Assembly (NCBI RefSeq): GCF_000179915.2
Contig: NC_014963.1
Location: 1,860,001-1,924,000, forward strand
Origin: Terriglobus saanensis SP1PR4
Lineage (GTDB): Bacteria > Acidobacteriota > Terriglobia > Terriglobales > Acidobacteriaceae
DNA: 64,000 nt
Reading direction: 5' to 3'
Position numbers and translations under genes: made by a program. Shown piece by piece: positions 1-64,000 of this stretch (its first letter is position 1; each line of letters begins with the position of its first letter). The notes beneath the pieces were generated by a model, which did no database searches, was not told the DNA's origin, and saw only the letters and a program-made list of their open reading frames with translations.

Positions 1-691
1 TTTCCAGCGTGGGAAGGAGCGAAAGATGCGGGGCCTGCAGAGCAAGCGTGGCAGCAAACCCGCGCAGCTTCTCGGCGTGGTCCATCGTAGAAAGTTCACC
101 GGAGAAGACGGCAACATTGGCCTTCTTGGTCATCTTCATGGTCAGGAGCTCTGCTGCGATCGCTCCGCTCACATAGGCATGTGTGGCGACCGAGCCGATG
201 CGGTCACTGTTCGGAGCATCACTTCCTACGCACATCATGGCCGTGCCCGCGCGCGAAAGCTTGCTGATGATTGGGTCGAAACGGCGCATGTTTCCAGGAA
301 GGAAGATGATCCCGTCGTAATGCTTCGACGTGGCCTTGGCAAACGCCTGCTCTTCGCCGACGCTCAGCCGTGGATACTCGTGGAAATCCAACGCAACCTG
401 CGTTCCTACCGTGGCCGCCGCCGCGGCGCGGATTCCTGCGCGGAGAGGATCGAAGAAGTGCGAGATCTCTTTAGGAAGAATCGCGGCGATCGAGATGCGG
501 CGGTTCAGCCGAAGAGACTGAGCTGCGATATTCGGCCGATAACCAAGCTTGTTGGCCATCTGCAAGACGCGATACTTCGTCTGCTCGCTGACGCCAGGGC
601 GATCATGCAGCGCGCGATCGACTGTGCCGATCGACACTTTCAGTGCACGAGCGATGTCTTTGATTCCCGCCTGGTTGGAGGACTGCAGCAT
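1..691 (-). CDS. LacI-family transcriptional regulator (partial, cut by left edge)
   Basis: Reading the minus strand from the ATG at 691 gives an open frame to the window edge (about 230 residues). The first ~50 residues are a LacI helix-turn-helix: IKDIARALKVSIGTVDRALH, then RPGVSEQTKYRVLQMANKLG and YRPN. The rest (RRISIAAILPKEISHFFDPL onward) is the periplasmic-binding-protein-like effector domain; the C-terminal part lies outside the window. Members bind a sugar or related effector and repress, or less often activate, nearby catabolic genes. It is divergent from the DUF5107/sugar-transporter pair, with about 120 bases between start codons, so that pair is the likely target (inference). An in-frame ATG at 718 is an alternative start adding nine residues; I prefer 691 because the HTH then begins at the usual distance from the N-terminus. 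Confidence 0.9.
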   Translation of the reverse strand, partial: MLQSSNQAGIKDIARALKVSIGTVDRALHDRPGVSEQTKYRVLQMANKLGYRPNIAAQSLRLNRRISIAAILPKEISHFFDPLRAGIRAAAAATVGTQVALDFHEYPRLSVGEEQAFAKATSKHYDGIIFLPGNMRRFDPIISKLSRAGTAMMCVGSDAPNSDRIGSVATHAYVSGAIAAELLTMKMTKKANVAVFSGELSTMDHAEKLRGFAATLALQAPHLSLLPTLE

Positions 692-811
692 GCGTAGTTC
701 TTGCCTCTCAATGCACATCTCTTGCGTGAACTGCCGTATTGTCTCATGCACTTCGCCTGGGATGTCTTTCCTGCTGTTCGCGATGGCAAGCCTAGATTTA
801 GGAGATGCACA

Positions 812-3800
812 GTGAGTGAGGCCGTTAAGTCATCCAGGCTGGTTTTGCCGGAAGCGCCTCAAGCGGAGCGTGGGCCGGTGAAGGGCTGGCGCGAACCGGT
901 CACGATACGTACGTACCGGTCCTGTGCGCCGGATAAAAATCCGCTCTTTCTCGAAAAGAGGGTCTACCAGGGCAGTAGCGGCCGGGTGTATCCACTTCCG
1001 GTCATCGACCGCATTGAGACGGACGCGGAGCCACAGGTTTGGGACGCTTTCCACATTGAAAATGAGTACATCCGAGTGATGGTGCTGCCACAAATTGGCG
1101 GAAGGATCCATGTCGGTCTAGATAAACGAAACGGCTATGACTTTTTCTACCGGCAGAATGTGATCAAGCCCGCCCTGGTGGGGTTGGCAGGCCCCTGGAT
1201 CTCAGGTGGTGTGGAGTTCAACTGGCCGCAGCATCATCGCCCCGCAACGTTCATGCCTGTCGAAGTCGAGATAGAGCGTGAGCTTGATGGTTCGGTGACC
1301 GTCTGGTGCAGCGATCACGACCCGATGACTCGGATGAAGGGTATGCACGGTATCCGGTTATCGCCAGGACGAACCTACATTGAAGTGCGTGTGCGGCTGT
1401 ATAACCGCACTCCAGATACCCAGACCTTTCTTTGGTGGGCGAATGTGGCAACTCGTGTGCACGAGAGATATCAGTCCTTCTTTCCTCGCGATGTGCGCAT
1501 GGCGGCCGATCACGCCAAGCGCGCAACGACGACCTTTCCACTCAGTGAGAGTAAGTACTATGGAGTGGACTATGGAGAGAGAGGGCGGACCGGCGTGCCT
1601 GCGGAGGAGATGCCATCGCAGTTTGTGCCGGACGGCAGCTATGCTCCGAACGATCTGAGTTGGTATGCAAACATCCCCGTGCCGACGAGTTACATGATTG
1701 CGGGATCCCGGGGCGACTTTGCTGGCGGTTACGATCACTCTGCACACGCGGGACTCGTCTATTTTGCGGATCATCACATTGCACCTGGTAAAAAGCAGTG
1801 GACGTGGGGCAATCATGAGTTCGGTTATGCATGGGACCGCAGTCTTACGGATGAAGACGGTCCGTACGTGGAACTGATGGCCGGGGCTTATACCGATAAT
1901 CAACCGGATTTTTCATTTCTGGCTCCCGGTGAGACGAAGACCTTCAGCCAATACTGGTATCCAATCCGCGCCATCGGCGTGCCAGACCTGGCGACACTCG
2001 ATGCCGCGCTTCACATCAAAGCTACCGAAGACCGTCTGACGATCGGCATTGAGGTTACTCGCCAGATTGACGCCGCCGACATTCGCGTCAGAGCCGGAGG
2101 CAGGGAGATTGTTCGCTGGCAGGGGGTGCTTTCGCCTCTCGATCCTCTCTCATTCCATTTGGATGGATCGTATGACGAGGATACTGTCGAATTCACGTTG
2201 GGAGACAAGGAACGCATAATTCTTCGCTATGTTCCTTCGGAGATTTCTGCAGCCGATCCGCCGCAGGTTGCAAAGGAGCCACCACTGCCGAGCGGGGTCG
2301 CAACGCTCGAAGAACTCTACTTAATTGGCCTGCACTTGGAGCAATATCGGCACCCTACGCGCTATGCGGAAGAGTATTGGGAGGAAGCGATCCGCCGCGA
2401 CGAAGGGGATAGTCGCGCAAATAATGCGCTTGGACGTTTTTTCTACCGGCGCGGTGAATTTGAGAAGTCGGAAAAATATCTGCGACGCGCCATTGCGCGA
2501 TTGACTGAGCGTAATCCGAATCCCTATGATGGCGAACCGCTCTACAATCTTGGGCTTGTAGAGTCGATGCAGGGCAAGACCGCTGAAGCATATGACCACT
2601 TCTATAAAGCAACATGGAACGCTGCCTGGCGCGGGCCTGCCTATCAGAGGCTTGCGGAGATTGATTGCCAGCGCCAGCAATGGAAGCTCGCACTCGACCA
2701 CATCGAACGATCGTTGAAAGCCGAAGCGGATAATCTGAACGCTCGAAACCTGAAGGCAGTTGTTCTGAAGGAACTGCAGCTTGAGCGCCAGGCCATCGCA
2801 TTGCTGGAAGAGACCCGTGCACTCGACCCTCTGGATATCTTCAGCAAGTATCTTGCGAACGGGGACATGCCCCTTGATTCGCAACTTGCATTCGATCTCG
2901 CGCTCGATCTGAAGCGTTGCGGCCGTCTCGAAGATGCGCTTCATGTCTTGCACTTCGCTGCGGGGAAAGCGAGCTCAACTTTTCCCCTGTTGCATTACGC
3001 TGCTTCGCATCTGCTTGCAAAGCTTGGCAGGCAGGAAGAATCTCTTCACGAAGCCCGGAGTGCGGCGAGCGCATCGCCAGACTATGTCTTTCCAAGCAGG
3101 TTGGAAGAGATGGTCTTTCTGCAGGAAGCCATTGTGCGAAATATTGAGGACGCCCGAGCCCCGTACTATCTTGGAAATCTTTTGTATGACCGCAAGAGGC
3201 ATGAGGAAGCGATCCAGCTTTGGGAGAAGGCTTCCGAACTCGATCCGGGATTTCCCACCGTCTTTCGCAATCTGGGCTTTGGCTACTTCAATCTCCGTCA
3301 CGACCAAGAAGCGGCAGTGCGGGCATTCGACCGCGCCTTCGCGTTGGATCTGCGGGACGCACGTGTTTTCTACGAATCGGACCAATTGCAGAAACGCATC
3401 GGTCGGCCACTGGAAGATAGACTCGCACGTCTTCAGGAGCACCCTCAGCTTGTCCAGATGCGAGACGATCTATCGCTGGAACTGGCGACGATCTTGAGCA
3501 GCCTTGGACAGCCAGACAAAGCGCTTGATCTTCTACTGGCACGTCACTTCCAGCCATGGGAAGGAGGGGAAGGACAAGTCCTCACTCAGTACATGCGTGC
3601 TCATATCCTGCTCGCACAGCGTGCACTCAAGGCAAACGATCCCACCTGCGCGCTCCAGCATCTGGATAAGGCGGACTCACCTCCGGTGTCCTTGAGTGAA
3701 GCGAAGCACTTGTTGATGAATCGTAGTCATATCGACTACTTTGCAGGATTGGCGGAAAAGGCGCTTGGCCATGACGACACAGCAAGAAGACGTTGGTTGC

Positions 3801-4189
3801 AGGCGGCACGTTCGCAAAGCGATTTTCTCCAAATGCAGACACAGGAAATATCTTCGATGACCTTCTGGAGCGCAATGTCTCTCAAAGAACTTGGGGAAGA
3901 GAAGGGTGCTGCCAAATTATTTGATCGCATTGAAGCTTATGCGCACGTCCTGTCGCATACAGAACCGAAGATCGACTACTTCGCGACATCGCTGCCGACC
4001 ATCTTGCTCTTTGACGAAGATTTGAAAGCAAGACAGCAGGCACAGGCAGATCTCCTTCACGCGCAGGTGCTTCTGGGTAGAGGAGGTCACGGGCTTCAGC
4101 GTGGGCACGAAGTACTCCAGCAATTGTTAGCGAAGGATCACGACAACGGCGCGGCGCTCGACTTGCTCGATCTCTTTGGTGGCCGTTGA
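812..4189 (+). CDS. DUF5107 and tetratricopeptide-repeat protein
   Basis: 1125-residue protein with no signal peptide visible. Residues ~40-420 match the DUF5107 type: motifs such as YIRVMVLPQIGGRIHVGLD and GPWISGGVEFNWPQHHRP resemble the galactose-mutarotase-like beta-sandwich superfamily that binds carbohydrate. From ~520 to the end come many TPR-like helical repeats, for example NALGRFFYRRGEFEKSEKYL and YYLGNLLYDRKRHEEAIQLW, a protein-interaction scaffold. I chose the GTG at 812 because AGGAG at 800-804 sits seven bases upstream; a longer in-frame start at 701 lacks this and would run into the divergent LacI start. It overlaps the sugar transporter by one base (TGATG), so the two are probably translated together. 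Family function is not established; a role in carbohydrate binding or processing is inference. Confidence 0.88.
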   Translation: MSEAVKSSRLVLPEAPQAERGPVKGWREPVTIRTYRSCAPDKNPLFLEKRVYQGSSGRVYPLPVIDRIETDAEPQVWDAFHIENEYIRVMVLPQIGGRIHVGLDKRNGYDFFYRQNVIKPALVGLAGPWISGGVEFNWPQHHRPATFMPVEVEIERELDGSVTVWCSDHDPMTRMKGMHGIRLSPGRTYIEVRVRLYNRTPDTQTFLWWANVATRVHERYQSFFPRDVRMAADHAKRATTTFPLSESKYYGVDYGERGRTGVPAEEMPSQFVPDGSYAPNDLSWYANIPVPTSYMIAGSRGDFAGGYDHSAHAGLVYFADHHIAPGKKQWTWGNHEFGYAWDRSLTDEDGPYVELMAGAYTDNQPDFSFLAPGETKTFSQYWYPIRAIGVPDLATLDAALHIKATEDRLTIGIEVTRQIDAADIRVRAGGREIVRWQGVLSPLDPLSFHLDGSYDEDTVEFTLGDKERIILRYVPSEISAADPPQVAKEPPLPSGVATLEELYLIGLHLEQYRHPTRYAEEYWEEAIRRDEGDSRANNALGRFFYRRGEFEKSEKYLRRAIARLTERNPNPYDGEPLYNLGLVESMQGKTAEAYDHFYKATWNAAWRGPAYQRLAEIDCQRQQWKLALDHIERSLKAEADNLNARNLKAVVLKELQLERQAIALLEETRALDPLDIFSKYLANGDMPLDSQLAFDLALDLKRCGRLEDALHVLHFAAGKASSTFPLLHYAASHLLAKLGRQEESLHEARSAASASPDYVFPSRLEEMVFLQEAIVRNIEDARAPYYLGNLLYDRKRHEEAIQLWEKASELDPGFPTVFRNLGFGYFNLRHDQEAAVRAFDRAFALDLRDARVFYESDQLQKRIGRPLEDRLARLQEHPQLVQMRDDLSLELATILSSLGQPDKALDLLLARHFQPWEGGEGQVLTQYMRAHILLAQRALKANDPTCALQHLDKADSPPVSLSEAKHLLMNRSHIDYFAGLAEKALGHDDTARRRWLQAARSQSDFLQMQTQEISSMTFWSAMSLKELGEEKGAAKLFDRIEAYAHVLSHTEPKIDYFATSLPTILLFDEDLKARQQAQADLLHAQVLLGRGGHGLQRGHEVLQQLLAKDHDNGAALDLLDLFGGR

Positions 4190-5598
4190 TGCACGGACTT
4201 ATCCCCCAGGCGAGCCCTTCCACGCATACTGACGAACTCCGTATGGGTTATGTGTGGTGGATCGCGATTGCTGCGGCACTCGGCGGACTCCTCTTCGGTT
4301 ATGACTGGGTGGTAATCGGAGGCGCGCGTGAATTCTATGAGATCTACTTTCACCTCACCTCATCCAGTCTTATCGGATGGGCCAACAGCTGCGCTCTGCT
4401 TGGGTGCCTCGTAGGTTCCTTGCTCTCAGGTGCTCTCACAGAGCGCTGTGGCCGCCGACCGTTGTTGCTTGCCTCTGCTGTTCTCTTCGGTGTCTCGTCC
4501 GCGTTGACCGGTCTTGCCCATTCGTTTGAGGCATTCATTGTGTGGCGCATTGTGGGAGGGGTTGCCATTGGTCTCAGCAGCAACGTATCTCCCATGTACA
4601 TTGCGGAGATCAGCCCTGCTGCGGTTCGCGGAAGGCTTGTCACACTGAATCAGTTTGCAATCGTCGTGGGCATTCTGATCGCACAAATTGCGAATCTGTT
4701 GATTGCTCATCCTGTCCCGGTAGGGTTGAGTGCCGAACAGCTACTCACGACCTGGAACGTTCAATGGGGATGGCGGTGGATGTTCATCGCTATCGTCCTG
4801 CCGTCAATCATTTTCACGGTCTGTACTCTCTTTCTCCCCGAAAGCCCACGCTGGTTGCTCAAGCGCGGATACACGGACCGTGCGAGAAAGACCCTTACCC
4901 GTATTGGCGGAACGGCGTATGCCGAAGCAGAGATCTCAGCCATCGCAAAGTCGGTGCAATCGCTTGAAGCCGAGCGGTCTTCGTGGTTCGAACTCTTCAA
5001 ACCTGGTGTTCGCAAAGCACTGTGGATCGCCGTTGCGCTAGCGGTATTGCAGCAGTGGACAGGGATCAACATCCTCTTCAATTATGCGGCTGAGATTTAT
5101 CGTCGTGCAGGCTATGGCAATTCCAGCGAAATTCTTCTGAATATCGTCATCACAGGCGCGATCAACTTACTCTTTACGGTGTTAGCAATGTTTCTGGTGG
5201 ACACCGTTGGCCGTCGAAAGTTGATGCTTGCGGGTTGTACTGGGATTGCGGCTTCACATCTTCTCTGTGCTCTGGCGTATCGGCAAGCATGGCCGAGTGC
5301 CCTTGTTCTTGGACTTACGCTAAGCGCGATTGCCTGCTATGCCGCAACACTCGCGCCAGTGACCTGGGTGCTGATTGCGGAAGTGTTTCCAAACCGCGTG
5401 CGAGCATCGGGCGTTTCTGTCTCTGTCAGTGCTCTGTGGATCGCATCGTTTGTCTTGACCTATACCTTTCCACTGATCAACGCGGAGGTTGGGATGAGCG
5501 GGACATTTGTGCTTTACGGCGCGATCTGTCTGATGGGGTTTTTCCTGGTCAATTTTGGTCTTACAGAGACCAAAGGGCGTTCACTCGAAGAAATGTAA
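4189..5598 (+). CDS. Sugar porter, major facilitator superfamily
   Basis: 469-residue, 12-helix inner-membrane protein of the sugar porter family (XylE/GalP/GLUT type), which moves hexoses or pentoses, usually with protons. Diagnostic motifs are GGLLFGYDWVVIGG in helix 1, ERCGRRPLLL in the first cytoplasmic loop, PESPRWLLKRG before the central loop, QQWTGINILFNYAAEIY in helix 7, a second DTVGRRKLML loop, and ETKGRSLEEM at the C-terminus. The ATG at 4189 shares its A with the TGA of the upstream gene; a TTG at 4186 is directly before it. Operon position beside the DUF5107 protein and divergent LacI regulator suggests uptake of the monosaccharide released by the locus. The exact sugar cannot be read from sequence. 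Confidence 0.93.
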   Translation: MHGLIPQASPSTHTDELRMGYVWWIAIAAALGGLLFGYDWVVIGGAREFYEIYFHLTSSSLIGWANSCALLGCLVGSLLSGALTERCGRRPLLLASAVLFGVSSALTGLAHSFEAFIVWRIVGGVAIGLSSNVSPMYIAEISPAAVRGRLVTLNQFAIVVGILIAQIANLLIAHPVPVGLSAEQLLTTWNVQWGWRWMFIAIVLPSIIFTVCTLFLPESPRWLLKRGYTDRARKTLTRIGGTAYAEAEISAIAKSVQSLEAERSSWFELFKPGVRKALWIAVALAVLQQWTGINILFNYAAEIYRRAGYGNSSEILLNIVITGAINLLFTVLAMFLVDTVGRRKLMLAGCTGIAASHLLCALAYRQAWPSALVLGLTLSAIACYAATLAPVTWVLIAEVFPNRVRASGVSVSVSALWIASFVLTYTFPLINAEVGMSGTFVLYGAICLMGFFLVNFGLTETKGRSLEEM

Positions 5599-5611
5599 TG
5601 GATGCCCCACA

Positions 5612-5649
5612 AAAAAATACGGTGGATAGAGAGTGTCTCTATCCACCGT
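5612..5649 (-). terminator. Rho-independent terminator for the GH89-GH2-receptor operon
   Basis: A perfect 14-bp inverted repeat (arms 5619-5632 and 5636-5649, 3-base loop) is preceded on the plus strand by seven A residues at 5611-5618, which read as a T-tract after the hairpin on the minus strand. It lies between the converging stops at 5598 and 5671, so it may also slow plus-strand transcripts from the MFS gene, although the T-run on that side is poor. Confidence 0.85.
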
Positions 5650-5670
5650 TTCAAAGAAAACGTATTCGAC

Positions 5671-8600
5671 CTAGAAAGTCAGCTTCAGGGCGGCTTGTCC
5701 TACTCGCGCAGGGATCGCACCGGTTGAAGTGATCTGACCGAAGTTTGAATCGTCCGGGTTGGAGTCCGGCTGTCCAAAGCTGGGATGGTTGAGAGCGTTG
5801 AAAGCCTCGAAGCGGAACTGAAGGTTATAGCGGTCGCGGTAGATCCAGTTCTTTTGTACGCCAAGGTCTGTCGTATAGATCGGCGGTCCCTGGATGAGGT
5901 ACTTCGGAGAATTTCCTGCAGTGCCGACGGCGTTGTTCTTGAAGGCGGCCTTGTTGAAGTACTGGAGGAGCCACTGTTGTTTGCTGCCTTGGCGCACCTG
6001 GAGAGGCAGACCCGTCAGATCTGCACGATCCTGATACACCTGGAAGCCGGAGTTATTATTGCCGTTACCACCGTTGACGGTGAAGGGCGGACCCGACTGC
6101 AGGGTGATCAGACCGCTCACAGACCATCCACCCAGGATGCCGCGAACGACTGGGTTCCAGGCGTTCAGCTTGGGTGCCTCATAGACAAAGTTGGTGACAG
6201 AGACCGTCGGATAGTTGAGTGAAGACGGACCGTGATCATGGCCGATATTGTGAGGATCACTGACACTCGATTCAAACGAAGGATCGCCAGAACCACCTAC
6301 GTCAAAGGTGTGCGACCAGGTGAAGTTCGACTGTACCTGGAAGTGATGCGAAAGACGCTTTTCGATACCGACCTGGAGGGAATTGTAGTTGGACGTACCG
6401 CCAATCTGTACCTGGATGATCGAGCTGAACTGTTGAAAGAGAGGACGTCCGTTATTTACGGTGGAGCCCAAAACTCCGGGGTTCATTTCGATTGGTGTTG
6501 CGAGATGGTATGTTTCACTGCCGACGTACGCGAGGTGGAAGGCGAGTGTATCGGTAAACTGCTGCTCAAGAGAAAGGTTCCAGCTCTGCGCGACAGCAAG
6601 ACGGAAGTTCTTCGGGAACACCGCGCCAAGCTGCATCGGGGTGGCAAAAGTAACATTTGATGCAGGGCTGAAGCCAGGTGAAGCGAACGGCGGGAATGGA
6701 CTCGTATTATTCGTAGCTTTAAAATTCGCCCAAGGCTGGTCTAGATTGATGGGGGTTGTCGTGCTCGCATTGAAGGAGAATGAAGGATTGAACGGTGCTG
6801 TGTCGTAGACATGGTTGTAGCTGGCGTCTTCAAGGGGGGTAGTGAAGAGCCCGAAGCCTGCACGGATCGCCGTTTTCGGAAACGGCTGATAGGCAATACC
6901 GATGCGAGGTTCGAAATATTTGTAGGAGGTCGGCATGATCGCGCTATTTACTCCAGCATCCCCGGGGAACACTACTCCTGCGGGAGCACCGGGGTAGCGG
7001 GTGCTCTGCTGGCCGGGTACGAAGGCCGCCCCACGTCCACCTTCGATACTGAAGGGAGTGTAGGGATCCCATCGAAGGCCCATGTTAATGGTCAGGTTCG
7101 GGCGCAGCTTGAATTGATCCTGAGCGTAAAAGCCGGTCATCCATCCGCTTACACTGCCGTTTTCTCCGCCATTCTGGGAAAAGCTGGTGACGTCCCCGAG
7201 TAGAAAGTCCGAAAGCGTGAAGTTTGTGAAAGCGTTCGTAATACTGACGTTTGGATTCGATCCGGCGCCAGAGCTCTCGTGAGTGTAGCGATGAAGTACG
7301 TCGGCGCCAAAATAAAAAGTATGTTTTCCGGCGATCCAAGTGACGGTATCAGAGAAACCGTAGTTGCGACGGCGCGTATCGTTGACTGACCCACCAAAAA
7401 TAGTAAATCCAAGCGCACCGCCATAAAGCGAGTTGCCATCGATTGCAGAGAAGCCTCCGATGTAGCAGGCATCCACCGGATCGGCGACGTTGATGAATTT
7501 TGAAAGGCAAGCCTGATTGCCGCTGCTGTCAAAGAGCGGTGTCCCTGAGTCGAAATCGAATGACTGGTAAAACGCTGTAATGCTATTTAAGAGCCGCGGG
7601 CTGATTGTCCAAGTGTGATTGATGGCATCGTTCAGGTATACGCCGCGCAGACCCTGAACGCCTGCAAGAAAGTTGCCAGGAATGGTTGCGCCAGGTTGCT
7701 TGAAGTTATAGATGAAGTTGCGGACAAAGAGGTTCTGCTTATCGTTGATCGTCCAGTCGACACGCCCAGTACCTTCGTCGTAGTTGGAGCGGCGCTTCGG
7801 TCCGACAAAGTTAGTAAGACCCGTTGCAGGGTCACCGCCGAGAGGAAGCGACGCAGCGATCTTTAAAGCACCAGGGCTGAATTCTGCAGGATTGATCTGA
7901 TTGCGCTTGCCGTTGATAGTTGAAAACTTCTTTGGGTCGAGATCCACAGCAACCGCACTAAAGTCACCATTGAGCATGGCCTGTGTAGGCGTATACGTCG
8001 CATTCTGAGTAGCTGCGGTGCTTTCGCGCGTGCCTTGATAGTTTCCGAAGAAAAAGAGCTTGTCCTTGATTACAGGTCCGCCGAGGTATCCGCCAAACTG
8101 ATTCCGTTTGAGCGGATCCACCTGATGGCTGAAGTAGTTTGCTGCGTTCAGCTTGGAGTTGCGAAGAAATTCAAAGACGCCACCGTGAAGCCCATTGGTG
8201 CCAGGCTTGCTTTGAATGCTGACGACGGCACCTGGGGAAAAGCCATAGCGGGCATCGAAGTTATTCGTAATGACGCGAAACTCCTGCGTTGCATCTGCAT
8301 TCGGAAAAGGTGCCGCGAGCAGGGCGAAGTAGTCCATGTTCGTCACACCGTCCAGCAGATAGTACGTGCTTCCTTGTCGTCCACCTGCCGCAGATCCGCC
8401 GGATTGTGTAGGAAACGAGTTGCTGCTCGGGAGCGTAGAGGCTTGCGACTGCAGCTCATTTGTAACGCCTGCGGATAAAAAGACAAGGCTTGAAGGATCG
8501 CGGCCATTGAGGGGAAGACTCTTGATTGAGCTTTCGTTCACAACCTGGCTGATCTCTGCTGTGCTGGAGTTAATGATGGTCGGATTCGATGTGACATTGA

Positions 8601-8952
8601 CGGTCTCACTCTCTCCACCTACCTGCAGCGCGACGTTGAGACTCGCATTCTGACCGATGGTCAAGACGATGTTGCTCTGCACTGTCTCCGCAAAGCCTTT
8701 GGCCTTTGTCGAAATAGTGTAAGAGCCAGCCGGAAGAGTGGGAATATTGTATTCGCCATGATCGTCAGCGACGGCGTGCGTCACGGTATTGGTATTGGTA
8801 TTTGTAATCGTGAGTTGAGCGCCTGGAACGGCCGCATTGCTGGAATCGGTTACGATGCCGGTCAGTCTGGCGCCAGTCACCTGGGCGAAGACGGTCACGC
8901 TGAGCGTGAGCATCACCATGCTAAGGAAGAGTGTGCGAGCGAACTGCTTCAT
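5671..8952 (-). CDS. TonB-dependent receptor, Oar-like, with carboxypeptidase-regulatory-like domain
   Basis: 1093-residue outer-membrane receptor that would import large substrates using TonB energy. A signal peptide occupies ~1-23 (cleavage after TVFA). Residues ~26-112 form the carboxypeptidase-regulatory-like sandwich (LTGIVTDSSNAAVPGAQLTI, then SYTISTKAKGF). The plug follows (SLPLNGRDPSSLVFL, YYLLDGVTNMDYF), then a long beta-barrel rich in aromatic and Asn residues that ends in LKLTF, the terminal aromatic expected for barrel insertion. ATG at 8952 was chosen over upstream in-frame starts because AAGGA precedes it by seven bases and the signal peptide starts there. It is third in an operon after GH89 and GH2 genes (gap 77 bases), which suggests uptake of their glycan substrate. 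Confidence 0.93.
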   Translation of the reverse strand: MKQFARTLFLSMVMLTLSVTVFAQVTGARLTGIVTDSSNAAVPGAQLTITNTNTNTVTHAVADDHGEYNIPTLPAGSYTISTKAKGFAETVQSNIVLTIGQNASLNVALQVGGESETVNVTSNPTIINSSTAEISQVVNESSIKSLPLNGRDPSSLVFLSAGVTNELQSQASTLPSSNSFPTQSGGSAAGGRQGSTYYLLDGVTNMDYFALLAAPFPNADATQEFRVITNNFDARYGFSPGAVVSIQSKPGTNGLHGGVFEFLRNSKLNAANYFSHQVDPLKRNQFGGYLGGPVIKDKLFFFGNYQGTRESTAATQNATYTPTQAMLNGDFSAVAVDLDPKKFSTINGKRNQINPAEFSPGALKIAASLPLGGDPATGLTNFVGPKRRSNYDEGTGRVDWTINDKQNLFVRNFIYNFKQPGATIPGNFLAGVQGLRGVYLNDAINHTWTISPRLLNSITAFYQSFDFDSGTPLFDSSGNQACLSKFINVADPVDACYIGGFSAIDGNSLYGGALGFTIFGGSVNDTRRRNYGFSDTVTWIAGKHTFYFGADVLHRYTHESSGAGSNPNVSITNAFTNFTLSDFLLGDVTSFSQNGGENGSVSGWMTGFYAQDQFKLRPNLTINMGLRWDPYTPFSIEGGRGAAFVPGQQSTRYPGAPAGVVFPGDAGVNSAIMPTSYKYFEPRIGIAYQPFPKTAIRAGFGLFTTPLEDASYNHVYDTAPFNPSFSFNASTTTPINLDQPWANFKATNNTSPFPPFASPGFSPASNVTFATPMQLGAVFPKNFRLAVAQSWNLSLEQQFTDTLAFHLAYVGSETYHLATPIEMNPGVLGSTVNNGRPLFQQFSSIIQVQIGGTSNYNSLQVGIEKRLSHHFQVQSNFTWSHTFDVGGSGDPSFESSVSDPHNIGHDHGPSSLNYPTVSVTNFVYEAPKLNAWNPVVRGILGGWSVSGLITLQSGPPFTVNGGNGNNNSGFQVYQDRADLTGLPLQVRQGSKQQWLLQYFNKAAFKNNAVGTAGNSPKYLIQGPPIYTTDLGVQKNWIYRDRYNLQFRFEAFNALNHPSFGQPDSNPDDSNFGQITSTGAIPARVGQAALKLTF

Positions 8953-9029
8953 GGAGTAGTCCTTTCGATCGCGCTGTTGGCCGATCTTTGCATAAGTCGA
9001 AAGAGAGTAAGAGTTGCGTGGGCCGTCCA

Positions 9030-11357
9030 TTAGTTAAGCGATGATTCTTCGTGCGTGAAAGTGAAGGTCAATGTCCTGGTGCCAAAGTGCGCGTGCGTTG
9101 CGCGCAGTGTTGCGGTTCCAGGCCGCGTGGTGCTACGAATCCAGAGGGCGCTCCGTCCACCGCTCAGCGCGAGTGGAGATTCCCCAACGAGAACAGCAGG
9201 ACCCTCCAGAGTGAGAAGGATAGGATCGAAACAGAGTGGGCGAGGAGCGCCGTACTGATCTGTTACCCGCAAAACGACGCGAGTGGCATCGCACCCGTCC
9301 GCACTTAGCGCGATGTCGTCTGCAACCATCTCAAATGCCTGATCTAGACCCTTACTGGAAAGACTTTTTGAGACGACAAGCTTGCCTGCGACGTAGCCAT
9401 CCAGACGCAAATCGCCCCAATCGTCGTTGCCATTCGGCAGAGTGAGAAAGAATGGTGGATAGTCGAGATGCGGGAACTCTGCCTTTGCCGGGAGTAAATC
9501 GATGACAGGATGCCATGTGCCCTCCACGCCGATAAAGCAACGAATCTGCTCACAGTTGGACGAGATGATGGCACGTTCAAGGCCACCGGCTTGGTCATTC
9601 ATGGCAAAGTGAAAACCGGGTTCCAGGACCGGCTCTTCATGAGGAGAGCATTGCGAACGAAAGAAGCCTGCTGCGGGTTTTGGCTCGCGAAAGATATCCA
9701 TCACGCCGTGATAGCAGACGTGATCACCAGAGCCGAAGTCGGCGTGCGTTTGATAGTCGAAGGCGCACCATCCCAAAACACCCGCATAATCTGCACGGCT
9801 GTTGATCTGATTGAGGATGTTCGCATAGCGAAGGATGTGTTCCTTGTTCTTCGCGTTGTCATCCCAGGGACGCACTGGAAATTCTGCGCCCACGACCTCT
9901 GTATTTAAGTAGAGAGGATGATTCGGAGCCTTGAGCGGAAACTGAAAGTCATTCATCGAAAAGACATCTTCGAGGAACTCGGATTCTTGAAAGTATCGAA
10001 CGCCAGTGGTCTGGCGGTGTGGATCTTCCGTGCGAGCAAGCTGATTCGCCTGTACATAGAGATCGTGAAAGTCGCGCGACTCATTGATCCGAATGCTCCA
10101 CAAGATAATCGACGGATGATTCCAATCGCGCCGAATCATACGACGTGTATTGTCCAGATAGCGTTCGCGCCAGAGCGGGCCATCCCCAACATGCTGCCAG
10201 CCGGGTGTCTCGTCGATGACGAGAAGACCTAACTCATCGCACGCATCCAGAAAGTGATGCGAAGGTGGATAGTGCGAACAACGAACGACGTTGCACTTCA
10301 GTTGTTGATTGAGCACTGCAGCATCGTGTCGTTGCACGCGCGCAGGCATAGCTGGTCCAGCATAAGGAAATGTCTGGTGCCGATTGAGGCCACGAAGCTT
10401 CATCACCTTGCCGTTGAGCAGAAAGCCTTTTGGCGTAAACCTGGCTTCGCGAAAACCGAAGCGCGTGCTTCGCTCTTCGAATTCATCGGAACCGGAAATC
10501 CGCACACGCAGGGAATAGAGCTTTGGCTGAGTAAGTTCCCAAAGCTCAATCGGAGAAAAATTCTGAAGTTCGACCTCAAAGGTGCCTGCCGCGTACTCTG
10601 CTGGCGATAGCTTACGGTGAAGGGAAGACAAGATCCGTGTTCCATCGAGAAGTTCTACGTCAAGCAACAGCCCTTTCTTCATCGAAGCTGCACCATCGAA
10701 CCAGACCTGAGCGCTGACGCGAGGTTTGGTCAATACGTCCAGAGACGCCACACGCACGTTCTCGATGGAAATTGCTCCGGTCGTGCGGAGAGAGACGCCA
10801 CGATAGATCCCGCCAAAAGTGAGGTAATCCACCTCGTACCCGAACGGAGGAACCTCCTGTAGCTCGCGCGAGTCCACCTCAACACTGAGAACGTTCTCTC
10901 CCTCGATGAGATGGGACGTTAGCTCAAAAGAGAAAGGCGTGAAACCACCAAAGTATTCCCCAAGCAGCGAACCGTTCAGATAGACCTTTGACGCTGTGAG
11001 CACGCCTTCGAAGTCGACAAAGACGCGCCGAGAATCCTGCTGCTTAGGCAGCGTGAAATGACGACGGTAGAGCGACACAAACTGATAACTCTTTTGATCG
11101 GTGCCATGCCACGGTACAAAGACATTGCTGTGCGGCAATGTGACGGCCTCAAAGCCGCTGTCGTCGAAGTTCTTCTGATGACCGTCCGGAGGTACTGTGC
11201 GGCTCCATCGCCATCCATCGATTAATGGATAGACACGATGCTGCGGACGTGACGGATCCTCAGCGAGAGCGAAGAGGGGCGCAGCACCCTGAGCAAGGGC
11301 CTGTCCGATCACCAGCGTGCTGCTCGTCTTAAGGAAATTGCGTCGATCCAGATTCAT
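9030..11357 (-). CDS. Glycoside hydrolase family 2 protein (beta-galactosidase/beta-mannosidase-like), Tat-exported
   Basis: 775-residue exo-glycosidase of family GH2. A Tat signal starts the protein (DRRNFLK, residues 4-10, then a hydrophobic stretch to ~31). The order is typical: jelly-roll sugar-binding domain (~40-195), immunoglobulin-like domain (~196-305), TIM barrel (~310-600), and C-terminal sandwich domains. Likely acid/base is Glu426 in SIRINESRDF and likely nucleophile Glu487 in YLNTEVVG; RGLNRHQTFPYAG and CSHYPPSHHFLDACDELGLL are GH2 barrel motifs. The substrate cannot be fixed: GH2 includes galactosidases, mannosidases, glucuronidases and others. It is second in the operon, 28 bases after the GH89 gene. 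The start at 11357 is set by the Tat motif; its ribosome site is weak. Confidence 0.92.
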   Translation of the reverse strand: MNLDRRNFLKTSSTLVIGQALAQGAAPLFALAEDPSRPQHRVYPLIDGWRWSRTVPPDGHQKNFDDSGFEAVTLPHSNVFVPWHGTDQKSYQFVSLYRRHFTLPKQQDSRRVFVDFEGVLTASKVYLNGSLLGEYFGGFTPFSFELTSHLIEGENVLSVEVDSRELQEVPPFGYEVDYLTFGGIYRGVSLRTTGAISIENVRVASLDVLTKPRVSAQVWFDGAASMKKGLLLDVELLDGTRILSSLHRKLSPAEYAAGTFEVELQNFSPIELWELTQPKLYSLRVRISGSDEFEERSTRFGFREARFTPKGFLLNGKVMKLRGLNRHQTFPYAGPAMPARVQRHDAAVLNQQLKCNVVRCSHYPPSHHFLDACDELGLLVIDETPGWQHVGDGPLWRERYLDNTRRMIRRDWNHPSIILWSIRINESRDFHDLYVQANQLARTEDPHRQTTGVRYFQESEFLEDVFSMNDFQFPLKAPNHPLYLNTEVVGAEFPVRPWDDNAKNKEHILRYANILNQINSRADYAGVLGWCAFDYQTHADFGSGDHVCYHGVMDIFREPKPAAGFFRSQCSPHEEPVLEPGFHFAMNDQAGGLERAIISSNCEQIRCFIGVEGTWHPVIDLLPAKAEFPHLDYPPFFLTLPNGNDDWGDLRLDGYVAGKLVVSKSLSSKGLDQAFEMVADDIALSADGCDATRVVLRVTDQYGAPRPLCFDPILLTLEGPAVLVGESPLALSGGRSALWIRSTTRPGTATLRATHAHFGTRTLTFTFTHEESSLN

Positions 11358-11385
11358 GCGTTTCGTTCTTTCATAGAGGAGGCCA

Positions 11386-13650
11386 TTAGCCAGCGTGCTG
11401 TGTGTCGTTGAGCAGAGCCTGCGCCTCTGCAATCAAGTCTGGAACTTCCATTGGTTTGCTCGGTTGGTAGGGAGAGGACAGCCATGTCTGTTGCCATATA
11501 TCGAGTGAGAACGGGCGCCCGGCGTGAAGGCTGGCAAACCAAGCCTCCCAGCGCGAAGCATAATAGTCGCGCGTCAAACCAGACCATGCGCGCGAGGCAT
11601 AATCGGAGAGCTCCGGCCATCCCCAGGTCGTGATCAGGCGACGGGCATTTTCATCGTAGTAAGCGGCTTCGTCATCCGATTTCGCATAGCTGCGTGCCGC
11701 CTGCATCCATGTTTCGAGTCGGCGATCGGGCCGTAGGTTGAGCAAAGCATCCATGCGCCCCATCCAGCCAAGCGCATGTGCGGCATACTCGGTTGCGACC
11801 TCATTCTGATGAGACTGCCCCGCCTGAACAGCGAGCGAGAAAGTCTGATCCACACTGCCACCCGCCGCCTGCACCACGAGCTCAATCAGATCGTTGCGGT
11901 AAAGTTCCTTCTGCCCAAGTTCAGGCGCACAGGAGAGAAACAGAGCCACGGCGCGGCGGAAGGTAGGTCCCGCATCCACGGAAGCAGCGGCGGGTGCAAG
12001 GCTCGGCTCCGTCTGCCAGGCCTGGTGTGTCATCCAGATATGCGCGCTGTAGGCGCTCTGCATCAAGAGAGTCCAGGCTTCCAGCATCACGGGCGGGCAT
12101 GCTCCGTAGCGAGAACGGCAGTAGGCCGGAATCCATTGCTTCAAATCAATCGCTTCCCGCTGCCACCCGGCATCGGTCATCAACTCGTAGACCACTTCGT
12201 TGGTCTCGATCCCTTCGGGGCACATGCCCCAACCGACAAGGTTTCCGCGTTCCGGACTGGTGAGTACAGATGCAGGCTCTGACGCCATGAGCTTCAGGTT
12301 GCCCTTCACATTGTTGTTTCCACCAAAGGTGTGGGCCATGCCGTTGATCCACTGCTTGCCGAAGAATGCCTTCTGCGTCTTCCACTGTCCAGGTGCATAC
12401 TTGCCCTTCACTGCTGGAGCCAGATCGTTGGCATAATCGATGATCAACATACGATCGTTGGGAATACCGCGGAGCAGGGCGGCCACCGATTCGCTGTTCC
12501 AGAAGGCCACATCGTAGACGAAGAGCCATCCCTGCATCACCCAGGTTCCATTCGGATCTCCGGCGAGAATGCCCTCATAAACCGTGCGGCCAAAGCGCTC
12601 CAGATCCTCGAAGCGATGCTCCTCACGCACCGGCACGGCCAGTTCATTAAAGGTGTCCGCAAGGTAGTACTGCACCTCGCCGTACTCCGCCTTGTACTCT
12701 TCGATGAACTTCTTGCCGATCAGGCGATAAAGATCCTGCTCACCCGGATGGAGGATGAAGGTCCGCGTGCTGCGCGGAATGGTCTTGAACTCCTCGGGCA
12801 GCCACAGGAGCGTAAAGGTCTCCGCCTTTGGATGCAGGCGTTTGAAGCCTTGCGGCACAAAGCCTGAGAATGCTGGAGCCACAGGTCGCATGCCCAGGGA
12901 ACGCATACGGTCCAGGATCTTTCGCTGCAGGACACGCTTCTGCTCGATGAAATGTTCCGGCAGGGGACCGTCGATGTTGTTGACATTGCCCATCCGGTGC
13001 CATGGCAGGTGCGCTGGCCCAGTGGAAAACTCTGCGATCTCGGCCTCACTCAATCCCAGGGAGCGCCATACGCGATCCCAGATCGCCTCCTGCCCTTCGA
13101 GCGCCAATGGCATGGTGATGCCGTGCAGAGCCATCCAATCCAGCTCCTTCTCCCAGCGAGCCCAGTCCCAGAACGCCATGGTGTAGCCGTAGGTACAGGG
13201 ATTGAAGTACTGCACAAACTTGTAGGGGCAGACCACCCGTTGCATTGGAGCGTCGGGAAAGGCCGCAGGAAGTTCGACGTGGCGACCACTCCAGGTGATC
13301 ATCACGTTGCACGTTGCGCGTAGATAGCTGTAGGCTCCCCGGCACATGGCGACGGCACTGCTTCCGGCAAGGTACACACGACCGTTGGCTGCAGAGATCT
13401 CGTAAACCTCATTGCCCCCTTCGAGGGGAATCAGCTTCAGCTCAAACTGACTGGCACGTTCTCCCAACTGGCGGTAGAGGAGCGCTCGCGCGGCCTGAAC
13501 CGGCGTCTCGGACAGAGGTTTGGAACTTTCTTTTTTCGTACGCTCTGCGGGAAGGGCTGGGACTGCCGCGCCTGCCTCATTCGAGCGGAGGGCGGCACTT
13601 GCAACACCGGTACTGCATGCCGCCTCTATAAATCTGCGTCGTGTCCACAT
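11386..13650 (-). CDS. Alpha-N-acetylglucosaminidase (GH89, NAGLU family), Tat-exported
   Basis: 754-residue enzyme that removes terminal alpha-linked N-acetylglucosamine, as human NAGLU does in heparan sulfate breakdown. A Tat signal opens it (TRRRFIEAACSTG). The three NAGLU domains are visible: an N-terminal alpha/beta domain (~48-130), a barrel with hallmark segments PYKFVQYFNPCTYGYTMAFW and GITMPLALEGQEAIW, and a C-terminal helical domain. Catalytic carboxylates by comparison with the human enzyme are Glu336 (YYLADTFNE) and Glu479 (GWGMCPEGIETNEVVYE). ATG at 13650 has AGGAG about ten bases upstream. It is the first gene of an operon with GH2 and a TonB-dependent receptor, suggesting use of an alpha-GlcNAc-capped glycan outside the cytoplasm. 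Confidence 0.95.
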   Translation of the reverse strand: MWTRRRFIEAACSTGVASAALRSNEAGAAVPALPAERTKKESSKPLSETPVQAARALLYRQLGERASQFELKLIPLEGGNEVYEISAANGRVYLAGSSAVAMCRGAYSYLRATCNVMITWSGRHVELPAAFPDAPMQRVVCPYKFVQYFNPCTYGYTMAFWDWARWEKELDWMALHGITMPLALEGQEAIWDRVWRSLGLSEAEIAEFSTGPAHLPWHRMGNVNNIDGPLPEHFIEQKRVLQRKILDRMRSLGMRPVAPAFSGFVPQGFKRLHPKAETFTLLWLPEEFKTIPRSTRTFILHPGEQDLYRLIGKKFIEEYKAEYGEVQYYLADTFNELAVPVREEHRFEDLERFGRTVYEGILAGDPNGTWVMQGWLFVYDVAFWNSESVAALLRGIPNDRMLIIDYANDLAPAVKGKYAPGQWKTQKAFFGKQWINGMAHTFGGNNNVKGNLKLMASEPASVLTSPERGNLVGWGMCPEGIETNEVVYELMTDAGWQREAIDLKQWIPAYCRSRYGACPPVMLEAWTLLMQSAYSAHIWMTHQAWQTEPSLAPAAASVDAGPTFRRAVALFLSCAPELGQKELYRNDLIELVVQAAGGSVDQTFSLAVQAGQSHQNEVATEYAAHALGWMGRMDALLNLRPDRRLETWMQAARSYAKSDDEAAYYDENARRLITTWGWPELSDYASRAWSGLTRDYYASRWEAWFASLHAGRPFSLDIWQQTWLSSPYQPSKPMEVPDLIAEAQALLNDTQHAG

Positions 13651-13812
13651 AGCCCGAACGTTCTCCTGGGAATACGCGACGTTCGCATCCCAGAGGGGCG
13701 TTGCCAAGCGTTTTCACGGTTCCAGGAGCGGGTTTCACCGTTGATGGATGTTGTCTTTTATTTTCAGTACGTTACTGACGGTTCGACAGGTTGTTCGAGC
13801 CCGAAGACTGGT

Positions 13813-15087
13813 TCAGGGCTGGATCAGTCGATAAGTGACGACGCGCGCCTCTGGGGCGTTGCCCCCGACACTCATCGTCTCAAGTAGAACCTCGAAGTAC
13901 GGCATGTGGTTCCGCGTCGCTCCAATGGTTCGGGCGAAGTTCCTGAATTGCACGGGGCTGAAAGGGAAGTCGGCTGCGGATTCTGTTCCGGCCATGCCTG
14001 TTCCTTCAAACAGGAGTGCGTCTCCGTTGCCGTCGATGCCCGGTAGAAAGGCCATGACTCCATAACTCTTCCGATCAGAGTTGGATAGGGTATCCCGGTA
14101 AATCGGCTCCTCTCCCGGTGCCGGATGCTTGTTGCGGACGTATCCCTCGGAGGCCTTCCAATCCCAGTTCACATCAAAGTTGAGCCGATCCTGGAAGAGG
14201 CCGACCCAGGGATTCGCCCCTACGCCGCCGATCAGGATTACATTCCGGCTTTTTAGGTCGTCGATACGGAGCACCCGCGCGTTCCGCGTCTCAACGTCCG
14301 CTTTCATGGCTTGAGGGAGACGGCCAAGGCGGAGAGCCAGATTCAGGTCCGCCGAACTGGTGTACTGATGTGACGCAAACCACTCCGGGTTGAGTGCCAT
14401 GCCCCCCGCAGCAGGAAGCGCCGACTTCGTTTGATACGTTCCACTTAAATAGTCGTCGAGTGCTACCTGGGTTCGCGTGAACTCCTGGAAGAGAACCAGC
14501 GCGTCGTCGGACGGAACGATAAATACCGTACTTCGAGCTGGAAATAGCTGATTCCAAAGAGCGTCTGCAGCCGTCTCCGGTGTGCTGTGTGGGTAGAAGA
14601 GCGCCACTGCACCGCCAAGGATGGCCAAAATTGGCAGTGCGAGCAGCCACTTGAAATAGCTTCTCCTGGTCGCAGTCGCTCTTGCAGCCTGTATCGACTC
14701 ACCATCTACTGCGGAAGGAGTACTGAGCGCCTGGCGTGGTGTGGGGCGAGGTTCGAATACCGGAATATAGCCGCCACGAGGCACTGTGATTACGACAGGC
14801 GCCTCGGGACACTCATGCTCGAAGTACTCTTCCAACCGCTGACGCAGGAGACGAGCCTGTGTGCGTACGATGCTGTCATCCGCGGCGTTGTAGCTGGGAG
14901 AGCGACCGAAGACCTGGATCCCGATCTGCTGTTCATTGATCTCGCGGGCATGGCCCTCGATCAAGGAAACACAGATGAACTCAAGAAACTTCGTGAGGCG
15001 TGGCGATTTGGTAAAAGTACGGGACGCAACCACCTGTTGCAAAAGCTGGAGGCGCTCATCCGCGCGAGACTGAGGCTGACTCGGCAA
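13813..15087 (-). CDS. Membrane-anchored winged-helix one-component regulator (ToxR/CadC-like layout)
   Basis: 424 residues. The first ~110 residues contain a pattern that recurs in acidobacterial and rhizobial regulators: LLQQVVASRTFTKSPRLTKF, QQIGIQVFGRSPSYNAADDS, IVRTQARLLRQRLEEYF and VVITVPRGGYIPVFEP, which I read as a winged-helix DNA-binding domain. One transmembrane helix lies at ~145-165, followed by a ~255-residue domain of unknown fold outside the cytoplasm (GGVGANPWVGLFQDRLNFDV, SYGVMAFLPGIDGNGDALLF). The arrangement implies that an external signal controls transcription directly. The best start I see is TTG at 15087; no in-frame ATG exists near the N-terminus, so the start is uncertain. 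It is divergent from the sensor kinase gene. DNA-binding function is inferred from the family, not shown. Confidence 0.72.
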   Translation of the reverse strand: MPSQPQSRADERLQLLQQVVASRTFTKSPRLTKFLEFICVSLIEGHAREINEQQIGIQVFGRSPSYNAADDSIVRTQARLLRQRLEEYFEHECPEAPVVITVPRGGYIPVFEPRPTPRQALSTPSAVDGESIQAARATATRRSYFKWLLALPILAILGGAVALFYPHSTPETAADALWNQLFPARSTVFIVPSDDALVLFQEFTRTQVALDDYLSGTYQTKSALPAAGGMALNPEWFASHQYTSSADLNLALRLGRLPQAMKADVETRNARVLRIDDLKSRNVILIGGVGANPWVGLFQDRLNFDVNWDWKASEGYVRNKHPAPGEEPIYRDTLSNSDRKSYGVMAFLPGIDGNGDALLFEGTGMAGTESAADFPFSPVQFRNFARTIGATRNHMPYFEVLLETMSVGGNAPEARVVTYRLIQP

Positions 15088-15374
15088 GCCGGGATCCGTA
15101 TTCGAGATATTGTTAGCGATGGACTTTGCCGCCGCAATTGAGTCGCAACCGCATACTCCATCATCTACAGGCCGCCGTTGAGGGTCAAGCGCCTGATTGC
15201 GCGCTTGGGAAAGACACGAGTGACCCTTCCACGGATAGAGTTCCCTGCAGGTTGGTTGGGATTGCCTGCAAACTGCTCGTGATTTGATCCGAATGTGTAG
15301 AGACTTATTCTAATTGAGTCAAGTAGCACAGCGGATTCGTACAATAAACCAGCCGTTCCTGCGGAGGCTTACCG

Positions 15375-16511
15375 ATGGGTTCCCTCACGATTGCTCTCAA
15401 CGAACCGAACTCAGCTCCGGTTCAGACTATTCTGCAGCCACCGGCGACCGAGCGTTTGTCCGGTATGCGTGCCTGGCATATCATCCTGCCGCTAACTATT
15501 GGCCTTGCGCTAACAACAGCAGCCGAATGTCACTCGATCTTTAACCTGGGTTCTCTTCGATACGGCTTTGTGCTCTCGGGTTGGTGGGGTGCGATGGCTC
15601 TCGCCATGTGGCATCTTGGACAGGCGAAGCCAGCGGCGCTCCAGATAAAACCGAGGGTGCTGTTTTGGCATGCGATCGCTGCAACGATATTGGGTATTCT
15701 CCATCTCCTGGCGATGGCGGGGGCCGATCGTCTATTTTTTAGCTTTGCCATCCGAACCCAATTTGGTCTCACATGGAATCACTATTTGGGTCTGAACCGA
15801 TGGGGTCTGGAGATGTTGGTCTACGGTTTCATCTACGGTGCCGTCACCGTGGTTCGCCTCCAGTTGCAGGCTCAACAGAGTGCCCTTCAGTCCCTCGAAC
15901 TACAACGCGCGCTTTCGGCATCCCAACTTCATGCTCTGCAAATGCAGGTCGAACCGCACTTCCTGTTCAATACGTTGAACTCGATCACTACGCTTGTGGA
16001 ACTTGGGAGACAACAACAGGCTGCTGCGATGCTGCATCATCTCAACGTCATCTTGAAGTCGACTCTCAGAAGATCGACGCCGCAGAAGATTCCCCTGGCA
16101 CAGGAACTCGACGCCGTGGAGAACTACCTAGCCATTGAGCAGATTCGTTTCGCTGACCGACTTAAGCTGGAGTTTCGCATCGATCCCTCCGCGCTCAACG
16201 CTCTGGTGCCTAGCTTTCTCCTTCAGCCGTTGATGGAGAATGCCGTCCGACATGGGATTGGACGATTGGAAGACGGTGGTCTTATTCAGACCTCGATAGA
16301 GAAATCTGATGGAACGCTTTTCCTTCACGTACAAAATAATGGACCGGGTGCGGCCTCTGCCTCAGTCGAGGGGCATGGGATCGGATTACGCAATACCGCA
16401 ACGCGGTTGGCGCATTTTTATCCTGACCGGCATTCTTTTCAAGTGGGACAGCCTGAAACGGGTGGTTTTCAGGTGAGGATCGCAATCCCTTACGAGACGG
16501 CAGAGGCATGA
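15375..16511 (+). CDS. LytS/YpdA-type sensor histidine kinase
   Basis: 378-residue membrane kinase. Four or five hydrophobic helices fill residues ~33-160, then a short coiled coil (LQLQAQQSALQSLELQRAL) leads to the His_kinase domain with the phospho-accepting histidine at 195 in MQVEPHFLFNTLNSI. The ATPase part has the N-box FLLQPLMENAVRHGIG and a glycine box GHGIGLRNTATRL. Such kinases phosphorylate LytTR response regulators. The ATG at 15375 has GGAGG seven bases upstream. It overlaps the regulator gene by four bases (ATGA), so the pair is one transcription and translation unit. The signal is unknown; the membrane region has no recognisable ligand-binding domain. Confidence 0.93.
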   Translation: MGSLTIALNEPNSAPVQTILQPPATERLSGMRAWHIILPLTIGLALTTAAECHSIFNLGSLRYGFVLSGWWGAMALAMWHLGQAKPAALQIKPRVLFWHAIAATILGILHLLAMAGADRLFFSFAIRTQFGLTWNHYLGLNRWGLEMLVYGFIYGAVTVVRLQLQAQQSALQSLELQRALSASQLHALQMQVEPHFLFNTLNSITTLVELGRQQQAAAMLHHLNVILKSTLRRSTPQKIPLAQELDAVENYLAIEQIRFADRLKLEFRIDPSALNALVPSFLLQPLMENAVRHGIGRLEDGGLIQTSIEKSDGTLFLHVQNNGPGAASASVEGHGIGLRNTATRLAHFYPDRHSFQVGQPETGGFQVRIAIPYETAEA

Positions 16512-17278
16512 TGGTCCGGGCGTTGATCGTGGACGACGAAGCCCTCGCGCGCACTCGGATGGCGCGACTGCTTGGGGCAGACCCCGAAATAGAGGTCTGT
16601 GGCGAGTGCAGAAATGGACGCGAAGCGGCTTCCTTTTTGAAATCGAGATCTGTCGATGTGGTGTTTCTTGATATCCAGATGCCTGGAGAGAATGGCTTCG
16701 ATCTCATTGAGACCATCGGCGTCCGCAATATGCCGGTCACGGTCTTTGTGACAGCGCATAACCACTACGCCATTCAGGCCTTTAAGGTCCATGCACTCGA
16801 TTACCTGACAAAACCCGTCGAAGAGGAACGCCTGACGTCTACCGTCGAACGTGTAAAAGAGAGGCTCGAATCCCGGAAGGGATTAACAGAACTCGCCATG
16901 CGCTCGCTTCTTGAGAACCTCGATCCAGCCAAGAGGCCGTCCCCTATCTATGCGAAGAGGCTCCTGTTGCCGGACGGAGGTAAGACCGTCTTCCTCGACG
17001 TGGACAGGATCGAGTGGATTGAAGCAGCGGACTATTACGTCTGCATTCACTCCGGGCAGAAAGAGTTCCTCCTGCGAGAGAGCATGAAGGATCTTGCGAT
17101 CACTCTTGACCCGTCCCGGTTTGTACGAATCCACCGTTCGGTGATCGTTAACCTGGAGCAGATTCGTGAAGTCTTTCGCGAGGGGCGAGGGGAAGGCACC
17201 GCCATCTTGAAGAACGGTCGCCGATTGCGGATGAGTCAGGCGGGCTGGCAGGCGGTTTTAGAGGCCAGCAGAAAGTAG
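16508..17278 (+). CDS. LytTR-family response regulator
   Basis: 256-residue partner of the upstream kinase. Residues 1-125 are a CheY-like receiver with acidic residues Asp9/Asp10, the phosphorylation site Asp55 in VVFLDIQMPGENGF, Thr near FVTAHNHYAIQAF, and Lys in YLTKPVEEERL. Residues ~150-254 form the LytTR DNA-binding domain (VDRIEWIEAADYYVCIHSG, FVRIHRSVIVNLEQIREV). These domains bind direct repeats upstream of target promoters. Start ATG at 16508 overlaps the kinase stop; a second ATG follows immediately. The nearest downstream gene is the TonB-like protein 140 bases away, a candidate target (inference). Confidence 0.95.
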   Translation: MMVRALIVDDEALARTRMARLLGADPEIEVCGECRNGREAASFLKSRSVDVVFLDIQMPGENGFDLIETIGVRNMPVTVFVTAHNHYAIQAFKVHALDYLTKPVEEERLTSTVERVKERLESRKGLTELAMRSLLENLDPAKRPSPIYAKRLLLPDGGKTVFLDVDRIEWIEAADYYVCIHSGQKEFLLRESMKDLAITLDPSRFVRIHRSVIVNLEQIREVFREGRGEGTAILKNGRRLRMSQAGWQAVLEASRK

Positions 17279-17418
17279 TAACGAAGGTTATGGACCTCGC
17301 GGCGGCGCATATCCATTAGTGTTCAATTCCACCGTCGTGAGGCAACAACTGACAGTTTTCCGTGTCTAATCTGCTATGACCGTGCTTTGTTCACGGCAAG
17401 GAAGGGGTTCGCCCTCGA

Positions 17419-18924
17419 ATGTTGCAACCTCTGCAGATCGAAGATGTGTCCTTCCGCTATGCGAATGAAATCAGAGAGTTGCGGGAATTTTTGGTGAAGG
17501 CTGGTTTCGTTGTGGAGACTGCGGAGACTCTAGGCAACGTTGTCGCCCGGCTGCCGCGTGACCGAGCTTTTCGTCGCGATCTGACCTCCCATGTCTGGGT
17601 ATTGATCGATGGGGGTGATCGGCAGATCAGCTTTTCCGACCTCCTTGGTGTAGTGGCCATCGCCGCCGCTGGCACGCGCTTTGCCGCTGCGGCAGACGAA
17701 AAGGACGCTCATGACTTGTTGCGCTTCCTGATGGAAGCACGGCGCTCCCTCGATATGGCGCCGGAGAAGAGGGAGGTGGTTCCGGTTCTTCGGGATGCCG
17801 CACCCGTACCCTACCTCTCGCCGAAGCCAACTGAGCCGCTTAAAACTGTGACTGACAGAGGACAGGAGGTCTTTCGTGCGCCTATACCGCCTCTACATAC
17901 TGAAGTCGACTCCATAGAAATGCCACCTGATGGCGACGGCAAACGGAGACGTATCCTCTGGGTGGCTGTCGCTGCATGCCTGCTGATGGCTTTGTCGATC
18001 GGTCTGTGGCTGAATCGCCGTCCGGCTGCAGACGTAAGCAATACGCCAGTATCTGTGCCTCCTGCCCCAGACGGAACTGTTGGAACCAATTCGTTGCCGG
18101 AGAAAAACAGCGCTTCTTCCAGTCTAAGCAGCAGTGAAGCAGCGACCACTACTGGCATGCACTCTCCAAATGAGATGAGGAACTCGCGCCAGACGCCGAC
18201 GCCTGCACCGTATACATCGGCGCATCCCTCGGACGCTCCAACGCAAGCCACAACTGACACCACACGCGGGCCGGTTTCCACACAGGCTATGGGATCTGTC
18301 CCGACTCCGGCATGGACGGCGCGCTCTTCGGTTTCTTCCGTTACCCCGCCTCCCGCGCCTCGCGTGACAGGGATCGCGAATCACGCGCCTGTCGGTGTTT
18401 CGGCTGCCACATTGAGCAAGAATTTAGGTTCACGATCTGTTCCCACGGACTCCGCAGCGGCTGGGGATGACAGTGCTGCTGCGAACCGCCCCCACCTCTT
18501 GCGCAGGCGTCCCCTTGCGCCATCCTCGGCATTTTCAGAAGATCAACAGAATCTGGTTGCAGCGATCCGGCCAGCGGACGTGTCCGCCACATCCGGAACC
18601 AGCCATGTCGGAGATGCCAACGTGACTCCTGGAGGTACGGTCCTGCCTACCTCGTTGGGTATCATGGCAGCCAATGTTTTGTACAGTCCTGCGCCGACTT
18701 ATCCCGCGGCCGCTTCCGCCGCACATGTGCAGGGAGCAGTGACGTTGCGGGCCGATGTCGACCGGGACGGCAATGTCGCTTCAGTTCGTGTCATCAGCGG
18801 ACCTCCGTTACTGCGCGATGCGGCGCTGGACGCGGTACAGCACTGGCGTTATCGCCCGTACATGGGCTCCGGCAAACCGATGCCAATGACCGCGATGGCC
18901 ATCATGGATTTTCAGCTTCCCTAA
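17419..18924 (+). CDS. TonB-like energy transducer with long cytoplasmic N-terminal domain
   Basis: 501 residues in three parts. Residues 1-~115 look globular and cytoplasmic (LREFLVKAGFVVETAETLGN, then VWVLIDGGDRQISFSDLLGV); I do not recognise this domain. A single transmembrane helix follows at ~179-199 (ILWVAVAACLLMALSIGLWL). A ~220-residue Ser/Thr/Pro-rich linker then spans the periplasm, and ~424-501 is a TonB C-terminal domain: YSPAPTYPAAASAAHVQGAV, VTLRADVDRDGNVASVRVIS, ALDAVQHWRYRPY. Classical TonB has only a few residues before its membrane helix, so the large N-terminus is unusual. It could energise the receptors in this window, or be a regulatory or structural TonB-like protein. 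No ExbB/ExbD genes are present here. Confidence 0.85.
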   Translation: MLQPLQIEDVSFRYANEIRELREFLVKAGFVVETAETLGNVVARLPRDRAFRRDLTSHVWVLIDGGDRQISFSDLLGVVAIAAAGTRFAAAADEKDAHDLLRFLMEARRSLDMAPEKREVVPVLRDAAPVPYLSPKPTEPLKTVTDRGQEVFRAPIPPLHTEVDSIEMPPDGDGKRRRILWVAVAACLLMALSIGLWLNRRPAADVSNTPVSVPPAPDGTVGTNSLPEKNSASSSLSSSEAATTTGMHSPNEMRNSRQTPTPAPYTSAHPSDAPTQATTDTTRGPVSTQAMGSVPTPAWTARSSVSSVTPPPAPRVTGIANHAPVGVSAATLSKNLGSRSVPTDSAAAGDDSAAANRPHLLRRRPLAPSSAFSEDQQNLVAAIRPADVSATSGTSHVGDANVTPGGTVLPTSLGIMAANVLYSPAPTYPAAASAAHVQGAVTLRADVDRDGNVASVRVISGPPLLRDAALDAVQHWRYRPYMGSGKPMPMTAMAIMDFQLP

Positions 18925-19019
18925 CTGGCTGCTATCACGTGTACGCCCAACAGATAAGACAAGAAGGCCTGTAAGCGCAGTATGGCTGCATCAGCCGTAG
19001 AGCTAACGGTGACTCAGCG

Positions 19020-21503
19020 TCAAAACGTCTTCAAATACTCGATCAGCGCGCGCTTGTCCTGATCGCTGAGACCCGGTCCACGTTCGCGCAGGGCTGATTC
19101 TCGGCTCTCACCCGGCTCGACATAGTCCGTGCCAAAGTAGTGACCGCGATTGACGACAAGGTCCGGACATTTACTCAAGTGAAGTAACTGGGGAACCTGT
19201 TTACGGAAGACGGCGCTGGCTTGTTCGTCGGTCGCGTTAGGGCCTAGCTTTTTGAGATCGTGATCGAGATCAAAGACGAGCTTGGCCACGTCCTTCTGGT
19301 GGGTTGCGGCCTTCGCTGGGTCCGAATCATCCGGCAGGGGATTCAGGTTGACGAGCAGTCCCACCGGCGTGCCGGTTGGTATGGGGCCAAGCTGAATTCC
19401 GCCCTCTCCAAAGATCCAGGGTGCAAGTGCCTGCCCCAAACTGTAGAAGGGCAGGAGAAAGCCAGGCAAGTAGCCTAATGGAACGTGGAGGTGGCTTTGC
19501 ACGGTGGTGCGGTCGATGGTTCCTGGCACCTTGGTCCCGAGCTTGCTGTCATGATCCCGTTTCTCGGGCCAGAGCATCTGTTCGATCGACGCGTTGAAGG
19601 ACCGCATTCTTCCGTCGACAGATGGATCTACGTCGAATGGGCCGACAGAATTGTTCTGGAGAAAAGGAGCCGTAGACCAGACGCTTACCAGGGACGCCGG
19701 GCGTGTGTAGCCACGTCCACCTGCGGGCATGTTGTATTGGTTCGGCTCTCCTGTAATCGGGTCGTACCAGGTGATCGTGCCAACGGAGGGCAGATCTTTA
19801 TAGCTCTGCGAGGAGAAGTTATCCCAGATGTTGCCACTCAGTGCGTTGGTAGCAAGCGGACTGCAGGCGTTGGTGTGGAGCAGCGTGACGGGGACGCGTA
19901 GTTCGGAGGACAGGTAGTTATCTTTCAGGAAATCGTCTGCGAGCACCATCTGGCGCATCTGGTCTTTGTACTCGGCGGTCTTGGTCCACTCCCAATACCG
20001 GTTCCAGCAGTTCATGTAGTCCTTGCCAGCGCATCCATTGGGATCCATTCCCGGAGCAGGTTGAGGCTGCTTGCTGGAGTGGCAGCGGCCGCAGTTTTCC
20101 GCAAAGACGATCTTGCCCTGTTTCAAAGTAGCGCCGTTGGCTTGGAGATACTTGTCGCCCGCATGGTCGTGCACATCTTTTAGAAGGTGAGCGTCGGTAG
20201 CCTTCAGAAAGAATGCAGCCGTGGCAAAGGTCTGGTTCTCAGTGGCGGCAAAATAGGAGGAGTTTTCTCGCGCAACTTTGACGTCGATGGGGGTGATTGC
20301 CTTGCCACCGACCAACGCATTGAAGTGTAGCAACCACTCTTCGCTGAAGACGCCGATATTGAGATACACGCGGTTGAGAGCGCCCATCACTCCAACCGAG
20401 TCTGAACCGTCTTTCAATACCCTGGGAGTCATGACGATGTCCGGCGCTTTGTAGTATTGGCTCAGCGGCCCGGTGGATACATAGTCGTTCAACTGGCGGT
20501 TGCCCTGATTTGCGGGAGACAGCGTCTCTTTACCCCAGCGCTTCGCTTCTTCCAAGCGCTGTCTGAGCAGGTAGACCGCATTCATCGTGCGTGGATTGTT
20601 GATGCTGTCAGTGGAGACGAGAGAGGTATCGAGCGTACCGGGACGCGAGGTGTGGAAAAGTTGATAGATGAAGTTCTTATCGTCGGCGCTCCAGTCAAAG
20701 ATGCGATCGATCCAGAAGTATTGCGCTCCAACATTCGAGCTGAGGTTTTCGAACTTGGGATGATTGCGATCCGCGGGAGGGTTCACCGGATTTGGACCTA
20801 CATGGCAAAACCCGCAGGACATGCCAACGCGGTATGGCTTGATAAGATCTTTCGACTCGTAATAAGTCGGGTCGGTGTAATACCGCACCGGGTCCCACTT
20901 CTTCGCGGCCTTTTCATCGAAGGCGGGGTTAGGGAAGAGGCGCAAACCCATGATGCCTGTCGCGTAGCCATAGAAGGATCCTGCCGCAATATTTTTACCG
21001 CGAGCGCCGTACTTCACGCCTGGAAATTGGCTTTCGTCTTCAAAGGGATCTTTGGGGCAGTCAGCCCGCCGCTTGTCGAGCCACAGGCCGTATCGGTCGG
21101 GATCGGGCCCCGTGGGTTTATCGAAGCAAGGTTCGTTGACGAGTCCCAGGTAGTCCCAGCGATTATCGCGGCTCGCCTTGAGGCCCGGATAAGACGAGAT
21201 TGTTTTCAGGAAGTCGAGCGCTCCGATACTCTTCACCGAGAGCACATCCCAGAGGCGGTCATCGCCTGCTGTCCACACGATCCAAGTGTTGCGCCCCTGC
21301 CTCTCCTGCGATGTGAGCGTTATTCCTCCATCCATATCGTGGAAATAATCGCTATCGGAAGCCTTGAAGTCTGTGGCCTTGACTCCCGCTAGGAGGGCCT
21401 CATCCTTGACATGTCCGCTGATGGGACGTTCGAGGTACTTGATGAGGAGAACTGCCGAAACGATCACAACCAAAACTACAAGTAACGCGAGAAACTTCTT
21501 CAT
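19020..21503 (-). CDS. Large di-haem cytochrome c protein, membrane-anchored
   Basis: 827 residues. An N-terminal helix (~4-22) anchors or exports it. Two haem c sites are present: CGFCH at ~230 in GMSCGFCHVGPNP, and CGRCH at ~480 in VFAENCGRCHSSKQP. The C-terminal part has VSVWSTAPFLQNNSVGPF, a form of the 'APYLHNGSV' motif found in di-haem cytochrome c oxidoreductases. About 830 residues is much longer than a plain electron-transfer cytochrome, so a catalytic role is possible. A distant likeness to the RoxA/MauG group is only a guess from having two widely spaced haems. ATG at 21503 has AGGAG seven bases upstream. It is the last gene of the GMC/catalase-like/cytochrome cluster. Confidence 0.85.
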   Translation of the reverse strand: MKKFLALLVVLVVIVSAVLLIKYLERPISGHVKDEALLAGVKATDFKASDSDYFHDMDGGITLTSQERQGRNTWIVWTAGDDRLWDVLSVKSIGALDFLKTISSYPGLKASRDNRWDYLGLVNEPCFDKPTGPDPDRYGLWLDKRRADCPKDPFEDESQFPGVKYGARGKNIAAGSFYGYATGIMGLRLFPNPAFDEKAAKKWDPVRYYTDPTYYESKDLIKPYRVGMSCGFCHVGPNPVNPPADRNHPKFENLSSNVGAQYFWIDRIFDWSADDKNFIYQLFHTSRPGTLDTSLVSTDSINNPRTMNAVYLLRQRLEEAKRWGKETLSPANQGNRQLNDYVSTGPLSQYYKAPDIVMTPRVLKDGSDSVGVMGALNRVYLNIGVFSEEWLLHFNALVGGKAITPIDVKVARENSSYFAATENQTFATAAFFLKATDAHLLKDVHDHAGDKYLQANGATLKQGKIVFAENCGRCHSSKQPQPAPGMDPNGCAGKDYMNCWNRYWEWTKTAEYKDQMRQMVLADDFLKDNYLSSELRVPVTLLHTNACSPLATNALSGNIWDNFSSQSYKDLPSVGTITWYDPITGEPNQYNMPAGGRGYTRPASLVSVWSTAPFLQNNSVGPFDVDPSVDGRMRSFNASIEQMLWPEKRDHDSKLGTKVPGTIDRTTVQSHLHVPLGYLPGFLLPFYSLGQALAPWIFGEGGIQLGPIPTGTPVGLLVNLNPLPDDSDPAKAATHQKDVAKLVFDLDHDLKKLGPNATDEQASAVFRKQVPQLLHLSKCPDLVVNRGHYFGTDYVEPGESRESALRERGPGLSDQDKRALIEYLKTF

Positions 21504-21605
21504 CGCATTTCTCCTCATGTCTCTTTCCACTTCATGGGCAGAACGGAACTACCAGATTGAGTGAACTGCAATGACATCGATTTGCACCGACACTTATGTG
21601 TGGCC

Positions 21606-22049
21606 CTAAGCCGTTACAGGAAATTCAAGACAGAAATCAATCAACCGTTTCTTCGACCAATAGACCTTGCCGAGATAGAGTCCTGGTTGGATTAGACGGA
21701 TCTCATCTCGGATCCATTTCGCTACGATGGAGGTCTTGGAGTAATCCAGCACAATGCACTCCTTACCATCGAGCCAACTATCGCCTTTGTAGACCTCGGC
21801 AATGATTGCATTCAGCCCAAAGTGCAGCAGGCGGTTGGAGAGAACACCATGTTCGGCATCGAACGTCTTCCCCTCCCATGCGAAGAAGCTCACGAACTCT
21901 GCGATCTCCGGGCTAAAGGTTGTTCCAGGAGCGACGATCGCAGTCCCCTTTGCTTGTCCATTCGGGATGGGGCCAGCAACGTTGGCCGTGAATAGATTGT
22001 CCAAATCCTGCTGGCTCATTTTGAGTAACTGCTCGACGTTGTATGCCAT
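21606..22049 (-). CDS. 147-residue protein of unknown function in redox cluster
   Basis: Small soluble protein with no signal peptide or membrane helix. Visible elements are GPIPNGQAKGTAIVAPGT near 27-44, FFAWEGKTFD, GVLSNRLLHFGLNAI, DSWLDGKECIVLDYSKTS and WIRDEIRLIQPGLYLGKVYW. The spacing of the W/F-x-GK segment, the DGK-x-x-VLDY segment and the final GLYLG strand suggests a small beta-barrel resembling lipocalin-like or DUF4334-type folds, but that is inference. ATG at 22049 has AAGGAG five bases upstream. It lies between the GMC and di-haem cytochrome genes. From memory similar proteins accompany GMC oxidoreductases in other bacteria; I could not verify this. Confidence 0.8.
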   Translation of the reverse strand: MAYNVEQLLKMSQQDLDNLFTANVAGPIPNGQAKGTAIVAPGTTFSPEIAEFVSFFAWEGKTFDAEHGVLSNRLLHFGLNAIIAEVYKGDSWLDGKECIVLDYSKTSIVAKWIRDEIRLIQPGLYLGKVYWSKKRLIDFCLEFPVTA

Positions 22050-22217
22050 GCTAGCTCCTTATCGATTGACCTACCTTCCTTGCACGCGTCGGTCAAGCGC
22101 GTCCCCGCGTATTACTGCTAGGAAAGGCTGCTTCCTCCCGTGGCGGGATGTCTAATACTCTAAACACATGTTCGTCGAATCTATTCCCTAGACCACCAAT
22201 CACTTATTGGAACTCAA

Positions 22218-22412
22218 TCAAGGGCGATATGACTTATACGAAGTTGCTACTTGGATAGAAAATTCTTTTTTACTTATTCCCAATCTGGGAACGAACCTCG
22301 GAGAGATAACACTAGAAGTTATGCTGATTGCATCTGCATACGTTCGTACCTGACCTGGATGGGCACACTGAGCGCAGGCCCGTTTGAGTAATTGTTCGGC
22401 ATCGTATGGCAT
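22218..22412 (-). pseudogene. Short ORF with a vestigial copy of the 147-residue protein's start
   Basis: A 64-residue frame begins with a strong ribosome site (AAAAGGAG) and MPYDAEQLLK, clearly related to MAYNVEQLLK at the start of the neighbouring gene; the nucleotide match extends over about 30 bases. After that the similarity stops and the sequence (RACAQCAHPGQVRTYADAIS onward) has no recognisable domain. The simplest reading is a decayed duplicate keeping only its translation start, but a short functional peptide cannot be excluded. It lies 82 bases downstream of the GMC gene on the same strand. Confidence 0.45.
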
Positions 22413-22494
22413 AGAAGCTCCTTTTAAAAGGAAAGGGCCCATTGCTGCTTTACGGCGCGATCAATGTAACACAGGGATGGAATTGTTGACTCTG

Positions 22495-24411
22495 TTAATC
22501 TTCAGGAAAGGAATTGCTTTGCTGTGGTGAGTTTGCACGCTCTGCCAGGATGACTCCAGCGGCCTTTTCTCCGAGCATGTACGTCGCGCACGCGATGAAA
22601 AATCCAGGGATACGTGGGAAGGCAGAGGCGTCGACGACGCGCAAACCCTGGGTCTTATGCACGCGAAAGTTGCTGTCCAGTACGCCGTTCTGCTCGATGG
22701 GCCCAATCGAACAGGTGCATGAGGCGTGATGTCCCCAGCAGTTGGAGCGGATGTACTGCTTCAGGTCATCGTCTGATTCGAGGTGCTCGCCTGGCAACTC
22801 TTCCGCTTCGATCATGCCATCCTCTTTCAGCTTCGTGCTGAGTCGGCGAACGAAACGAATGCCATCGACTACAGCGGTAAGGTCTTCATCTCCGCCGTCC
22901 TGAAAGTAATTGAAGTTGATGAGAGGCGTGTCTTGAGGATCGTCTGACCGCAGCGTGATCTCACCGGCCCGATTGCGCGTGTGTGCCTTCAGCACCACCC
23001 AGGTCAGGTAATTTAGTTTCTCCGCAAAGACGCGTGAATACGAAGGAAAGTACCCCGAAAAGCGAGCGAGAAGGGACATGCAGAAGAGGTCCGGCACCTC
23101 GTCGGCGACGGGAGAACGACGGAAGAGTGTGAGCACGGAGCCGTTTGTCGAATAGATCCCTCCACGATCCCTCTTCCATCTGCGGAACTGCCGATCGTCA
23201 GAGGTAAAGCGGGCTCCTTTGTAAGCGCTCCATGCTTTGAACTTCATCCGGTTGACGACGCTGATCTCGTAGCGGTCCTGCAGGTTTTTGCCGACACCAG
23301 GAAGGTCGACGCGTACCGCTATGCCGTGTTGGTTAAGTGTCTCGCGCGCACCTATGCCGGAGAGCATCAAAAGCTGCGGCGTGTTAAACGCTCCTCCAGC
23401 CAGGATCACCTCACGTGAAGCGTAGATCGATTTCTTCTCTCCCGGTTCGCGATTGGGGTTTGTATGTGCGCGATAGAGGCGATCGCCTTGAAGATACTCC
23501 ACCCCGATCGCGCGATTGGCCTGATCGAAGAGGACTCGAGTCGCCAGCGCGTTCATCACGATTTTCAGATTTTTTGGAAAGCGGTTTGCCACATCCAAAA
23601 CTCGCTCTCGAGAACTCGTGCGTGCATGATCCTGCGTTGTAAGCGGAAGATAGCGGATGCCTGTCGACCGGTCCCGGACCAGACGCCAGTCATTCGGATC
23701 GAGACCGCTTTCGAGGAACCACTTGATCCGATTGAATTGTCTGCCGTCTTCTTTGAAGGCTTCCAGGCCAGCATCAATCACCGCTCGCGCAAGGGCTCTG
23801 TTGAAGAGGAGAGAAATTGGCAGGGCGCGTTCGGTAGAAAGCCAGCCGCGCCAACCGTGACGCGTCGGATTCAAACCGAGCTTCGCTAGCCATCGGTAGA
23901 CGGGACGGTGTTCGCAACGCTCCATACGTTCGAAGCACAGACGCATCTTGTCCGGACGCCAGCTCTCATCCCCGGTCAACTCCGCGATGTAATCCCAGTC
24001 TTCATTCTGCGGATAAACAAAGATCATCGCGTTATGAGCGGTGCAGCCACCCAGCGTTCCGGCACGAGGATAGAGAACACCGCCAAGTTCCGGGCGATAC
24101 GAGGGATCAAGCTGCTGATCTGCTTCTTTGCCATAGTGCCTTACAAAAAAGTCCCACTTCACTGCGGAGTTTTCAGAGGCCGAACCATGGAATGCAGGAA
24201 CTTCGTAGTCGGCTGGAAGGGTGTTCTCGTTGGGGCTTAAGGCATTGCTTCCAGTAAGTTGGGTTGGGTCTCCCCCGGCTTCCAGCAGAATGACTTTGCA
24301 GCCTTCTTCCGCCAGCCGCGCAGCGACCGTGCCGCCGCCCGCGCCCGATCCCACGACGATGTACTCCCAATCTGTATCAGTTTCGTTTGTAACAGGGTCT
24401 GTTGCCGTCAT
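22495..24411 (-). CDS. GMC-family FAD-dependent oxidoreductase
   Basis: 638-residue flavoprotein of the glucose-methanol-choline family, which oxidises alcohols or sugars with FAD. The dinucleotide-binding motif is at 21-26 (VVGSGAGGGTVAARLAEEG) with the acidic end of strand 2 in LLEAGG. Other GMC hallmarks are the GTLGGCTAHNAM signature 1 equivalent, AGGAFNTPQLLMLSGIG (signature 2), and at the C-terminus CWGHHASCTCSIGP with the catalytic His pair at 561-562, then VVDASAFPRIPG. There is no signal peptide, although its likely electron acceptors, the adjacent cytochromes c, are periplasmic. A cytoplasmic role, or export with a partner, remains open. It starts 13 bases after the mono-haem cytochrome gene. 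Confidence 0.93.
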   Translation of the reverse strand: MTATDPVTNETDTDWEYIVVGSGAGGGTVAARLAEEGCKVILLEAGGDPTQLTGSNALSPNENTLPADYEVPAFHGSASENSAVKWDFFVRHYGKEADQQLDPSYRPELGGVLYPRAGTLGGCTAHNAMIFVYPQNEDWDYIAELTGDESWRPDKMRLCFERMERCEHRPVYRWLAKLGLNPTRHGWRGWLSTERALPISLLFNRALARAVIDAGLEAFKEDGRQFNRIKWFLESGLDPNDWRLVRDRSTGIRYLPLTTQDHARTSSRERVLDVANRFPKNLKIVMNALATRVLFDQANRAIGVEYLQGDRLYRAHTNPNREPGEKKSIYASREVILAGGAFNTPQLLMLSGIGARETLNQHGIAVRVDLPGVGKNLQDRYEISVVNRMKFKAWSAYKGARFTSDDRQFRRWKRDRGGIYSTNGSVLTLFRRSPVADEVPDLFCMSLLARFSGYFPSYSRVFAEKLNYLTWVVLKAHTRNRAGEITLRSDDPQDTPLINFNYFQDGGDEDLTAVVDGIRFVRRLSTKLKEDGMIEAEELPGEHLESDDDLKQYIRSNCWGHHASCTCSIGPIEQNGVLDSNFRVHKTQGLRVVDASAFPRIPGFFIACATYMLGEKAAGVILAERANSPQQSNSFPED

Positions 24412-24424
24412 ACCAGAGTTCGCA

Positions 24425-25168
24425 TTATCGGAGAGTTTTGAGGTACATATCGAGTTGGTCTTTCTCCTGCCCTTTCAGGCCTGTTTCAAGATCTTGCAGG
24501 TGTTTCCGAAAGATCGTTCCGGAACGTGGATTTTGACTATGTTGCCACAGCGCTGAATCGACGATCACGATGTCCGACTGCAGGAAGCGTTCCCGAGTCT
24601 TTGGGATCAATATATATCGATAGATCAGCTTATCCGCGACGGATAATTTAGTAGCCATGGAAATCTCATCCAAAAGATTGTCAGCATTGAAGCGCGGATC
24701 CTGCGCGCACTGCTTATAGAAAGCCAGAAGCCTCTGGACCTCAGCCGTATGGCCTGGTCCCGCGGCGAAGACCGTCGGGGCGGCATCCGGCCCGTTGGAG
24801 GTGGAGTATGCATGACAGAGCGCGCAGTTGCCAGCTACACGAACATAACCGACTGTCCGCTTGGAAAAGCCCACGGGCATTTCCAGGGTCTCCTCCCACG
24901 AAAAACCGAGAGAGGCATATCCTCCGGGACCAGGTAGATATTCCGGAAAGATGCGGGGAAGGGTGAGCCAGATCCAGTAAGGGATGCCTGCGGATTTTTC
25001 TGCATCCACAGATCCATAGAGAAAGCTGTTTCTTGCATTGGCATTGATCCATGCGGGCTGGGCTGCCACGCGAAACATTTTGTACCAGATCCCAAGCCCG
25101 GCGAGGATGCCTGTCAAGAGAAGAAGCCCGACGATCAGAAGATATTTTTTACTGTGAGTCACTGTCAT
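24425..25168 (-). CDS. Mono-haem cytochrome c, membrane-anchored
   Basis: 247 residues: N-terminal helix at ~8-28 (YLLIVGLLLLTGILAGLGIW), then a periplasmic domain with one CxxCH at 115-119 (GNCALCH). The segment from FLYGSVDAEKSAGIPYWIWL to EMPVGFSKRTVGYVRVAGNC aligns well with the first half of the cytochrome part of the upstream fusion protein (FKYGSTGGERTMGIPYWFWV and PVGVSRRNVRGIDVVYLNC), so the two are paralogues. It lacks the second haem and the APYLHNGSV segment. ATG at 25168 has GGAGA seven bases upstream. It begins 19 bases after the upstream stop and probably passes electrons between the GMC enzyme and the larger cytochrome (inference). Confidence 0.82.
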   Translation of the reverse strand: MTVTHSKKYLLIVGLLLLTGILAGLGIWYKMFRVAAQPAWINANARNSFLYGSVDAEKSAGIPYWIWLTLPRIFPEYLPGPGGYASLGFSWEETLEMPVGFSKRTVGYVRVAGNCALCHAYSTSNGPDAAPTVFAAGPGHTAEVQRLLAFYKQCAQDPRFNADNLLDEISMATKLSVADKLIYRYILIPKTRERFLQSDIVIVDSALWQHSQNPRSGTIFRKHLQDLETGLKGQEKDQLDMYLKTLR

Positions 25169-25187
25169 CGCCGGTCTCCGTATGGAT

Positions 25188-28124
25188 TCAGAAAGTCTTA
25201 AGGTATTCGAGCAAGGCACGCTTTTCGGCAGGCAGCAGGTCCGTCCCGTAGGCTGACCCCTCATGTCCTTGATGGCCGTTGCCCACAGCGGTCGTGTCAT
25301 AGGCAAAGAACGACATGCCATTCTGTTCCGCAACGTTTGAGACAAAACCGACATTCTGCGGATCGTAGACGTCATTGCCGCGATAGAAGGTGACGGACCG
25401 ATTCGCTGAGGGCTCAAGCAGCTCGCGGAGATTTGGGACGGAGCCGTTATGCAGATATGGAGCGCGTAGCCAGATACCGTCGAGCGGCGAGTTGGCATAT
25501 CCCTGCGTCTTGTGGAAGTGTGAGAAGCGCTGTGGATAGGGTGGGCCAAAGCCCCAGTCTTTCTCGTATCCCGCGTAAAGCGTTCCCTGGTTAGCGGCGA
25601 CAAGGTACGTGTAGGAGTCAAGCCGGGAGCGGTCTGTACCGATCTTCTCGATCGGCACGACCTTGCCAACTTGATCGCCGTGAAAGGGTGCGTTGCGCTC
25701 ACCGTGACAGTAGGCGCAGTGTTGCGCATAGATCGGTGCTCCTTGTTGGGCCAATTGCGAATCGATCGGATAAGGATAGGGAAGCGGCTTCGCGGTCAAC
25801 AGCCAGGTCGCCGTTCGCTGCACGAGCTTGGCGTCGAGTGTGGGTGGATAGGCCCCTGTGCCGAAAGCCGCAGAAAGATTGCGCTCATTGACGGAAGTGT
25901 TGTTGCCATCCCAGTGGAGTTGCATGCCTTCGCGCGGGCCTTGGTTCCAGATCGATGGAAAGTCTGCGTTGCCCATCATTTCTTTCGGGTCGGCGTGGGT
26001 CATGTTGAAGTTAAGGAGTGCCTTCGGTGCATTGAAGGTGTCTACGCGTCCCGGTCCCCATGTGGCGGTATGGATAAACCCGAGGCGCTGGTTGAGCATC
26101 AGCATCTTCTCGCGCATCAGGTAAACGGCATAGTAGCGAAAGATGAGCCTGTTGATCAGATCAGGCTTTTCAATGAGGCGCTTCGGATCGTTTTCCATGG
26201 CGTGGATCTGATCGAGCATGTGTTGCGGTGTGAACTTCTGATCAAGAGGAATTGAAGTCAGGAACTTCTCGAAGGCACCCAGGTTCAGTCCCTGAGCGGG
26301 CATGCCTGAGATCACACGCGGCTTGGCACCCTCCGAGTCGCGAACGGTGCCGGTGTGACAGACGGCGCAGTTAAGGTAAACCACATCGATCCCTCGAACG
26401 TTGCGTCGGGAAACACCGACAGGTAAGTCGTAGCGCGGGTCTTTGCCCTCCTCGTAGATCATGCCTAAAGATTGGTAGCCGCGGCCAGCCTTGTGGTCGG
26501 GTAGATATTCGGGGAAGATCTCAGGGAGGGCGACCCAGAACCAGTAGGGAATCCCCATGGTTCGCTCGCCTCCAGTCGACCCATACTTGAAGTGCTGTTC
26601 ATCGTCGGCATATTCGACTGGGCGATCACGTGTGAGCCGTACTGTGAGATAGACGCCCGCTACAAGGAAGACCACAAGAACTATGAGCGATGCGATCTTG
26701 AGCCACCGCCATCGGCTAAGCCGTTCAGAGGGTAGATAGGTAGAAGGGTTCATGTCTGGTGTTCCTTCTTCGAGTGGAGAACTCGGTGCCTGAGTCAGGA
26801 AGCGCTCCAATCGTGGAATGAGGCCTTCGTTTTCCCGCGCGTTGCGTTCCTGCACGCTGGCTGGGCGACTCGAAACGCTTGCAGGATAGACGACTTTTCG
26901 AACTTCGGTGAGATAGCCTTGTGGCACGAGACCGCGGCCAGCCACCGGGTCGAAGTGGAGCGTCTCCTGGTCGATGTAAATTTCTTCCTCGAAGCGAATT
27001 TCCGCGATGGGCACAAAAGGTTCGTGACGGTTTCCAGTTCGCTGGGCCTCGATGCGGAGAGTGCCGTGTCCGGCCACCACCTGTGAGAGGCCCCGGTCAC
27101 GCGCTGCGGGATCCATCGGAGCACCGCCAAGCTCTACCGCATCTGCACCGGCTACTAATCTGAACCACACCCCAGAGCCCTCCTCGAGGCGGTACGGTAT
27201 CTGCGCGAAATACTTGTTATCAAAGAAGTTATAGCGATGAAGGCCGAAGTTCCACCCGCCCGTGGCTAAATTTAAAACCAATTTCCAAAGCCTGTCTCCA
27301 CCAGCAGTACAGAGCAGATCGAGGTCTTCCATCGGACGACGCTCCAGTCGGATCTCCTCTGGAGAGTCAGGCGAGAAAATTCGAGCCGCGATGCTGGGCG
27401 CATCGGGAATAAGTTTTGCCAGCCAACTCGGCATGCCTTTCTTCATAAGGCCCATACCGATGCGTAACAACACAGCGCTCTCGCCGAAGCTTTTCGCTGC
27501 TTTCGCGAGGGCCGGCTGTTCTGGATTCAGGGACAGGATGGTGCCACGGAAAACTCTGCCATCAGGATGAAATGTCCTCGCATTGCGAGCTACTCCGCTG
27601 AGAAAGCCGAAGAGAGCTGCGGCGAATCGTGGGAGAGGTCGCTCTGCGGGCAAAGTACGGCGGACTTCCGCCTGCCATGCCGATAGTGTCCACAGGAAAC
27701 CTGAAAAATCTGAGATCGAAAAGGCCAGTGCAAGTGCGCCAGGAATCATATTCCGATACCAGAGGATCGCCATCACTACTGGAACAAGCGGGCGGTCGAG
27801 CATGGAAGCAAAGATGAAACCCTGCGAGCTCAGGCGTCCGCTCACCACATAAAGCATGCCAAGGCCGGAGACAAGTAAGCCCACCAGTCGAACGTAATGC
27901 GATGTCTCCTGACTGAGTGGGGGCAAATTCAGGAGAGAAGAAACAAAGAAGGGAGCGAAAAAGATAAGCAGACCCAATGTGAAGTCAAACCAACCAAATA
28001 ACTCCACGGTGAGCGCAGGATAGGTCTGCCCCTCCGCTTTGAATACCTGAACCACCATCCAGCCAAGTGGAGGAGTAGACGACGGGCTTTTTAGGGTTTT
28101 CGTTTTTTGCACTGGCCCGATCAA
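25188..28124 (-). CDS. Three-part fusion: membrane domain, catalase-like domain, di-haem cytochrome c
   Basis: One uninterrupted frame encodes about 978 residues from a TTG at 28124 (GGAGG six bases upstream). Residues ~40-150 hold four hydrophobic helices. Residues ~180-445 resemble catalase-like haem proteins: ARTFHPDGRVFRGTILSL, DLDLLCTAGGDRLWKLV, DQETLHFDPVAGRGLVPQGY; I do not see a full canonical catalase active site. After a linker, a second N-terminus-like segment begins at Met458 (MNPSTYLPSERLSRW, base 26753), followed by a membrane helix (~475-497) and a cytochrome domain with CAVCH (~586) and CAYCH plus IWLRAPYLHNGSVPNLRELL. AGAAGGA lies nine bases before Met458, so separate translation of the cytochrome part is possible. 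The upstream in-frame ATG at 28253 is a less likely start. Confidence 0.75.
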   Translation of the reverse strand: MIGPVQKTKTLKSPSSTPPLGWMVVQVFKAEGQTYPALTVELFGWFDFTLGLLIFFAPFFVSSLLNLPPLSQETSHYVRLVGLLVSGLGMLYVVSGRLSSQGFIFASMLDRPLVPVVMAILWYRNMIPGALALAFSISDFSGFLWTLSAWQAEVRRTLPAERPLPRFAAALFGFLSGVARNARTFHPDGRVFRGTILSLNPEQPALAKAAKSFGESAVLLRIGMGLMKKGMPSWLAKLIPDAPSIAARIFSPDSPEEIRLERRPMEDLDLLCTAGGDRLWKLVLNLATGGWNFGLHRYNFFDNKYFAQIPYRLEEGSGVWFRLVAGADAVELGGAPMDPAARDRGLSQVVAGHGTLRIEAQRTGNRHEPFVPIAEIRFEEEIYIDQETLHFDPVAGRGLVPQGYLTEVRKVVYPASVSSRPASVQERNARENEGLIPRLERFLTQAPSSPLEEGTPDMNPSTYLPSERLSRWRWLKIASLIVLVVFLVAGVYLTVRLTRDRPVEYADDEQHFKYGSTGGERTMGIPYWFWVALPEIFPEYLPDHKAGRGYQSLGMIYEEGKDPRYDLPVGVSRRNVRGIDVVYLNCAVCHTGTVRDSEGAKPRVISGMPAQGLNLGAFEKFLTSIPLDQKFTPQHMLDQIHAMENDPKRLIEKPDLINRLIFRYYAVYLMREKMLMLNQRLGFIHTATWGPGRVDTFNAPKALLNFNMTHADPKEMMGNADFPSIWNQGPREGMQLHWDGNNTSVNERNLSAAFGTGAYPPTLDAKLVQRTATWLLTAKPLPYPYPIDSQLAQQGAPIYAQHCAYCHGERNAPFHGDQVGKVVPIEKIGTDRSRLDSYTYLVAANQGTLYAGYEKDWGFGPPYPQRFSHFHKTQGYANSPLDGIWLRAPYLHNGSVPNLRELLEPSANRSVTFYRGNDVYDPQNVGFVSNVAEQNGMSFFAYDTTAVGNGHQGHEGSAYGTDLLPAEKRALLEYLKTF

Positions 28125-28277
28125 GAAGCGCCTCCAGGAAACCGATTCACCATCCACGGCCGAGTGCGCAACATAATACACCGCAGAAAGGAGGGAACTG
28201 GAAGGAGTTTGCGCTCTTGTTCTCGATGGCACATCGCCGAAGCGGCGCCTCAAAATCCTTAAGGAAATGCTTTTCGT

Positions 28278-29657
28278 TTACGCTGCAGCGTGAAGAGCAG
28301 CTGTGACGTAAAGAGCATGGACACAGCGGGGATCAAAGGCAACAGGAGTTGCTGCCTCAAGCAGGGAATAGACTGCCTTGGGTGACATCCTCGGTTGATA
28401 CGGACGTTCGGAAGAGAGCGTATCGAACACCTCCGCTACTCCCAAAATACGCGAGAGCACAGGGATCTCTTCGCCCTTGCGACGCAGGGGATAGCCAGAA
28501 CCGTCCAGGCGTTCGTGATGTCCCAGGATAACTTCCGCGACTTCTGAGAAGCCTGGGGTGGCCTGAAGCAGATCGTTTGCCTGCTGGGTATGCCGATCGC
28601 GTAGAGTCAGTTCATCCTTCGTCGGTTTGGCCTGCTGCTCCGAAGTGGGGGGTGGTTGCATAAGATTTCCAAGATCGTGTAGAAGCGCAGCGCGACGCAA
28701 CACTCCCATGCGATGTTCATCGATACCCATCTCTACTCCGATCGAGATCGCAATTTGCGCAACCCGCTCCGAGTGCCGGTATGTAAAACGCGACCGTGCG
28801 TCGATAATGCGGGCAAATGCAACGCAGAGACGGTCGATCGTTGAAGGCGGTGCAGGAAGAAGACTGTTCTGTGGTCCGAGACGCAACGCGGTTGCGACCA
28901 AATTCTGGGACTCCATGTCGTTCCAAAGAGGTCCTTGATCATGCAGAAGTGTTGCCGCAGCCACAAGCCCGGGATCGAACCGATTCATTGATCTGCGATG
29001 GAGCAAGCGAATCGCGCTTTCGTGCCCTTTGGCTGTACCAACCGCTTCCAGCATCTGTGCAATACCTAAAATGCGGGAGAGAAGCGGAATCTGTCCATGT
29101 CGCTTGCCCGTTGGTCTACCAGTGCCATCCCAGTATTCATCACGATGGAGGACGGTCTCTGCAGTTCGCGTGGATAAACCCAGCTCTTGAGCTACGGCAT
29201 ATCCTTCTTCGCTACTGGATCGATTGAGCCCGCGCGCGATCCTGTTTTTATGAAGGGCCACTCGAAGGACGCGCTGTATTCCAACCGCAGGATTTGGGCC
29301 CAGACGCGATTGTTGTAGCAGTTGAGGGAGATGGTTCCAGTGAGAACTGTCCCACGGTCGATTGCGAAGAAAAAGCTGCGCGTTCGTGCTTTCCAGTGCA
29401 AGCAGATCGAAGACCTGCGTCCTGCGACTTGCGCTGCCGACATCTTTGAGGAGTGCCGCGAAAAAGAGATCGCTTATTTCCGATTCTGAAATTCTGATCC
29501 TTCGAGCGAGACGCATGCTGAGGATGCACGTGCGCAGTGCATGACCTATGGGCATGCCTTCCGCCAGATCCAATGCGCATGAGAGACGTGCAAGAATGTC
29601 CGAGAGAGGGGGATCGCTTGCCTCGTCCCATTCCGGGGGGGCGTAATGGTTACTCAT
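28278..29657 (-). CDS. Tandem HD / HD-GYP protein (cyclic-di-GMP phosphodiesterase candidate)
   Basis: 459 residues with two related halves. The C-terminal half is a good HD-GYP domain: HSERVAQIAISIGVE, metal-binding His327-Asp328 in AALLHDLGNLM, and LGHHERLDGSGYPLRRKGEE with the GYP triad at 388-390. The N-terminal half keeps the architecture but has lost key residues: KD at 71-72 in place of HD, and HRDEYWDGTGRPTGK where HHE and GYP should be, so it is probably not catalytic. HD-GYP enzymes hydrolyse cyclic-di-GMP or related dinucleotides. No receiver or sensor domain is attached. It precedes the redox cluster on the same strand and might be co-transcribed (inference). Confidence 0.85.
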   Translation of the reverse strand: MSNHYAPPEWDEASDPPLSDILARLSCALDLAEGMPIGHALRTCILSMRLARRIRISESEISDLFFAALLKDVGSASRRTQVFDLLALESTNAQLFLRNRPWDSSHWNHLPQLLQQSRLGPNPAVGIQRVLRVALHKNRIARGLNRSSSEEGYAVAQELGLSTRTAETVLHRDEYWDGTGRPTGKRHGQIPLLSRILGIAQMLEAVGTAKGHESAIRLLHRRSMNRFDPGLVAAATLLHDQGPLWNDMESQNLVATALRLGPQNSLLPAPPSTIDRLCVAFARIIDARSRFTYRHSERVAQIAISIGVEMGIDEHRMGVLRRAALLHDLGNLMQPPPTSEQQAKPTKDELTLRDRHTQQANDLLQATPGFSEVAEVILGHHERLDGSGYPLRRKGEEIPVLSRILGVAEVFDTLSSERPYQPRMSPKAVYSLLEAATPVAFDPRCVHALYVTAALHAAA

Positions 29658-30112
29658 GGATTAGCTCTTTCAACATGCATGTAAGACCAATTCTCAGAAA
29701 TTCTGATCGCGATACCAACAGTGATATCTTCGTCGCTGATAATCCGCATCTTCAGGCCTTATCGGCAGCCATGAATAAATGTTTAGCGCAGAATAATTCT
29801 GGTGCTGGAACTCTCCGAGATCTGTGTGGTAGCCCATCGAATAGGCGACGTCTCGGATAATGAAGTGTTGCTTGTTCGTTGGGACAAACGAGAAACTCGA
29901 ACATGGAATCAGGTTCAAGGCGCCCTCAAAGATTTATCGCGCGATTGTGCCCTTCGGTCCGTGAGCAAGCGCTGGGAAAATAGCTCGCATAGAGCACGAT
30001 GTGTGGTCGCGCACCTAAGTGAAAACCCAACCTAGGATCTGCTCTGCGGTCGCACGATGGCCTAAGATGTTTTTAAAAGCAGCTACATGCGATATTTTTG
30101 ACGGTATCCGAA
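29658..30112. other. Intergenic stretch without a convincing gene
   Basis: About 455 bases between the HD-GYP start and the KdsC-like stop. A plus-strand frame starting with GTG at 29802 would give 77 residues, but it lacks a ribosome site, homology and sensible composition. I see no tRNA, strong hairpin or repeat. Confidence 0.6.
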
Positions 30113-30697
30113 CTAGGCCAGCGCCAAGGGAACTGCTTCCTCCCAACGCCCTTGTGCTTTTAAAATAAGTTCGATTACCTCACGCGCCGCTCCGCGCCCG
30201 CCCTTGCGGCTGGTCGTAAAATTGCAAACGGTCTTCAGATCCTCCACACCATCGGCTACGCATACTCCTAAGCCGGCGCGAAGTGCCAAAGGAATATCTG
30301 GAAGATCGTCGCCCATGTAGGCGACCTCATCTTCGGTCACTCCCGCCTTTTGCAAACACTCCTCAAAGGCCTGAGTCTTGCTCGCCTGTCCCAGGTAGAC
30401 GAAGTTGACCTTCAACTCTTCGGCACGCTTGGAGACCGCTGGTGAAGATCTACCCGTGATGAACCCTGTCTGGATGCCCATCGTGCGAGCCAGCGACAGC
30501 CCTTGCCCGTCCTGAGCATTGAACACTTTCATCTCGGTCACCGTCGGGGCTTCGGTTGAACTCGCTACAGTAGCCGAGATCAGGCAGACTCCGCCATCCG
30601 TCAAAGTTCCGTCAACATCCATCAGGAAGAGTTTGATCTTACGGGCGCGGGCCAGAACATCAGGCGAAGCAAGGTCAGACAGAGCGAGAGGGAACAT
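30113..30697 (-). CDS. KdsC-like HAD phosphatase
   Basis: 194-residue cytoplasmic phosphatase of the haloacid dehalogenase superfamily, C0 subclass without a large cap. Motif I is FLMDVDGTLTDGG with nucleophile Asp near 26; motif II is GFITGRSSPAV; the Lys is in YLGQASKTQAFEE; motif III is YMGDDLPDIPLALRAGLGVC. This matches KdsC (3-deoxy-D-manno-octulosonate-8-phosphate phosphatase, lipopolysaccharide Kdo synthesis) and its relatives such as CMP-sialate synthase domains. A short insertion (VCLISATVASSTEAPTVTEM) follows motif I. ATG at 30697 has GGAG eight bases upstream; the longer frame to 30799 has no ribosome site. No other Kdo gene is nearby, so the precise substrate is not certain. Confidence 0.87.
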   Translation of the reverse strand: MFPLALSDLASPDVLARARKIKLFLMDVDGTLTDGGVCLISATVASSTEAPTVTEMKVFNAQDGQGLSLARTMGIQTGFITGRSSPAVSKRAEELKVNFVYLGQASKTQAFEECLQKAGVTEDEVAYMGDDLPDIPLALRAGLGVCVADGVEDLKTVCNFTTSRKGGRGAAREVIELILKAQGRWEEAVPLALA

Positions 30698-30842
30698 AGG
30701 GCAACTCCGGAAGAAAATGTGTGATGCGCCTGTTTCACCGAAACCGAAAAGCATTTGCAAGCGGAACGCTCGCGTGCATCCCAAAGAATAGGCGCTCATC
30801 CACTAAGATAGTCACAGATGCACGTACTTGCCTTCCTCCATT

Positions 30843-32297
30843 ATGGATCCAGCTGACGCTTCGGTCGTTCCTCCATCTCCGAATTCTCCCTCCGCTGCTT
30901 CGAGACGCCTGTTGCCATGGCTGGTTGCTGTTGCGTTTTTTATGGAGTCGCTGGACACAACCATCCTCAATACTGCGGTCCCGACGATCTCGGCTGCCCT
31001 GGGTGTGGCTCCGCTCAGTATGAAGGCTGTACTGGCAAGCTATACGCTCAGCCTCGCGGTATTCATTCCGATCAGTGGCTGGATGGCAGATCGTTTTGGT
31101 ACCCGCCGTGTGTTCTCTACGGCGATCGGCCTGTTTACGCTTGGTTCGCTCCTATGTGGCATATCGAGCGATATCCATCTGCTCGTCGCCTGCCGCATCC
31201 TGCAAGGATGTGGTGGAGCCATGATGGTGCCGGTTGGCCGGTTGACGTTGGTGCGGACCTTTGCAAAGTCGGATCTTCTCCGCACGATGAGCTTTGTTTC
31301 CATACCGGCTTTGGTCGCACCCATGCTCGGCCCGATCGCCGGCGGGCTCATTGTCGGCTATCTCCATTGGCGCTTCATTTTCTTCCTGAATATTCCAATT
31401 GGGCTCGTAGGTCTCATCCTTGTTTACAAGCACCTGCCTGATTATCGGCAGGCCATTACGCCTGCCCTGGATATCGTTGGACTCATTCTTTTTGGCTCTG
31501 GAATCGCATTGCTTTCGTATGTGCTGGAGATCTTCGGCGAGCATGCTCTGAGCGGGCGAGAGATGTCCGGACTGCTGGCCCTGTCCTTCGTTTTACTGGC
31601 AGGCTATTGGATTCACGCGAAGGGTTTACCTTTTCCGCTACTGCAGCTGCGACTCTTTAGTATTCGTACTTTCCGGGCCGCCGTAAGCGGTAGCTTTTTT
31701 ACGCGCCTCGGAATTGGAGGCGTACCCTTTCTTCTGCCGCTTCTTTATCAGGTGGGTCTGGGCTTCACTCCGATTCAATCGGGTCTGCTCATCATGCCTC
31801 AGGCCATCGCATCGATGGGAATGAAAACGATTATGCCCTCTCTTTTGCGTCGCGTCGGCTATCGTGTTGTGCTCGTATCCAACACCCTCATCCTCGGCGT
31901 ACTTCTGTTGGTGTTCGCGACGATCGGTCCGGGAACACCGGTCTGGCTGATCGTACTGCAAGCTTTTATCTATGGAGCTTTTTCATCGCTGCAGTATTCC
32001 AGCATGAATACGCTGGTCTATGCCGACATCACGGATAAAGACACCAGCAGTGCAAGTTCGATCGCAAGTACCATGCAGCAGATGTCGGTCAGCTTTGGCG
32101 TTGCAACCGCAGGTCTGGCAACAGCCTTCTTCATTCCCAGTACTCATTCCAATGCGGTAGAGATGGTGCATGGCATCCACAAGGCGCTCACCGCATTAGG
32201 GGTTCTTACCATTGCCTCGACGATGGTCTTTCGTAGTTTGAAATCCGGCGACGGTGACGATGTGAGTATGCACAAAGTGCTGCATCCCGGGGGATGA
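30843..32297 (+). CDS. DHA2-family MFS drug/proton antiporter (EmrB/QacA type)
   Basis: 484-residue inner-membrane exporter with about 14 helices. Helix 1 has motif D1 (FFMESLDTTILNTAVPTIS); the loop between helices 2 and 3 has motif A (GWMADRFGTRRVF); helix 5 has motif C (PALVAPMLGPIAGGLIVGYL) typical of antiporters, followed by HWRFIFFLNIPIGLVGL. These features define the 14-helix DHA2 group that exports amphipathic drugs, dyes or metabolites with protons. The ATG at 30843 gives a normal N-terminus, though its ribosome site is poor; a TTG at 30828 is an alternative. No regulator or membrane-fusion partner (EmrA type) is beside it. It converges on the DUF4380 gene with a nine-base gap. Confidence 0.92.
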   Translation: MDPADASVVPPSPNSPSAASRRLLPWLVAVAFFMESLDTTILNTAVPTISAALGVAPLSMKAVLASYTLSLAVFIPISGWMADRFGTRRVFSTAIGLFTLGSLLCGISSDIHLLVACRILQGCGGAMMVPVGRLTLVRTFAKSDLLRTMSFVSIPALVAPMLGPIAGGLIVGYLHWRFIFFLNIPIGLVGLILVYKHLPDYRQAITPALDIVGLILFGSGIALLSYVLEIFGEHALSGREMSGLLALSFVLLAGYWIHAKGLPFPLLQLRLFSIRTFRAAVSGSFFTRLGIGGVPFLLPLLYQVGLGFTPIQSGLLIMPQAIASMGMKTIMPSLLRRVGYRVVLVSNTLILGVLLLVFATIGPGTPVWLIVLQAFIYGAFSSLQYSSMNTLVYADITDKDTSSASSIASTMQQMSVSFGVATAGLATAFFIPSTHSNAVEMVHGIHKALTALGVLTIASTMVFRSLKSGDGDDVSMHKVLHPGG

Positions 32298-32306
32298 GGT
32301 TGCTGC

Positions 32307-33671
32307 TTACTTGATCATGGCTTCGCCAAGTGGGCCGCGGTCGATGCCCGCCTGATCAACCACGTGGATGGAGATACGTCTGGTCTCAGCTGGCGGATGG
32401 ATCGATGTATTAAGGTGGATCTGTTCCAACGGATTCAAGTTCTCCAGTTTGGATATGCCCAGAGGGTTGCCTCCACTGCCGTAAAAATGAGCCATCAGGA
32501 CGCCCTCATAAAAGCTTCCGAATTGTCCGGTGAGAAGCGTACCGCTTGCGGATGCAGTTGCCTGCAGCGGTGTTTCTACGATGCCGCCGAAGGTGACTGC
32601 TTTGAGTGCTTCGCCGCCGCGTGTGGGAAACCACTGCGTATCCATGGCGTAGGACTCCCCAGGAGCGAGCTCGACGATGGGACTGTTGACCTCTGCTTCC
32701 ATGTAGAGAACTTCAGGATGCTCATTTTCTTCGTCGCCAGCATGGTGCTGGCGTGGCGCATTGACGTAGAAGATCATTGAGGCTTTGTCTGGATACTTCG
32801 CTTGCGGTTGGTAGCGAACGCGCTCGATCATGGTGTAGCCGCTCGCTCCATCGGCGACGGCAAGCCATCCTTCGTGTGAGTCGATCCAGACTTCGCCGGA
32901 GCCGTTGGCTTTTGCCGGATGGACTTTGAATAGATTGTCTTCTACGGAATAGGTGGAGTTGCCTGCCATGCCCGTGCGTACATGGTAGCCGTTCAAGTAT
33001 TCACTCGAGGGGTTTGCGGCGGCAATACCCCAGAGATGCGGGTTGATTTTGCTCGTGTCATCGACGGAGGCGGTGTTGTACTGCGAGACCGATTGTTCAG
33101 ACCAGCTTCTCGGATATCCACCGGTATTCTTCATCACGGCGTGGAAGGAGATGATGGGAGAGTCTTCGCCGAGACTGATCTCGCGAATGTACTGCTGGCC
33201 GGTGAAGGGGTCACTTGGGCCCGTAAGTCGTATGGCGCAGGTCGGGCCCTGCGAGAGCACATCCAGCTTGTACGGAGCGCTGTCGAGCAGAGAGCCTTCT
33301 GCGCCGGGCCAGTGCTGTTCGTCGTCGGAGCCCTCGGGCATCGGCCAGATCTTATCTCCTCCGTAGTTGTTCCATGCATGGCTGAGAGGATCGGGTGGGA
33401 TGACCTTTCCCTTGAGCTGATCGCTGACGAAGAGAAAGTCATGCTCGCCGAAGTGAACCTGCATCAGACGTCCACCCAGCTGAGGGACGATGGTGAGTTC
33501 AACCCAGTGATTGGATATTTTCTCCGCCTTCCATCCAAAGTAGTCGTTGGACTTGACCGTGCATCCCGAGCTTGCGAAGAGCCGTAGGGGAGTGAGGCAG
33601 AGCGCTAGAAGAACGCATGAGCGAAGTAGAGATGCTTGTGGACTACTGCGCCTGAGTCTTTGAGGAAACAT
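32307..33671 (-). CDS. DUF4380 protein, secreted, galactose-mutarotase-like
   Basis: 454 residues with a Sec signal peptide (~15-34, cut near LFAS). The body matches DUF4380: WVELTIVPQLGGRLMQVHFG, HAWNNYGGDKIWPMPEGSDD, GPSDPFTGQQYIREISL, MIERVRYQPQAKYP, YAMDTQWFPTRGG. The opening 'VPQLGGRLMQ' is typical of the mutarotase-like carbohydrate-binding sandwich and parallels the DUF5107 gene at the left of the window, which carries VLPQIGGRIHVGL. No enzyme activity is established for the family. ATG at 33671 has GGAGG four bases upstream. It follows a receptor gene on the same strand, but a strong terminator lies between them. Confidence 0.87.
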   Translation of the reverse strand: MFPQRLRRSSPQASLLRSCVLLALCLTPLRLFASSGCTVKSNDYFGWKAEKISNHWVELTIVPQLGGRLMQVHFGEHDFLFVSDQLKGKVIPPDPLSHAWNNYGGDKIWPMPEGSDDEQHWPGAEGSLLDSAPYKLDVLSQGPTCAIRLTGPSDPFTGQQYIREISLGEDSPIISFHAVMKNTGGYPRSWSEQSVSQYNTASVDDTSKINPHLWGIAAANPSSEYLNGYHVRTGMAGNSTYSVEDNLFKVHPAKANGSGEVWIDSHEGWLAVADGASGYTMIERVRYQPQAKYPDKASMIFYVNAPRQHHAGDEENEHPEVLYMEAEVNSPIVELAPGESYAMDTQWFPTRGGEALKAVTFGGIVETPLQATASASGTLLTGQFGSFYEGVLMAHFYGSGGNPLGISKLENLNPLEQIHLNTSIHPPAETRRISIHVVDQAGIDRGPLGEAMIK

Positions 33672-33695
33672 CGATCCTCCGGTACCGATTGAAGC

Positions 33696-33735
33696 AAAAA
33701 CTGCGGCGTACCTCTACAGAAGAGATACGCCGCAG
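33696..33735 (-). terminator. Rho-independent terminator after TonB-dependent receptor
   Basis: Arms 33701-33715 and 33721-33735 pair over 15 positions with a five-base loop; the single mismatch (33711/33725) becomes a G-U wobble in the minus-strand RNA, and five A residues at 33696-33700 give its T-tract. This orientation fits termination of the receptor gene ending at 33747, and separates it from the DUF4380 gene. Confidence 0.85.
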
Positions 33736-33746
33736 CCAACGTTAGT

Positions 33747-36700
33747 TTAGAAGCGGTACTTTGCGGCGACCTGGAAAACACGCGCCTCCTCTGCGCTTGT
33801 TACCTGGCCGAAGTTCCCACTGGTCCTGCTGCCGCTTGGATTGTCGAATTGGGCATGGTTGAAGGCATTGAAGGCTTCGATGCGCAGCTGCACCACGTTT
33901 GCCTCATGCAGGCGAATGTCGCGGAGGATGGCGAGGTCGGTATTGTTGATGCCGGGTCCGTGGAAGAAGCGGCGATGCGAGCTACCGAACTCACCGACAG
34001 CCTCCAGGGGGAAGGCGTCAATGTTGAAGTAGGCGTTGCGGTTGCGGGGGTTGTGATCGCCAGCCAAAGGGGCACCCGTATAGTTTGGGCGGTCGGCTCC
34101 GGTGCCCGTAAGGGAGTGATCGTCGTTCTCGGACAGGGAGACGGGAAGTCCTGAAGCAAAGCGTGTGATGCCCGAAATAGCCCATCCGCCCGTAACTGCT
34201 TTGGCAAAGTGGTTGTTGACGAGGCGGTCAAAAGGAAGGCGAACGTTATAGCTTGCGACGAAGTTATGGGTTACATCAAAAGACGAGAGACCATAATCCG
34301 CCTGCGGTCGGTAGACGTACGTGCTCTGCGTCTGCGAGGAGGAGTTATCGAAGGAACGGCTGAAGGTGTAAGCGAAGAGAACGTCCCATACTGCGCTTGT
34401 ATGCTTGAGGCTCGTCTGCAGTGAGTTGTAGTTGGCCTTTGCCGAGGTCTTGAGATAAGGATTGCTGCCGAAGGCAAGACCGAGTGTAGGGCGGGTTCCT
34501 TCCACGATGGAGCCATTGGCGCGGGTGTATGGCTGTGTTTCAAGGTTCGGTCCGCAATCCGTCTCTCCATCGGCGAGTGCGGCGCCCTGCAGCGAAAGGC
34601 AAAGCGCGGGATCACCAGGGTTTGCTTCCACCGCATTGGCGAGATGACGACCAACGTTACCAACGTAGTTCATGGTCATGACGGTGGAACGTCCGAGATC
34701 CTGCTGGATTCCAATGAAGTAGTTCTGGTTGTAAGGCACAGTGTTCGTGGTTGCCACGGCGAAGCTGGAGCTAAGAGGGAGATAGCTGGCCCATGGCACG
34801 TTGTTGTCAGGATTTGAGGCGCTTACGTTGGTGGGCGGAAAGACGAAAGGGAACTTCTGCGCCTGCACGGTCTGTGTTGCACGGTTGACGTAAGGCTTCT
34901 CCAGCATGACAGGAACGGGTGATTCCCAGAAAAGACCGTAGGGAGCATCACCGATCTCTACGAAACCGGACTGATCCTGGAAGCTGGTATAGAAGAGACC
35001 ATAGCCGCCACGGACGCTGGTCTTGCCATTCCAGAATGGCGGAACATAGGCGAAGCCAAAGCGCGGAGCGAATTTGTTCCACTTGATGGGAGCGAGGGTT
35101 CTGGGGACGCCAGGATCACCGGGAAAGACCCATCCCTTGGGTGCGCCCGGGAATACGATCGACTGTTGTCCCGGAACGATGGTTTCCAGCTTGTTTTGCG
35201 TGTCGTACCACGGCGTTGTAACTTCATAGCGAATGCCCACGTTCATCGTGAAATTTGGAAGAAGTCTCCACGAATCCTGAGCGTAGCCGCCAGCATAGTA
35301 ACTGCGCGAATCCAGAAGCTGTTGCGTGGCCTGGACGAAATCGTTGGGCGCTCCTAGAAGGAAGTCGGCCGTATCGACACCGGTCTCATTACCGGCACTA
35401 AAGTCGAACTGGCCATTTACCGCATAGTTGTTACGGCCATTGATCTGGTCATAGTGATAGTTCACTCCGAACTGCAGGGTATGCCTGCCCTTCACGATCA
35501 TGTAGTTATCCAGCCACTGGAAGGTATTGTTCACGCGAACGTTCGTTGCGATCGGATTGCCGAAGCTCACATTGCTGAGGGAGATGTTGGGAACGCCCGC
35601 GAGATTGGGATTGACGACGTCTATTCCCCCTGTTGGTCCCCAGGGCGTTGTGAACCCAAGGGAGGAAAGCGTCGTTCCCGATTGCGACGGGTTTCCAAGA
35701 TTGATCGCATTGCGCGTGTAGGTGAAGCGGAAAGAGTTGACGGTGTTGTTCTTAAAGATCGTTGTAAGGCCGAGATTGCCCATCTGAGCACGGCCGCCAG
35801 TGGTTCCGCCGAATCCAGGAAGGGAAGAGTCGGTATAGGGATCAACCACCGTATCGTCATCCAGGAAGTAGTAACCGAAAAACTGTCCGAAGCGGGTGTT
35901 CAGGTCCACACGGCCCGCGCCCTTGTAGTCGGTTGTTTTAGAGGAAAGGGCGGACGAGTAGTTGGAAGTGCTGGTCACGTTATTTGGTGCGGGTATGTAC
36001 TTCGAGAGGCCTACTGCCGCGGGAGAGAAGGCAGCTTTGGGGATAATCGCGTTCGGGAAGACGCACTGGCTGGTATCCGCGCATCCTTTAAAATAGTAGG
36101 GCTCGTTCTGGGCGACAGCATATCCAAGTCGGCTGGAGAGGACGTTTGCCCAACCAACACCGGCGACGGAGACGCCCGACTCGGCGTAGGCGGCATCAAA
36201 GTCACCGGCACGATTGCTTAAATCACCAGCGAGATTCGCTGCAGTAGGCACCGTTACATTTATAGGAGACCCCTTCGTTTGCTTTGTGGCTTGAAAGTCC
36301 CCAAAGAAGAAGGCTCGATCTTTCCTTATAGGAGCACCGAAGATTCCACCGAAAATATTTTGATTGAACTGCGGCTTTGGTGTCGTTGAAGTGGTGAAGT
36401 AGTTCGTCGCATTGAGCGAAGTATTGCGGAAGAACTCAAATGCTTCGCCGTGAATCTGGTTCGTGCCAGACTTCGTCACGACGTTCACCTGTCCGCCGCT
36501 GTAGTTGCCATACTCCGCATCGAAGTTACTGGTGATGATGCGGAATTCAGAGATGGAATCGAGAACAGGAATGATGGCTGCGCCGTTCTCGAGGCCATCA
36601 TTGACGTTGCCGCCATTGATCATGAAGCCATTGGACGCTTCCCGGCCACCGTTCACTGATTGGTTGCCAGGGTTTAGGCCGCCAGAAGTAGAGGCGCCAG

Positions 36701-37220
36701 TACCTTCTGCCGTCGCTTTGTAGGGAGAGACGCCCGGCTGTAGAGCGAGAAGGTCGGTATAAGAACGTCCGTTCAAAGGCACAGCGACGATCTTCTCGCT
36801 CTCAATGACCTCACCAAGCTGCGTATTCTGCGTCTCAACCTGAACGGGATTGCTGGTGACCTGTTCGATCACATCCACGCTGCCGACCTTGAGCGAAATG
36901 TCGTTCTTGATGTTGGAATTGGCGTCTACTTTCACGCCAGTGACTTTGCCTGTTTCAAAGCCGCTCATCGTTGTGGTGATGGTGTAGGAGCCTACGTCCA
37001 GAGCGTTGAAGCTATAAAAACCCTTGTTGTCGGTCTGACCTGTGAAGGTCACTCCTGTCGCTTCATTGCGAACGACCACGCTTACTTTTGGAATGGCAGC
37101 ACCCGAAGCGTCTGTCACTGTTCCTGAGACGATACCCGTAATGGCGGCGTAAAGAGGAGCCGTCATAAAGAAGAAGCAAATGGCAAACGTCGCCAAGGCG
37201 AACACTTTAGCAAAGCGCAT
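33747..37220 (-). CDS. TonB-dependent receptor, Oar-like
   Basis: 1157-residue outer-membrane receptor. Signal peptide ~1-25 (FAICFFFMTAPLYA); carboxypeptidase-regulatory-like domain ~28-110 (IVSGTVTDASGAAIPKVSVV, SFNALDVGSYTITTTMSGFE); plug with VPLNGRSYTDLLALQPGVS and GFMINGGNVNDGLENGAAII; then a barrel ending in VAAKYRF. ATG at 37220 has GGAGG seven bases upstream. A TTGACT/TATAAG promoter 146 bases upstream implies a monocistronic transcript with a ~150-base leader. No degradative enzyme is in the same transcript, so the substrate cannot be guessed; the DUF4380 protein beyond the terminator may be functionally related. Confidence 0.93.
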   Translation of the reverse strand: MRFAKVFALATFAICFFFMTAPLYAAITGIVSGTVTDASGAAIPKVSVVVRNEATGVTFTGQTDNKGFYSFNALDVGSYTITTTMSGFETGKVTGVKVDANSNIKNDISLKVGSVDVIEQVTSNPVQVETQNTQLGEVIESEKIVAVPLNGRSYTDLLALQPGVSPYKATAEGTGASTSGGLNPGNQSVNGGREASNGFMINGGNVNDGLENGAAIIPVLDSISEFRIITSNFDAEYGNYSGGQVNVVTKSGTNQIHGEAFEFFRNTSLNATNYFTTSTTPKPQFNQNIFGGIFGAPIRKDRAFFFGDFQATKQTKGSPINVTVPTAANLAGDLSNRAGDFDAAYAESGVSVAGVGWANVLSSRLGYAVAQNEPYYFKGCADTSQCVFPNAIIPKAAFSPAAVGLSKYIPAPNNVTSTSNYSSALSSKTTDYKGAGRVDLNTRFGQFFGYYFLDDDTVVDPYTDSSLPGFGGTTGGRAQMGNLGLTTIFKNNTVNSFRFTYTRNAINLGNPSQSGTTLSSLGFTTPWGPTGGIDVVNPNLAGVPNISLSNVSFGNPIATNVRVNNTFQWLDNYMIVKGRHTLQFGVNYHYDQINGRNNYAVNGQFDFSAGNETGVDTADFLLGAPNDFVQATQQLLDSRSYYAGGYAQDSWRLLPNFTMNVGIRYEVTTPWYDTQNKLETIVPGQQSIVFPGAPKGWVFPGDPGVPRTLAPIKWNKFAPRFGFAYVPPFWNGKTSVRGGYGLFYTSFQDQSGFVEIGDAPYGLFWESPVPVMLEKPYVNRATQTVQAQKFPFVFPPTNVSASNPDNNVPWASYLPLSSSFAVATTNTVPYNQNYFIGIQQDLGRSTVMTMNYVGNVGRHLANAVEANPGDPALCLSLQGAALADGETDCGPNLETQPYTRANGSIVEGTRPTLGLAFGSNPYLKTSAKANYNSLQTSLKHTSAVWDVLFAYTFSRSFDNSSSQTQSTYVYRPQADYGLSSFDVTHNFVASYNVRLPFDRLVNNHFAKAVTGGWAISGITRFASGLPVSLSENDDHSLTGTGADRPNYTGAPLAGDHNPRNRNAYFNIDAFPLEAVGEFGSSHRRFFHGPGINNTDLAILRDIRLHEANVVQLRIEAFNAFNHAQFDNPSGSRTSGNFGQVTSAEEARVFQVAAKYRF

Positions 37221-37365
37221 TTCTTTCCCTCCAAAGTAATTGCTTGCGTCTTGTTTTGCTTTCTATTTGTCTGTTCGACGGACCCACTGAAGGCGGGGAC
37301 GACGGATCTCAGGGACGGACCTCGCTGTGTGCTGTTTCTTGTTGATTTAGAACGGAGTATCGCCA

Positions 37366-37394
37366 CTTATAACGAGAGTCGCAGATGAAGTCAA
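37366..37394 (-). promoter_or_regulatory. Sigma-70-like promoter for receptor ending at 33747
   Basis: On the minus strand TTGACT (37394-37389) and TATAAG (37371-37366) are separated by 17 bases. It is the only near-consensus pair I found upstream of the receptor start at 37220. Confidence 0.6.
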
Positions 37395-37407
37395 TGGGTC
37401 AAATGCC

Positions 37408-37510
37408 TTACGAAGGCGGATCTCTTACGAGACGCTTAGCTCGATCGACGAAGCCACAAAGCAGCACGGTCAGGTCATCCGTCTGGGTAGTGTCGACCGC
37501 TGCTGGAAGG
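37408..37510 (-). pseudogene. Possible remnant of a SpoIIE/PP2C-type phosphatase C-terminus
   Basis: A minus-strand frame ends with VDTTQTDDLTVLLCGFVDRA, resembling the final QTDDITLL motif of SpoIIE-like serine phosphatases. Only this end can be recognised; adjacent frames continue with possible fragments (VVDRIMTSFQQ; SLEKLRLHFLLCEIAKLSPS), suggesting frameshifts in a decayed gene. It could be chance. It sits in a 730-base gap between two divergent receptor genes that otherwise holds only their promoters. Confidence 0.3.
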
Positions 37511-37809
37511 ACGTCATGATCCGATCTACGACTCCGAAGGAGACAGTTTGGCAATTTCGCAGAGCAGGAAGTGGAGACGTAGTTTCTCAAGCGAGTCAAA
37601 GTGAACACTGTCAACATTGTCTCTGTGGAGATTGGCGAAGTCGCACGAAAACCTTGGAGTATGGTTCGCGTCTTGGTAGACGCTGGCCGATCGCATCCTT
37701 ATCCATCCGCAACGGCGCGATACCGCTAACTATCCCGAAGAACACCGATATCTCTTGGAGATATCTCCGACGGCCTGAACTGCTGCATGGCACGACGAAT
37801 TTATTTTTG

Positions 37810-37838
37810 TTGACAGTGTGACTGCCCATCCCTATATA
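37810..37838 (+). promoter_or_regulatory. Consensus sigma-70 promoter for receptor at 37951
   Basis: TTGACA (37810-37815) and TATATA (37833-37838) are spaced by exactly 17 bases, with T-rich sequence just upstream of the -35 box. Transcription would start near 37845, leaving a ~105-base leader before the receptor ATG. Confidence 0.75.
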
Positions 37839-37950
37839 GTTCTCGCCCGACATAGTGAAGAAGCACGAGCAGAGCTGAAACTTACCGTCCTGCCGAAGTG
37901 CCTATTAAATTTGATACTCATACTAACCATTGGAAGGTTCAGAGGTCGTA

Positions 37951-40900
37951 ATGAAACGGTTACTATTCGTTGTTCTCATCTTGTTCGTTTCGTCCGTAGG
38001 TCTGGCTCTTGGCCAGGCCGTCGATAGTCAGCAAATTACGGGCGTTGTCACCGACCCTGCAGGTGCGGCGGTTCCTCACGCTGAAGTGACGGTGACCAAT
38101 GAAGCCACCCGCGTGGCCCATTCAGTACGCTCCAACGACGACGGCAACTATACCGTCCTGAACCTTCCGGTCGGTGTGTACACCGTCACGACGGTTATGC
38201 AGGGTTTTAAGAAATCCATCCTCAGCGGCGTGAATGTGGATGTGGGTGGCAAGCCCGCTGTTCCCGTACAGCTTGAAATCGGACAGGTGACGGAGTCAGT
38301 CGCTGTAAAAGCAGGTGTGGTGTTGATTCAGACAACGACAGCGGAGATAGGTGGCGTAGTTACCAGCACGGAGGCAACTCAGATCCAGTTGAACGGCCGC
38401 AACTACATTCAGCTCCTGACGTTACAACCGGGGGTCTCGCAAACGGTGGCCAGCGGCTTCGCCATCTTCGGTACGTACGGTGTCAATGGTAACTCGCAGT
38501 CTGTAAATGGTATCCGCACCGATTCGGCAAACTTCTTTATCGACGGTGTAGACAATAAGGACAATGGCGGCGGAGGCAATAACTTCGTCAATATCTCGCC
38601 AGATTCGTTGCAGCAGTTCCGCAATGTCGCATCCAGCTACGATGCGAGCTACGGAGGCACCTCCGGTGCAACTGTCTCAGTCGCGATCAAGAGCGGTGGC
38701 CACGACTTCCATGGCAGCGCATACGAGTACATCCGCAACGACGCCATCCAGGGGTATCCTTTCCGTGCTATTAGCTCTTTGAGTCAGGCCCCAATCAAAG
38801 CGCCGCTGCGCTATAACGACTTCGGTTACACCATCGGCGGCCCCATCTGGATCCCGGGTGTACTCAACCGGAATCGGGACAAACTTTTTTTCTTTGCCGC
38901 TCAGGAGTACAAGCGTTTGCGCACCTCTACGGTAACGAACGCGTCGGTTCCGACACCAGCGGCCATCGCGAGTGCGATCGCCACTGGACCATCCACCGCA
39001 ACGGGGCGCGCTTTGGCCGCAACGGTCTTGACGGATCCCAGCGGCAACTACCGTTATCTGAGCCTGGGAAACAACAACCAGTCGGAGTATCTGGTGAAGG
39101 TGGATTACAACCTGAACGAGAAGAACCAGATCAGTGGACACTATGTTCACGACAACGTGCTGGTTGTTGGCAATCCGACTAATTACATCATCTATGACCG
39201 TACAATCCCGGGCCTCACAGCCTCTCTATCCTGGACGCACACCTTCAACTCTAAGACTGTGAATACCGCGACGGGCTCTTTCTCTGGAAACATCATCAAT
39301 GAAGGCGGGAATATCCGGACGAACCCGCAGTTTGCGAATAAGCCGATCAACCGTTCCGACTATGGCCTGACCTACGCGACGCTGTATAACGCCTCGAACC
39401 GCATTCCGCAGATCACGATCACGGGCTTCGGAAATCCTGGCGTGACTCCCAGGCAGTTCGATAACTATCAGCGCATTTTTGCATTGAAAGATGATTTCTC
39501 CCGCGTCCTGGGTAATCACTCTGTGAAAGCTGGTGGATACTTCTGGCGTGCACGAAAGAATCAGACCGCACCGCCGCAGCTGAATGGCGCTTTCACCTTT
39601 AGCGATCTGGCAGGACTCGTAGCGGGTAATTTCGCAAGTTACACCGAAGGCAGCAATATCCCACAAGTGCAAGCTCGCTTTCTGCAGTTCGAGACTTATG
39701 TGCAGGATGATTGGACGGTGGGTCGTCGGCTGACCGTGAACCTGGGTCTCCGCTGGCAATACATGCCGCCCATCTCCAGTTGGCCAAACAATGCAGCGTT
39801 TTTCGACCCTAACTTCTACGATGCAACCAAGGCTGCGACTATCGATCCCGCAACTGGCCTCATCACCACTGCTCCTGCTCCGTATAACGGCCTTGTTCTA
39901 CCGGGCACCGGTTTTTCAGACAAAGCAAAGCAGGTAGTCGCCGCGTCCGTGTACAACAATCCACAAGTACAGGCGTTGTTCCACAATCTGCCGGGTGGTG
40001 TGGTGAACACCGTCTACAACACCTTCGCCCCGCGCGTTGGATTTGCATATGACTTGAGCGGCAGGCAGGAAACGGTCATACACGGCGGCTACGGTATGTC
40101 GTACGAGCGTGTGGAGGGGAACTACTACTACGGTGCGGTTTCCCAGTTGCCGTTCACCGCCGTAGCTTCGCTTGCCAGCGCAGGCAATGCGGATAACCTG
40201 GGCAGCATCGGTATCAACACCTCTGCACCGACCAACATTTCCAATTCGGCCGATCGCAACCTTGAGCCGCCTCGAATTCACAATTACAGCGTCGGTGTAC
40301 AGCGCAAGCTGTTCAGCAACACCTCTGCGGAGGTGAACTACGTGGGCTCGCGTTCTACAAATCTGACGTATCGCAAGAACCTGAATCAGGGAGCGGCAGG
40401 CATCGAGGCGGCAAATCCTGGTGTAGCAAGAAATGCTCTCCGCCCCTATAAGGGCTATGGCGAAATTTACCAATACAGCAACGGCGAACATTCCAACTTC
40501 AACTCGCTGCAGGCGCGGTTGCAGACACGCTTTAGCAAAGGCGGCCTTGTTACCCTGGCCTATACCTGGTCCAAGTCGCTGACCGATGGATCCACTTTCG
40601 ATTACCAACCACAGGACAGTACCAACATTCACGGCGACTACGGTCCGGCCAACTACAGCCAACCCAAAATCTTCGTCGCCAGCTATGTTTATCCCCTTCC
40701 ATTCTGGCAACATGAGCACGCGTGGTACAAACAGGTCCTCGGGGGGTGGCAGCTATCGGGCATCACCCGCATCGCGAACGGCCTGCCGATCAACGTGATT
40801 CAACCCTCCGGCCTGTCGGTCGCGGGCAATCTAGTCACGACGGCTAACGTCGCACAGCGCCCGAACCTTGTAGGTAATCCCTATGCTCATAACGGCCAGC

Positions 40901-41241
40901 AATACTTGAACTATGTCGCCTTCCGTGCGCCAGCAGCGGGAACCTACGGTAACCTGCACTACGATGACATCAAAGGACCACTGTTCAATAACTGGGACGC
41001 GGCATTGCAAAAGAATATTTCCATTCACGAAGAGATCGGAGTGGAATTCCGTGCTGAGATGTTCAACGTTCCAAACCACATGTCTTTCTTCGCCATCGGC
41101 GGTACGCTCGGCGCTCCGCAGGCGGACGGCAGTTACCAGCCGAACTTCAGTTCGACGGGCAGCTTCCAGAACAGCTTCGGCCAGGTGACCAGCGCTACCG
41201 ATCCTCGCACTATGGAGTTCGTATTGCGGGTCCACTTCTAA
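37951..41241 (+). CDS. TonB-dependent receptor, Oar-like
   Basis: 1096-residue outer-membrane receptor. Signal peptide ~1-22 (LLFVVLILFVSSVGLALG); regulatory-like sandwich ~28-112 (QQITGVVTDPAGAAVPHAEV, YTVLNLPVGVYTVTTVMQGF); plug with IQLNGRNYIQLLTLQPGVS and NFFIDGVDNKDNGGGGN; barrel ending in EFVLRVHF. ATG at 37951 has AGAGG six bases upstream; an in-frame ATG at 37930 is less likely because the signal peptide would be displaced. It is the only plus-strand receptor with a near-perfect promoter here and has no downstream enzyme gene on the strand apart from the small CHY protein. Confidence 0.94.
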   Translation: MKRLLFVVLILFVSSVGLALGQAVDSQQITGVVTDPAGAAVPHAEVTVTNEATRVAHSVRSNDDGNYTVLNLPVGVYTVTTVMQGFKKSILSGVNVDVGGKPAVPVQLEIGQVTESVAVKAGVVLIQTTTAEIGGVVTSTEATQIQLNGRNYIQLLTLQPGVSQTVASGFAIFGTYGVNGNSQSVNGIRTDSANFFIDGVDNKDNGGGGNNFVNISPDSLQQFRNVASSYDASYGGTSGATVSVAIKSGGHDFHGSAYEYIRNDAIQGYPFRAISSLSQAPIKAPLRYNDFGYTIGGPIWIPGVLNRNRDKLFFFAAQEYKRLRTSTVTNASVPTPAAIASAIATGPSTATGRALAATVLTDPSGNYRYLSLGNNNQSEYLVKVDYNLNEKNQISGHYVHDNVLVVGNPTNYIIYDRTIPGLTASLSWTHTFNSKTVNTATGSFSGNIINEGGNIRTNPQFANKPINRSDYGLTYATLYNASNRIPQITITGFGNPGVTPRQFDNYQRIFALKDDFSRVLGNHSVKAGGYFWRARKNQTAPPQLNGAFTFSDLAGLVAGNFASYTEGSNIPQVQARFLQFETYVQDDWTVGRRLTVNLGLRWQYMPPISSWPNNAAFFDPNFYDATKAATIDPATGLITTAPAPYNGLVLPGTGFSDKAKQVVAASVYNNPQVQALFHNLPGGVVNTVYNTFAPRVGFAYDLSGRQETVIHGGYGMSYERVEGNYYYGAVSQLPFTAVASLASAGNADNLGSIGINTSAPTNISNSADRNLEPPRIHNYSVGVQRKLFSNTSAEVNYVGSRSTNLTYRKNLNQGAAGIEAANPGVARNALRPYKGYGEIYQYSNGEHSNFNSLQARLQTRFSKGGLVTLAYTWSKSLTDGSTFDYQPQDSTNIHGDYGPANYSQPKIFVASYVYPLPFWQHEHAWYKQVLGGWQLSGITRIANGLPINVIQPSGLSVAGNLVTTANVAQRPNLVGNPYAHNGQQYLNYVAFRAPAAGTYGNLHYDDIKGPLFNNWDAALQKNISIHEEIGVEFRAEMFNVPNHMSFFAIGGTLGAPQADGSYQPNFSSTGSFQNSFGQVTSATDPRTMEFVLRVHF

Positions 41242-41344
41242 CCAGATGTGACTTCAAATAGCCCTACTACTTGGCCGTCCTAGATCCAGATACAGGCGGG
41301 GCCTGCCGGAGCGATGTGCACAAATTCTCAATTCTTCTATCCTG

Positions 41345-41683
41345 ATGTGGATGAAGCGAATCTTTCCCCATGTGATCGGAATTGAGCTCGATCCGCAGAC
41401 CCGTTGTATCCACTATCGGAGCCGGTTGGATATTATCTCGATCAAAATGAAGTGCTGCGGTCTCTACTACGCTTGCAAAGACTGTCACGCAGCCCTCGCG
41501 GATCATCCGGCCCAGGTGTGGCCCTGCAGCGAATGGGCCCAGAAGAACGTTCTCTGCGGAGCCTGTGGTGCGGAACTCACCACGCAGGAATACCTTGACT
41601 CTGACAACCAATGTTCAGCCTGCAACGCTGCCTTCAACCCGGGATGTCACAATCACTACCACTTCTACTTTGAAGCAAAGTAG
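41345..41683 (+). CDS. CHY zinc-finger protein
   Basis: 112-residue protein carrying the whole CHY zinc-finger pattern: RCIHYRSRLDIISIKMKCCG, LYYACKDCHAALADH, VLCGACGAEL, CSACNAAFNPGCHNHYHFYF. The ten Cys and several His residues would bind about three zinc ions. The family includes Hot13-like and RCHY1-related domains; bacterial single-domain versions have no settled role, although redox or metal handling is often proposed. Start ATG at 41345, with ATG at 41351 as an alternative. The last codons form the left arm of a perfect hairpin that follows through the stop. Confidence 0.88.
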   Translation: MWMKRIFPHVIGIELDPQTRCIHYRSRLDIISIKMKCCGLYYACKDCHAALADHPAQVWPCSEWAQKNVLCGACGAELTTQEYLDSDNQCSACNAAFNPGCHNHYHFYFEAK

Positions 41684-41690
41684 AAGTGGT
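41658..41690. terminator. Perfect hairpin overlapping the end of the CHY gene
   Basis: Arms 41658-41672 and 41676-41690 are a perfect 15-bp inverted repeat with a three-base loop. The left arm encodes the final HFYFE residues and the stop lies in the right arm. It sits between converging CHY (stop 41683) and MsrB (stop 41715) genes and probably serves both strands, although neither side has a good T-tract. Confidence 0.6.
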
Positions 41691-41714
41691 ACTTCTTCAC
41701 CATCTCTGAGTAAC

Positions 41715-42344
41715 TTAGGCGAGCTTTGCGAAGCGCATGGAAGCAGAGTTCATGCAGTAGCGCAGCCCCGTCGGGCGAGGTCCATCGTCGAAGACGTGAC
41801 CGAGGTGGGCGGCGCATCGCTTGCAGGAGACTTCCGTCCGCTCCATTCCCAACGTACTGTCCGTCTTCTCTACGACGTTTTCCTTCGCAAGCACCTGCCA
41901 AAAACTCGGCCAGCCAGTGCCGGAGTCGAACTTTGTATCGGAACTGAAGAGCGCCGTATCGCAGCAGATGCAGCGGAATAGACCGCGGTCGTGCAGATCC
42001 CAGGAGTTGCCGGTGTAGGGCCGTTCAGTTCCTTCGTGACGAGCTACCTCATAGGAAATCGAAGACAGTTCATGCTTCCACTCTGCATCGGGTTTGGAAA
42101 CCGTAGGCACTGTGACTTTACCCGTTGGCTTGCCATTCGAGGCAAAATCGATGATGGTGACGGTAGCCGGTAGGGAATCGCGTTTTCCGCCTGCTGCGGC
42201 TGCGATCAGCGGCTTTCGCAGAGACCAAACTGCAAGAGCCCCGACTGCAGCTGCCGAAGTCGCAAGGAACGTGCGACGAGTCTGAATCTTGACTGCGGCC
42301 TCTCTTGATGCCGTTTCTTCAGATTGCTTAAGGAATTCACTCAT
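41715..42344 (-). CDS. msrB: Peptide-methionine (R)-S-oxide reductase, Tat-exported
   Basis: 209 residues. A Tat signal is present (TRRTFLATSAAAVGALAVW, residues 22-40). The MsrB domain (~85-205) has EWKHELSSISYEVARHEGTE, zinc-binding Cys125/Cys128 and Cys174/Cys177, GTGWPSFW, and the catalytic Cys197 in LRYCMNSASMRF. It reduces the R-epimer of methionine sulfoxide in proteins, here outside the cytoplasm. ATG at 42344 has AGAGG seven bases upstream; ATG at 42362 is the alternative. It lies 47 bases after the DipZ-like gene, whose thioredoxin domain would supply reducing equivalents, so the two form a plausible periplasmic repair system. Confidence 0.95.
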   Translation of the reverse strand: MSEFLKQSEETASREAAVKIQTRRTFLATSAAAVGALAVWSLRKPLIAAAAGGKRDSLPATVTIIDFASNGKPTGKVTVPTVSKPDAEWKHELSSISYEVARHEGTERPYTGNSWDLHDRGLFRCICCDTALFSSDTKFDSGTGWPSFWQVLAKENVVEKTDSTLGMERTEVSCKRCAAHLGHVFDDGPRPTGLRYCMNSASMRFAKLA

Positions 42345-42391
42345 GAGTGAACCTCTTTTCATGGATTTAGACGTTCTGGAACGCGCAACGT

Positions 42392-44122
42392 TTAGCCAAA
42401 CGTAAAGGCATAAGCCTGGGCACCGGGTGCCAGAAACTCGATGCGAAAAGTCCGGTCCGTAACCTTCGTTTGCTGCCGAACCAACTGATAGAGCCGGTTT
42501 TCCATGATGATTCCGTAGCCTTCCGCATCGGTATCCATGCCATGGTCCAAACCTGGCGCTTTGTCGTCGATGGTGACGCGGAAACGGATAGGAGCGCCGA
42601 TCTTCATCGATCCGAGAACCAGATGAAGATCTCTCGCATGAAAGCAATAGGAAATGCTGGCACCGGCCACAAGGGATGTCGCAATCTGGCCACCATCGTT
42701 CCACTTACCGGTAAAGCCCCACTGATTCAACTGGAGTGAAGCAGGAAGACGATAAAGCTGCGGATCGTCCTGATTCAAGCCACTGGGCGAAGCGAAGTTC
42801 TGGGCCCGCTCATAACCGACATAGGTTTCGGGAGACTTAACCTCATCTGTATCAGGAGGAGCTTCGGCGCCACTCGCGGCGACGTTTGTGGCGGAACCGG
42901 GGAGTGGTTTGTGGTTGGCCTCTTCCAAGAGCTCTCGGATCCATTTCTCCGATTCGTCGTAGTTGCCTTCCCCGAAGTGATGAAAGCGGATCTTCCCCGT
43001 CGCATCGATGAAGTAATGTGCTGGCCAATACTCGTTGTGGAAGTTCCGCCAAATGCTGTAGTCGTTATCCATTACGACCGGGTAGGTCACGCCGAGGTCA
43101 TGCACCGCTTTGCGGACGTTTGATTCGTCCTTCTCGAACGGGAACTCCGGCGTGTGAACGCCGAGGATGATCAGGCCACTGTCTTTGTACTTTTCATTCC
43201 AGGCTTTGAGGTACGGAAGCGTCCGAAGGCAGTTGATACAGGAGTACGTCCAGAAGTCGACGAGCACAACCTTCCCGCGAAGCGACTCCGGGGTCAGCGG
43301 AGGAGAATTGATCCAGGCAGTCGCTCCAGACAGGCTGGGCAACATAGTCAGTGAACTATCTGAGACCTCGACGGTCTCATTCCTCGTGACTCTTTTGGGG
43401 GCGTTTGCAGGATGGAAGCGGTCAACGAGACGCTGTTCGAGGCCACCTGTACTCGTCAGTGAGAGGCGTGTAAGGACTCCACGATCCAGGCCAAACGCAA
43501 CTGCGACGACGGCTGCCAGAACACCCACGCCCAGGATCCGGCGGATCCATTCTTCCGCACCGAGTGAACGTTTCATCGCCGCGAAGACGCGGCCACCGGC
43601 AAGCAATGCTACCGTCAGCGACGTGGCCGCTCCGGCCGCGTACGCCAAAAGGAGCAGCACCGTATGGGTACTCGCTCCGCCCAAGGCCGCACCCGTGAGG
43701 ATAAGGCCAAGAATCGGTCCCGCGCAGGGTGCCCAAAGTAGCCCAGTCCCAATTCCGAGGACAAACGAGTTCAGGAGCGGAGATGTAGGATCGGAGTTCT
43801 TTGAAATGCGGTTGCCGAACTGAACGAGTGGACGTGAGAACCGGTCCGCAAGTGAAGAAAATAGGAGCGTCAGACCGAAGAATCCAAAGAGAACCAGTGC
43901 CGCAATACGGCCTACCTGATTCGCTCGGACTGCCCAGCCGCCCCCTACGGTCGCAAGGCTGGCGATGAGGGCGAAGGTAACGACCATACCGGCGAGAAGC
44001 GGCAAACCACTCCTGCGAAAAGGCTGATCGGAACGCGCGAAGACAAACGGAAGAACCGGAAGAATACACGGACTCAAAATGGTAAGGACGCCACCCAAGT
44101 ATGCAAGGAAAAGCAAAAGCAT
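42392..44122 (-). CDS. dipZ: DipZ-like protein: CcdA membrane domain fused to thioredoxin-like and C-terminal domains
   Basis: 576 residues. Residues ~1-220 are a CcdA/DsbD-type membrane domain with paired cysteines Cys19 (LSPCILPVLPF) and Cys133 (LLWAPCAGPILG) that carry electrons across the membrane. Residues ~270-400 are a TlpA/AhpC-like thioredoxin domain with Cys295-Ile-Asn-Cys298 in DFWTYSCINCLRTLPYL. The C-terminal ~150 residues form the carbohydrate-binding-like domain usual in DipZ. It would reduce periplasmic partners such as the MsrB encoded downstream. ATG at 44122 is 12 bases from AAGGAG; a GTG at 44131 is only three bases from it, so the start is ambiguous by three residues. Confidence 0.92.
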   Translation of the reverse strand: MLLLFLAYLGGVLTILSPCILPVLPFVFARSDQPFRRSGLPLLAGMVVTFALIASLATVGGGWAVRANQVGRIAALVLFGFFGLTLLFSSLADRFSRPLVQFGNRISKNSDPTSPLLNSFVLGIGTGLLWAPCAGPILGLILTGAALGGASTHTVLLLLAYAAGAATSLTVALLAGGRVFAAMKRSLGAEEWIRRILGVGVLAAVVAVAFGLDRGVLTRLSLTSTGGLEQRLVDRFHPANAPKRVTRNETVEVSDSSLTMLPSLSGATAWINSPPLTPESLRGKVVLVDFWTYSCINCLRTLPYLKAWNEKYKDSGLIILGVHTPEFPFEKDESNVRKAVHDLGVTYPVVMDNDYSIWRNFHNEYWPAHYFIDATGKIRFHHFGEGNYDESEKWIRELLEEANHKPLPGSATNVAASGAEAPPDTDEVKSPETYVGYERAQNFASPSGLNQDDPQLYRLPASLQLNQWGFTGKWNDGGQIATSLVAGASISYCFHARDLHLVLGSMKIGAPIRFRVTIDDKAPGLDHGMDTDAEGYGIIMENRLYQLVRQQTKVTDRTFRIEFLAPGAQAYAFTFG

Positions 44123-44300
44123 AATTCTCACCAACTCCTTCGAAAAACCACAGCCAGCAACATCTGACCCGATGTCATAGCAATGGGACTCGCTGTGTCT
44201 GCAAAGGATACGGATTTGATGAAGTTTTTAGTTCGAACAATTTTCGATTGAGTGATCGACGAAATTGCGGGCGTCCATTCGTTATCTGTCGTCTTCGCGC

Positions 44301-44343
44301 ACGCCGGATCAAACGGCAGATTCAGTGCTGCTTGATCCGGCGT
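44301..44343 (-). terminator. Long hairpin downstream of sulfatase gene
   Basis: Arms 44301-44312 and 44332-44343 pair perfectly over 12 bp, with a further four-base pair (GCAG 44316-44319 with CTGC 44328-44331) inside. It lies 37 bases past the sulfatase stop at 44380. No T-tract follows on either strand, so it may act as a mRNA 3'-end stabiliser rather than an intrinsic terminator. Confidence 0.5.
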
Positions 44344-44379
44344 CAATTCTCCTTTACCAGGTTCTTTGCGATTCTAAAA

Positions 44380-45891
44380 TCAAGCTAATCTTTGTTTTTC
44401 TCTGTATTGCCGTATCAGTTTCGAAAGCCGATCGCGAGTCACGGTGTGGCGGTGGGCTTCGGCGAGGTTCGTCAACTCGAACGGGTCTGCGTGCTCATCG
44501 AAGAGCATGCGCCCGTTCTCACCGTTCACACCGAACTCCGCATAACGCCACCGCTCTGTGCGCACTGCCAGCCCGTGTACGGTCTTGCCATCTTCGCTCC
44601 AGAGACTAAACGCTGGTTGGTCCCAGGAGGCCTGGGGATGTTTCAAGAGAGGGCCAAGGCTCGTCCCCTGAAGTCCTGAGTCGGGGGTTTGCAAACCGCA
44701 GAGCTCGACAAGCGTCGGATAGATATCCAGCGACTGCACAATGCGTGTGGAGGTGTGTCCATTTCCCGGGGCTCGTGGGTCGTGAATGATGAGTGGAACG
44801 CGTGTGCCCATTTCAAAGAGGGACCCGGCCTTGGACCATTTCCCCTTTTCGCCCAGTTGGTATCCGTGGTCGGCGACAAGCACGATGATGGTGTTTTCGC
44901 GCAGGCCAAGTGCGTCCAACTCGGCGATGACTCGACCGAGATTCCAGTCAACCCAGGAGATCGATGCCAGGTAGGCTCGGATCACTTCCTTCGCCTCCGC
45001 TCGACTTGCGCCACGGCCGATGAAAAGATCAGCATTCCGCATACGGATGGCGGCCTTTGGGAAACCTGCAGGAACTGTCGGCCATGCGGCGAAATCCGGT
45101 GTGAGTTCCAGTTTCTCAAGATCGTAAAGATCGAAGAAACGTTGCGGCGCAGTAGGCGGGCTGTGGGGCTTTGAGAATCCGCAGCCGATGAAGAAGGGTT
45201 GATCGCGATACTTACGGAGATATTCGATGGCGGTTTCCGCGACGCGATTCTCGGGGTGTCCTTCTCCATTGCCATCGAGTACAAGAATCTGGTCGGAGTG
45301 TGCTGCCTGTTGATTGTCGATGGCCAGAGGCGCGATGACATCTGGAGGAGCAGGCGGGACAGGATAGTTAGGGATGATTTTCTTTTTCTCCACTGGGCTA
45401 GCCTGATGCTCGGTGTTGTCGTTGCCACCACCGACCGTCCACGCAAGCGGATCGTCGTAGATGCCGTGGAAGATTTTTCCGGTGCGGGCTGTGACGTAGC
45501 CCTTCTCGCGGAAAAGCTGGGGCAGGCTTGTGAGATCGGGACGCGTGTCGCGAAAGTTGGTGCGGTTGCCGAGCACACGGGTCTCAAAGGGAACCTGGCC
45601 GGTGAGCAGGGAAGCGCGCGAAGGATTGCAGAGCGGAAACTGGCAGTAGTTGCGATCGAAGCGGACACCGCGTCCAGCCAGTGCATCGATGTTGGGCGTC
45701 TGTGCGTGGAAGTGACTGCCGTAGCAGCCCAACTCCACACGCATGTCGTCGGACATGAGAAAGAGAACGTTGGGGCGTTTGGAAGAGTTAGATAAGGCGC
45801 GGGCGCTGGCTGGAAGCATGCCAGCCAAAGCGGTTCCAGTGGCTTTCGTCAGGAAGTCGCGACGTGAAGAAGCTTTGGAATTTTGTGACAT
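44380..45891 (-). CDS. Sulfatase, iduronate-2-sulfatase-like, Tat-exported
   Basis: 503-residue type I sulfatase, hydrolysing sulfate esters outside the cytoplasm. A Tat signal (SSRRDFLTKATG) opens it. The catalytic Cys88 in CNPSRASLLTG would be converted to formylglycine; metal ligands appear as Asp48/Asp49 (LMSDDM) and later as VADHGYQLGEKGKWSK. ARTGKIFHG and FIGCGFSKPHSPP are features of the iduronate-2-sulfatase branch. ATG at 45891 has GGAG six bases upstream. It is second in an operon with a TonB-dependent receptor (67-base gap), implying import of a sulfated polymer or oligomer. No formylglycine-generating enzyme is in the window. Confidence 0.94.
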   Translation of the reverse strand: MSQNSKASSRRDFLTKATGTALAGMLPASARALSNSSKRPNVLFLMSDDMRVELGCYGSHFHAQTPNIDALAGRGVRFDRNYCQFPLCNPSRASLLTGQVPFETRVLGNRTNFRDTRPDLTSLPQLFREKGYVTARTGKIFHGIYDDPLAWTVGGGNDNTEHQASPVEKKKIIPNYPVPPAPPDVIAPLAIDNQQAAHSDQILVLDGNGEGHPENRVAETAIEYLRKYRDQPFFIGCGFSKPHSPPTAPQRFFDLYDLEKLELTPDFAAWPTVPAGFPKAAIRMRNADLFIGRGASRAEAKEVIRAYLASISWVDWNLGRVIAELDALGLRENTIIVLVADHGYQLGEKGKWSKAGSLFEMGTRVPLIIHDPRAPGNGHTSTRIVQSLDIYPTLVELCGLQTPDSGLQGTSLGPLLKHPQASWDQPAFSLWSEDGKTVHGLAVRTERWRYAEFGVNGENGRMLFDEHADPFELTNLAEAHRHTVTRDRLSKLIRQYREKQRLA

Positions 45892-45958
45892 AGGTCGCTC
45901 CAATTTTTAAACAGGACGTGTATACCGCCGCGAAGGTTTCCTTGCGCGGCGGCAGAGG

Positions 45959-48900
45959 TTAGAACACGAAGCGTGCACCGATCTGCAGTTGACGCGCAGC
46001 GTATGCCGATGTGATCGTTCCGAAGGTCGAACTGCCGTACGTGGCCGACGGGGTGGTCAGGTTGGTGTGGTTGAGGGCGTTGAAGACCTCTCCACGAAGC
46101 TGCAGAGCGCGGCCTTCGCCAAAGCTGACCGCTCGAATCAAAGAGAAATCCAGTGTGGCAAAGCCGGGTCCGCGGAGGCTGTTGCGACGCTGTGTGCCAA
46201 AGCTGAAGGTGGCAGGCTGCGCGAAGGCTGCGGCGTTGAGCCACTGTTGACTTGGTCCACGCTGTCCGCTGGAAACATAGGGATCGCCGACAATGTTTGC
46301 CCGCTGAGAACCAGAGGAGAATGAGTTTGTGTTGTTGGTGTTCGTAGTGACCGTAAACGGCGCGGCGGAGTAAGCGCGAGTGACGTTGCCGATTGTCCAG
46401 CCGCCAACCGCGTGAGCGAGAACTCCGTGGTTCAGGAAGGCGCGTTGCGGACCAAAGGGAAGTTCGTAGACGCTGGAGAATACTAATTGGTGGCGAATGT
46501 CGTTTGAGGATGGGCCGTAGTCGGAAGCGCGATCGTAGTAGTTTGAGTAAGCTCCCCCATCTGCACCAAAAGAAGAACCACCTTCGAAGGAGTTATTGAG
46601 AAATTTCGAGTAGGTATACGTTGTGTTCAAGTTGAAGCCATTGCGGAATCGGCGGCTGATCCGCACCATTCCCGCGTAGTAGTTGGAGTCGCTGTTTGTG
46701 GGGACAACCACGGAGACGTTGCCAAATTGCGGGAAAGGACGGTCCTTCTGCGAGCTATGTGCCGCGCTCAGGATCGCAGGGTTGATCTGGTTGATTTGCT
46801 GCGTCGCACCTGCAAGTTTATGGGCCACACTGCCGAGGCCGGAGACTTCGAGCACGAACTGCGTGGGGAGACGCTGCTGGATATCCAGATTGAACTGGGT
46901 GGTGTACCCGGTGCGCTTCTTGGTATCGAAGTAGCTGACGGCTGTCGTGGCCGCGGCTCCCACGGCAACCGCTCCGAAGCTGTCATTGAGTGGTGCTCCT
47001 GCGTTGGAGACATTGGGAACGCCGTTGGCCAGCAAGAAGGGTGCTGTGATGCCGTTGTCCGGAGTGTTGAGGGATTCGGAGAGGCTGTAACCCAAGGTTG
47101 CTGCATTGGGCTGGCCCGAATCAAAGGGATGCGCGAAGAAAACACCGGCACCTCCGCGTACGACTGTGGAGCCAGCTCCAAAGGGCTGATAGGAGAAGCC
47201 GAACCGCGGAGCGAAGTTGTTGTAGTCGCCGTTGTACGGAGTCGTGCGGTATCCGTTGATGCCGAGAAACTTGACCACGCCGGGTGTGCCAGAGACAGGG
47301 TTGATCGCTGTGGCGTCGAAGCTGTTCATGCGGTTGCTTTCGTCTTTGATCGGTGTGTCAGTTTCCCAGCGCACGCCGAGGTTCAGTGTGAGCTTCGGCG
47401 TGATATTCCAATCGTCTTGCAGGAAACCAGCCAGGTACCAGCTCACACGTGAGATGGGTTCGGTCTGTGCCGCACTGAAGGCGCTAGGAAAGCCGACGAG
47501 GAGAGACGCAAGACCGTTTCCGGTGCTGGTATTTCCTGGAAGACCTGTTGGCTGTGTAGCGAAGGTAAAGGCGCCTGAGGCAGTCGAAAGACTGACTTCG
47601 TGATCCATGGATCGCCTGACTTCGACACCGTATTTGAGCGTATGGCGGCCAAGATTTTGTGAGAGGTTATCGACCAGCTGGTAGACCGTGACCGGGTATT
47701 GCTGGCGTTCCTGCGAGTTGCTGCCGAGGGGACTGAAGCCCGCTGGTGCGAAGTAAGGGAAGGCGTTTGAAGAGACTCCGTTGAGTCCAAGTGACGTTGG
47801 AAATTTACCGACACCGTCCGCGTACTGGTGAAAGACACGGACGTCGTAGAGGAAGCGGAGATCGTTCACGACGGTCGGCGAAAACGTGTGCGTGTACTGT
47901 GCATAGCCGATGTCGTCGGTGGAGGTGCTGTTGGTTGTGGGATCGGCGGCGGGGAAGGGATAGACGGAGTTGTTGTCGGTGACGCCGTCGGAGTGGATAT
48001 AGCGAAGGGCGAGACGATCCTTATTGCTGATGACGTGATCGACGCGAGCAAGATAGAACTGCGTATTATTGCTGCTTACATCGTTGGCGCGGAAATTGTT
48101 AGCACCAGCGACGTTATCCGGCGTGCGATTCGCTAACGGGTAAAACTGCATCAGCGCGGCTGCGACTGGGTCGAGCGCTGTAATACGGTTTCCAGCGAAT
48201 TGGGTTCGTGTGGTCACGCCGTTCACGGTCTTTGTGGTGGAAGGATCGTAGATCGGGATGAGCTTGCCCGCGGCCGTGAAGGTCTGGGAGAAGTCTCCCG
48301 CGCGCTGCAGCAGTGTGGGTACGGTCAGAGTGACGGTCGAACCCGTTCGCTGACGCCCACCCTCAAAGCCAAAAAAGAAGAAGGTGCGGTCGCGGCGGAT
48401 TGGTCCTCCTACGGTTACGCCATAGATGTTGTAGCGGAGCTCTGGCTTACTCTTGCTTCCGTCTGCGTTGGTTCCGGCGAAGTATCCAGGCGCATCAAAA
48501 GCGTCGTTGCGCAGGAACTCGTAGGCTGAGCCATGGAATCGGTTCGTGCCGGATTTTGTAGTCTGGATCACAATGCCGCCAGCAGAGCCGCCGAACTCTG
48601 CGCCGTAGTTATTGCTGATGATGCCGATCTCCTGCACCGTATCGACCGGGGGGCTGACCTCTGCGGTTCCAATGCCGATGCGTATGTTCTGGCCAGAGCC
48701 GCCATCGAGCCACGTCATGGAACTCTTCGTCCGTCCGCCGGAGAGGCTGTAGTTTGCGGAGTCGATAAACACAGCGCCTCCTGTGAGAGCTACGATATTC
48801 ATCGAAGTTCGGTTGCCGAGCGGAAGTTCAGAGACGCTCTTGGACTCGATGGTCTGACCGATGGACGAAGTGCGGGTATCCAGTTCCGGCGCGCTTCCTG

Positions 48901-49321
48901 TCACGTTCACGCTCTGCTCTACGGTGCCAGCTGCGAGCTTTGCATCGACACCGAGTACCTGATCGGTGGAAAGCGTGAGACCGGTGCGGCGGTAAACCCC
49001 GAAGCCTTCGCGTTCCACCATGACCGCGTAAGTTCCCACGTTCAGCGCGGGTACGTTGTACTTACCGGCCTCGTTCGTAGTGGTGTCGATGGTGACGCCC
49101 GTGGCGGTGTTCGTTACGTGAACGATTGCACCTGGAATGATGGCGCCTTGTGTATCGGTAATGATTCCGTTGATAGTTCCCTGCGTCGATTGCGAAAGAG
49201 CGCGCTGAGGGAGCAATAAAAGTCCGAAGAGCAATCCCAGGGATAGAGCGGACACGGAAGAAAGAGAGAAGCGGAAGCGTGATGGCGAGATATTCAAGGG
49301 AAACCTTTCGAATGATTCCAT
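45959..49321 (-). CDS. TonB-dependent receptor, Oar-like, sulfatase-linked
   Basis: 1120-residue outer-membrane receptor. A hydrophobic signal (LSLGLLFGLLLLPQRALS) precedes the regulatory-like sandwich (GTINGIITDTQGAIIPGAIV, VPALNVGTYAVMVEREGFGV). The plug has LPLGNRTSMNIVALTGGAV and the barrel ends in IGARFVF. The start is uncertain: ATG at 49321 and ATG at 49384 lack ribosome sites, whereas TTG at 49297 has AAAGG six bases upstream and gives a shorter, more typical signal peptide. It heads an operon with the iduronate-type sulfatase. A 32-residue mini-ORF with five Cys codons lies immediately upstream (49418-49516), a candidate leader controlling this operon. Confidence 0.9.
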   Translation of the reverse strand: MESFERFPLNISPSRFRFSLSSVSALSLGLLFGLLLLPQRALSQSTQGTINGIITDTQGAIIPGAIVHVTNTATGVTIDTTTNEAGKYNVPALNVGTYAVMVEREGFGVYRRTGLTLSTDQVLGVDAKLAAGTVEQSVNVTGSAPELDTRTSSIGQTIESKSVSELPLGNRTSMNIVALTGGAVFIDSANYSLSGGRTKSSMTWLDGGSGQNIRIGIGTAEVSPPVDTVQEIGIISNNYGAEFGGSAGGIVIQTTKSGTNRFHGSAYEFLRNDAFDAPGYFAGTNADGSKSKPELRYNIYGVTVGGPIRRDRTFFFFGFEGGRQRTGSTVTLTVPTLLQRAGDFSQTFTAAGKLIPIYDPSTTKTVNGVTTRTQFAGNRITALDPVAAALMQFYPLANRTPDNVAGANNFRANDVSSNNTQFYLARVDHVISNKDRLALRYIHSDGVTDNNSVYPFPAADPTTNSTSTDDIGYAQYTHTFSPTVVNDLRFLYDVRVFHQYADGVGKFPTSLGLNGVSSNAFPYFAPAGFSPLGSNSQERQQYPVTVYQLVDNLSQNLGRHTLKYGVEVRRSMDHEVSLSTASGAFTFATQPTGLPGNTSTGNGLASLLVGFPSAFSAAQTEPISRVSWYLAGFLQDDWNITPKLTLNLGVRWETDTPIKDESNRMNSFDATAINPVSGTPGVVKFLGINGYRTTPYNGDYNNFAPRFGFSYQPFGAGSTVVRGGAGVFFAHPFDSGQPNAATLGYSLSESLNTPDNGITAPFLLANGVPNVSNAGAPLNDSFGAVAVGAAATTAVSYFDTKKRTGYTTQFNLDIQQRLPTQFVLEVSGLGSVAHKLAGATQQINQINPAILSAAHSSQKDRPFPQFGNVSVVVPTNSDSNYYAGMVRISRRFRNGFNLNTTYTYSKFLNNSFEGGSSFGADGGAYSNYYDRASDYGPSSNDIRHQLVFSSVYELPFGPQRAFLNHGVLAHAVGGWTIGNVTRAYSAAPFTVTTNTNNTNSFSSGSQRANIVGDPYVSSGQRGPSQQWLNAAAFAQPATFSFGTQRRNSLRGPGFATLDFSLIRAVSFGEGRALQLRGEVFNALNHTNLTTPSATYGSSTFGTITSAYAARQLQIGARFVF

Positions 49322-49417
49322 GCCAATGCAAAGCTGCCTGGCGAAAAGGATCAGAGTTGAAGCGCGCAAAAACTTGCTTCGCATAGAGCGAGAGCAAACT
49401 TAAAAATTGTCAGGAAG

Positions 49418-49516
49418 TTAGTTACAACAGAGACAACAACCAGAACACAGGTACGCGAGGCGCCCGGGGAGGGTGTCCGTGTCACGTACCGAAAAAATCT
49501 GTCTGTCTGTCATCAT
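49418..49516 (-). CDS. Cysteine-rich leader mini-ORF upstream of receptor-sulfatase operon (candidate)
   Basis: Minus-strand ATG-ATG at 49516/49513 opens a 32-codon frame ending in YLCSGCCLCCN and TAA, five Cys codons within the last nine residues. It fills the gap between the second sulfatase (stop 49544) and the receptor start. An inverted repeat (GGTACG at 49485-49490 with CGTACC at 49450-49455) precedes the Cys codons. I see no clear promoter, ribosome site or terminator, so it is less secure than the similar ORF at 51083-51178. The repeated TTG/TGT composition could produce Cys codons by chance in this frame. Confidence 0.45.
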   Translation of the reverse strand: MMTDRQIFSVRDTDTLPGRLAYLCSGCCLCCN

Positions 49517-49543
49517 GAGCTAGTTGGATCTGTTGAAGAGAAT

Positions 49544-50959
49544 TTATGCGGGATCGGGATATTCCACGGAAGCTTTGTGGGTTTCGCGAATGTGCTGTTC
49601 GATGCGAGAGACAATCTCAGGATGTTGCGAGGCGACGTCAACAGTCTCTGCGGGATCGGTATTGAGGTTGTAGAGCTCCAGCGGACCGCCTCGTCCGTGA
49701 CGGACCGCCTTCCACTGTCCCCAGCGCACGGCCTGTTCGAAGCTCGGTTCGTAGAACTCCCAATACAGAAAACGATCTGTCGCCTTGCGGTTTGGGTGGA
49801 GAAGATACGGCTTCAGGCTGATGCCGTCGGAGTGTTGCGGCGCGGCTCCTGCCAGGTCGAGCGCGGTGGGTACGAAGTCCGGGAAGAAGACAGGAACGTC
49901 GGTCGTGTGGGCAGCAGGGATGTGACCCGGCCAGCGGGCAATGAGAGGATCGCGGATACCGCCTTCGTACATATCGCGCTTATAGCCATGCAGCGGTCCA
50001 TTCGAGTCGAAGAAGTTGATGACCTTGGTCTGTTCGGGTGTGGGTTCGGAACGTGGTCCATTGTCCGAGGCAAAGAACACGATGGTTTCATCGTCCAGGC
50101 CAGATGCTTTGAGGGTCTCCAGAATTTGGCCCACGCCGTTATCGAGATGTTCGATCATGGACGCATAGGTCTTTTCATCTTCGTCCCAAGGCTCGTTCGC
50201 ATACGAACCAAGATCGGGCGCTAGATACGGACTGTGCGGCGCATCGTAGGCCACGTAGAGGAAAAAAGGCTCGGCAGCGTGGCTCTTAATGAAGTCCACG
50301 GCATCCTCGGTAACGATGGTCGTTCCGTAAAGGCCTTGCTTGCCACCAGCATTCTCAGGCAGGTCGATCAACGTCTCGTTGTGGTAACGCTGTTCGGGGA
50401 AGTAACCCTGTGTGCTTCCCGTCTGGGTAAGCCAACCCTTGAACGTTTGGAATCCGTGACGTGTCGGAATGGCCCCAGGGTCATAGCCGTCGAGGTGCCA
50501 CTTGCCCATGAGCGCTGTGGCATAACCGCCCTTGGCAAGATAGTCGGCAATCGTGCGGTCGTCTTCGATGAGACTTGCCCGGCGAATCACTTCCTTGCCC
50601 TTATGACCGACATGACCTCCGGCAAGAGCGAAGTTATCACGCACACGCGTGTGGCCGGTGTTGAGACCAGTCATCAGCACGCTGCGAGACGGTGCGCATA
50701 CGGGAGCACCCGCATACGCCTGCGTAAAGCGCAGACCTTCAGACGCTAGGCGATCAATGTGTGGGGTACGAAACTTCTTTTGCCCATAGACGCTGGTGTC
50801 GCCGTAGCCCATGTCGTCGGCAAGGATGAAAACAATATTGGGCCGACGGCGCGACGCCGTTGTCTTGCCTTGGGCATCGACTGCGATTGCTGCGATCGAG
50901 GTCGCTGCAATCGCAGTCCAGAGGAAGTTTCGGCGGGTAAGGTTTTGTTTGCTATCCAC
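49544..50959 (-). CDS. Sulfatase (arylsulfatase-like), Tat-exported
   Basis: 471-residue type I sulfatase. The Tat motif is LTRRNFLWTA (8-17). Catalytic Cys88 is in CAPSRSVLMTG, the classic C-x-P-S-R site for formylglycine; metal ligands include Asp48/Asp49 in FILADDMGYGD and FFASDNGPRSE. Other family motifs are ALMGKWHLDGYD and FFLYVAYDAPHSPY. It belongs to the arylsulfatase/N-acetylgalactosamine-6-sulfatase-like branch; the substrate is not determinable. The start is GTG at 50959 because a stop precedes it in frame; the ribosome site is poor. Upstream are an intrinsic terminator and a Cys-rich leader ORF, suggesting attenuation control. Confidence 0.94.
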   Translation of the reverse strand: MDSKQNLTRRNFLWTAIAATSIAAIAVDAQGKTTASRRRPNIVFILADDMGYGDTSVYGQKKFRTPHIDRLASEGLRFTQAYAGAPVCAPSRSVLMTGLNTGHTRVRDNFALAGGHVGHKGKEVIRRASLIEDDRTIADYLAKGGYATALMGKWHLDGYDPGAIPTRHGFQTFKGWLTQTGSTQGYFPEQRYHNETLIDLPENAGGKQGLYGTTIVTEDAVDFIKSHAAEPFFLYVAYDAPHSPYLAPDLGSYANEPWDEDEKTYASMIEHLDNGVGQILETLKASGLDDETIVFFASDNGPRSEPTPEQTKVINFFDSNGPLHGYKRDMYEGGIRDPLIARWPGHIPAAHTTDVPVFFPDFVPTALDLAGAAPQHSDGISLKPYLLHPNRKATDRFLYWEFYEPSFEQAVRWGQWKAVRHGRGGPLELYNLNTDPAETVDVASQHPEIVSRIEQHIRETHKASVEYPDPA

Positions 50960-51025
50960 GGATCAGGCCCAACATTTCCTTGGCTATGAGGAAAGAACCT
51001 CAGCAAAAGCTTATGTGGGCACGTC

Positions 51026-51057
51026 CGAAAACAACAAAGCCCACGAATTCGTGGGCT
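51026..51057 (-). terminator. Intrinsic terminator (attenuator) between Cys leader ORF and sulfatase
   Basis: AGCCCACG-AATT-CGTGGGCT (51038-51057) is a perfect dyad forming an eight-pair stem with a four-base loop; on the minus strand it is followed by TTTGTTGTTTTC. It begins 25 bases past the stop of the leader ORF and ends about 78 bases before the sulfatase start. It is also ~350 bases past the PHP gene stop, too far to be that gene's normal terminator. Confidence 0.7.
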
Positions 51058-51082
51058 CAAAGCATTATCTGGAAAAGAACCG

Positions 51083-51178
51083 TTAGCTACAGTCTTCAAG
51101 ACAAAGCATATTCGCGCCACGTTCCTGCACAGAGTGACAACAACAGAGTTTCGGCGCGAGTTGATAGAGCTTTTTCAT
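51083..51178 (-). CDS. Cysteine-rich leader peptide, candidate attenuator ORF
   Basis: A 31-codon frame beginning MKKLYQLAPKLCCCHS and ending LCLEDCS has five Cys codons, three of them consecutive (TGT x3 at 51145-51137). Its ATG lies ten bases after a -10-like TATTTT, so the transcript would be nearly leaderless; no ribosome site is present or needed. A seven-pair inverted repeat (TCGCGCC 51159-51153 with GGCGCGA 51118-51112, minus strand) encloses the Cys codons. A terminator hairpin follows 25 bases past the stop, then the sulfatase gene. This is the arrangement of amino-acid attenuators: stalling at Cys codons would free the second arm and could prevent termination. The function is inferred. 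Confidence 0.6.
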   Translation of the reverse strand: MKKLYQLAPKLCCCHSVQERGANMLCLEDCS

Positions 51179-51188
51179 GCAATAACTA

Positions 51189-51216
51189 AAAATAACACAG
51201 AGTGCATCCATGTCAA
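51189..51216 (-). promoter_or_regulatory. Promoter for the Cys leader ORF and sulfatase
   Basis: On the minus strand TTGACA (51216-51211) and TATTTT (51194-51189) are separated by 16 bases. The predicted start point is within a few bases of the leader ATG at 51178. Confidence 0.6.
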
Positions 51217-51410
51217 AGCTAATGCCTTCGCGACGGTCGTGGATAGTCGCAACAAATGATGGCAAGTAAATAAGGACGGTTGTTCGCGGATGCAAAATTC
51301 TTGACACCGAACTTTGTCAAAACGGGGCCAAACCGAGCCACGCAAACTGAAATCTCCAATGGATCCGCGGAGTACCTGATAGCTTGTGGTGCCAGTCGAC
51401 CGCCGTTCGA

Positions 51411-52601
51411 TCAAAAGTTGGGATCGAAATTGAAGTAGATTGGATTCGACAATCCGATCATGTTGCCGCTCAACTTCATCGATCCAGGGACCTGCGGATA
51501 GTCTGTGGGTGGGCCAGTAACTTCGACACGATAATAAGTGCGGCCGATTGCTATCGGAGTATCGGTGAATTCCGCAGTGGGTGTCTTGCCCTTTGCCTCC
51601 AGCGTCATAAACGGATTGCCATCCTTTACTACTTTGATGGTGTAGGCCGTGTCTGCAGCTATATTGCCTGTCAATTGCACGCGAAATTTTACCGGCCTGC
51701 CTGTCGACTTTGCGTTGTCACCCATCATCATATCCATCCTGCCGTCCTGATCGAGATCGGCGTAGAACTCGACGCGGGGCGCATAGGGATTCGCACTGAC
51801 TGAGACGCGGCCGTTCGTTAGAGCATCAACCACAGCCTGCGATGTTTTCTCCTTGGAGAATAGCCATGTCGTCGGCGTGCCAACATAGTTGGACGTGGCC
51901 TGATAGCTGTTTTTCGTTGCCTTGTCCGGCGTATCGGGAATGCCATGGTGTTCATCGCTTCCTCCTCTGCCGGTCAGTTTGCGGCCCGAAGACAGCATGT
52001 CATCCCAGATCATGATGGCGTTGGCATTCTTTGGCCAAACTGCCGAGTTCCACACTTCAATCGAATCGACCATATCGTAGGAGTACCCAAAGTGGTCTTT
52101 TCCGCTCGGGTGGTTTGCGGACAGATGGATTCCGAGCTCCTTCTTCACGGCTCCCACGACGATGTCGCGTTGATCGCGAACGTCATACAGCTTCTGATGG
52201 TCATAGGGCACGGCCGAAATGGCGGTGCCATGCCCGCGAGTCGTTGTCCACTCTGCGCAATACAGCAGCAAGACAGAGTTCGACTTGAACTCTGGATCGC
52301 TCCATGTGTTGTGTGCCACATCTCCATTCACATGGTTGTCATGATCCGAGATGCAGAGATAGCCCATGCCGACGGACTCAGCAAAAGAAATGATCTTCGC
52401 CTCGGGGTTATTGCTGGATTCCTTGCTGTGCCGGGAATGGTTGTGGAGATCACCCTTCAACCACACGCCCTCAGTTAGGCTGGCGATGGGCAGCACTTTA
52501 CGCAGTTCGGTAGGAGCCCAGGGATTGACATGGTCTGTCTGTCCCTGGGCTGAGCCGCCTATACAACTTGCCATAATCAATCCAGCCAAAAGAGCGCGCA
52601 T
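51411..52601 (-). CDS. PHP-domain metallohydrolase, CehA/McbA-like, secreted
   Basis: 396 residues with a Sec signal peptide (ALLAGLIMASCIGGSAQG). The PHP metal-binding motifs are in order: WLKGDLHNHSRHS, CISDHDNHVNG, LSANHPSGKDHFG, and GRGGSDEHHGIPDTP. The family hydrolyses phosphoesters or carbamates (CehA and McbA act on carbaryl), but the natural substrates of most members are unknown. The C-terminal ~110 residues look like a sandwich domain. ATG at 52601 has AAGGA eight bases upstream. It follows the TonB-dependent receptor by 144 bases on the same strand, with a hairpin between, so import and hydrolysis of the same compound is plausible. Confidence 0.88.
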   Translation of the reverse strand: MRALLAGLIMASCIGGSAQGQTDHVNPWAPTELRKVLPIASLTEGVWLKGDLHNHSRHSKESSNNPEAKIISFAESVGMGYLCISDHDNHVNGDVAHNTWSDPEFKSNSVLLLYCAEWTTTRGHGTAISAVPYDHQKLYDVRDQRDIVVGAVKKELGIHLSANHPSGKDHFGYSYDMVDSIEVWNSAVWPKNANAIMIWDDMLSSGRKLTGRGGSDEHHGIPDTPDKATKNSYQATSNYVGTPTTWLFSKEKTSQAVVDALTNGRVSVSANPYAPRVEFYADLDQDGRMDMMMGDNAKSTGRPVKFRVQLTGNIAADTAYTIKVVKDGNPFMTLEAKGKTPTAEFTDTPIAIGRTYYRVEVTGPPTDYPQVPGSMKLSGNMIGLSNPIYFNFDPNF

Positions 52602-52687
52602 ACTCAATTCCTTTCGAAACATATCGGATTAAGTTCTTTCCGTCTTTGCGGGTATGGATCACGATCACAAAGACAGCAATTCGGTGT

Positions 52688-52720
52688 CCGTATGCCAGAG
52701 CTAGAACTGCTGGCATACGG
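52688..52720 (-). repeat. Hairpin between receptor and PHP genes
   Basis: CCGTATGCCAG (52688-52698) and CTGGCATACGG (52710-52720) form a perfect 11-pair stem with an 11-base loop, 25 bases past the receptor stop. No T-tract follows on the minus strand, so it may be an mRNA processing or stability element that lowers expression of the downstream PHP gene. Confidence 0.55.
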
Positions 52721-52745
52721 ATTTCACTCGTCTGTAAAGTCATTT

Positions 52746-55700
52746 TTAGAAGTTGAACTTCGCTGCAAATTCGATCGTGCGGTTCTCGTTGACTACGGAC
52801 GAGATCACGCCGAAGGACGCTGGATTGCTGATCGCAGCACTGGGAACGCCGAAGTTAGGATGATTGGCGACATTGAAGACTTCTCCGCGAAGCTGCAATC
52901 TGTAGCGCTCTCCGATGCTCGTGTTCTTCTCAAGGTTCATGTCCCAGTTTTGATAGTGGGGGCCCCACAACAGGTCATACGCAGAGTTGCCGAAGGTATA
53001 AGGTGCGGGTGCGGCAAAGGCGGCAGGGTTGAACCATTGTGTTTTCGTTTTGTTGGCCGGATACAACGGCACACCCGCGACACGGTCTGCACGACCGTTC
53101 GCACCATACGTCTGCGAACCCGGTGCTGTGTAGGTGACTGAAAAAGGCTGGCCGCTTTGGAACGAGCTGATGCCAGCCAACTGCCATCCGTTGATGAGTT
53201 TGTTTGTGAATCCGGTCGCTCTACCAAACAGCATCTTGCCCTGTCCGAACGGTAGCGCGTAGGCGTAGCTGACCTCGAGCGTTTGCGGTGTGATGTTGGA
53301 GATGTTGCCGTAGGAGTCGCCGATGGCTGTTGGGGCCTGGTGGTTCTCAACGCCCAGGACGCGAATCCACTGATACTCAGCGTTGATCATGAAGCCATGG
53401 CGGTATTGTTTGTGCAAACCCACCTGCAGGGAGTTCCCCGTAGTATGGTAGATCGGATCGAAGGCGTCCGTGATGGTTGAAAAGGGCTGAAACGGACGAC
53501 GGGACTGTTCGGTGGTCGGACCGGGGGCCGAATAATTTATATCTGGTTCCGTATTGCCCGGACCTCCATGATTGTTCTGATGGATAGTGCGTTGGCCGAC
53601 GTAACCGATACGCAGGTCGACTGCGCCGGGCAACTGTTGCTCGATTGCGAGATTGTACTGTTCGGTGTAAGGCGTGATGGTTTTGTGCTGTGCAATGGTC
53701 GAAGGATTAGCAGGAACAGAGGCAGTTGCGACGAATGGAGCATTCATCGTAATGCTTGGCGAAGCGGTGTTTGTATATGTGAGGCTGTTGACGAATGGCA
53801 GGTTGCTGAAGCCATTGTCCAGATAGGAAGAAGGAAGCAGGTTGTAGTACTGGCCTACCGCCCCGCGGATTACAGTCTTCGGGCGAAGCTGATACGCAAA
53901 GCCGAAGCGCGGTGCAATGTTCGTCTTCGGCTGGCCGAGATAAGCGAACATGCTGGTCGGCAAACCGACTGAGGGCGCAACCACCGTATCCGGGATGTAG
54001 AGGGGGTTCGTTACAGCCGGATACGACTTCGCGAAGACGACCACTTTTCCAATGCTGGGTACAAAAAGCGATTCGGTGCCATACGGGTTATCGTGGAAAT
54101 GCTGCAAGTCATACCGGATGCCGTAGTTGAGCGTCAGGTTTGGCAGAAGCTTCCAATCGTCCTGGATGTACATACCATATTGGCTGGAGTTGAACCGGAC
54201 GATATAGTCGTGCGGCGTTGAGTTGGACGTCGTGTTTGGAAAGCCCAAGAGGAAGTCAGCATACGCGATTCCTGAAGTCTCCCCGGACGGTGTCGCCCCC
54301 GTCGCGTTCGTCGTATAACGTCCAGTGAAACTGAACGAGCCGTGTGAAGTGGAGCTATCCTGCCAGGAATCGTTATAGAGATAGGAGAAGCCAGCTTTGA
54401 TCGTGTGCTTGGGAAGTACTTTGGTGATCGAAGTATTGCCTTGGTACGTCTGCTCAAGGTTCTTCGAGCCGGCTTCAGTCACTGCAGTGATATTGGTGAT
54501 ATTCAGGGTTGGAGCACCTTCCAGCAGTTGCGGCCCCAGTCCGGGGATGATGGACGAAAAGTCTGTCCGGAAGTTCTGTGCGTCACGAAAAAGAGGTAGA
54601 TGCAGGTAGGAGACGTAGCTATCCATCAGCAGGGTTGGTGAGAACGTATGTGTCCAGCCAAGCACAAAGATGGAGTTGTGTTCGCCATCGCGCGCAACGC
54701 CACCCGCGAGGCTTGATGTGCCCACGTCTGAAAATGGCCCGTAGAAGGCCCGAAGCCAGGTTCCGCGAATCTGATCCTTTTCGCTGATCTTATGATCTAT
54801 ACGAAGGTTGAAGCGGGTGACCTGAGTGGTGTGCGGAATCAGTTCAAACGTATTTACGCCAGTATTTTGCGTCGTGGACTGTGGAAACAAGAGACTCTGC
54901 AGCGTCAGGTCTACCTGGTTCAGGGGGACATTAATGACATTGTTGGGAAATCGTTGACCAGTGGACGGATTATAGATACACGTTCCGCCGTGACCTCCGT
55001 GAGCTACGTCAATGCAATTTCCGTCTGGCCCGAGGAGGGAGCTGAAGTCACCTGCGCGCTCCGCTGCCGTAGGCTGAGTGCTGTTGACGGGGTTGGATTG
55101 AGTGAGATGAAAGCCTTCGTAGCTGGCGAAGAAGAAGGTCCGATCTTTGCCGTTATAAAAATGCGGAATGTAAACGGGGCCGTTGAGGTTCGCGCTGTAC
55201 TCGTTGCGTTGGTAGGGTGGCCGAACGGGTGCGGAAGCTCTGGATCCGAAGAAGTAGGGCTTCGCAGCTGTACCGCGGCTACGGTTGAACTCCAACAGTT
55301 CGCCATGCACCACATTGGTGCCACTGGCGCTGGCGACGATGACTTGATTCGGTTGGTTGAACTCTGCGGGAGCACCCTGGGTGATGACTTTGAACTCGGA
55401 TAGAGCGTCAAGCGGTGGTACCTCTCCTTCACCGCGCTGCAACTCAATTTCTTCGTTGATTACGCCGTCGAAGGTGAAGCCTGCGTTTCCATAAGAGTTC
55501 CGCTGGTTCGTGCCGAAGGCCAATGTCACACCGCGGACGGGAACCTGATCTTGCGCTGCGACATCCTGAACGCCGGGGACGAGGTTAATGAGGCCGAGAA
55601 TACTGACATGGCCATTCAGAGGAGTATTCTGAATCGTCGCAGTGTCGACCACCATTCCGACGGACGAAGTTTCGGTCTGGATGACAGGAACTTCGTCCGA

Positions 55701-56135
55701 TACATCCACCGTTTGCTGATCTGAACCAACGGAGAGCTTCGCGTCAATCTGCGCTACTTGGTCGATCGCGAGCGTGATGTTGTTTTGCTCAGAAATCCTG
55801 AAGCTGGCCTTCTCAACTTTCACGCTGTATCTTCCCGGCGGCAATTGAGTGACCCTGTAAGATCCGATATCAGAACTCGTGACGCTGCGAATGCTGTTTG
55901 TCTCTACTTGGCGAATGGTGATGGTTGCCCCAGAAATTGTTGCGCCGCTCGAATCAGTTACGATACCGGCGATTGACCCTGTTAATCCCTGACCGAATGA
56001 AGACGGTTCCCACGCCAGAAAAACGGTGAGCAGCACGCTGGCAAATAAAGCGAAACAGCCAGTCCATCTCTTGTTTCGCAACCCGTGCGGTCTTGGCATG
56101 CGGGTTGGCCTCTCCAATAACAACAAAAAACTCAT
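52746..56135 (-). CDS. TonB-dependent receptor, Oar-like, PHP-linked
   Basis: 1129-residue outer-membrane receptor. The N-terminus is long and basic before its hydrophobic signal (CFALFASVLLTVFLAWEPSS). The regulatory-like sandwich follows (SIAGIVTDSSGATISGATIT, TQLPPGRYSVKVEKASFRIS), then a plug with TPLNGHVSILGLINLVPGV and a barrel ending in IEFAAKFNF. ATG at 56135 was chosen because AGGA precedes it by about eight bases; frames continue upstream to 56222 without a better start. It is the first gene of a unit with the PHP hydrolase. Two Cys codons in a tiny upstream frame exist but lack supporting signals. Confidence 0.92.
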   Translation of the reverse strand: MSFLLLLERPTRMPRPHGLRNKRWTGCFALFASVLLTVFLAWEPSSFGQGLTGSIAGIVTDSSGATISGATITIRQVETNSIRSVTSSDIGSYRVTQLPPGRYSVKVEKASFRISEQNNITLAIDQVAQIDAKLSVGSDQQTVDVSDEVPVIQTETSSVGMVVDTATIQNTPLNGHVSILGLINLVPGVQDVAAQDQVPVRGVTLAFGTNQRNSYGNAGFTFDGVINEEIELQRGEGEVPPLDALSEFKVITQGAPAEFNQPNQVIVASASGTNVVHGELLEFNRSRGTAAKPYFFGSRASAPVRPPYQRNEYSANLNGPVYIPHFYNGKDRTFFFASYEGFHLTQSNPVNSTQPTAAERAGDFSSLLGPDGNCIDVAHGGHGGTCIYNPSTGQRFPNNVINVPLNQVDLTLQSLLFPQSTTQNTGVNTFELIPHTTQVTRFNLRIDHKISEKDQIRGTWLRAFYGPFSDVGTSSLAGGVARDGEHNSIFVLGWTHTFSPTLLMDSYVSYLHLPLFRDAQNFRTDFSSIIPGLGPQLLEGAPTLNITNITAVTEAGSKNLEQTYQGNTSITKVLPKHTIKAGFSYLYNDSWQDSSTSHGSFSFTGRYTTNATGATPSGETSGIAYADFLLGFPNTTSNSTPHDYIVRFNSSQYGMYIQDDWKLLPNLTLNYGIRYDLQHFHDNPYGTESLFVPSIGKVVVFAKSYPAVTNPLYIPDTVVAPSVGLPTSMFAYLGQPKTNIAPRFGFAYQLRPKTVIRGAVGQYYNLLPSSYLDNGFSNLPFVNSLTYTNTASPSITMNAPFVATASVPANPSTIAQHKTITPYTEQYNLAIEQQLPGAVDLRIGYVGQRTIHQNNHGGPGNTEPDINYSAPGPTTEQSRRPFQPFSTITDAFDPIYHTTGNSLQVGLHKQYRHGFMINAEYQWIRVLGVENHQAPTAIGDSYGNISNITPQTLEVSYAYALPFGQGKMLFGRATGFTNKLINGWQLAGISSFQSGQPFSVTYTAPGSQTYGANGRADRVAGVPLYPANKTKTQWFNPAAFAAPAPYTFGNSAYDLLWGPHYQNWDMNLEKNTSIGERYRLQLRGEVFNVANHPNFGVPSAAISNPASFGVISSVVNENRTIEFAAKFNF

Positions 56136-56646
56136 CGCTTTCTTCCTCTTCGTTTCCAAATCGACTCGCGCATTGGGAATACAACGAACGGAATCCCTGT
56201 AGCTCCAAGTATTGGGGGACACAGATCTCAGCGGTAGGGGTTATCGGCGTGTGCAAATCGAAGGGTCACGTGGGAATCAGGAATCTCATTGATAAGAAAG
56301 AGCTAAAGCCCAAGATGTTTAGTGTTCTTACACGGGTGTTCGAGGCGTGCAGTCACAGGCCATTCATCGAGCATTCATAAAAGAGGTCGGGAGCGTGGCT
56401 TCTCCACTCGTGCTGTTGAAAAAATAAGGATGCGAGGGAAGGTATGGATGGAGCGACGCGAACGCGCTGCTGGGGAGTCAAATCATCGACGCTCAAATGG
56501 CGCGGCGATCTTTACAAAGGATGGTCAGGCCTGTAAGGGCTATAGATAGCTGTTACATCGTGACATGGTTCAGATGAAGATCGCTTTACAACGACCTGCT
56601 AAATTATTCAAACGCAATCATTGACCTAACCGAAACGGAAAAGGGA
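56136..56646. other. Intergenic stretch upstream of receptor
   Basis: About 510 bases between the receptor start and the stop of the next minus-strand gene. It should contain the receptor promoter, but I find no -35/-10 pair better than chance, no long hairpin and no convincing gene. Confidence 0.5.
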
Positions 56647-57465
56647 CTAATGACTGTGAAAAATGTGATGATGGATGTCAGGCCAGAACTCTTTGAACAT
56701 GAAAGTCGCCGCGTCGATACCAACGCTCTGACCCCATTTATCTGCCGTATTCCCAAAGGTTCGTTCCCGAGAGGGATAGTAGAGATTCGAGATTCCAGCA
56801 GCAGCTCCCGCACCGATGATCTCCGACGCATTGAAAACCTCCTTGCCTTCATCATTACGGGTAATGAAGACACGGCCTAGAGAATACTCGGTACGTTTGA
56901 GAAAACCACCCTTTCCAAGGGTGTAGTAGCGACTGTCCTGCCTGAAGAGCACTGGGCCGATGAACTCCACGAAATAGTTTTCGTCCGCCTGGTCAGCATA
57001 GGAGTGCCAGAAGTACCGCCCGTACCCTGCGGCTCCCTGATGAAATTCCGGAGTTGCATTCGTTGCCTGAGAGTAAGCGGCCACCACAGCAGGAAGCAAA
57101 ATCGAAGAGTAGTCAAAGGAGTCCTGCGTAGCAGTAATGAACTTCTCCTTGACCGATTGTGGCGGAAGCTGAACGTCGGCACTCACAGCGCGAAAATTCG
57201 GAATGATTCCGAGAATGCGCTTGGTTTGCCCATCGTCATGGCCTGTGGGCTGTTCTGCGTTACTCTGGGGGGCATCGGGAAGATCTATGTCGGCCCCTGT
57301 GCCTTTGAATGAAGTGGCGGTGGCCATCTCTTCGTAACCTGTGGTCGTTGCGGAGCGTAGAGAACTGCTCACCATGGGTTGTGCCGTGAGTACATGACAC
57401 AAAGCTGACGCGCAGACGACTGCAAGAAGAAGATGTCGTAAAGCCATTCGCTCGAGAGTTCTCAT
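56647..57465 (-). CDS. Secreted protein of unknown function, acidobacterial type
   Basis: 272 residues with a Sec signal peptide (LLLAVVCASALCHVLTAQ). The mature part has TKRILGIIPNFRAVSADVQL, PPQSVKEKFITATQDSFDYS, GAAGYGRYFWHSYADQADEN and GISNLYYPSRERTFGNTADK, ending in a His-rich tail (IHHHIFHSH). I recall this pattern from many acidobacterial genomes as a hypothetical protein; no function is assigned. Tyr/Phe-rich alternating segments suggest an outer-membrane or periplasmic protein. The start at 57465 is preferred to 57489; ATG at 57447 is also possible. Confidence 0.75.
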   Translation of the reverse strand: MRTLERMALRHLLLAVVCASALCHVLTAQPMVSSSLRSATTTGYEEMATATSFKGTGADIDLPDAPQSNAEQPTGHDDGQTKRILGIIPNFRAVSADVQLPPQSVKEKFITATQDSFDYSSILLPAVVAAYSQATNATPEFHQGAAGYGRYFWHSYADQADENYFVEFIGPVLFRQDSRYYTLGKGGFLKRTEYSLGRVFITRNDEGKEVFNASEIIGAGAAAGISNLYYPSRERTFGNTADKWGQSVGIDAATFMFKEFWPDIHHHIFHSH

Positions 57466-57858
57466 TTTTCTTAGACGCTCTAGAAGCATTCCGGCTTCGT
57501 CAAAAGGTGCTATTTTTTGGAGTAAGGCGAGTGCATCGAAATTTAATTCTTAGGTAGTAGCGCTGTATCCCACTTGCCGCTGTCTTGTCATCCGGCGCGC
57601 TGATCTGGGAGACGCTTTCAAAGGCACGCAGCACCTGGTTCGCAGAAATATCGAAGATCTCTTTATTTCCAACGCCCGAGGTAGTCCTATTTCCCAGTCG
57701 CTGAAATTAGCTGTCCCGGGTCAATGTTGCGAGCCGTGATCATCCCGCGGAAGGAGCTGCAATCTTGGATACCGTTCGCACTTCGCCCATCCAAAAAACA
57801 CGTTTGGATAGAGCATGATCAAAGCAGGTAAGATCTTCCAACATCATTGAGGGAATGT
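57466..57858. other. Divergent intergenic region
   Basis: About 390 bases between two divergent genes. Promoters for both should be here, but only weak matches are visible. I see no RNA gene, repeat or credible ORF. Confidence 0.5.
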
Positions 57859-58896
57859 ATGCGTCGATCGTTTTTGACTTCTGGTTTAGTCTATGGAGTT
57901 TTTCTGGCGATCTCTCTTCCGGCGAGTGCCGAGGACCACAAGCTTCTTGCGACACCCACCACGATCGAGTGGGGTCATTATGAGGTGACCAAGCCGGCGA
58001 TCACGGTGAGGAGCGGCGACACGGTGACGCTTCAGACGCTCTCGACCTGTGGGCCAAGCGACCGGTTGATCGCACGTGGCGTCAAGTCGGAGGATATTCC
58101 GGCCTACAACGACGCGATCTACAAGGCGGACATCCCAGGGAGTGAAAAAGGGCCAGGCGGACATATCCTGACAGGGCCGGTGGCGATTGAGGAGGCTGAA
58201 CCCGGTGATGTGCTAGAGGTTCAGATCCTGAAAGTGGATATCGATGCTCCGTTTGCCTGCAATGGCTTTGGGCTGCATCGCGGCTTTCTGCCGATGGAAT
58301 TTCCCTATAGCCGCAATCGCCTCATTCCTCTGGATCGCGCGAAGATGATCGGGCACTTTGCGCCGGGAATTGATATTCCATTGCGTCCGTTCTTTGGCAG
58401 CATGGGCGTGGCGCCCGGACAGGGAAGGATCGACAGCGCTCCTCCATTTGCTCATGCGGGCAACATGGATAACAAGGAGTTGGTTGCGGGTACGACCCTC
58501 TACATTCCTGTGGCAGCGAAGGGTGGTTTGTTCGTCGCGGGTGACGGGCATGCCGGGCAAGGCAATGGCGAGGTCGATATCACCGCGATGGAGACGTTCC
58601 TTACAGGCACGTTCCGGTTTATCGTTCACAAGAAAAAGCAGTTAAACTGGCCACGGGCCGAGACGCCGACTCACTACATCACAATGGGCTTCAGCCCTGA
58701 CCTGAAGGAGGCGACAGAGCACGCACTGCGCGACATGATCGACTTTCTGGTAGAGGAAAAGCATATGACACGGGATGATGCGTACATGCTGTCGAGCATG
58801 GCCGTGGATCTGGACATCACTCAACTGGTGGACGGCAACGTGGGTGTCCACGCTATGTGTCCGAAGAATATCTTCACTGCTAACGCGGCAAAATAG
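57859..58896 (+). CDS. Acetamidase/formamidase-family protein, secreted
   Basis: 345 residues of the FmdA/AmdA family, which hydrolyses formamide or acetamide to ammonia and the acid. Family motifs include TIEWGHYEVTKPAITVRSGD, PGGHILTGPVAIEEAEPGDV, GSMGVAPGQGRIDSAPPFAH, GGLFVAGDGHAGQGNGEVDI and ITMGFSPDLKEATEHALRDM. Unusually, an N-terminal signal peptide is present (FLTSGLVYGVFLAISLPASA), whereas the characterised amidases are cytoplasmic. A periplasmic place and an unknown amide substrate are therefore likely. ATG at 57859 has GAGGG five bases upstream; a TTG at 57847 is less likely. It converges on the beta-propeller gene. Confidence 0.9.
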   Translation: MRRSFLTSGLVYGVFLAISLPASAEDHKLLATPTTIEWGHYEVTKPAITVRSGDTVTLQTLSTCGPSDRLIARGVKSEDIPAYNDAIYKADIPGSEKGPGGHILTGPVAIEEAEPGDVLEVQILKVDIDAPFACNGFGLHRGFLPMEFPYSRNRLIPLDRAKMIGHFAPGIDIPLRPFFGSMGVAPGQGRIDSAPPFAHAGNMDNKELVAGTTLYIPVAAKGGLFVAGDGHAGQGNGEVDITAMETFLTGTFRFIVHKKKQLNWPRAETPTHYITMGFSPDLKEATEHALRDMIDFLVEEKHMTRDDAYMLSSMAVDLDITQLVDGNVGVHAMCPKNIFTANAAK

Positions 58897-58997
58897 CTTT
58901 CTGCTTGTGGCGATATCAGCTATCGCAAGATACCATCCACGGGCTCCAACTCTGCATACGGGCCGGCCCCGAAGCGCCACAACCGCTCCTTCGGTAT

Positions 58998-59891
58998 CTA
59001 CCATTTCGGCATCGGAATTGAAACTGCCTTGCCGGCTCCGCGTTCGGCAATCCAGATCGTGTTACCTGCTGGCTCGACCGCGGTTGGCGTCTTGAGTCCT
59101 TCCTTAATGACCATGACGCTCGCCTTGTCTCCATGGACCGTAATGACGGAGATTTTGCCGCTACCATTCTCTGCAACAAGGATTTTGCCATTCACCGCGC
59201 GCATGCCATCCGGCCCCTTCACCGGCTGGTCCATCCAGATATCAACAGGCTGCCCCGGTTTGCCGGCTGCATCCACCGGGATACGGTAAAGCTTGTTGAA
59301 GATCACATTGTTTATGTAGAGCGTGCCATCCAGGAAGGTGATGCCGTCCACACCCATCAGTGTCCGATGCTCCAGGTAAAGTTCCGCAGCGGAGCCATCG
59401 GCCGGCAGTCTGAAGATTTTGCCGTTTGCAGTGTCGGTGATGTAGAGCGCCTTGTCCGGGCCGATCGTGAAATCATTGCAGGTGCTGTTCTCGTCGGGCA
59501 GGTTCCAACGAAGCTTCTGCGCGCCCGTTGAGAGATCAAAGCCCCTCAGTGCCGTATGGCGCTTCGCCGGTGTCGCACCTGATACCGGAGTCAACTGACA
59601 AGCCCACAAAGTATTGGTAGAGGCATCGGCAAGCATACCGAAGAAAAAGGTACCGGAACCTTCAGCGCTTGCGTCCACGAACTTTTCGGCTGTGGCAAAA
59701 CCTGGGCGCACCTTATATATGAACGGGGTACTCGCGCTTCCGACGATCAGTATTCCGCCCGGGGCAATCGTCAGGCTTTCCGGTTGGGATTTCGCGTCGG
59801 TGATAAGCACTTCAGAGGCGGATGCGGCCGTTGCAAAACTCGCTAACAATACGACACACGCGACGAACTGGCGTTCACTCAACTTGCGCAT
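58998..59891 (-). CDS. SMP-30/gluconolactonase-like beta-propeller protein, secreted
   Basis: 297 residues with a Sec signal peptide (VACVVLLASFATAASA). Repeating four-stranded blades are visible: GGILIVGSASTPFIYKVRPG, DFTIGPDKALYITDTANGKI, GVDGITFLDGTLYINNVIFN, GPDGMRAVNGKILVAENGSG, TAVEPAGNTIWIAERGAGKA. This resembles the SMP-30/lactonase and NHL-type propellers, which act as lactonases or as binding scaffolds. Catalytic Glu/Asn/Asp residues of gluconolactonase cannot be placed with confidence. ATG at 59891 has AAGGAG seven bases upstream. It is a single gene convergent with the amidase-family gene. Confidence 0.82.
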   Translation of the reverse strand: MRKLSERQFVACVVLLASFATAASASEVLITDAKSQPESLTIAPGGILIVGSASTPFIYKVRPGFATAEKFVDASAEGSGTFFFGMLADASTNTLWACQLTPVSGATPAKRHTALRGFDLSTGAQKLRWNLPDENSTCNDFTIGPDKALYITDTANGKIFRLPADGSAAELYLEHRTLMGVDGITFLDGTLYINNVIFNKLYRIPVDAAGKPGQPVDIWMDQPVKGPDGMRAVNGKILVAENGSGKISVITVHGDKASVMVIKEGLKTPTAVEPAGNTIWIAERGAGKAVSIPMPKW

Positions 59892-60210
59892 GATTAATCT
59901 CCTTAGTTTTAGGTTTCCACGCCGAATCGATCATGGCTGAATATCTTTCCAGCTACACCGGCAGTTCTGAAGACAGGGTCGTGCATGCCGATCCAGCTTA
60001 TCAGCCTTCAGGTTTCTTGGAGATGCGATTTCACAGTCTGCCGCTTTGACGCTGAGGTCGGCTGAAGCCTCATGGATCGAAAAAATAGACGAAAATAGCC
60101 TTCGTTCGCCTCAAAGAAGCCCTTACTCCCCGTGACGATCTGGCCCTTCCTTGCAAAGGATTGGATCCCGATCATTGTCTCTGCGATGTTGATCTCCGGA
60201 GACGAGAGCG
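59892..60210. other. Divergent intergenic region before the sixth receptor
   Basis: About 320 bases between the propeller gene and the receptor at 60211. Only a ribosome site (GGAG near the ATG) can be named; no strong promoter, RNA or ORF. Confidence 0.5.
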
Positions 60211-62961
60211 ATGAATCATAATTGGAACAGGGCAGCAATATGGGCTGCAGTGCTATTGCCTTCCATGGCATTCGCTCAGCAAGCCTGCTCAAACGGAGCA
60301 CAGGTAGACGGGACGATTACTGATCCAACTGGCGCGGTCATCCCCGGAGCCCAGGTGCAAACCGCCGATGGCAAGAAGACGATAACCGATGCGGCAGGTC
60401 ATTTCTTGTTACCGTGCGTCCGGATTGACTCCAACCAGATCACAGTTGAAGCTGAGGACTTTACTTCTGAGACAGTCACAGTTGACAAACAGGTGGGTGG
60501 AAGCATTCATCTCAATATCCCTTTAGGGATCGTCCACGTGAACACAGTGGTTCAAGTCGACGGCGATAGCAGCTCTACTGATCGCGGCTCGGGTACCACC
60601 ACGTTGAACACGAAGGATGTACAACTGCTTGCCGACGATCCGGATGATTTTCTCCGGCAATTGCAGGCGCTATCTGCCAGTAGCGGAGGCTCCCCCTCTT
60701 CATCCGTTATCCTGATCGATGGCTTTCAGAATGGAAGTGTGCTTCCACCCAAAAGTTCCATCGCCTCGATTCGTGTCAATCCGGACCTTTTCTCTGCCGA
60801 ATACCAGACTCCTCCATGGAGCGGTGGAGTCATCGAGATCGTGACCAAGCCTGGTGCAGATTCTTTACACGGGGCACTCTTCTATTCGGACAGCGATAGC
60901 AGCTTCAATGCAACCAATCCCTTCTCAGCTACGCCAACTCCGGCCAGTAGGCGACGGTACGGATTTGAGCTAAGTGGCCCCGTCGTCTCAAAAAAGAGCG
61001 GCTTTACCCTCGCACTGGAAAAGCGCGATATCGATGAGTTCAACATCGTAAATGCAGTAACACTGGATGGAAGTGGGAACCAGGTACCGTTGCGGCAGAC
61101 AGTTTCAGCTCCACAGAGGCTTTGGATAGCTTCGGCTCGTGGCGACTGGCAGGTAACTTCAAAAGATACTGCGGCATTTTCTTTTTCATCCAATGTCAAC
61201 AATTTAGGAAATCAGGGTGTTGGCGGGCTCACGCTGGCCGAGGCGGGGTATTCAGGCCTGTTGAGTGAACACGATCTCCGATTTACCAATACGCTGATAC
61301 CCAACGCTAATCTGTTGCATACAACCCATGTCGGTTATTCATGGAAGCGCACAAAACAGTCCCCGTTGTCGACCTCTCCATCGCTCCAGGTCTCCGGTTA
61401 TTTCAATGGAGGCGGTTCAATCGCTCAGAGTCTCGATAACCGGGAGCGTGACCTCGAAGTAGATGACGACCTGCTGATCGCCCATGGCAAACATCAAGTG
61501 AAATTTGGTCTGCAGTCGCTCGGTATCTTCGGCCATAGCGATAACCCAAACAACTTCAATGGTACCTATATCTTTGGTGGCGGTAGCGCGCCAGTTCTTG
61601 ACGCAAACAATAACCCGACCGGACTGACGACAACGATCAGCGCGATCGAGCAATATCGTCGCGCTCAAGTGAACCTTCCAGGAGGCAGACCCACTACGTA
61701 TCAGGTGACTAGCGGAAGCCCACTGGTTCCGATTACGCAGTGGAGGTTGGGTCTCTATCTGCAAGACAACATTAAGCTAAGTCCGCGATTCGCCGTGAAT
61801 ACCGGCTTGCGATTCGCTCTTCAGACGTCACCCGACAGCGTATCTAATTTCGGCCCGCGTGCAAGTTTCTCGTGGATTCCTGACAAAAAAGAGAAGTGGG
61901 TATTTCGTGCCCAGGTCGGGCTCTTCTCCGAACTTATCGATCCTACCCATGCTCTCGAAGGCGCGCGACTTAATGATGTGCGGCAAAAGCAGGTGACAAT
62001 CTACTCACCAAACTATAATGACCTGCTGACACCAGTCGTCGGGTCCATTGAAGTCGGTACAGTTCAGCAGCTTCCGCAGCGGCTGAGTCAGCCGCTAGAA
62101 TATTCCAGTTTCTTCACCGTAGAGCATGAGCTTCCGCAACACTGGAATGTGAGGGTTAACTTATATCTCGGCAAGGTGTGGAATGTGCTTCGGAACAAAA
62201 ACATCAATGCACCCATGGTAAAGAGCAGCATAGGCTCTGCTCCTGATCCCTCAGCCGCTCTGCTTGCGCCCCGGCCTACAGTCACAAATAAAAACATTTT
62301 GGAATATCAGGATTCGGGTCACTTCGCAGGAAATGTACTCGCCTTCGTCATCAACCAGCATAGCTATAAGCGCTTCGGTTTATTTGCATACTACGCATAT
62401 CGGAACTCCTGGACAAATGTCAGCAGTGGCGACGGGTTTCCTCAGTCGAGTTACAGTGATGTGGGCGACTCTTCCAGGGCTGACTGGGCGCACACTCACA
62501 GCTTCTTCCTGACAGGAAATATCAATCTGCCCTATGGGTTGACCTTGTCCACGGAGTTCGATGCGCAGCAGGGAACTCCATATAACATCATTACTGGCAC
62601 AGACAACAATGGCGATGGAAACTTTAATGATCGTCCCTCATACGCTTCTGCACCCGGTGCTGGAATATATAGCACGCGCTTTGGATTACTCACCGCCAAC
62701 GCGGTGAACGGGGATGTTCCGCGTAACTTGGGAACTATGCCCGCAACGATCCACATGGATATGAACTTGAGTCGATCATTCAGCCTGAGTGCTGCGGACA
62801 AGGCGCACTCGCGCACACTCACGTTGAATGTCCGTACGGCAAACCTGCTGAATCATACGAACGTCACCGCGGTTCGAACCGTTCTTTCCTCAACCCTTGG
62901 GCAGCCGCTTTCGGCCGAGAACTCCCGCAGGGTAGAGTTGGGCGCCAGGTTTGCTTTTTAG
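60211..62961 (+). CDS. TonB-dependent receptor, short Oar-like type
   Basis: 916 residues, about 200 shorter than the other receptors here. Signal peptide ~1-22 (AAIWAAVLLPSMAFAQ); regulatory-like sandwich ~25-110 (QVDGTITDPTGAVIPGAQVQ, VRIDSNQITVEAEDFTSETV), unusually with Cys residues in it (QQACSNGAQ, LLPCVRID); plug with DDPDDFLRQLQALSAS, SVILIDGFQNGSVLPPKSSI; barrel ending in LGARFAF. It belongs to a distinct subgroup of acidobacterial receptors with the DDPDDLLRQLQALAG motif, often without linked hydrolases. ATG at 60211 is preceded by GGAGACGAGAG. The next gene is a sensor kinase, which may control it. Confidence 0.9.
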   Translation: MNHNWNRAAIWAAVLLPSMAFAQQACSNGAQVDGTITDPTGAVIPGAQVQTADGKKTITDAAGHFLLPCVRIDSNQITVEAEDFTSETVTVDKQVGGSIHLNIPLGIVHVNTVVQVDGDSSSTDRGSGTTTLNTKDVQLLADDPDDFLRQLQALSASSGGSPSSSVILIDGFQNGSVLPPKSSIASIRVNPDLFSAEYQTPPWSGGVIEIVTKPGADSLHGALFYSDSDSSFNATNPFSATPTPASRRRYGFELSGPVVSKKSGFTLALEKRDIDEFNIVNAVTLDGSGNQVPLRQTVSAPQRLWIASARGDWQVTSKDTAAFSFSSNVNNLGNQGVGGLTLAEAGYSGLLSEHDLRFTNTLIPNANLLHTTHVGYSWKRTKQSPLSTSPSLQVSGYFNGGGSIAQSLDNRERDLEVDDDLLIAHGKHQVKFGLQSLGIFGHSDNPNNFNGTYIFGGGSAPVLDANNNPTGLTTTISAIEQYRRAQVNLPGGRPTTYQVTSGSPLVPITQWRLGLYLQDNIKLSPRFAVNTGLRFALQTSPDSVSNFGPRASFSWIPDKKEKWVFRAQVGLFSELIDPTHALEGARLNDVRQKQVTIYSPNYNDLLTPVVGSIEVGTVQQLPQRLSQPLEYSSFFTVEHELPQHWNVRVNLYLGKVWNVLRNKNINAPMVKSSIGSAPDPSAALLAPRPTVTNKNILEYQDSGHFAGNVLAFVINQHSYKRFGLFAYYAYRNSWTNVSSGDGFPQSSYSDVGDSSRADWAHTHSFFLTGNINLPYGLTLSTEFDAQQGTPYNIITGTDNNGDGNFNDRPSYASAPGAGIYSTRFGLLTANAVNGDVPRNLGTMPATIHMDMNLSRSFSLSAADKAHSRTLTLNVRTANLLNHTNVTAVRTVLSSTLGQPLSAENSRRVELGARFAF

Positions 62962-63020
62962 TCCTTGCAGCAGGAGTATGGAATCAGGCGATGAAGATAG
63001 GAAGAAAGTGTTGGTGATCT

Positions 63021-64000
63021 ATGAAAGGGATGCCGATGCGGTATTTAGCTTTGAGAGCCCCGGATAAAAAGGCTACAGTCTCTTCGCTGGAAGAGTCGTT
63101 GCCCAGGGCACACGGGCAGCGATCGATCAGGGCCCGGGATTGGCAGGTCTTCCTCGCCGTCAGTATCGTACTTACTCTTCTTATGGCGAGCGAGTGCAGA
63201 TCCATCACCGCACCTGCGTCTCTTCGGTACGGTGCGATCTTTTCGTGGTGGTGGGGCCTCGTTGCGCTCGGCCTATGGCGACTTAGACTATGGGCGCCTT
63301 CGGCTTTACGTTTCACTCCAACGACAGTGTTCCTTCACTTATTGGCTGCTGTCGCTCTTGGTCTCCTGCATCTTCTTGTCATTGGAATCGTCCACTCTCT
63401 GATTCCAGGATGGCCTGTTCATGGAAACGTCCAACATCTCTGGCTGCTGTACTTCGATCTCAATCGTTTTGGAATTGAGCTTCTGGTTTATGGCTTTGCT
63501 TTGGGTGTTACCGGACTATTGTTTTCACAGTCTCAGAGACAGCGGGATGCAATCCAGACACTCACTCTTGAGAGACAGTTATCGCGGGCCCAGCTAAAAG
63601 CCCTGCAAATGCAGATGGAGCCCCACTTTCTGTTTAATACGTTGAACGCCCTTGCAAGTCTGGTAGCACAAGGAAGAAATCCAGAGGCGACAAAGACACT
63701 CTCGCATCTTGACACGATTTTGCGCACAACTCTCCAGCGTCGCACACCGGAGAAAGTTCCTTTCCTGGAAGAACTCAGAACCATCGAGAGCTATCTGGCG
63801 ATTCAACAGGTTCGGTTTGCCGATCGTCTACGGGTGGAGTTTGATACGACCCCGGAAGCTCTGGAAGGTCTTGTACCGTGTTTCCTGCTCCAGCCGATCA
63901 TTGAAAACGCAATCCAGCATGGAATTGCTCCGATGGAGGCAGGCGGTCTGATCGAGACTCGCGTGGAGCGCGTGGGAGACAGCCTCTGCATACGAGTGAG
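63021..64000 (+). CDS. LytS/YpdA-type sensor histidine kinase (partial, cut by right edge)
   Basis: An open frame of 326 codons runs from ATG 63021 to the window end. It is a clear paralogue of the kinase at 15375: FDLNRFGIELLVYGFALGV matches LGLNRWGLEMLVYGFIYGA, and the dimerisation/phosphorylation segment LKALQMQMEPHFLFNTLNAL matches LHALQMQVEPHFLFNTLNSI. Several membrane helices precede it, and the N-box FLLQPIIENAIQHGI is present; the glycine box lies beyond the edge. A LytTR regulator probably follows outside the window, by analogy. ATG at 63036 has AAGG seven bases upstream and may be the real start. Confidence 0.88.
   Translation, partial: MKGMPMRYLALRAPDKKATVSSLEESLPRAHGQRSIRARDWQVFLAVSIVLTLLMASECRSITAPASLRYGAIFSWWWGLVALGLWRLRLWAPSALRFTPTTVFLHLLAAVALGLLHLLVIGIVHSLIPGWPVHGNVQHLWLLYFDLNRFGIELLVYGFALGVTGLLFSQSQRQRDAIQTLTLERQLSRAQLKALQMQMEPHFLFNTLNALASLVAQGRNPEATKTLSHLDTILRTTLQRRTPEKVPFLEELRTIESYLAIQQVRFADRLRVEFDTTPEALEGLVPCFLLQPIIENAIQHGIAPMEAGGLIETRVERVGDSLCIRV

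Follow-up and report, generated by a model that had tools for sequence, protein, structure and literature searches.

A putative cysteine-responsive attenuator upstream of a sulfatase gene in Terriglobus saanensis and its counterparts in related Acidobacteriaceae

Introduction

In transcription attenuators of the trp/his type, the leader peptide contains codons for the end product, the transcript has segments that pair as 1:2, 2:3, and 3:4, and an intrinsic terminator is present. The leader that we describe here, upstream of a sulfatase gene of the acidobacterium Terriglobus saanensis, resembles them in its end-product codons, its 1:2, 2:3, and 3:4 segments, and its intrinsic terminator, and differs in that cysteine would be sensed, probably almost no 5′ leader precedes the ORF, and scavenging genes are among the targets. 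Cysteine-dependent attenuation, either classic or Rho-dependent, was reportedly proposed before PF00480/PF14340 genes in work by Lyubetsky et al. from 2014. That system reportedly also has a Cys-codon leader, but its downstream genes differ.

Among cysteine leaders described in other phyla, the leaderless polycysteine ORFs of mycobacteria are presented as cysteine-responsive attenuators that act on translation (PMC9031893, PMC13236596; Canestrari et al. 2020). They share with our leader contiguous Cys codons in a short ORF and a position upstream of sulfur/cysteine genes; that our ORF, like theirs, begins close to the transcript 5′ end and senses cysteine supply is inferred. They differ in being translational controls, whereas here we find an intrinsic terminator and a covarying antiterminator, in another phylum and with sulfatase/transporter-like targets. 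The mycobacterial trait of translational control without an intrinsic terminator is not shared by the sulfatase leader, which has both terminator and antiterminator; the acidobacterial cysD leaders described below, which show no terminator, look closer to the mycobacterial ORFs. The candidate cys leader peptides of Actinobacteria are likewise short ORFs with a Cys run, located upstream of cys operons or of cbs; their authors detected no conserved hairpin and proposed Rho (Seliverstov et al. 2005, PMC1262725). Their Cys run lies near the stop codon, whereas in the present leader the stop follows 60 nt downstream of the first Cys codon, and in place of the missing hairpin we find a conserved terminator and antiterminator.

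The principle is therefore known, from trp-type attenuation and mycobacterial polycysteine leaders. What appears to be new is the phylum, the complete terminator/antiterminator, the probably near-leaderless ORF, and the sulfatase-transporter targets, a claim of novelty that the 2014 proposal limits. Our literature search, which left most subscription journals outside its scope, found no cysteine attenuator in acidobacteria, and no model for sulfur-shortage sensing in these bacteria was found either.

Results

A Cys-codon leader precedes the sulfatase gene

The window, i.e., the whole 64,000-nt stretch of the T. saanensis genome that was analyzed, was the subject of an earlier note, which had proposed a candidate cysteine-responsive attenuator. 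Its description of the parts, all on the minus strand, is largely borne out by the DNA (Table 1). The two promoter-like boxes are 16 nt apart, with an ATG ten bases past the second; it opens a 31-codon ORF with three consecutive Cys codons, which are enclosed by an inverted repeat, and a hairpin with a T-rich tract follows before the GTG of the sulfatase. Two details had to be corrected. The CGTGG motif (51121-51117) exists, but rather than adjoining the second arm of the inverted repeat it overlaps that arm by two bases. It can indeed pair with CCACG of the terminator, but the antiterminator is longer than had been claimed, with seven pairs and one bulged base between CGTGG-c-GC (51121-51114) and GC-CCACG (51056-51050).

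Table 1. Features of the leader and of the genes behind it (positions in the window)
Feature	Position	Strand	Remarks
-35-like box TTGACA	51211..51216	-	TTGAC part recurs across leaders
-10-like box TATTTT	51189..51194	-	letters not conserved in relatives
Leader ORF MKKLYQLAPKLCCCHSVQERGANMLCLEDCS	51083..51178	-	31 codons plus stop
TGT TGT TGT, three Cys codons	51137..51145	-	proposed stall site
Segment 1, TCGCGCC	51153..51159	-	paired in the full-length fold with the complementary GGCGCGA (51118-51112)
Segment 2, CGTGGCGCGA	51112..51121	-	antiterminator strand (51121-51114) and partner of segment 1
Segment 3, GCCCACG	51050..51056	-	pairs with segment 2, or with segment 4 as the terminator 5′ arm
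Terminator hairpin (segments 3 and 4)	51037..51058	-	nine pairs including an outer G-U, loop of 4
T-rich tract TGTTGTTTTC	51027..51036	-	directly after the hairpin
Sulfatase (PF00884, SGSH_C)	49544..50959	-	GTG start at 50959
TonB-dependent-receptor-like outer-membrane beta barrel (PF25183, CarboxypepD_reg)	45959..49384	-	PF00593 below cut-off
Second sulfatase (PF00884)	44380..45903	-	

The whole leader folds better than each of 200 dinucleotide shuffles (z -3.86). Taken alone, the promoter scan (1 found, 1.0 expected in shuffles) and the terminator scan (1 found, 1.5 expected) are at chance level. Rfam gave no credible match at the leader, the sole match being below the gathering score, on the opposite strand, and inside the sulfatase gene, and four leader peptides each hit 0 families among NCBIfam leader peptide models at E values up to 0.1, which is weak evidence for such very short queries.

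The TonB-dependent-receptor-like gene probably belongs to the sulfatase operon, and membership of the second sulfatase, on the same strand, is inferred. Pfam was run on eight proteins only, and many gene names at the loci of relatives were read from sequence. Just downstream of the second sulfatase, on the same strand, lie a SelR methionine sulfoxide reductase and a DsbD/thioredoxin-like gene (41715-44134).

The element recurs at part of the orthologous sulfatases

Orthologs of the sulfatase (E≤1e-130) were detected in 16 of 398 family genomes, taken as Acidobacteriaceae, at 17 places, 16 of which are testable once a place at a contig edge (G012) is excluded. The element is present at six of these, in the window and in G005, G351, G380, G169, and G392, with a shared layout of TTGAC box, start codon, Cys-codon run, GTGG-N-GC, terminator GCCCAC...GTGGGC, and T tract. 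In that order, the leader peptides are MKKLYQLAPKLCCCHSVQERGANMLCLEDCS, VILVAKTFYCFIEGTPCCCLRPPVVR, MKRSVQFATSSCCRIATQLPCGADVFCRLAKN (which has only CC), MRARNSFQMKAQLCCCNATQSCGAIGILSA (counted from a start codon 39 nt upstream of the Cys run), MRPSFQNLCCCLSCIPGGHRVTQTSFLI, and MINTLKQLCCGCCRKHFAVRVVCPELIQV; they differ apart from Cys, and the spacing of Cys varies. Since the element recurs in related genomes, a chance origin of the leader is disfavored. In one of these genomes (G392, L057), the Cys leader and terminator stand before an interrupted sulfatase frame, with one TGA and a match from residue 160 on.

At the other ten testable places the element is absent (G011, with two copies, G002, G017, G015, G107, G273, G292, G319, and G395), so that having the sulfatase gene does not by itself imply having the leader. 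The earlier note had set as its check that Cys codons, hairpins, and their spacing be conserved; the element is present in five other orthologs and missing at ten of the 16 places. In seven of nine leaderless loci examined, an ORF of 80 codons or more on the strand of the sulfatase ends no farther than 137 nt from it; in five of six loci with a leader, the nearest such ORF ends 215-696 nt away. These distances are compatible with, though only suggestive of, retention of the leader at sulfatases that start a transcript of their own. We also observed that one G011 contig (C1) has three pairs of equal sulfatase matches ~460.5 kb apart (2390263/2850780, 2641407/3101927, and 2648959/3109479), reflecting either a long repeat or an artifact of the assembly.

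The antiterminator covaries in the sulfatase/transporter class

An intrinsic terminator, i.e., a hairpin with a T-rich tract, lies between the leader and the first gene in the window and at the other sulfatase/transporter leaders. When the leader RNA lying 3′ of a ribosome placed at the Cys codons was folded without the terminator 3′ arm and what follows it, the antiterminator GTGG-N-GC:GC-CCAC was the predicted structure in all eight leaders (in G169 without the bulge), and the terminator appears in the full-length fold of each. Since an arm of any sequence will find partners, shuffled spacers served as the control for 5′-arm occlusion. For the 13 leaders of the sulfatase/transporter class, occlusion amounts to 0.84 versus 0.52 for the shuffles, with 8/13 at p≤0.05; the combined P of 1e-7 is too small because the sequences are related. 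Neither the window antiterminator alone (0.77 versus 0.58, p 0.134) nor the reductase class described below (17 leaders, 0.60 versus 0.52, combined P 0.064) reaches significance. The 13 include the divergent G169 leader, for which the wrong stem was taken (p 0.25, uninformative); G040, without a terminator, was dropped (17 of 18 left), and G196, nearly identical to G268, was omitted from this and the following test.

The outer antiterminator pair is variously C-G, U-A, A-U, or G-C, and it is formed in nine of 12 leaders, where 3.0 would be expected (P 0.0005 by permutation; 0.0012 when G236 is left out; 0.0035 when G169 is left out as well), the remaining three being mismatched. Over ten segments joined together, pairing holds in 95.7% of cells (12/500 shuffles reach this), the covariation score is 0.222 (1/500 shuffles; 0.000-0.056 when slid), and six cells are changed on both sides (3/500). 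The number of pairs with a change on both sides (83/500) and that of further pair types (116/500) are not outstanding. Together, these alignments demonstrate a covarying pair and indicate that, in the sulfatase/transporter class, antiterminator pairing is kept by compensatory changes.

A covariance model leads to Cys leaders before other sulfur genes

Pattern searches were of limited use. The pattern TGTTGTTGT-gap-CGTGGYG matched in 12 of 61 genomes, with leaders only in the window and in G005 among seven loci inspected. A gapped pattern ending in GCCCAC matched at least 136 of 398 genomes, mostly as noise, and two of eight stretches picked by eye among the matches listed are leaders. One (G412) precedes a TonB-dependent-receptor-like gene, and the other (G292) a sulfatase resembling the second sulfatase of the window, followed by a TonB-dependent-receptor-like gene. 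A scan of 169 records (920 kb), which included 80 loci among the matches listed, mostly from other phyla, revealed no convincing Cys leader outside Acidobacteriaceae sulfatase loci.

We built a covariance model, R1, from six leaders, none of them from a reductase; two alignments (A2 and A3), misaligned at segment 2, were excluded from it. A search of the 398 genomes with R1 (E≤0.1) returned 26 places, spread over 24 genomes; six of these places are the training leaders, and 14 of the 20 others are Cys leaders before sulfur genes. Five of these precede sulfatase or transporter-like genes (G268, G236, G196, G211, and G224). The other nine precede a NirA/SirA-type siroheme reductase, with peptides such as MTARVCCMCCCDATRCRICAAQES, MSNACRTCCYISVRCCLCPFRGLTQ, and MCCACCCNAARACVCPATDPVI; their E-values are weak (8.6e-4 to 0.08), and they convince because of the downstream gene and the Cys content, not the E-values. 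Three of the nine (L200, L203, and L210) were read by eye, the Cys scan having returned nothing there.

The six matches that remain (L198, L202, L204, L205, L207, and L211) look like terminators only. Two of them, L204 and L211 in G143, are strong terminators directly before frames that by eye resemble proC (pyrroline-5-carboxylate reductase), and this proC-like gene is possibly another leader-controlled gene. In G169, a further Cys leader, MHKKSFHLCCQHDRQGDAGLRDSV or a form extended by three residues (L056:3216-3332, plus strand, R1 E 0.02), points in the opposite direction and precedes a second sulfatase-like gene.

In the T. saanensis genome itself, the best R1 match is the window leader (6e-21) and the second is a reductase leader (E 0.08; G000:C1:2024705-2024831, seen in L224 and L242), with the peptide MNFYAEVMGATNVRCCCVCLGFARSFERVWN followed by a hairpin and a T-rich tract. 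The reductase has domains PF01077/PF03460, and its best NCBIfam model, below cut-off, is the NirA family; its substrate is inferred to be sulfite, and the gene behind it was read as a siroheme-synthesis methyltransferase. A third Cys leader of this genome, MRNALQHACCRCLCCKSR, precedes cysD (L252:6798-6854; G000:C1:4399797), where a scan for intrinsic terminators found none.

These parallel Cys leaders were observed well above background in a control scan for short ORFs with at least three Cys in five codons within ~400 nt upstream. They occur at 16 of 27 reductase loci, versus 23/940 other stretches of the same loci and 36/1080 dinucleotide shuffles, three of 30 loci being left out for too little upstream sequence. 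For cysD the count is 17 of 28, versus 28/823 other stretches and 39/1120 shuffles, and includes one leader (L280) and perhaps another (L267) that look chance-like. In both counts, loci of close relatives are not independent.

Proposed mechanism and alternatives

We propose that the leader is a transcription attenuator of the classical four-segment kind, mediated by the ribosome and responsive to cysteine, a reading that is well supported by comparison and to which we give a probability of roughly 84% in the absence of transcript, ribosome, or expression data. Transcription would begin at or a few bases before the leader ATG. With sufficient Cys-tRNA, the ribosome would pass the three Cys codons, segment 2 would be covered or paired with segment 1, and segments 3 and 4 would form the terminator, so that transcription stops ahead of the sulfatase gene. 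Under cysteine shortage, a ribosome stalled on the Cys codons would cover segment 1, and segment 2 (CGTGG-c-GC) could pair with segment 3 (GCCCACG), allowing polymerase to continue through the sulfatase and transporter genes and probably that of the second sulfatase as well, by which sulfate may be gathered from sulfate esters. The start, the stalling, the termination, and the response to cysteine are all inferred.

The Cys codons could also sense cysteine with control falling on sulfatase translation or on Rho, the hairpin being merely accessory. Such arrangements have been put forward elsewhere, translation attenuation for mycobacterial polycysteine leaders (PMC13236596, PMC9031893) and Rho for the actinobacterial ones (PMC1262725), and the cysD leader of T. 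saanensis shows no intrinsic terminator in our scan. Against this stands the retention, at sulfatase/transporter leaders, of a terminator with T tract together with a covarying antiterminator, and we consider such control unlikely here. That the recurring Cys residues belong to a peptide sensing a metal or an oxidant, rather than to a gauge of charged Cys-tRNA, is more doubtful still. Cys-rich upstream ORFs are linked to copper genes in other bacteria. A copper-sensing nascent peptide has been described (PMC9973294). However, the genes downstream are sulfatases, transporter-like genes, siroheme reductase, and cysD, and the peptides have little in common but Cys, at varying spacing.

The least credible reading is that a promoter-like site and an ordinary terminator happen to flank a random Cys-containing ORF. 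It can draw on the chance-level scans and on the ten of 16 orthologous places without the element, but recurrence, covariation, and the fact that R1 led from the window leader to further Cys-codon leaders upstream of different sulfur genes all oppose it, and the comparisons made speak strongly against it. Ribosome-mediated transcription attenuation is our preferred reading.

The Cys leaders before sulfur genes suggest that they switch on sulfur uptake at cysteine shortage. We are evenly divided on the broader proposal of an Acidobacteriaceae sulfur regulon, in which near-leaderless Cys-codon leaders before cysD, NirA/SirA-type reductase, and sulfatases with TonB-dependent-receptor-like transporters would use two sensor forms, with and without an intrinsic terminator and antiterminator. 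If this regulon is true, leaderless polycysteine sensing either arose separately in Actinobacteria and Acidobacteriota or is ancient. Attenuation of this kind would explain how acidobacteria, which are common in soils, may sense sulfur shortage, and would connect cysteine supply with the sulfatases and the transporters of the outer membrane. It would help in guessing substrates, since a sulfur compound is the probable cargo of any transporter encoded behind a Cys leader. It would also provide a terminator and antiterminator of a sort not found at actinobacterial cysteine leaders (PMC1262725).

Promoter spacing suggests a probably near-leaderless ORF

In all 14 leaders, a start codon follows TTGAC at a distance of 34-41 nt, although seven of them offered more than one in-frame start to choose from. 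This spacing would place the start codon between about -1 and +6 relative to the expected transcript, from which we infer, without a transcript map, that the ORF is probably near-leaderless. A TTGAC-gap-CysCysCys pattern occurs at 35 of 246 loci, 30 of them at leaders, with several loci showing the same place. At some loci (L002, L052, L171, L191, L192, and L195), GAGAAC/GAGAAA, often as ATGAGAACTT, recurs 15-16 nt after TTGAC instead of a TATAAT-like -10 box, and is possibly a promoter type of these bacteria.
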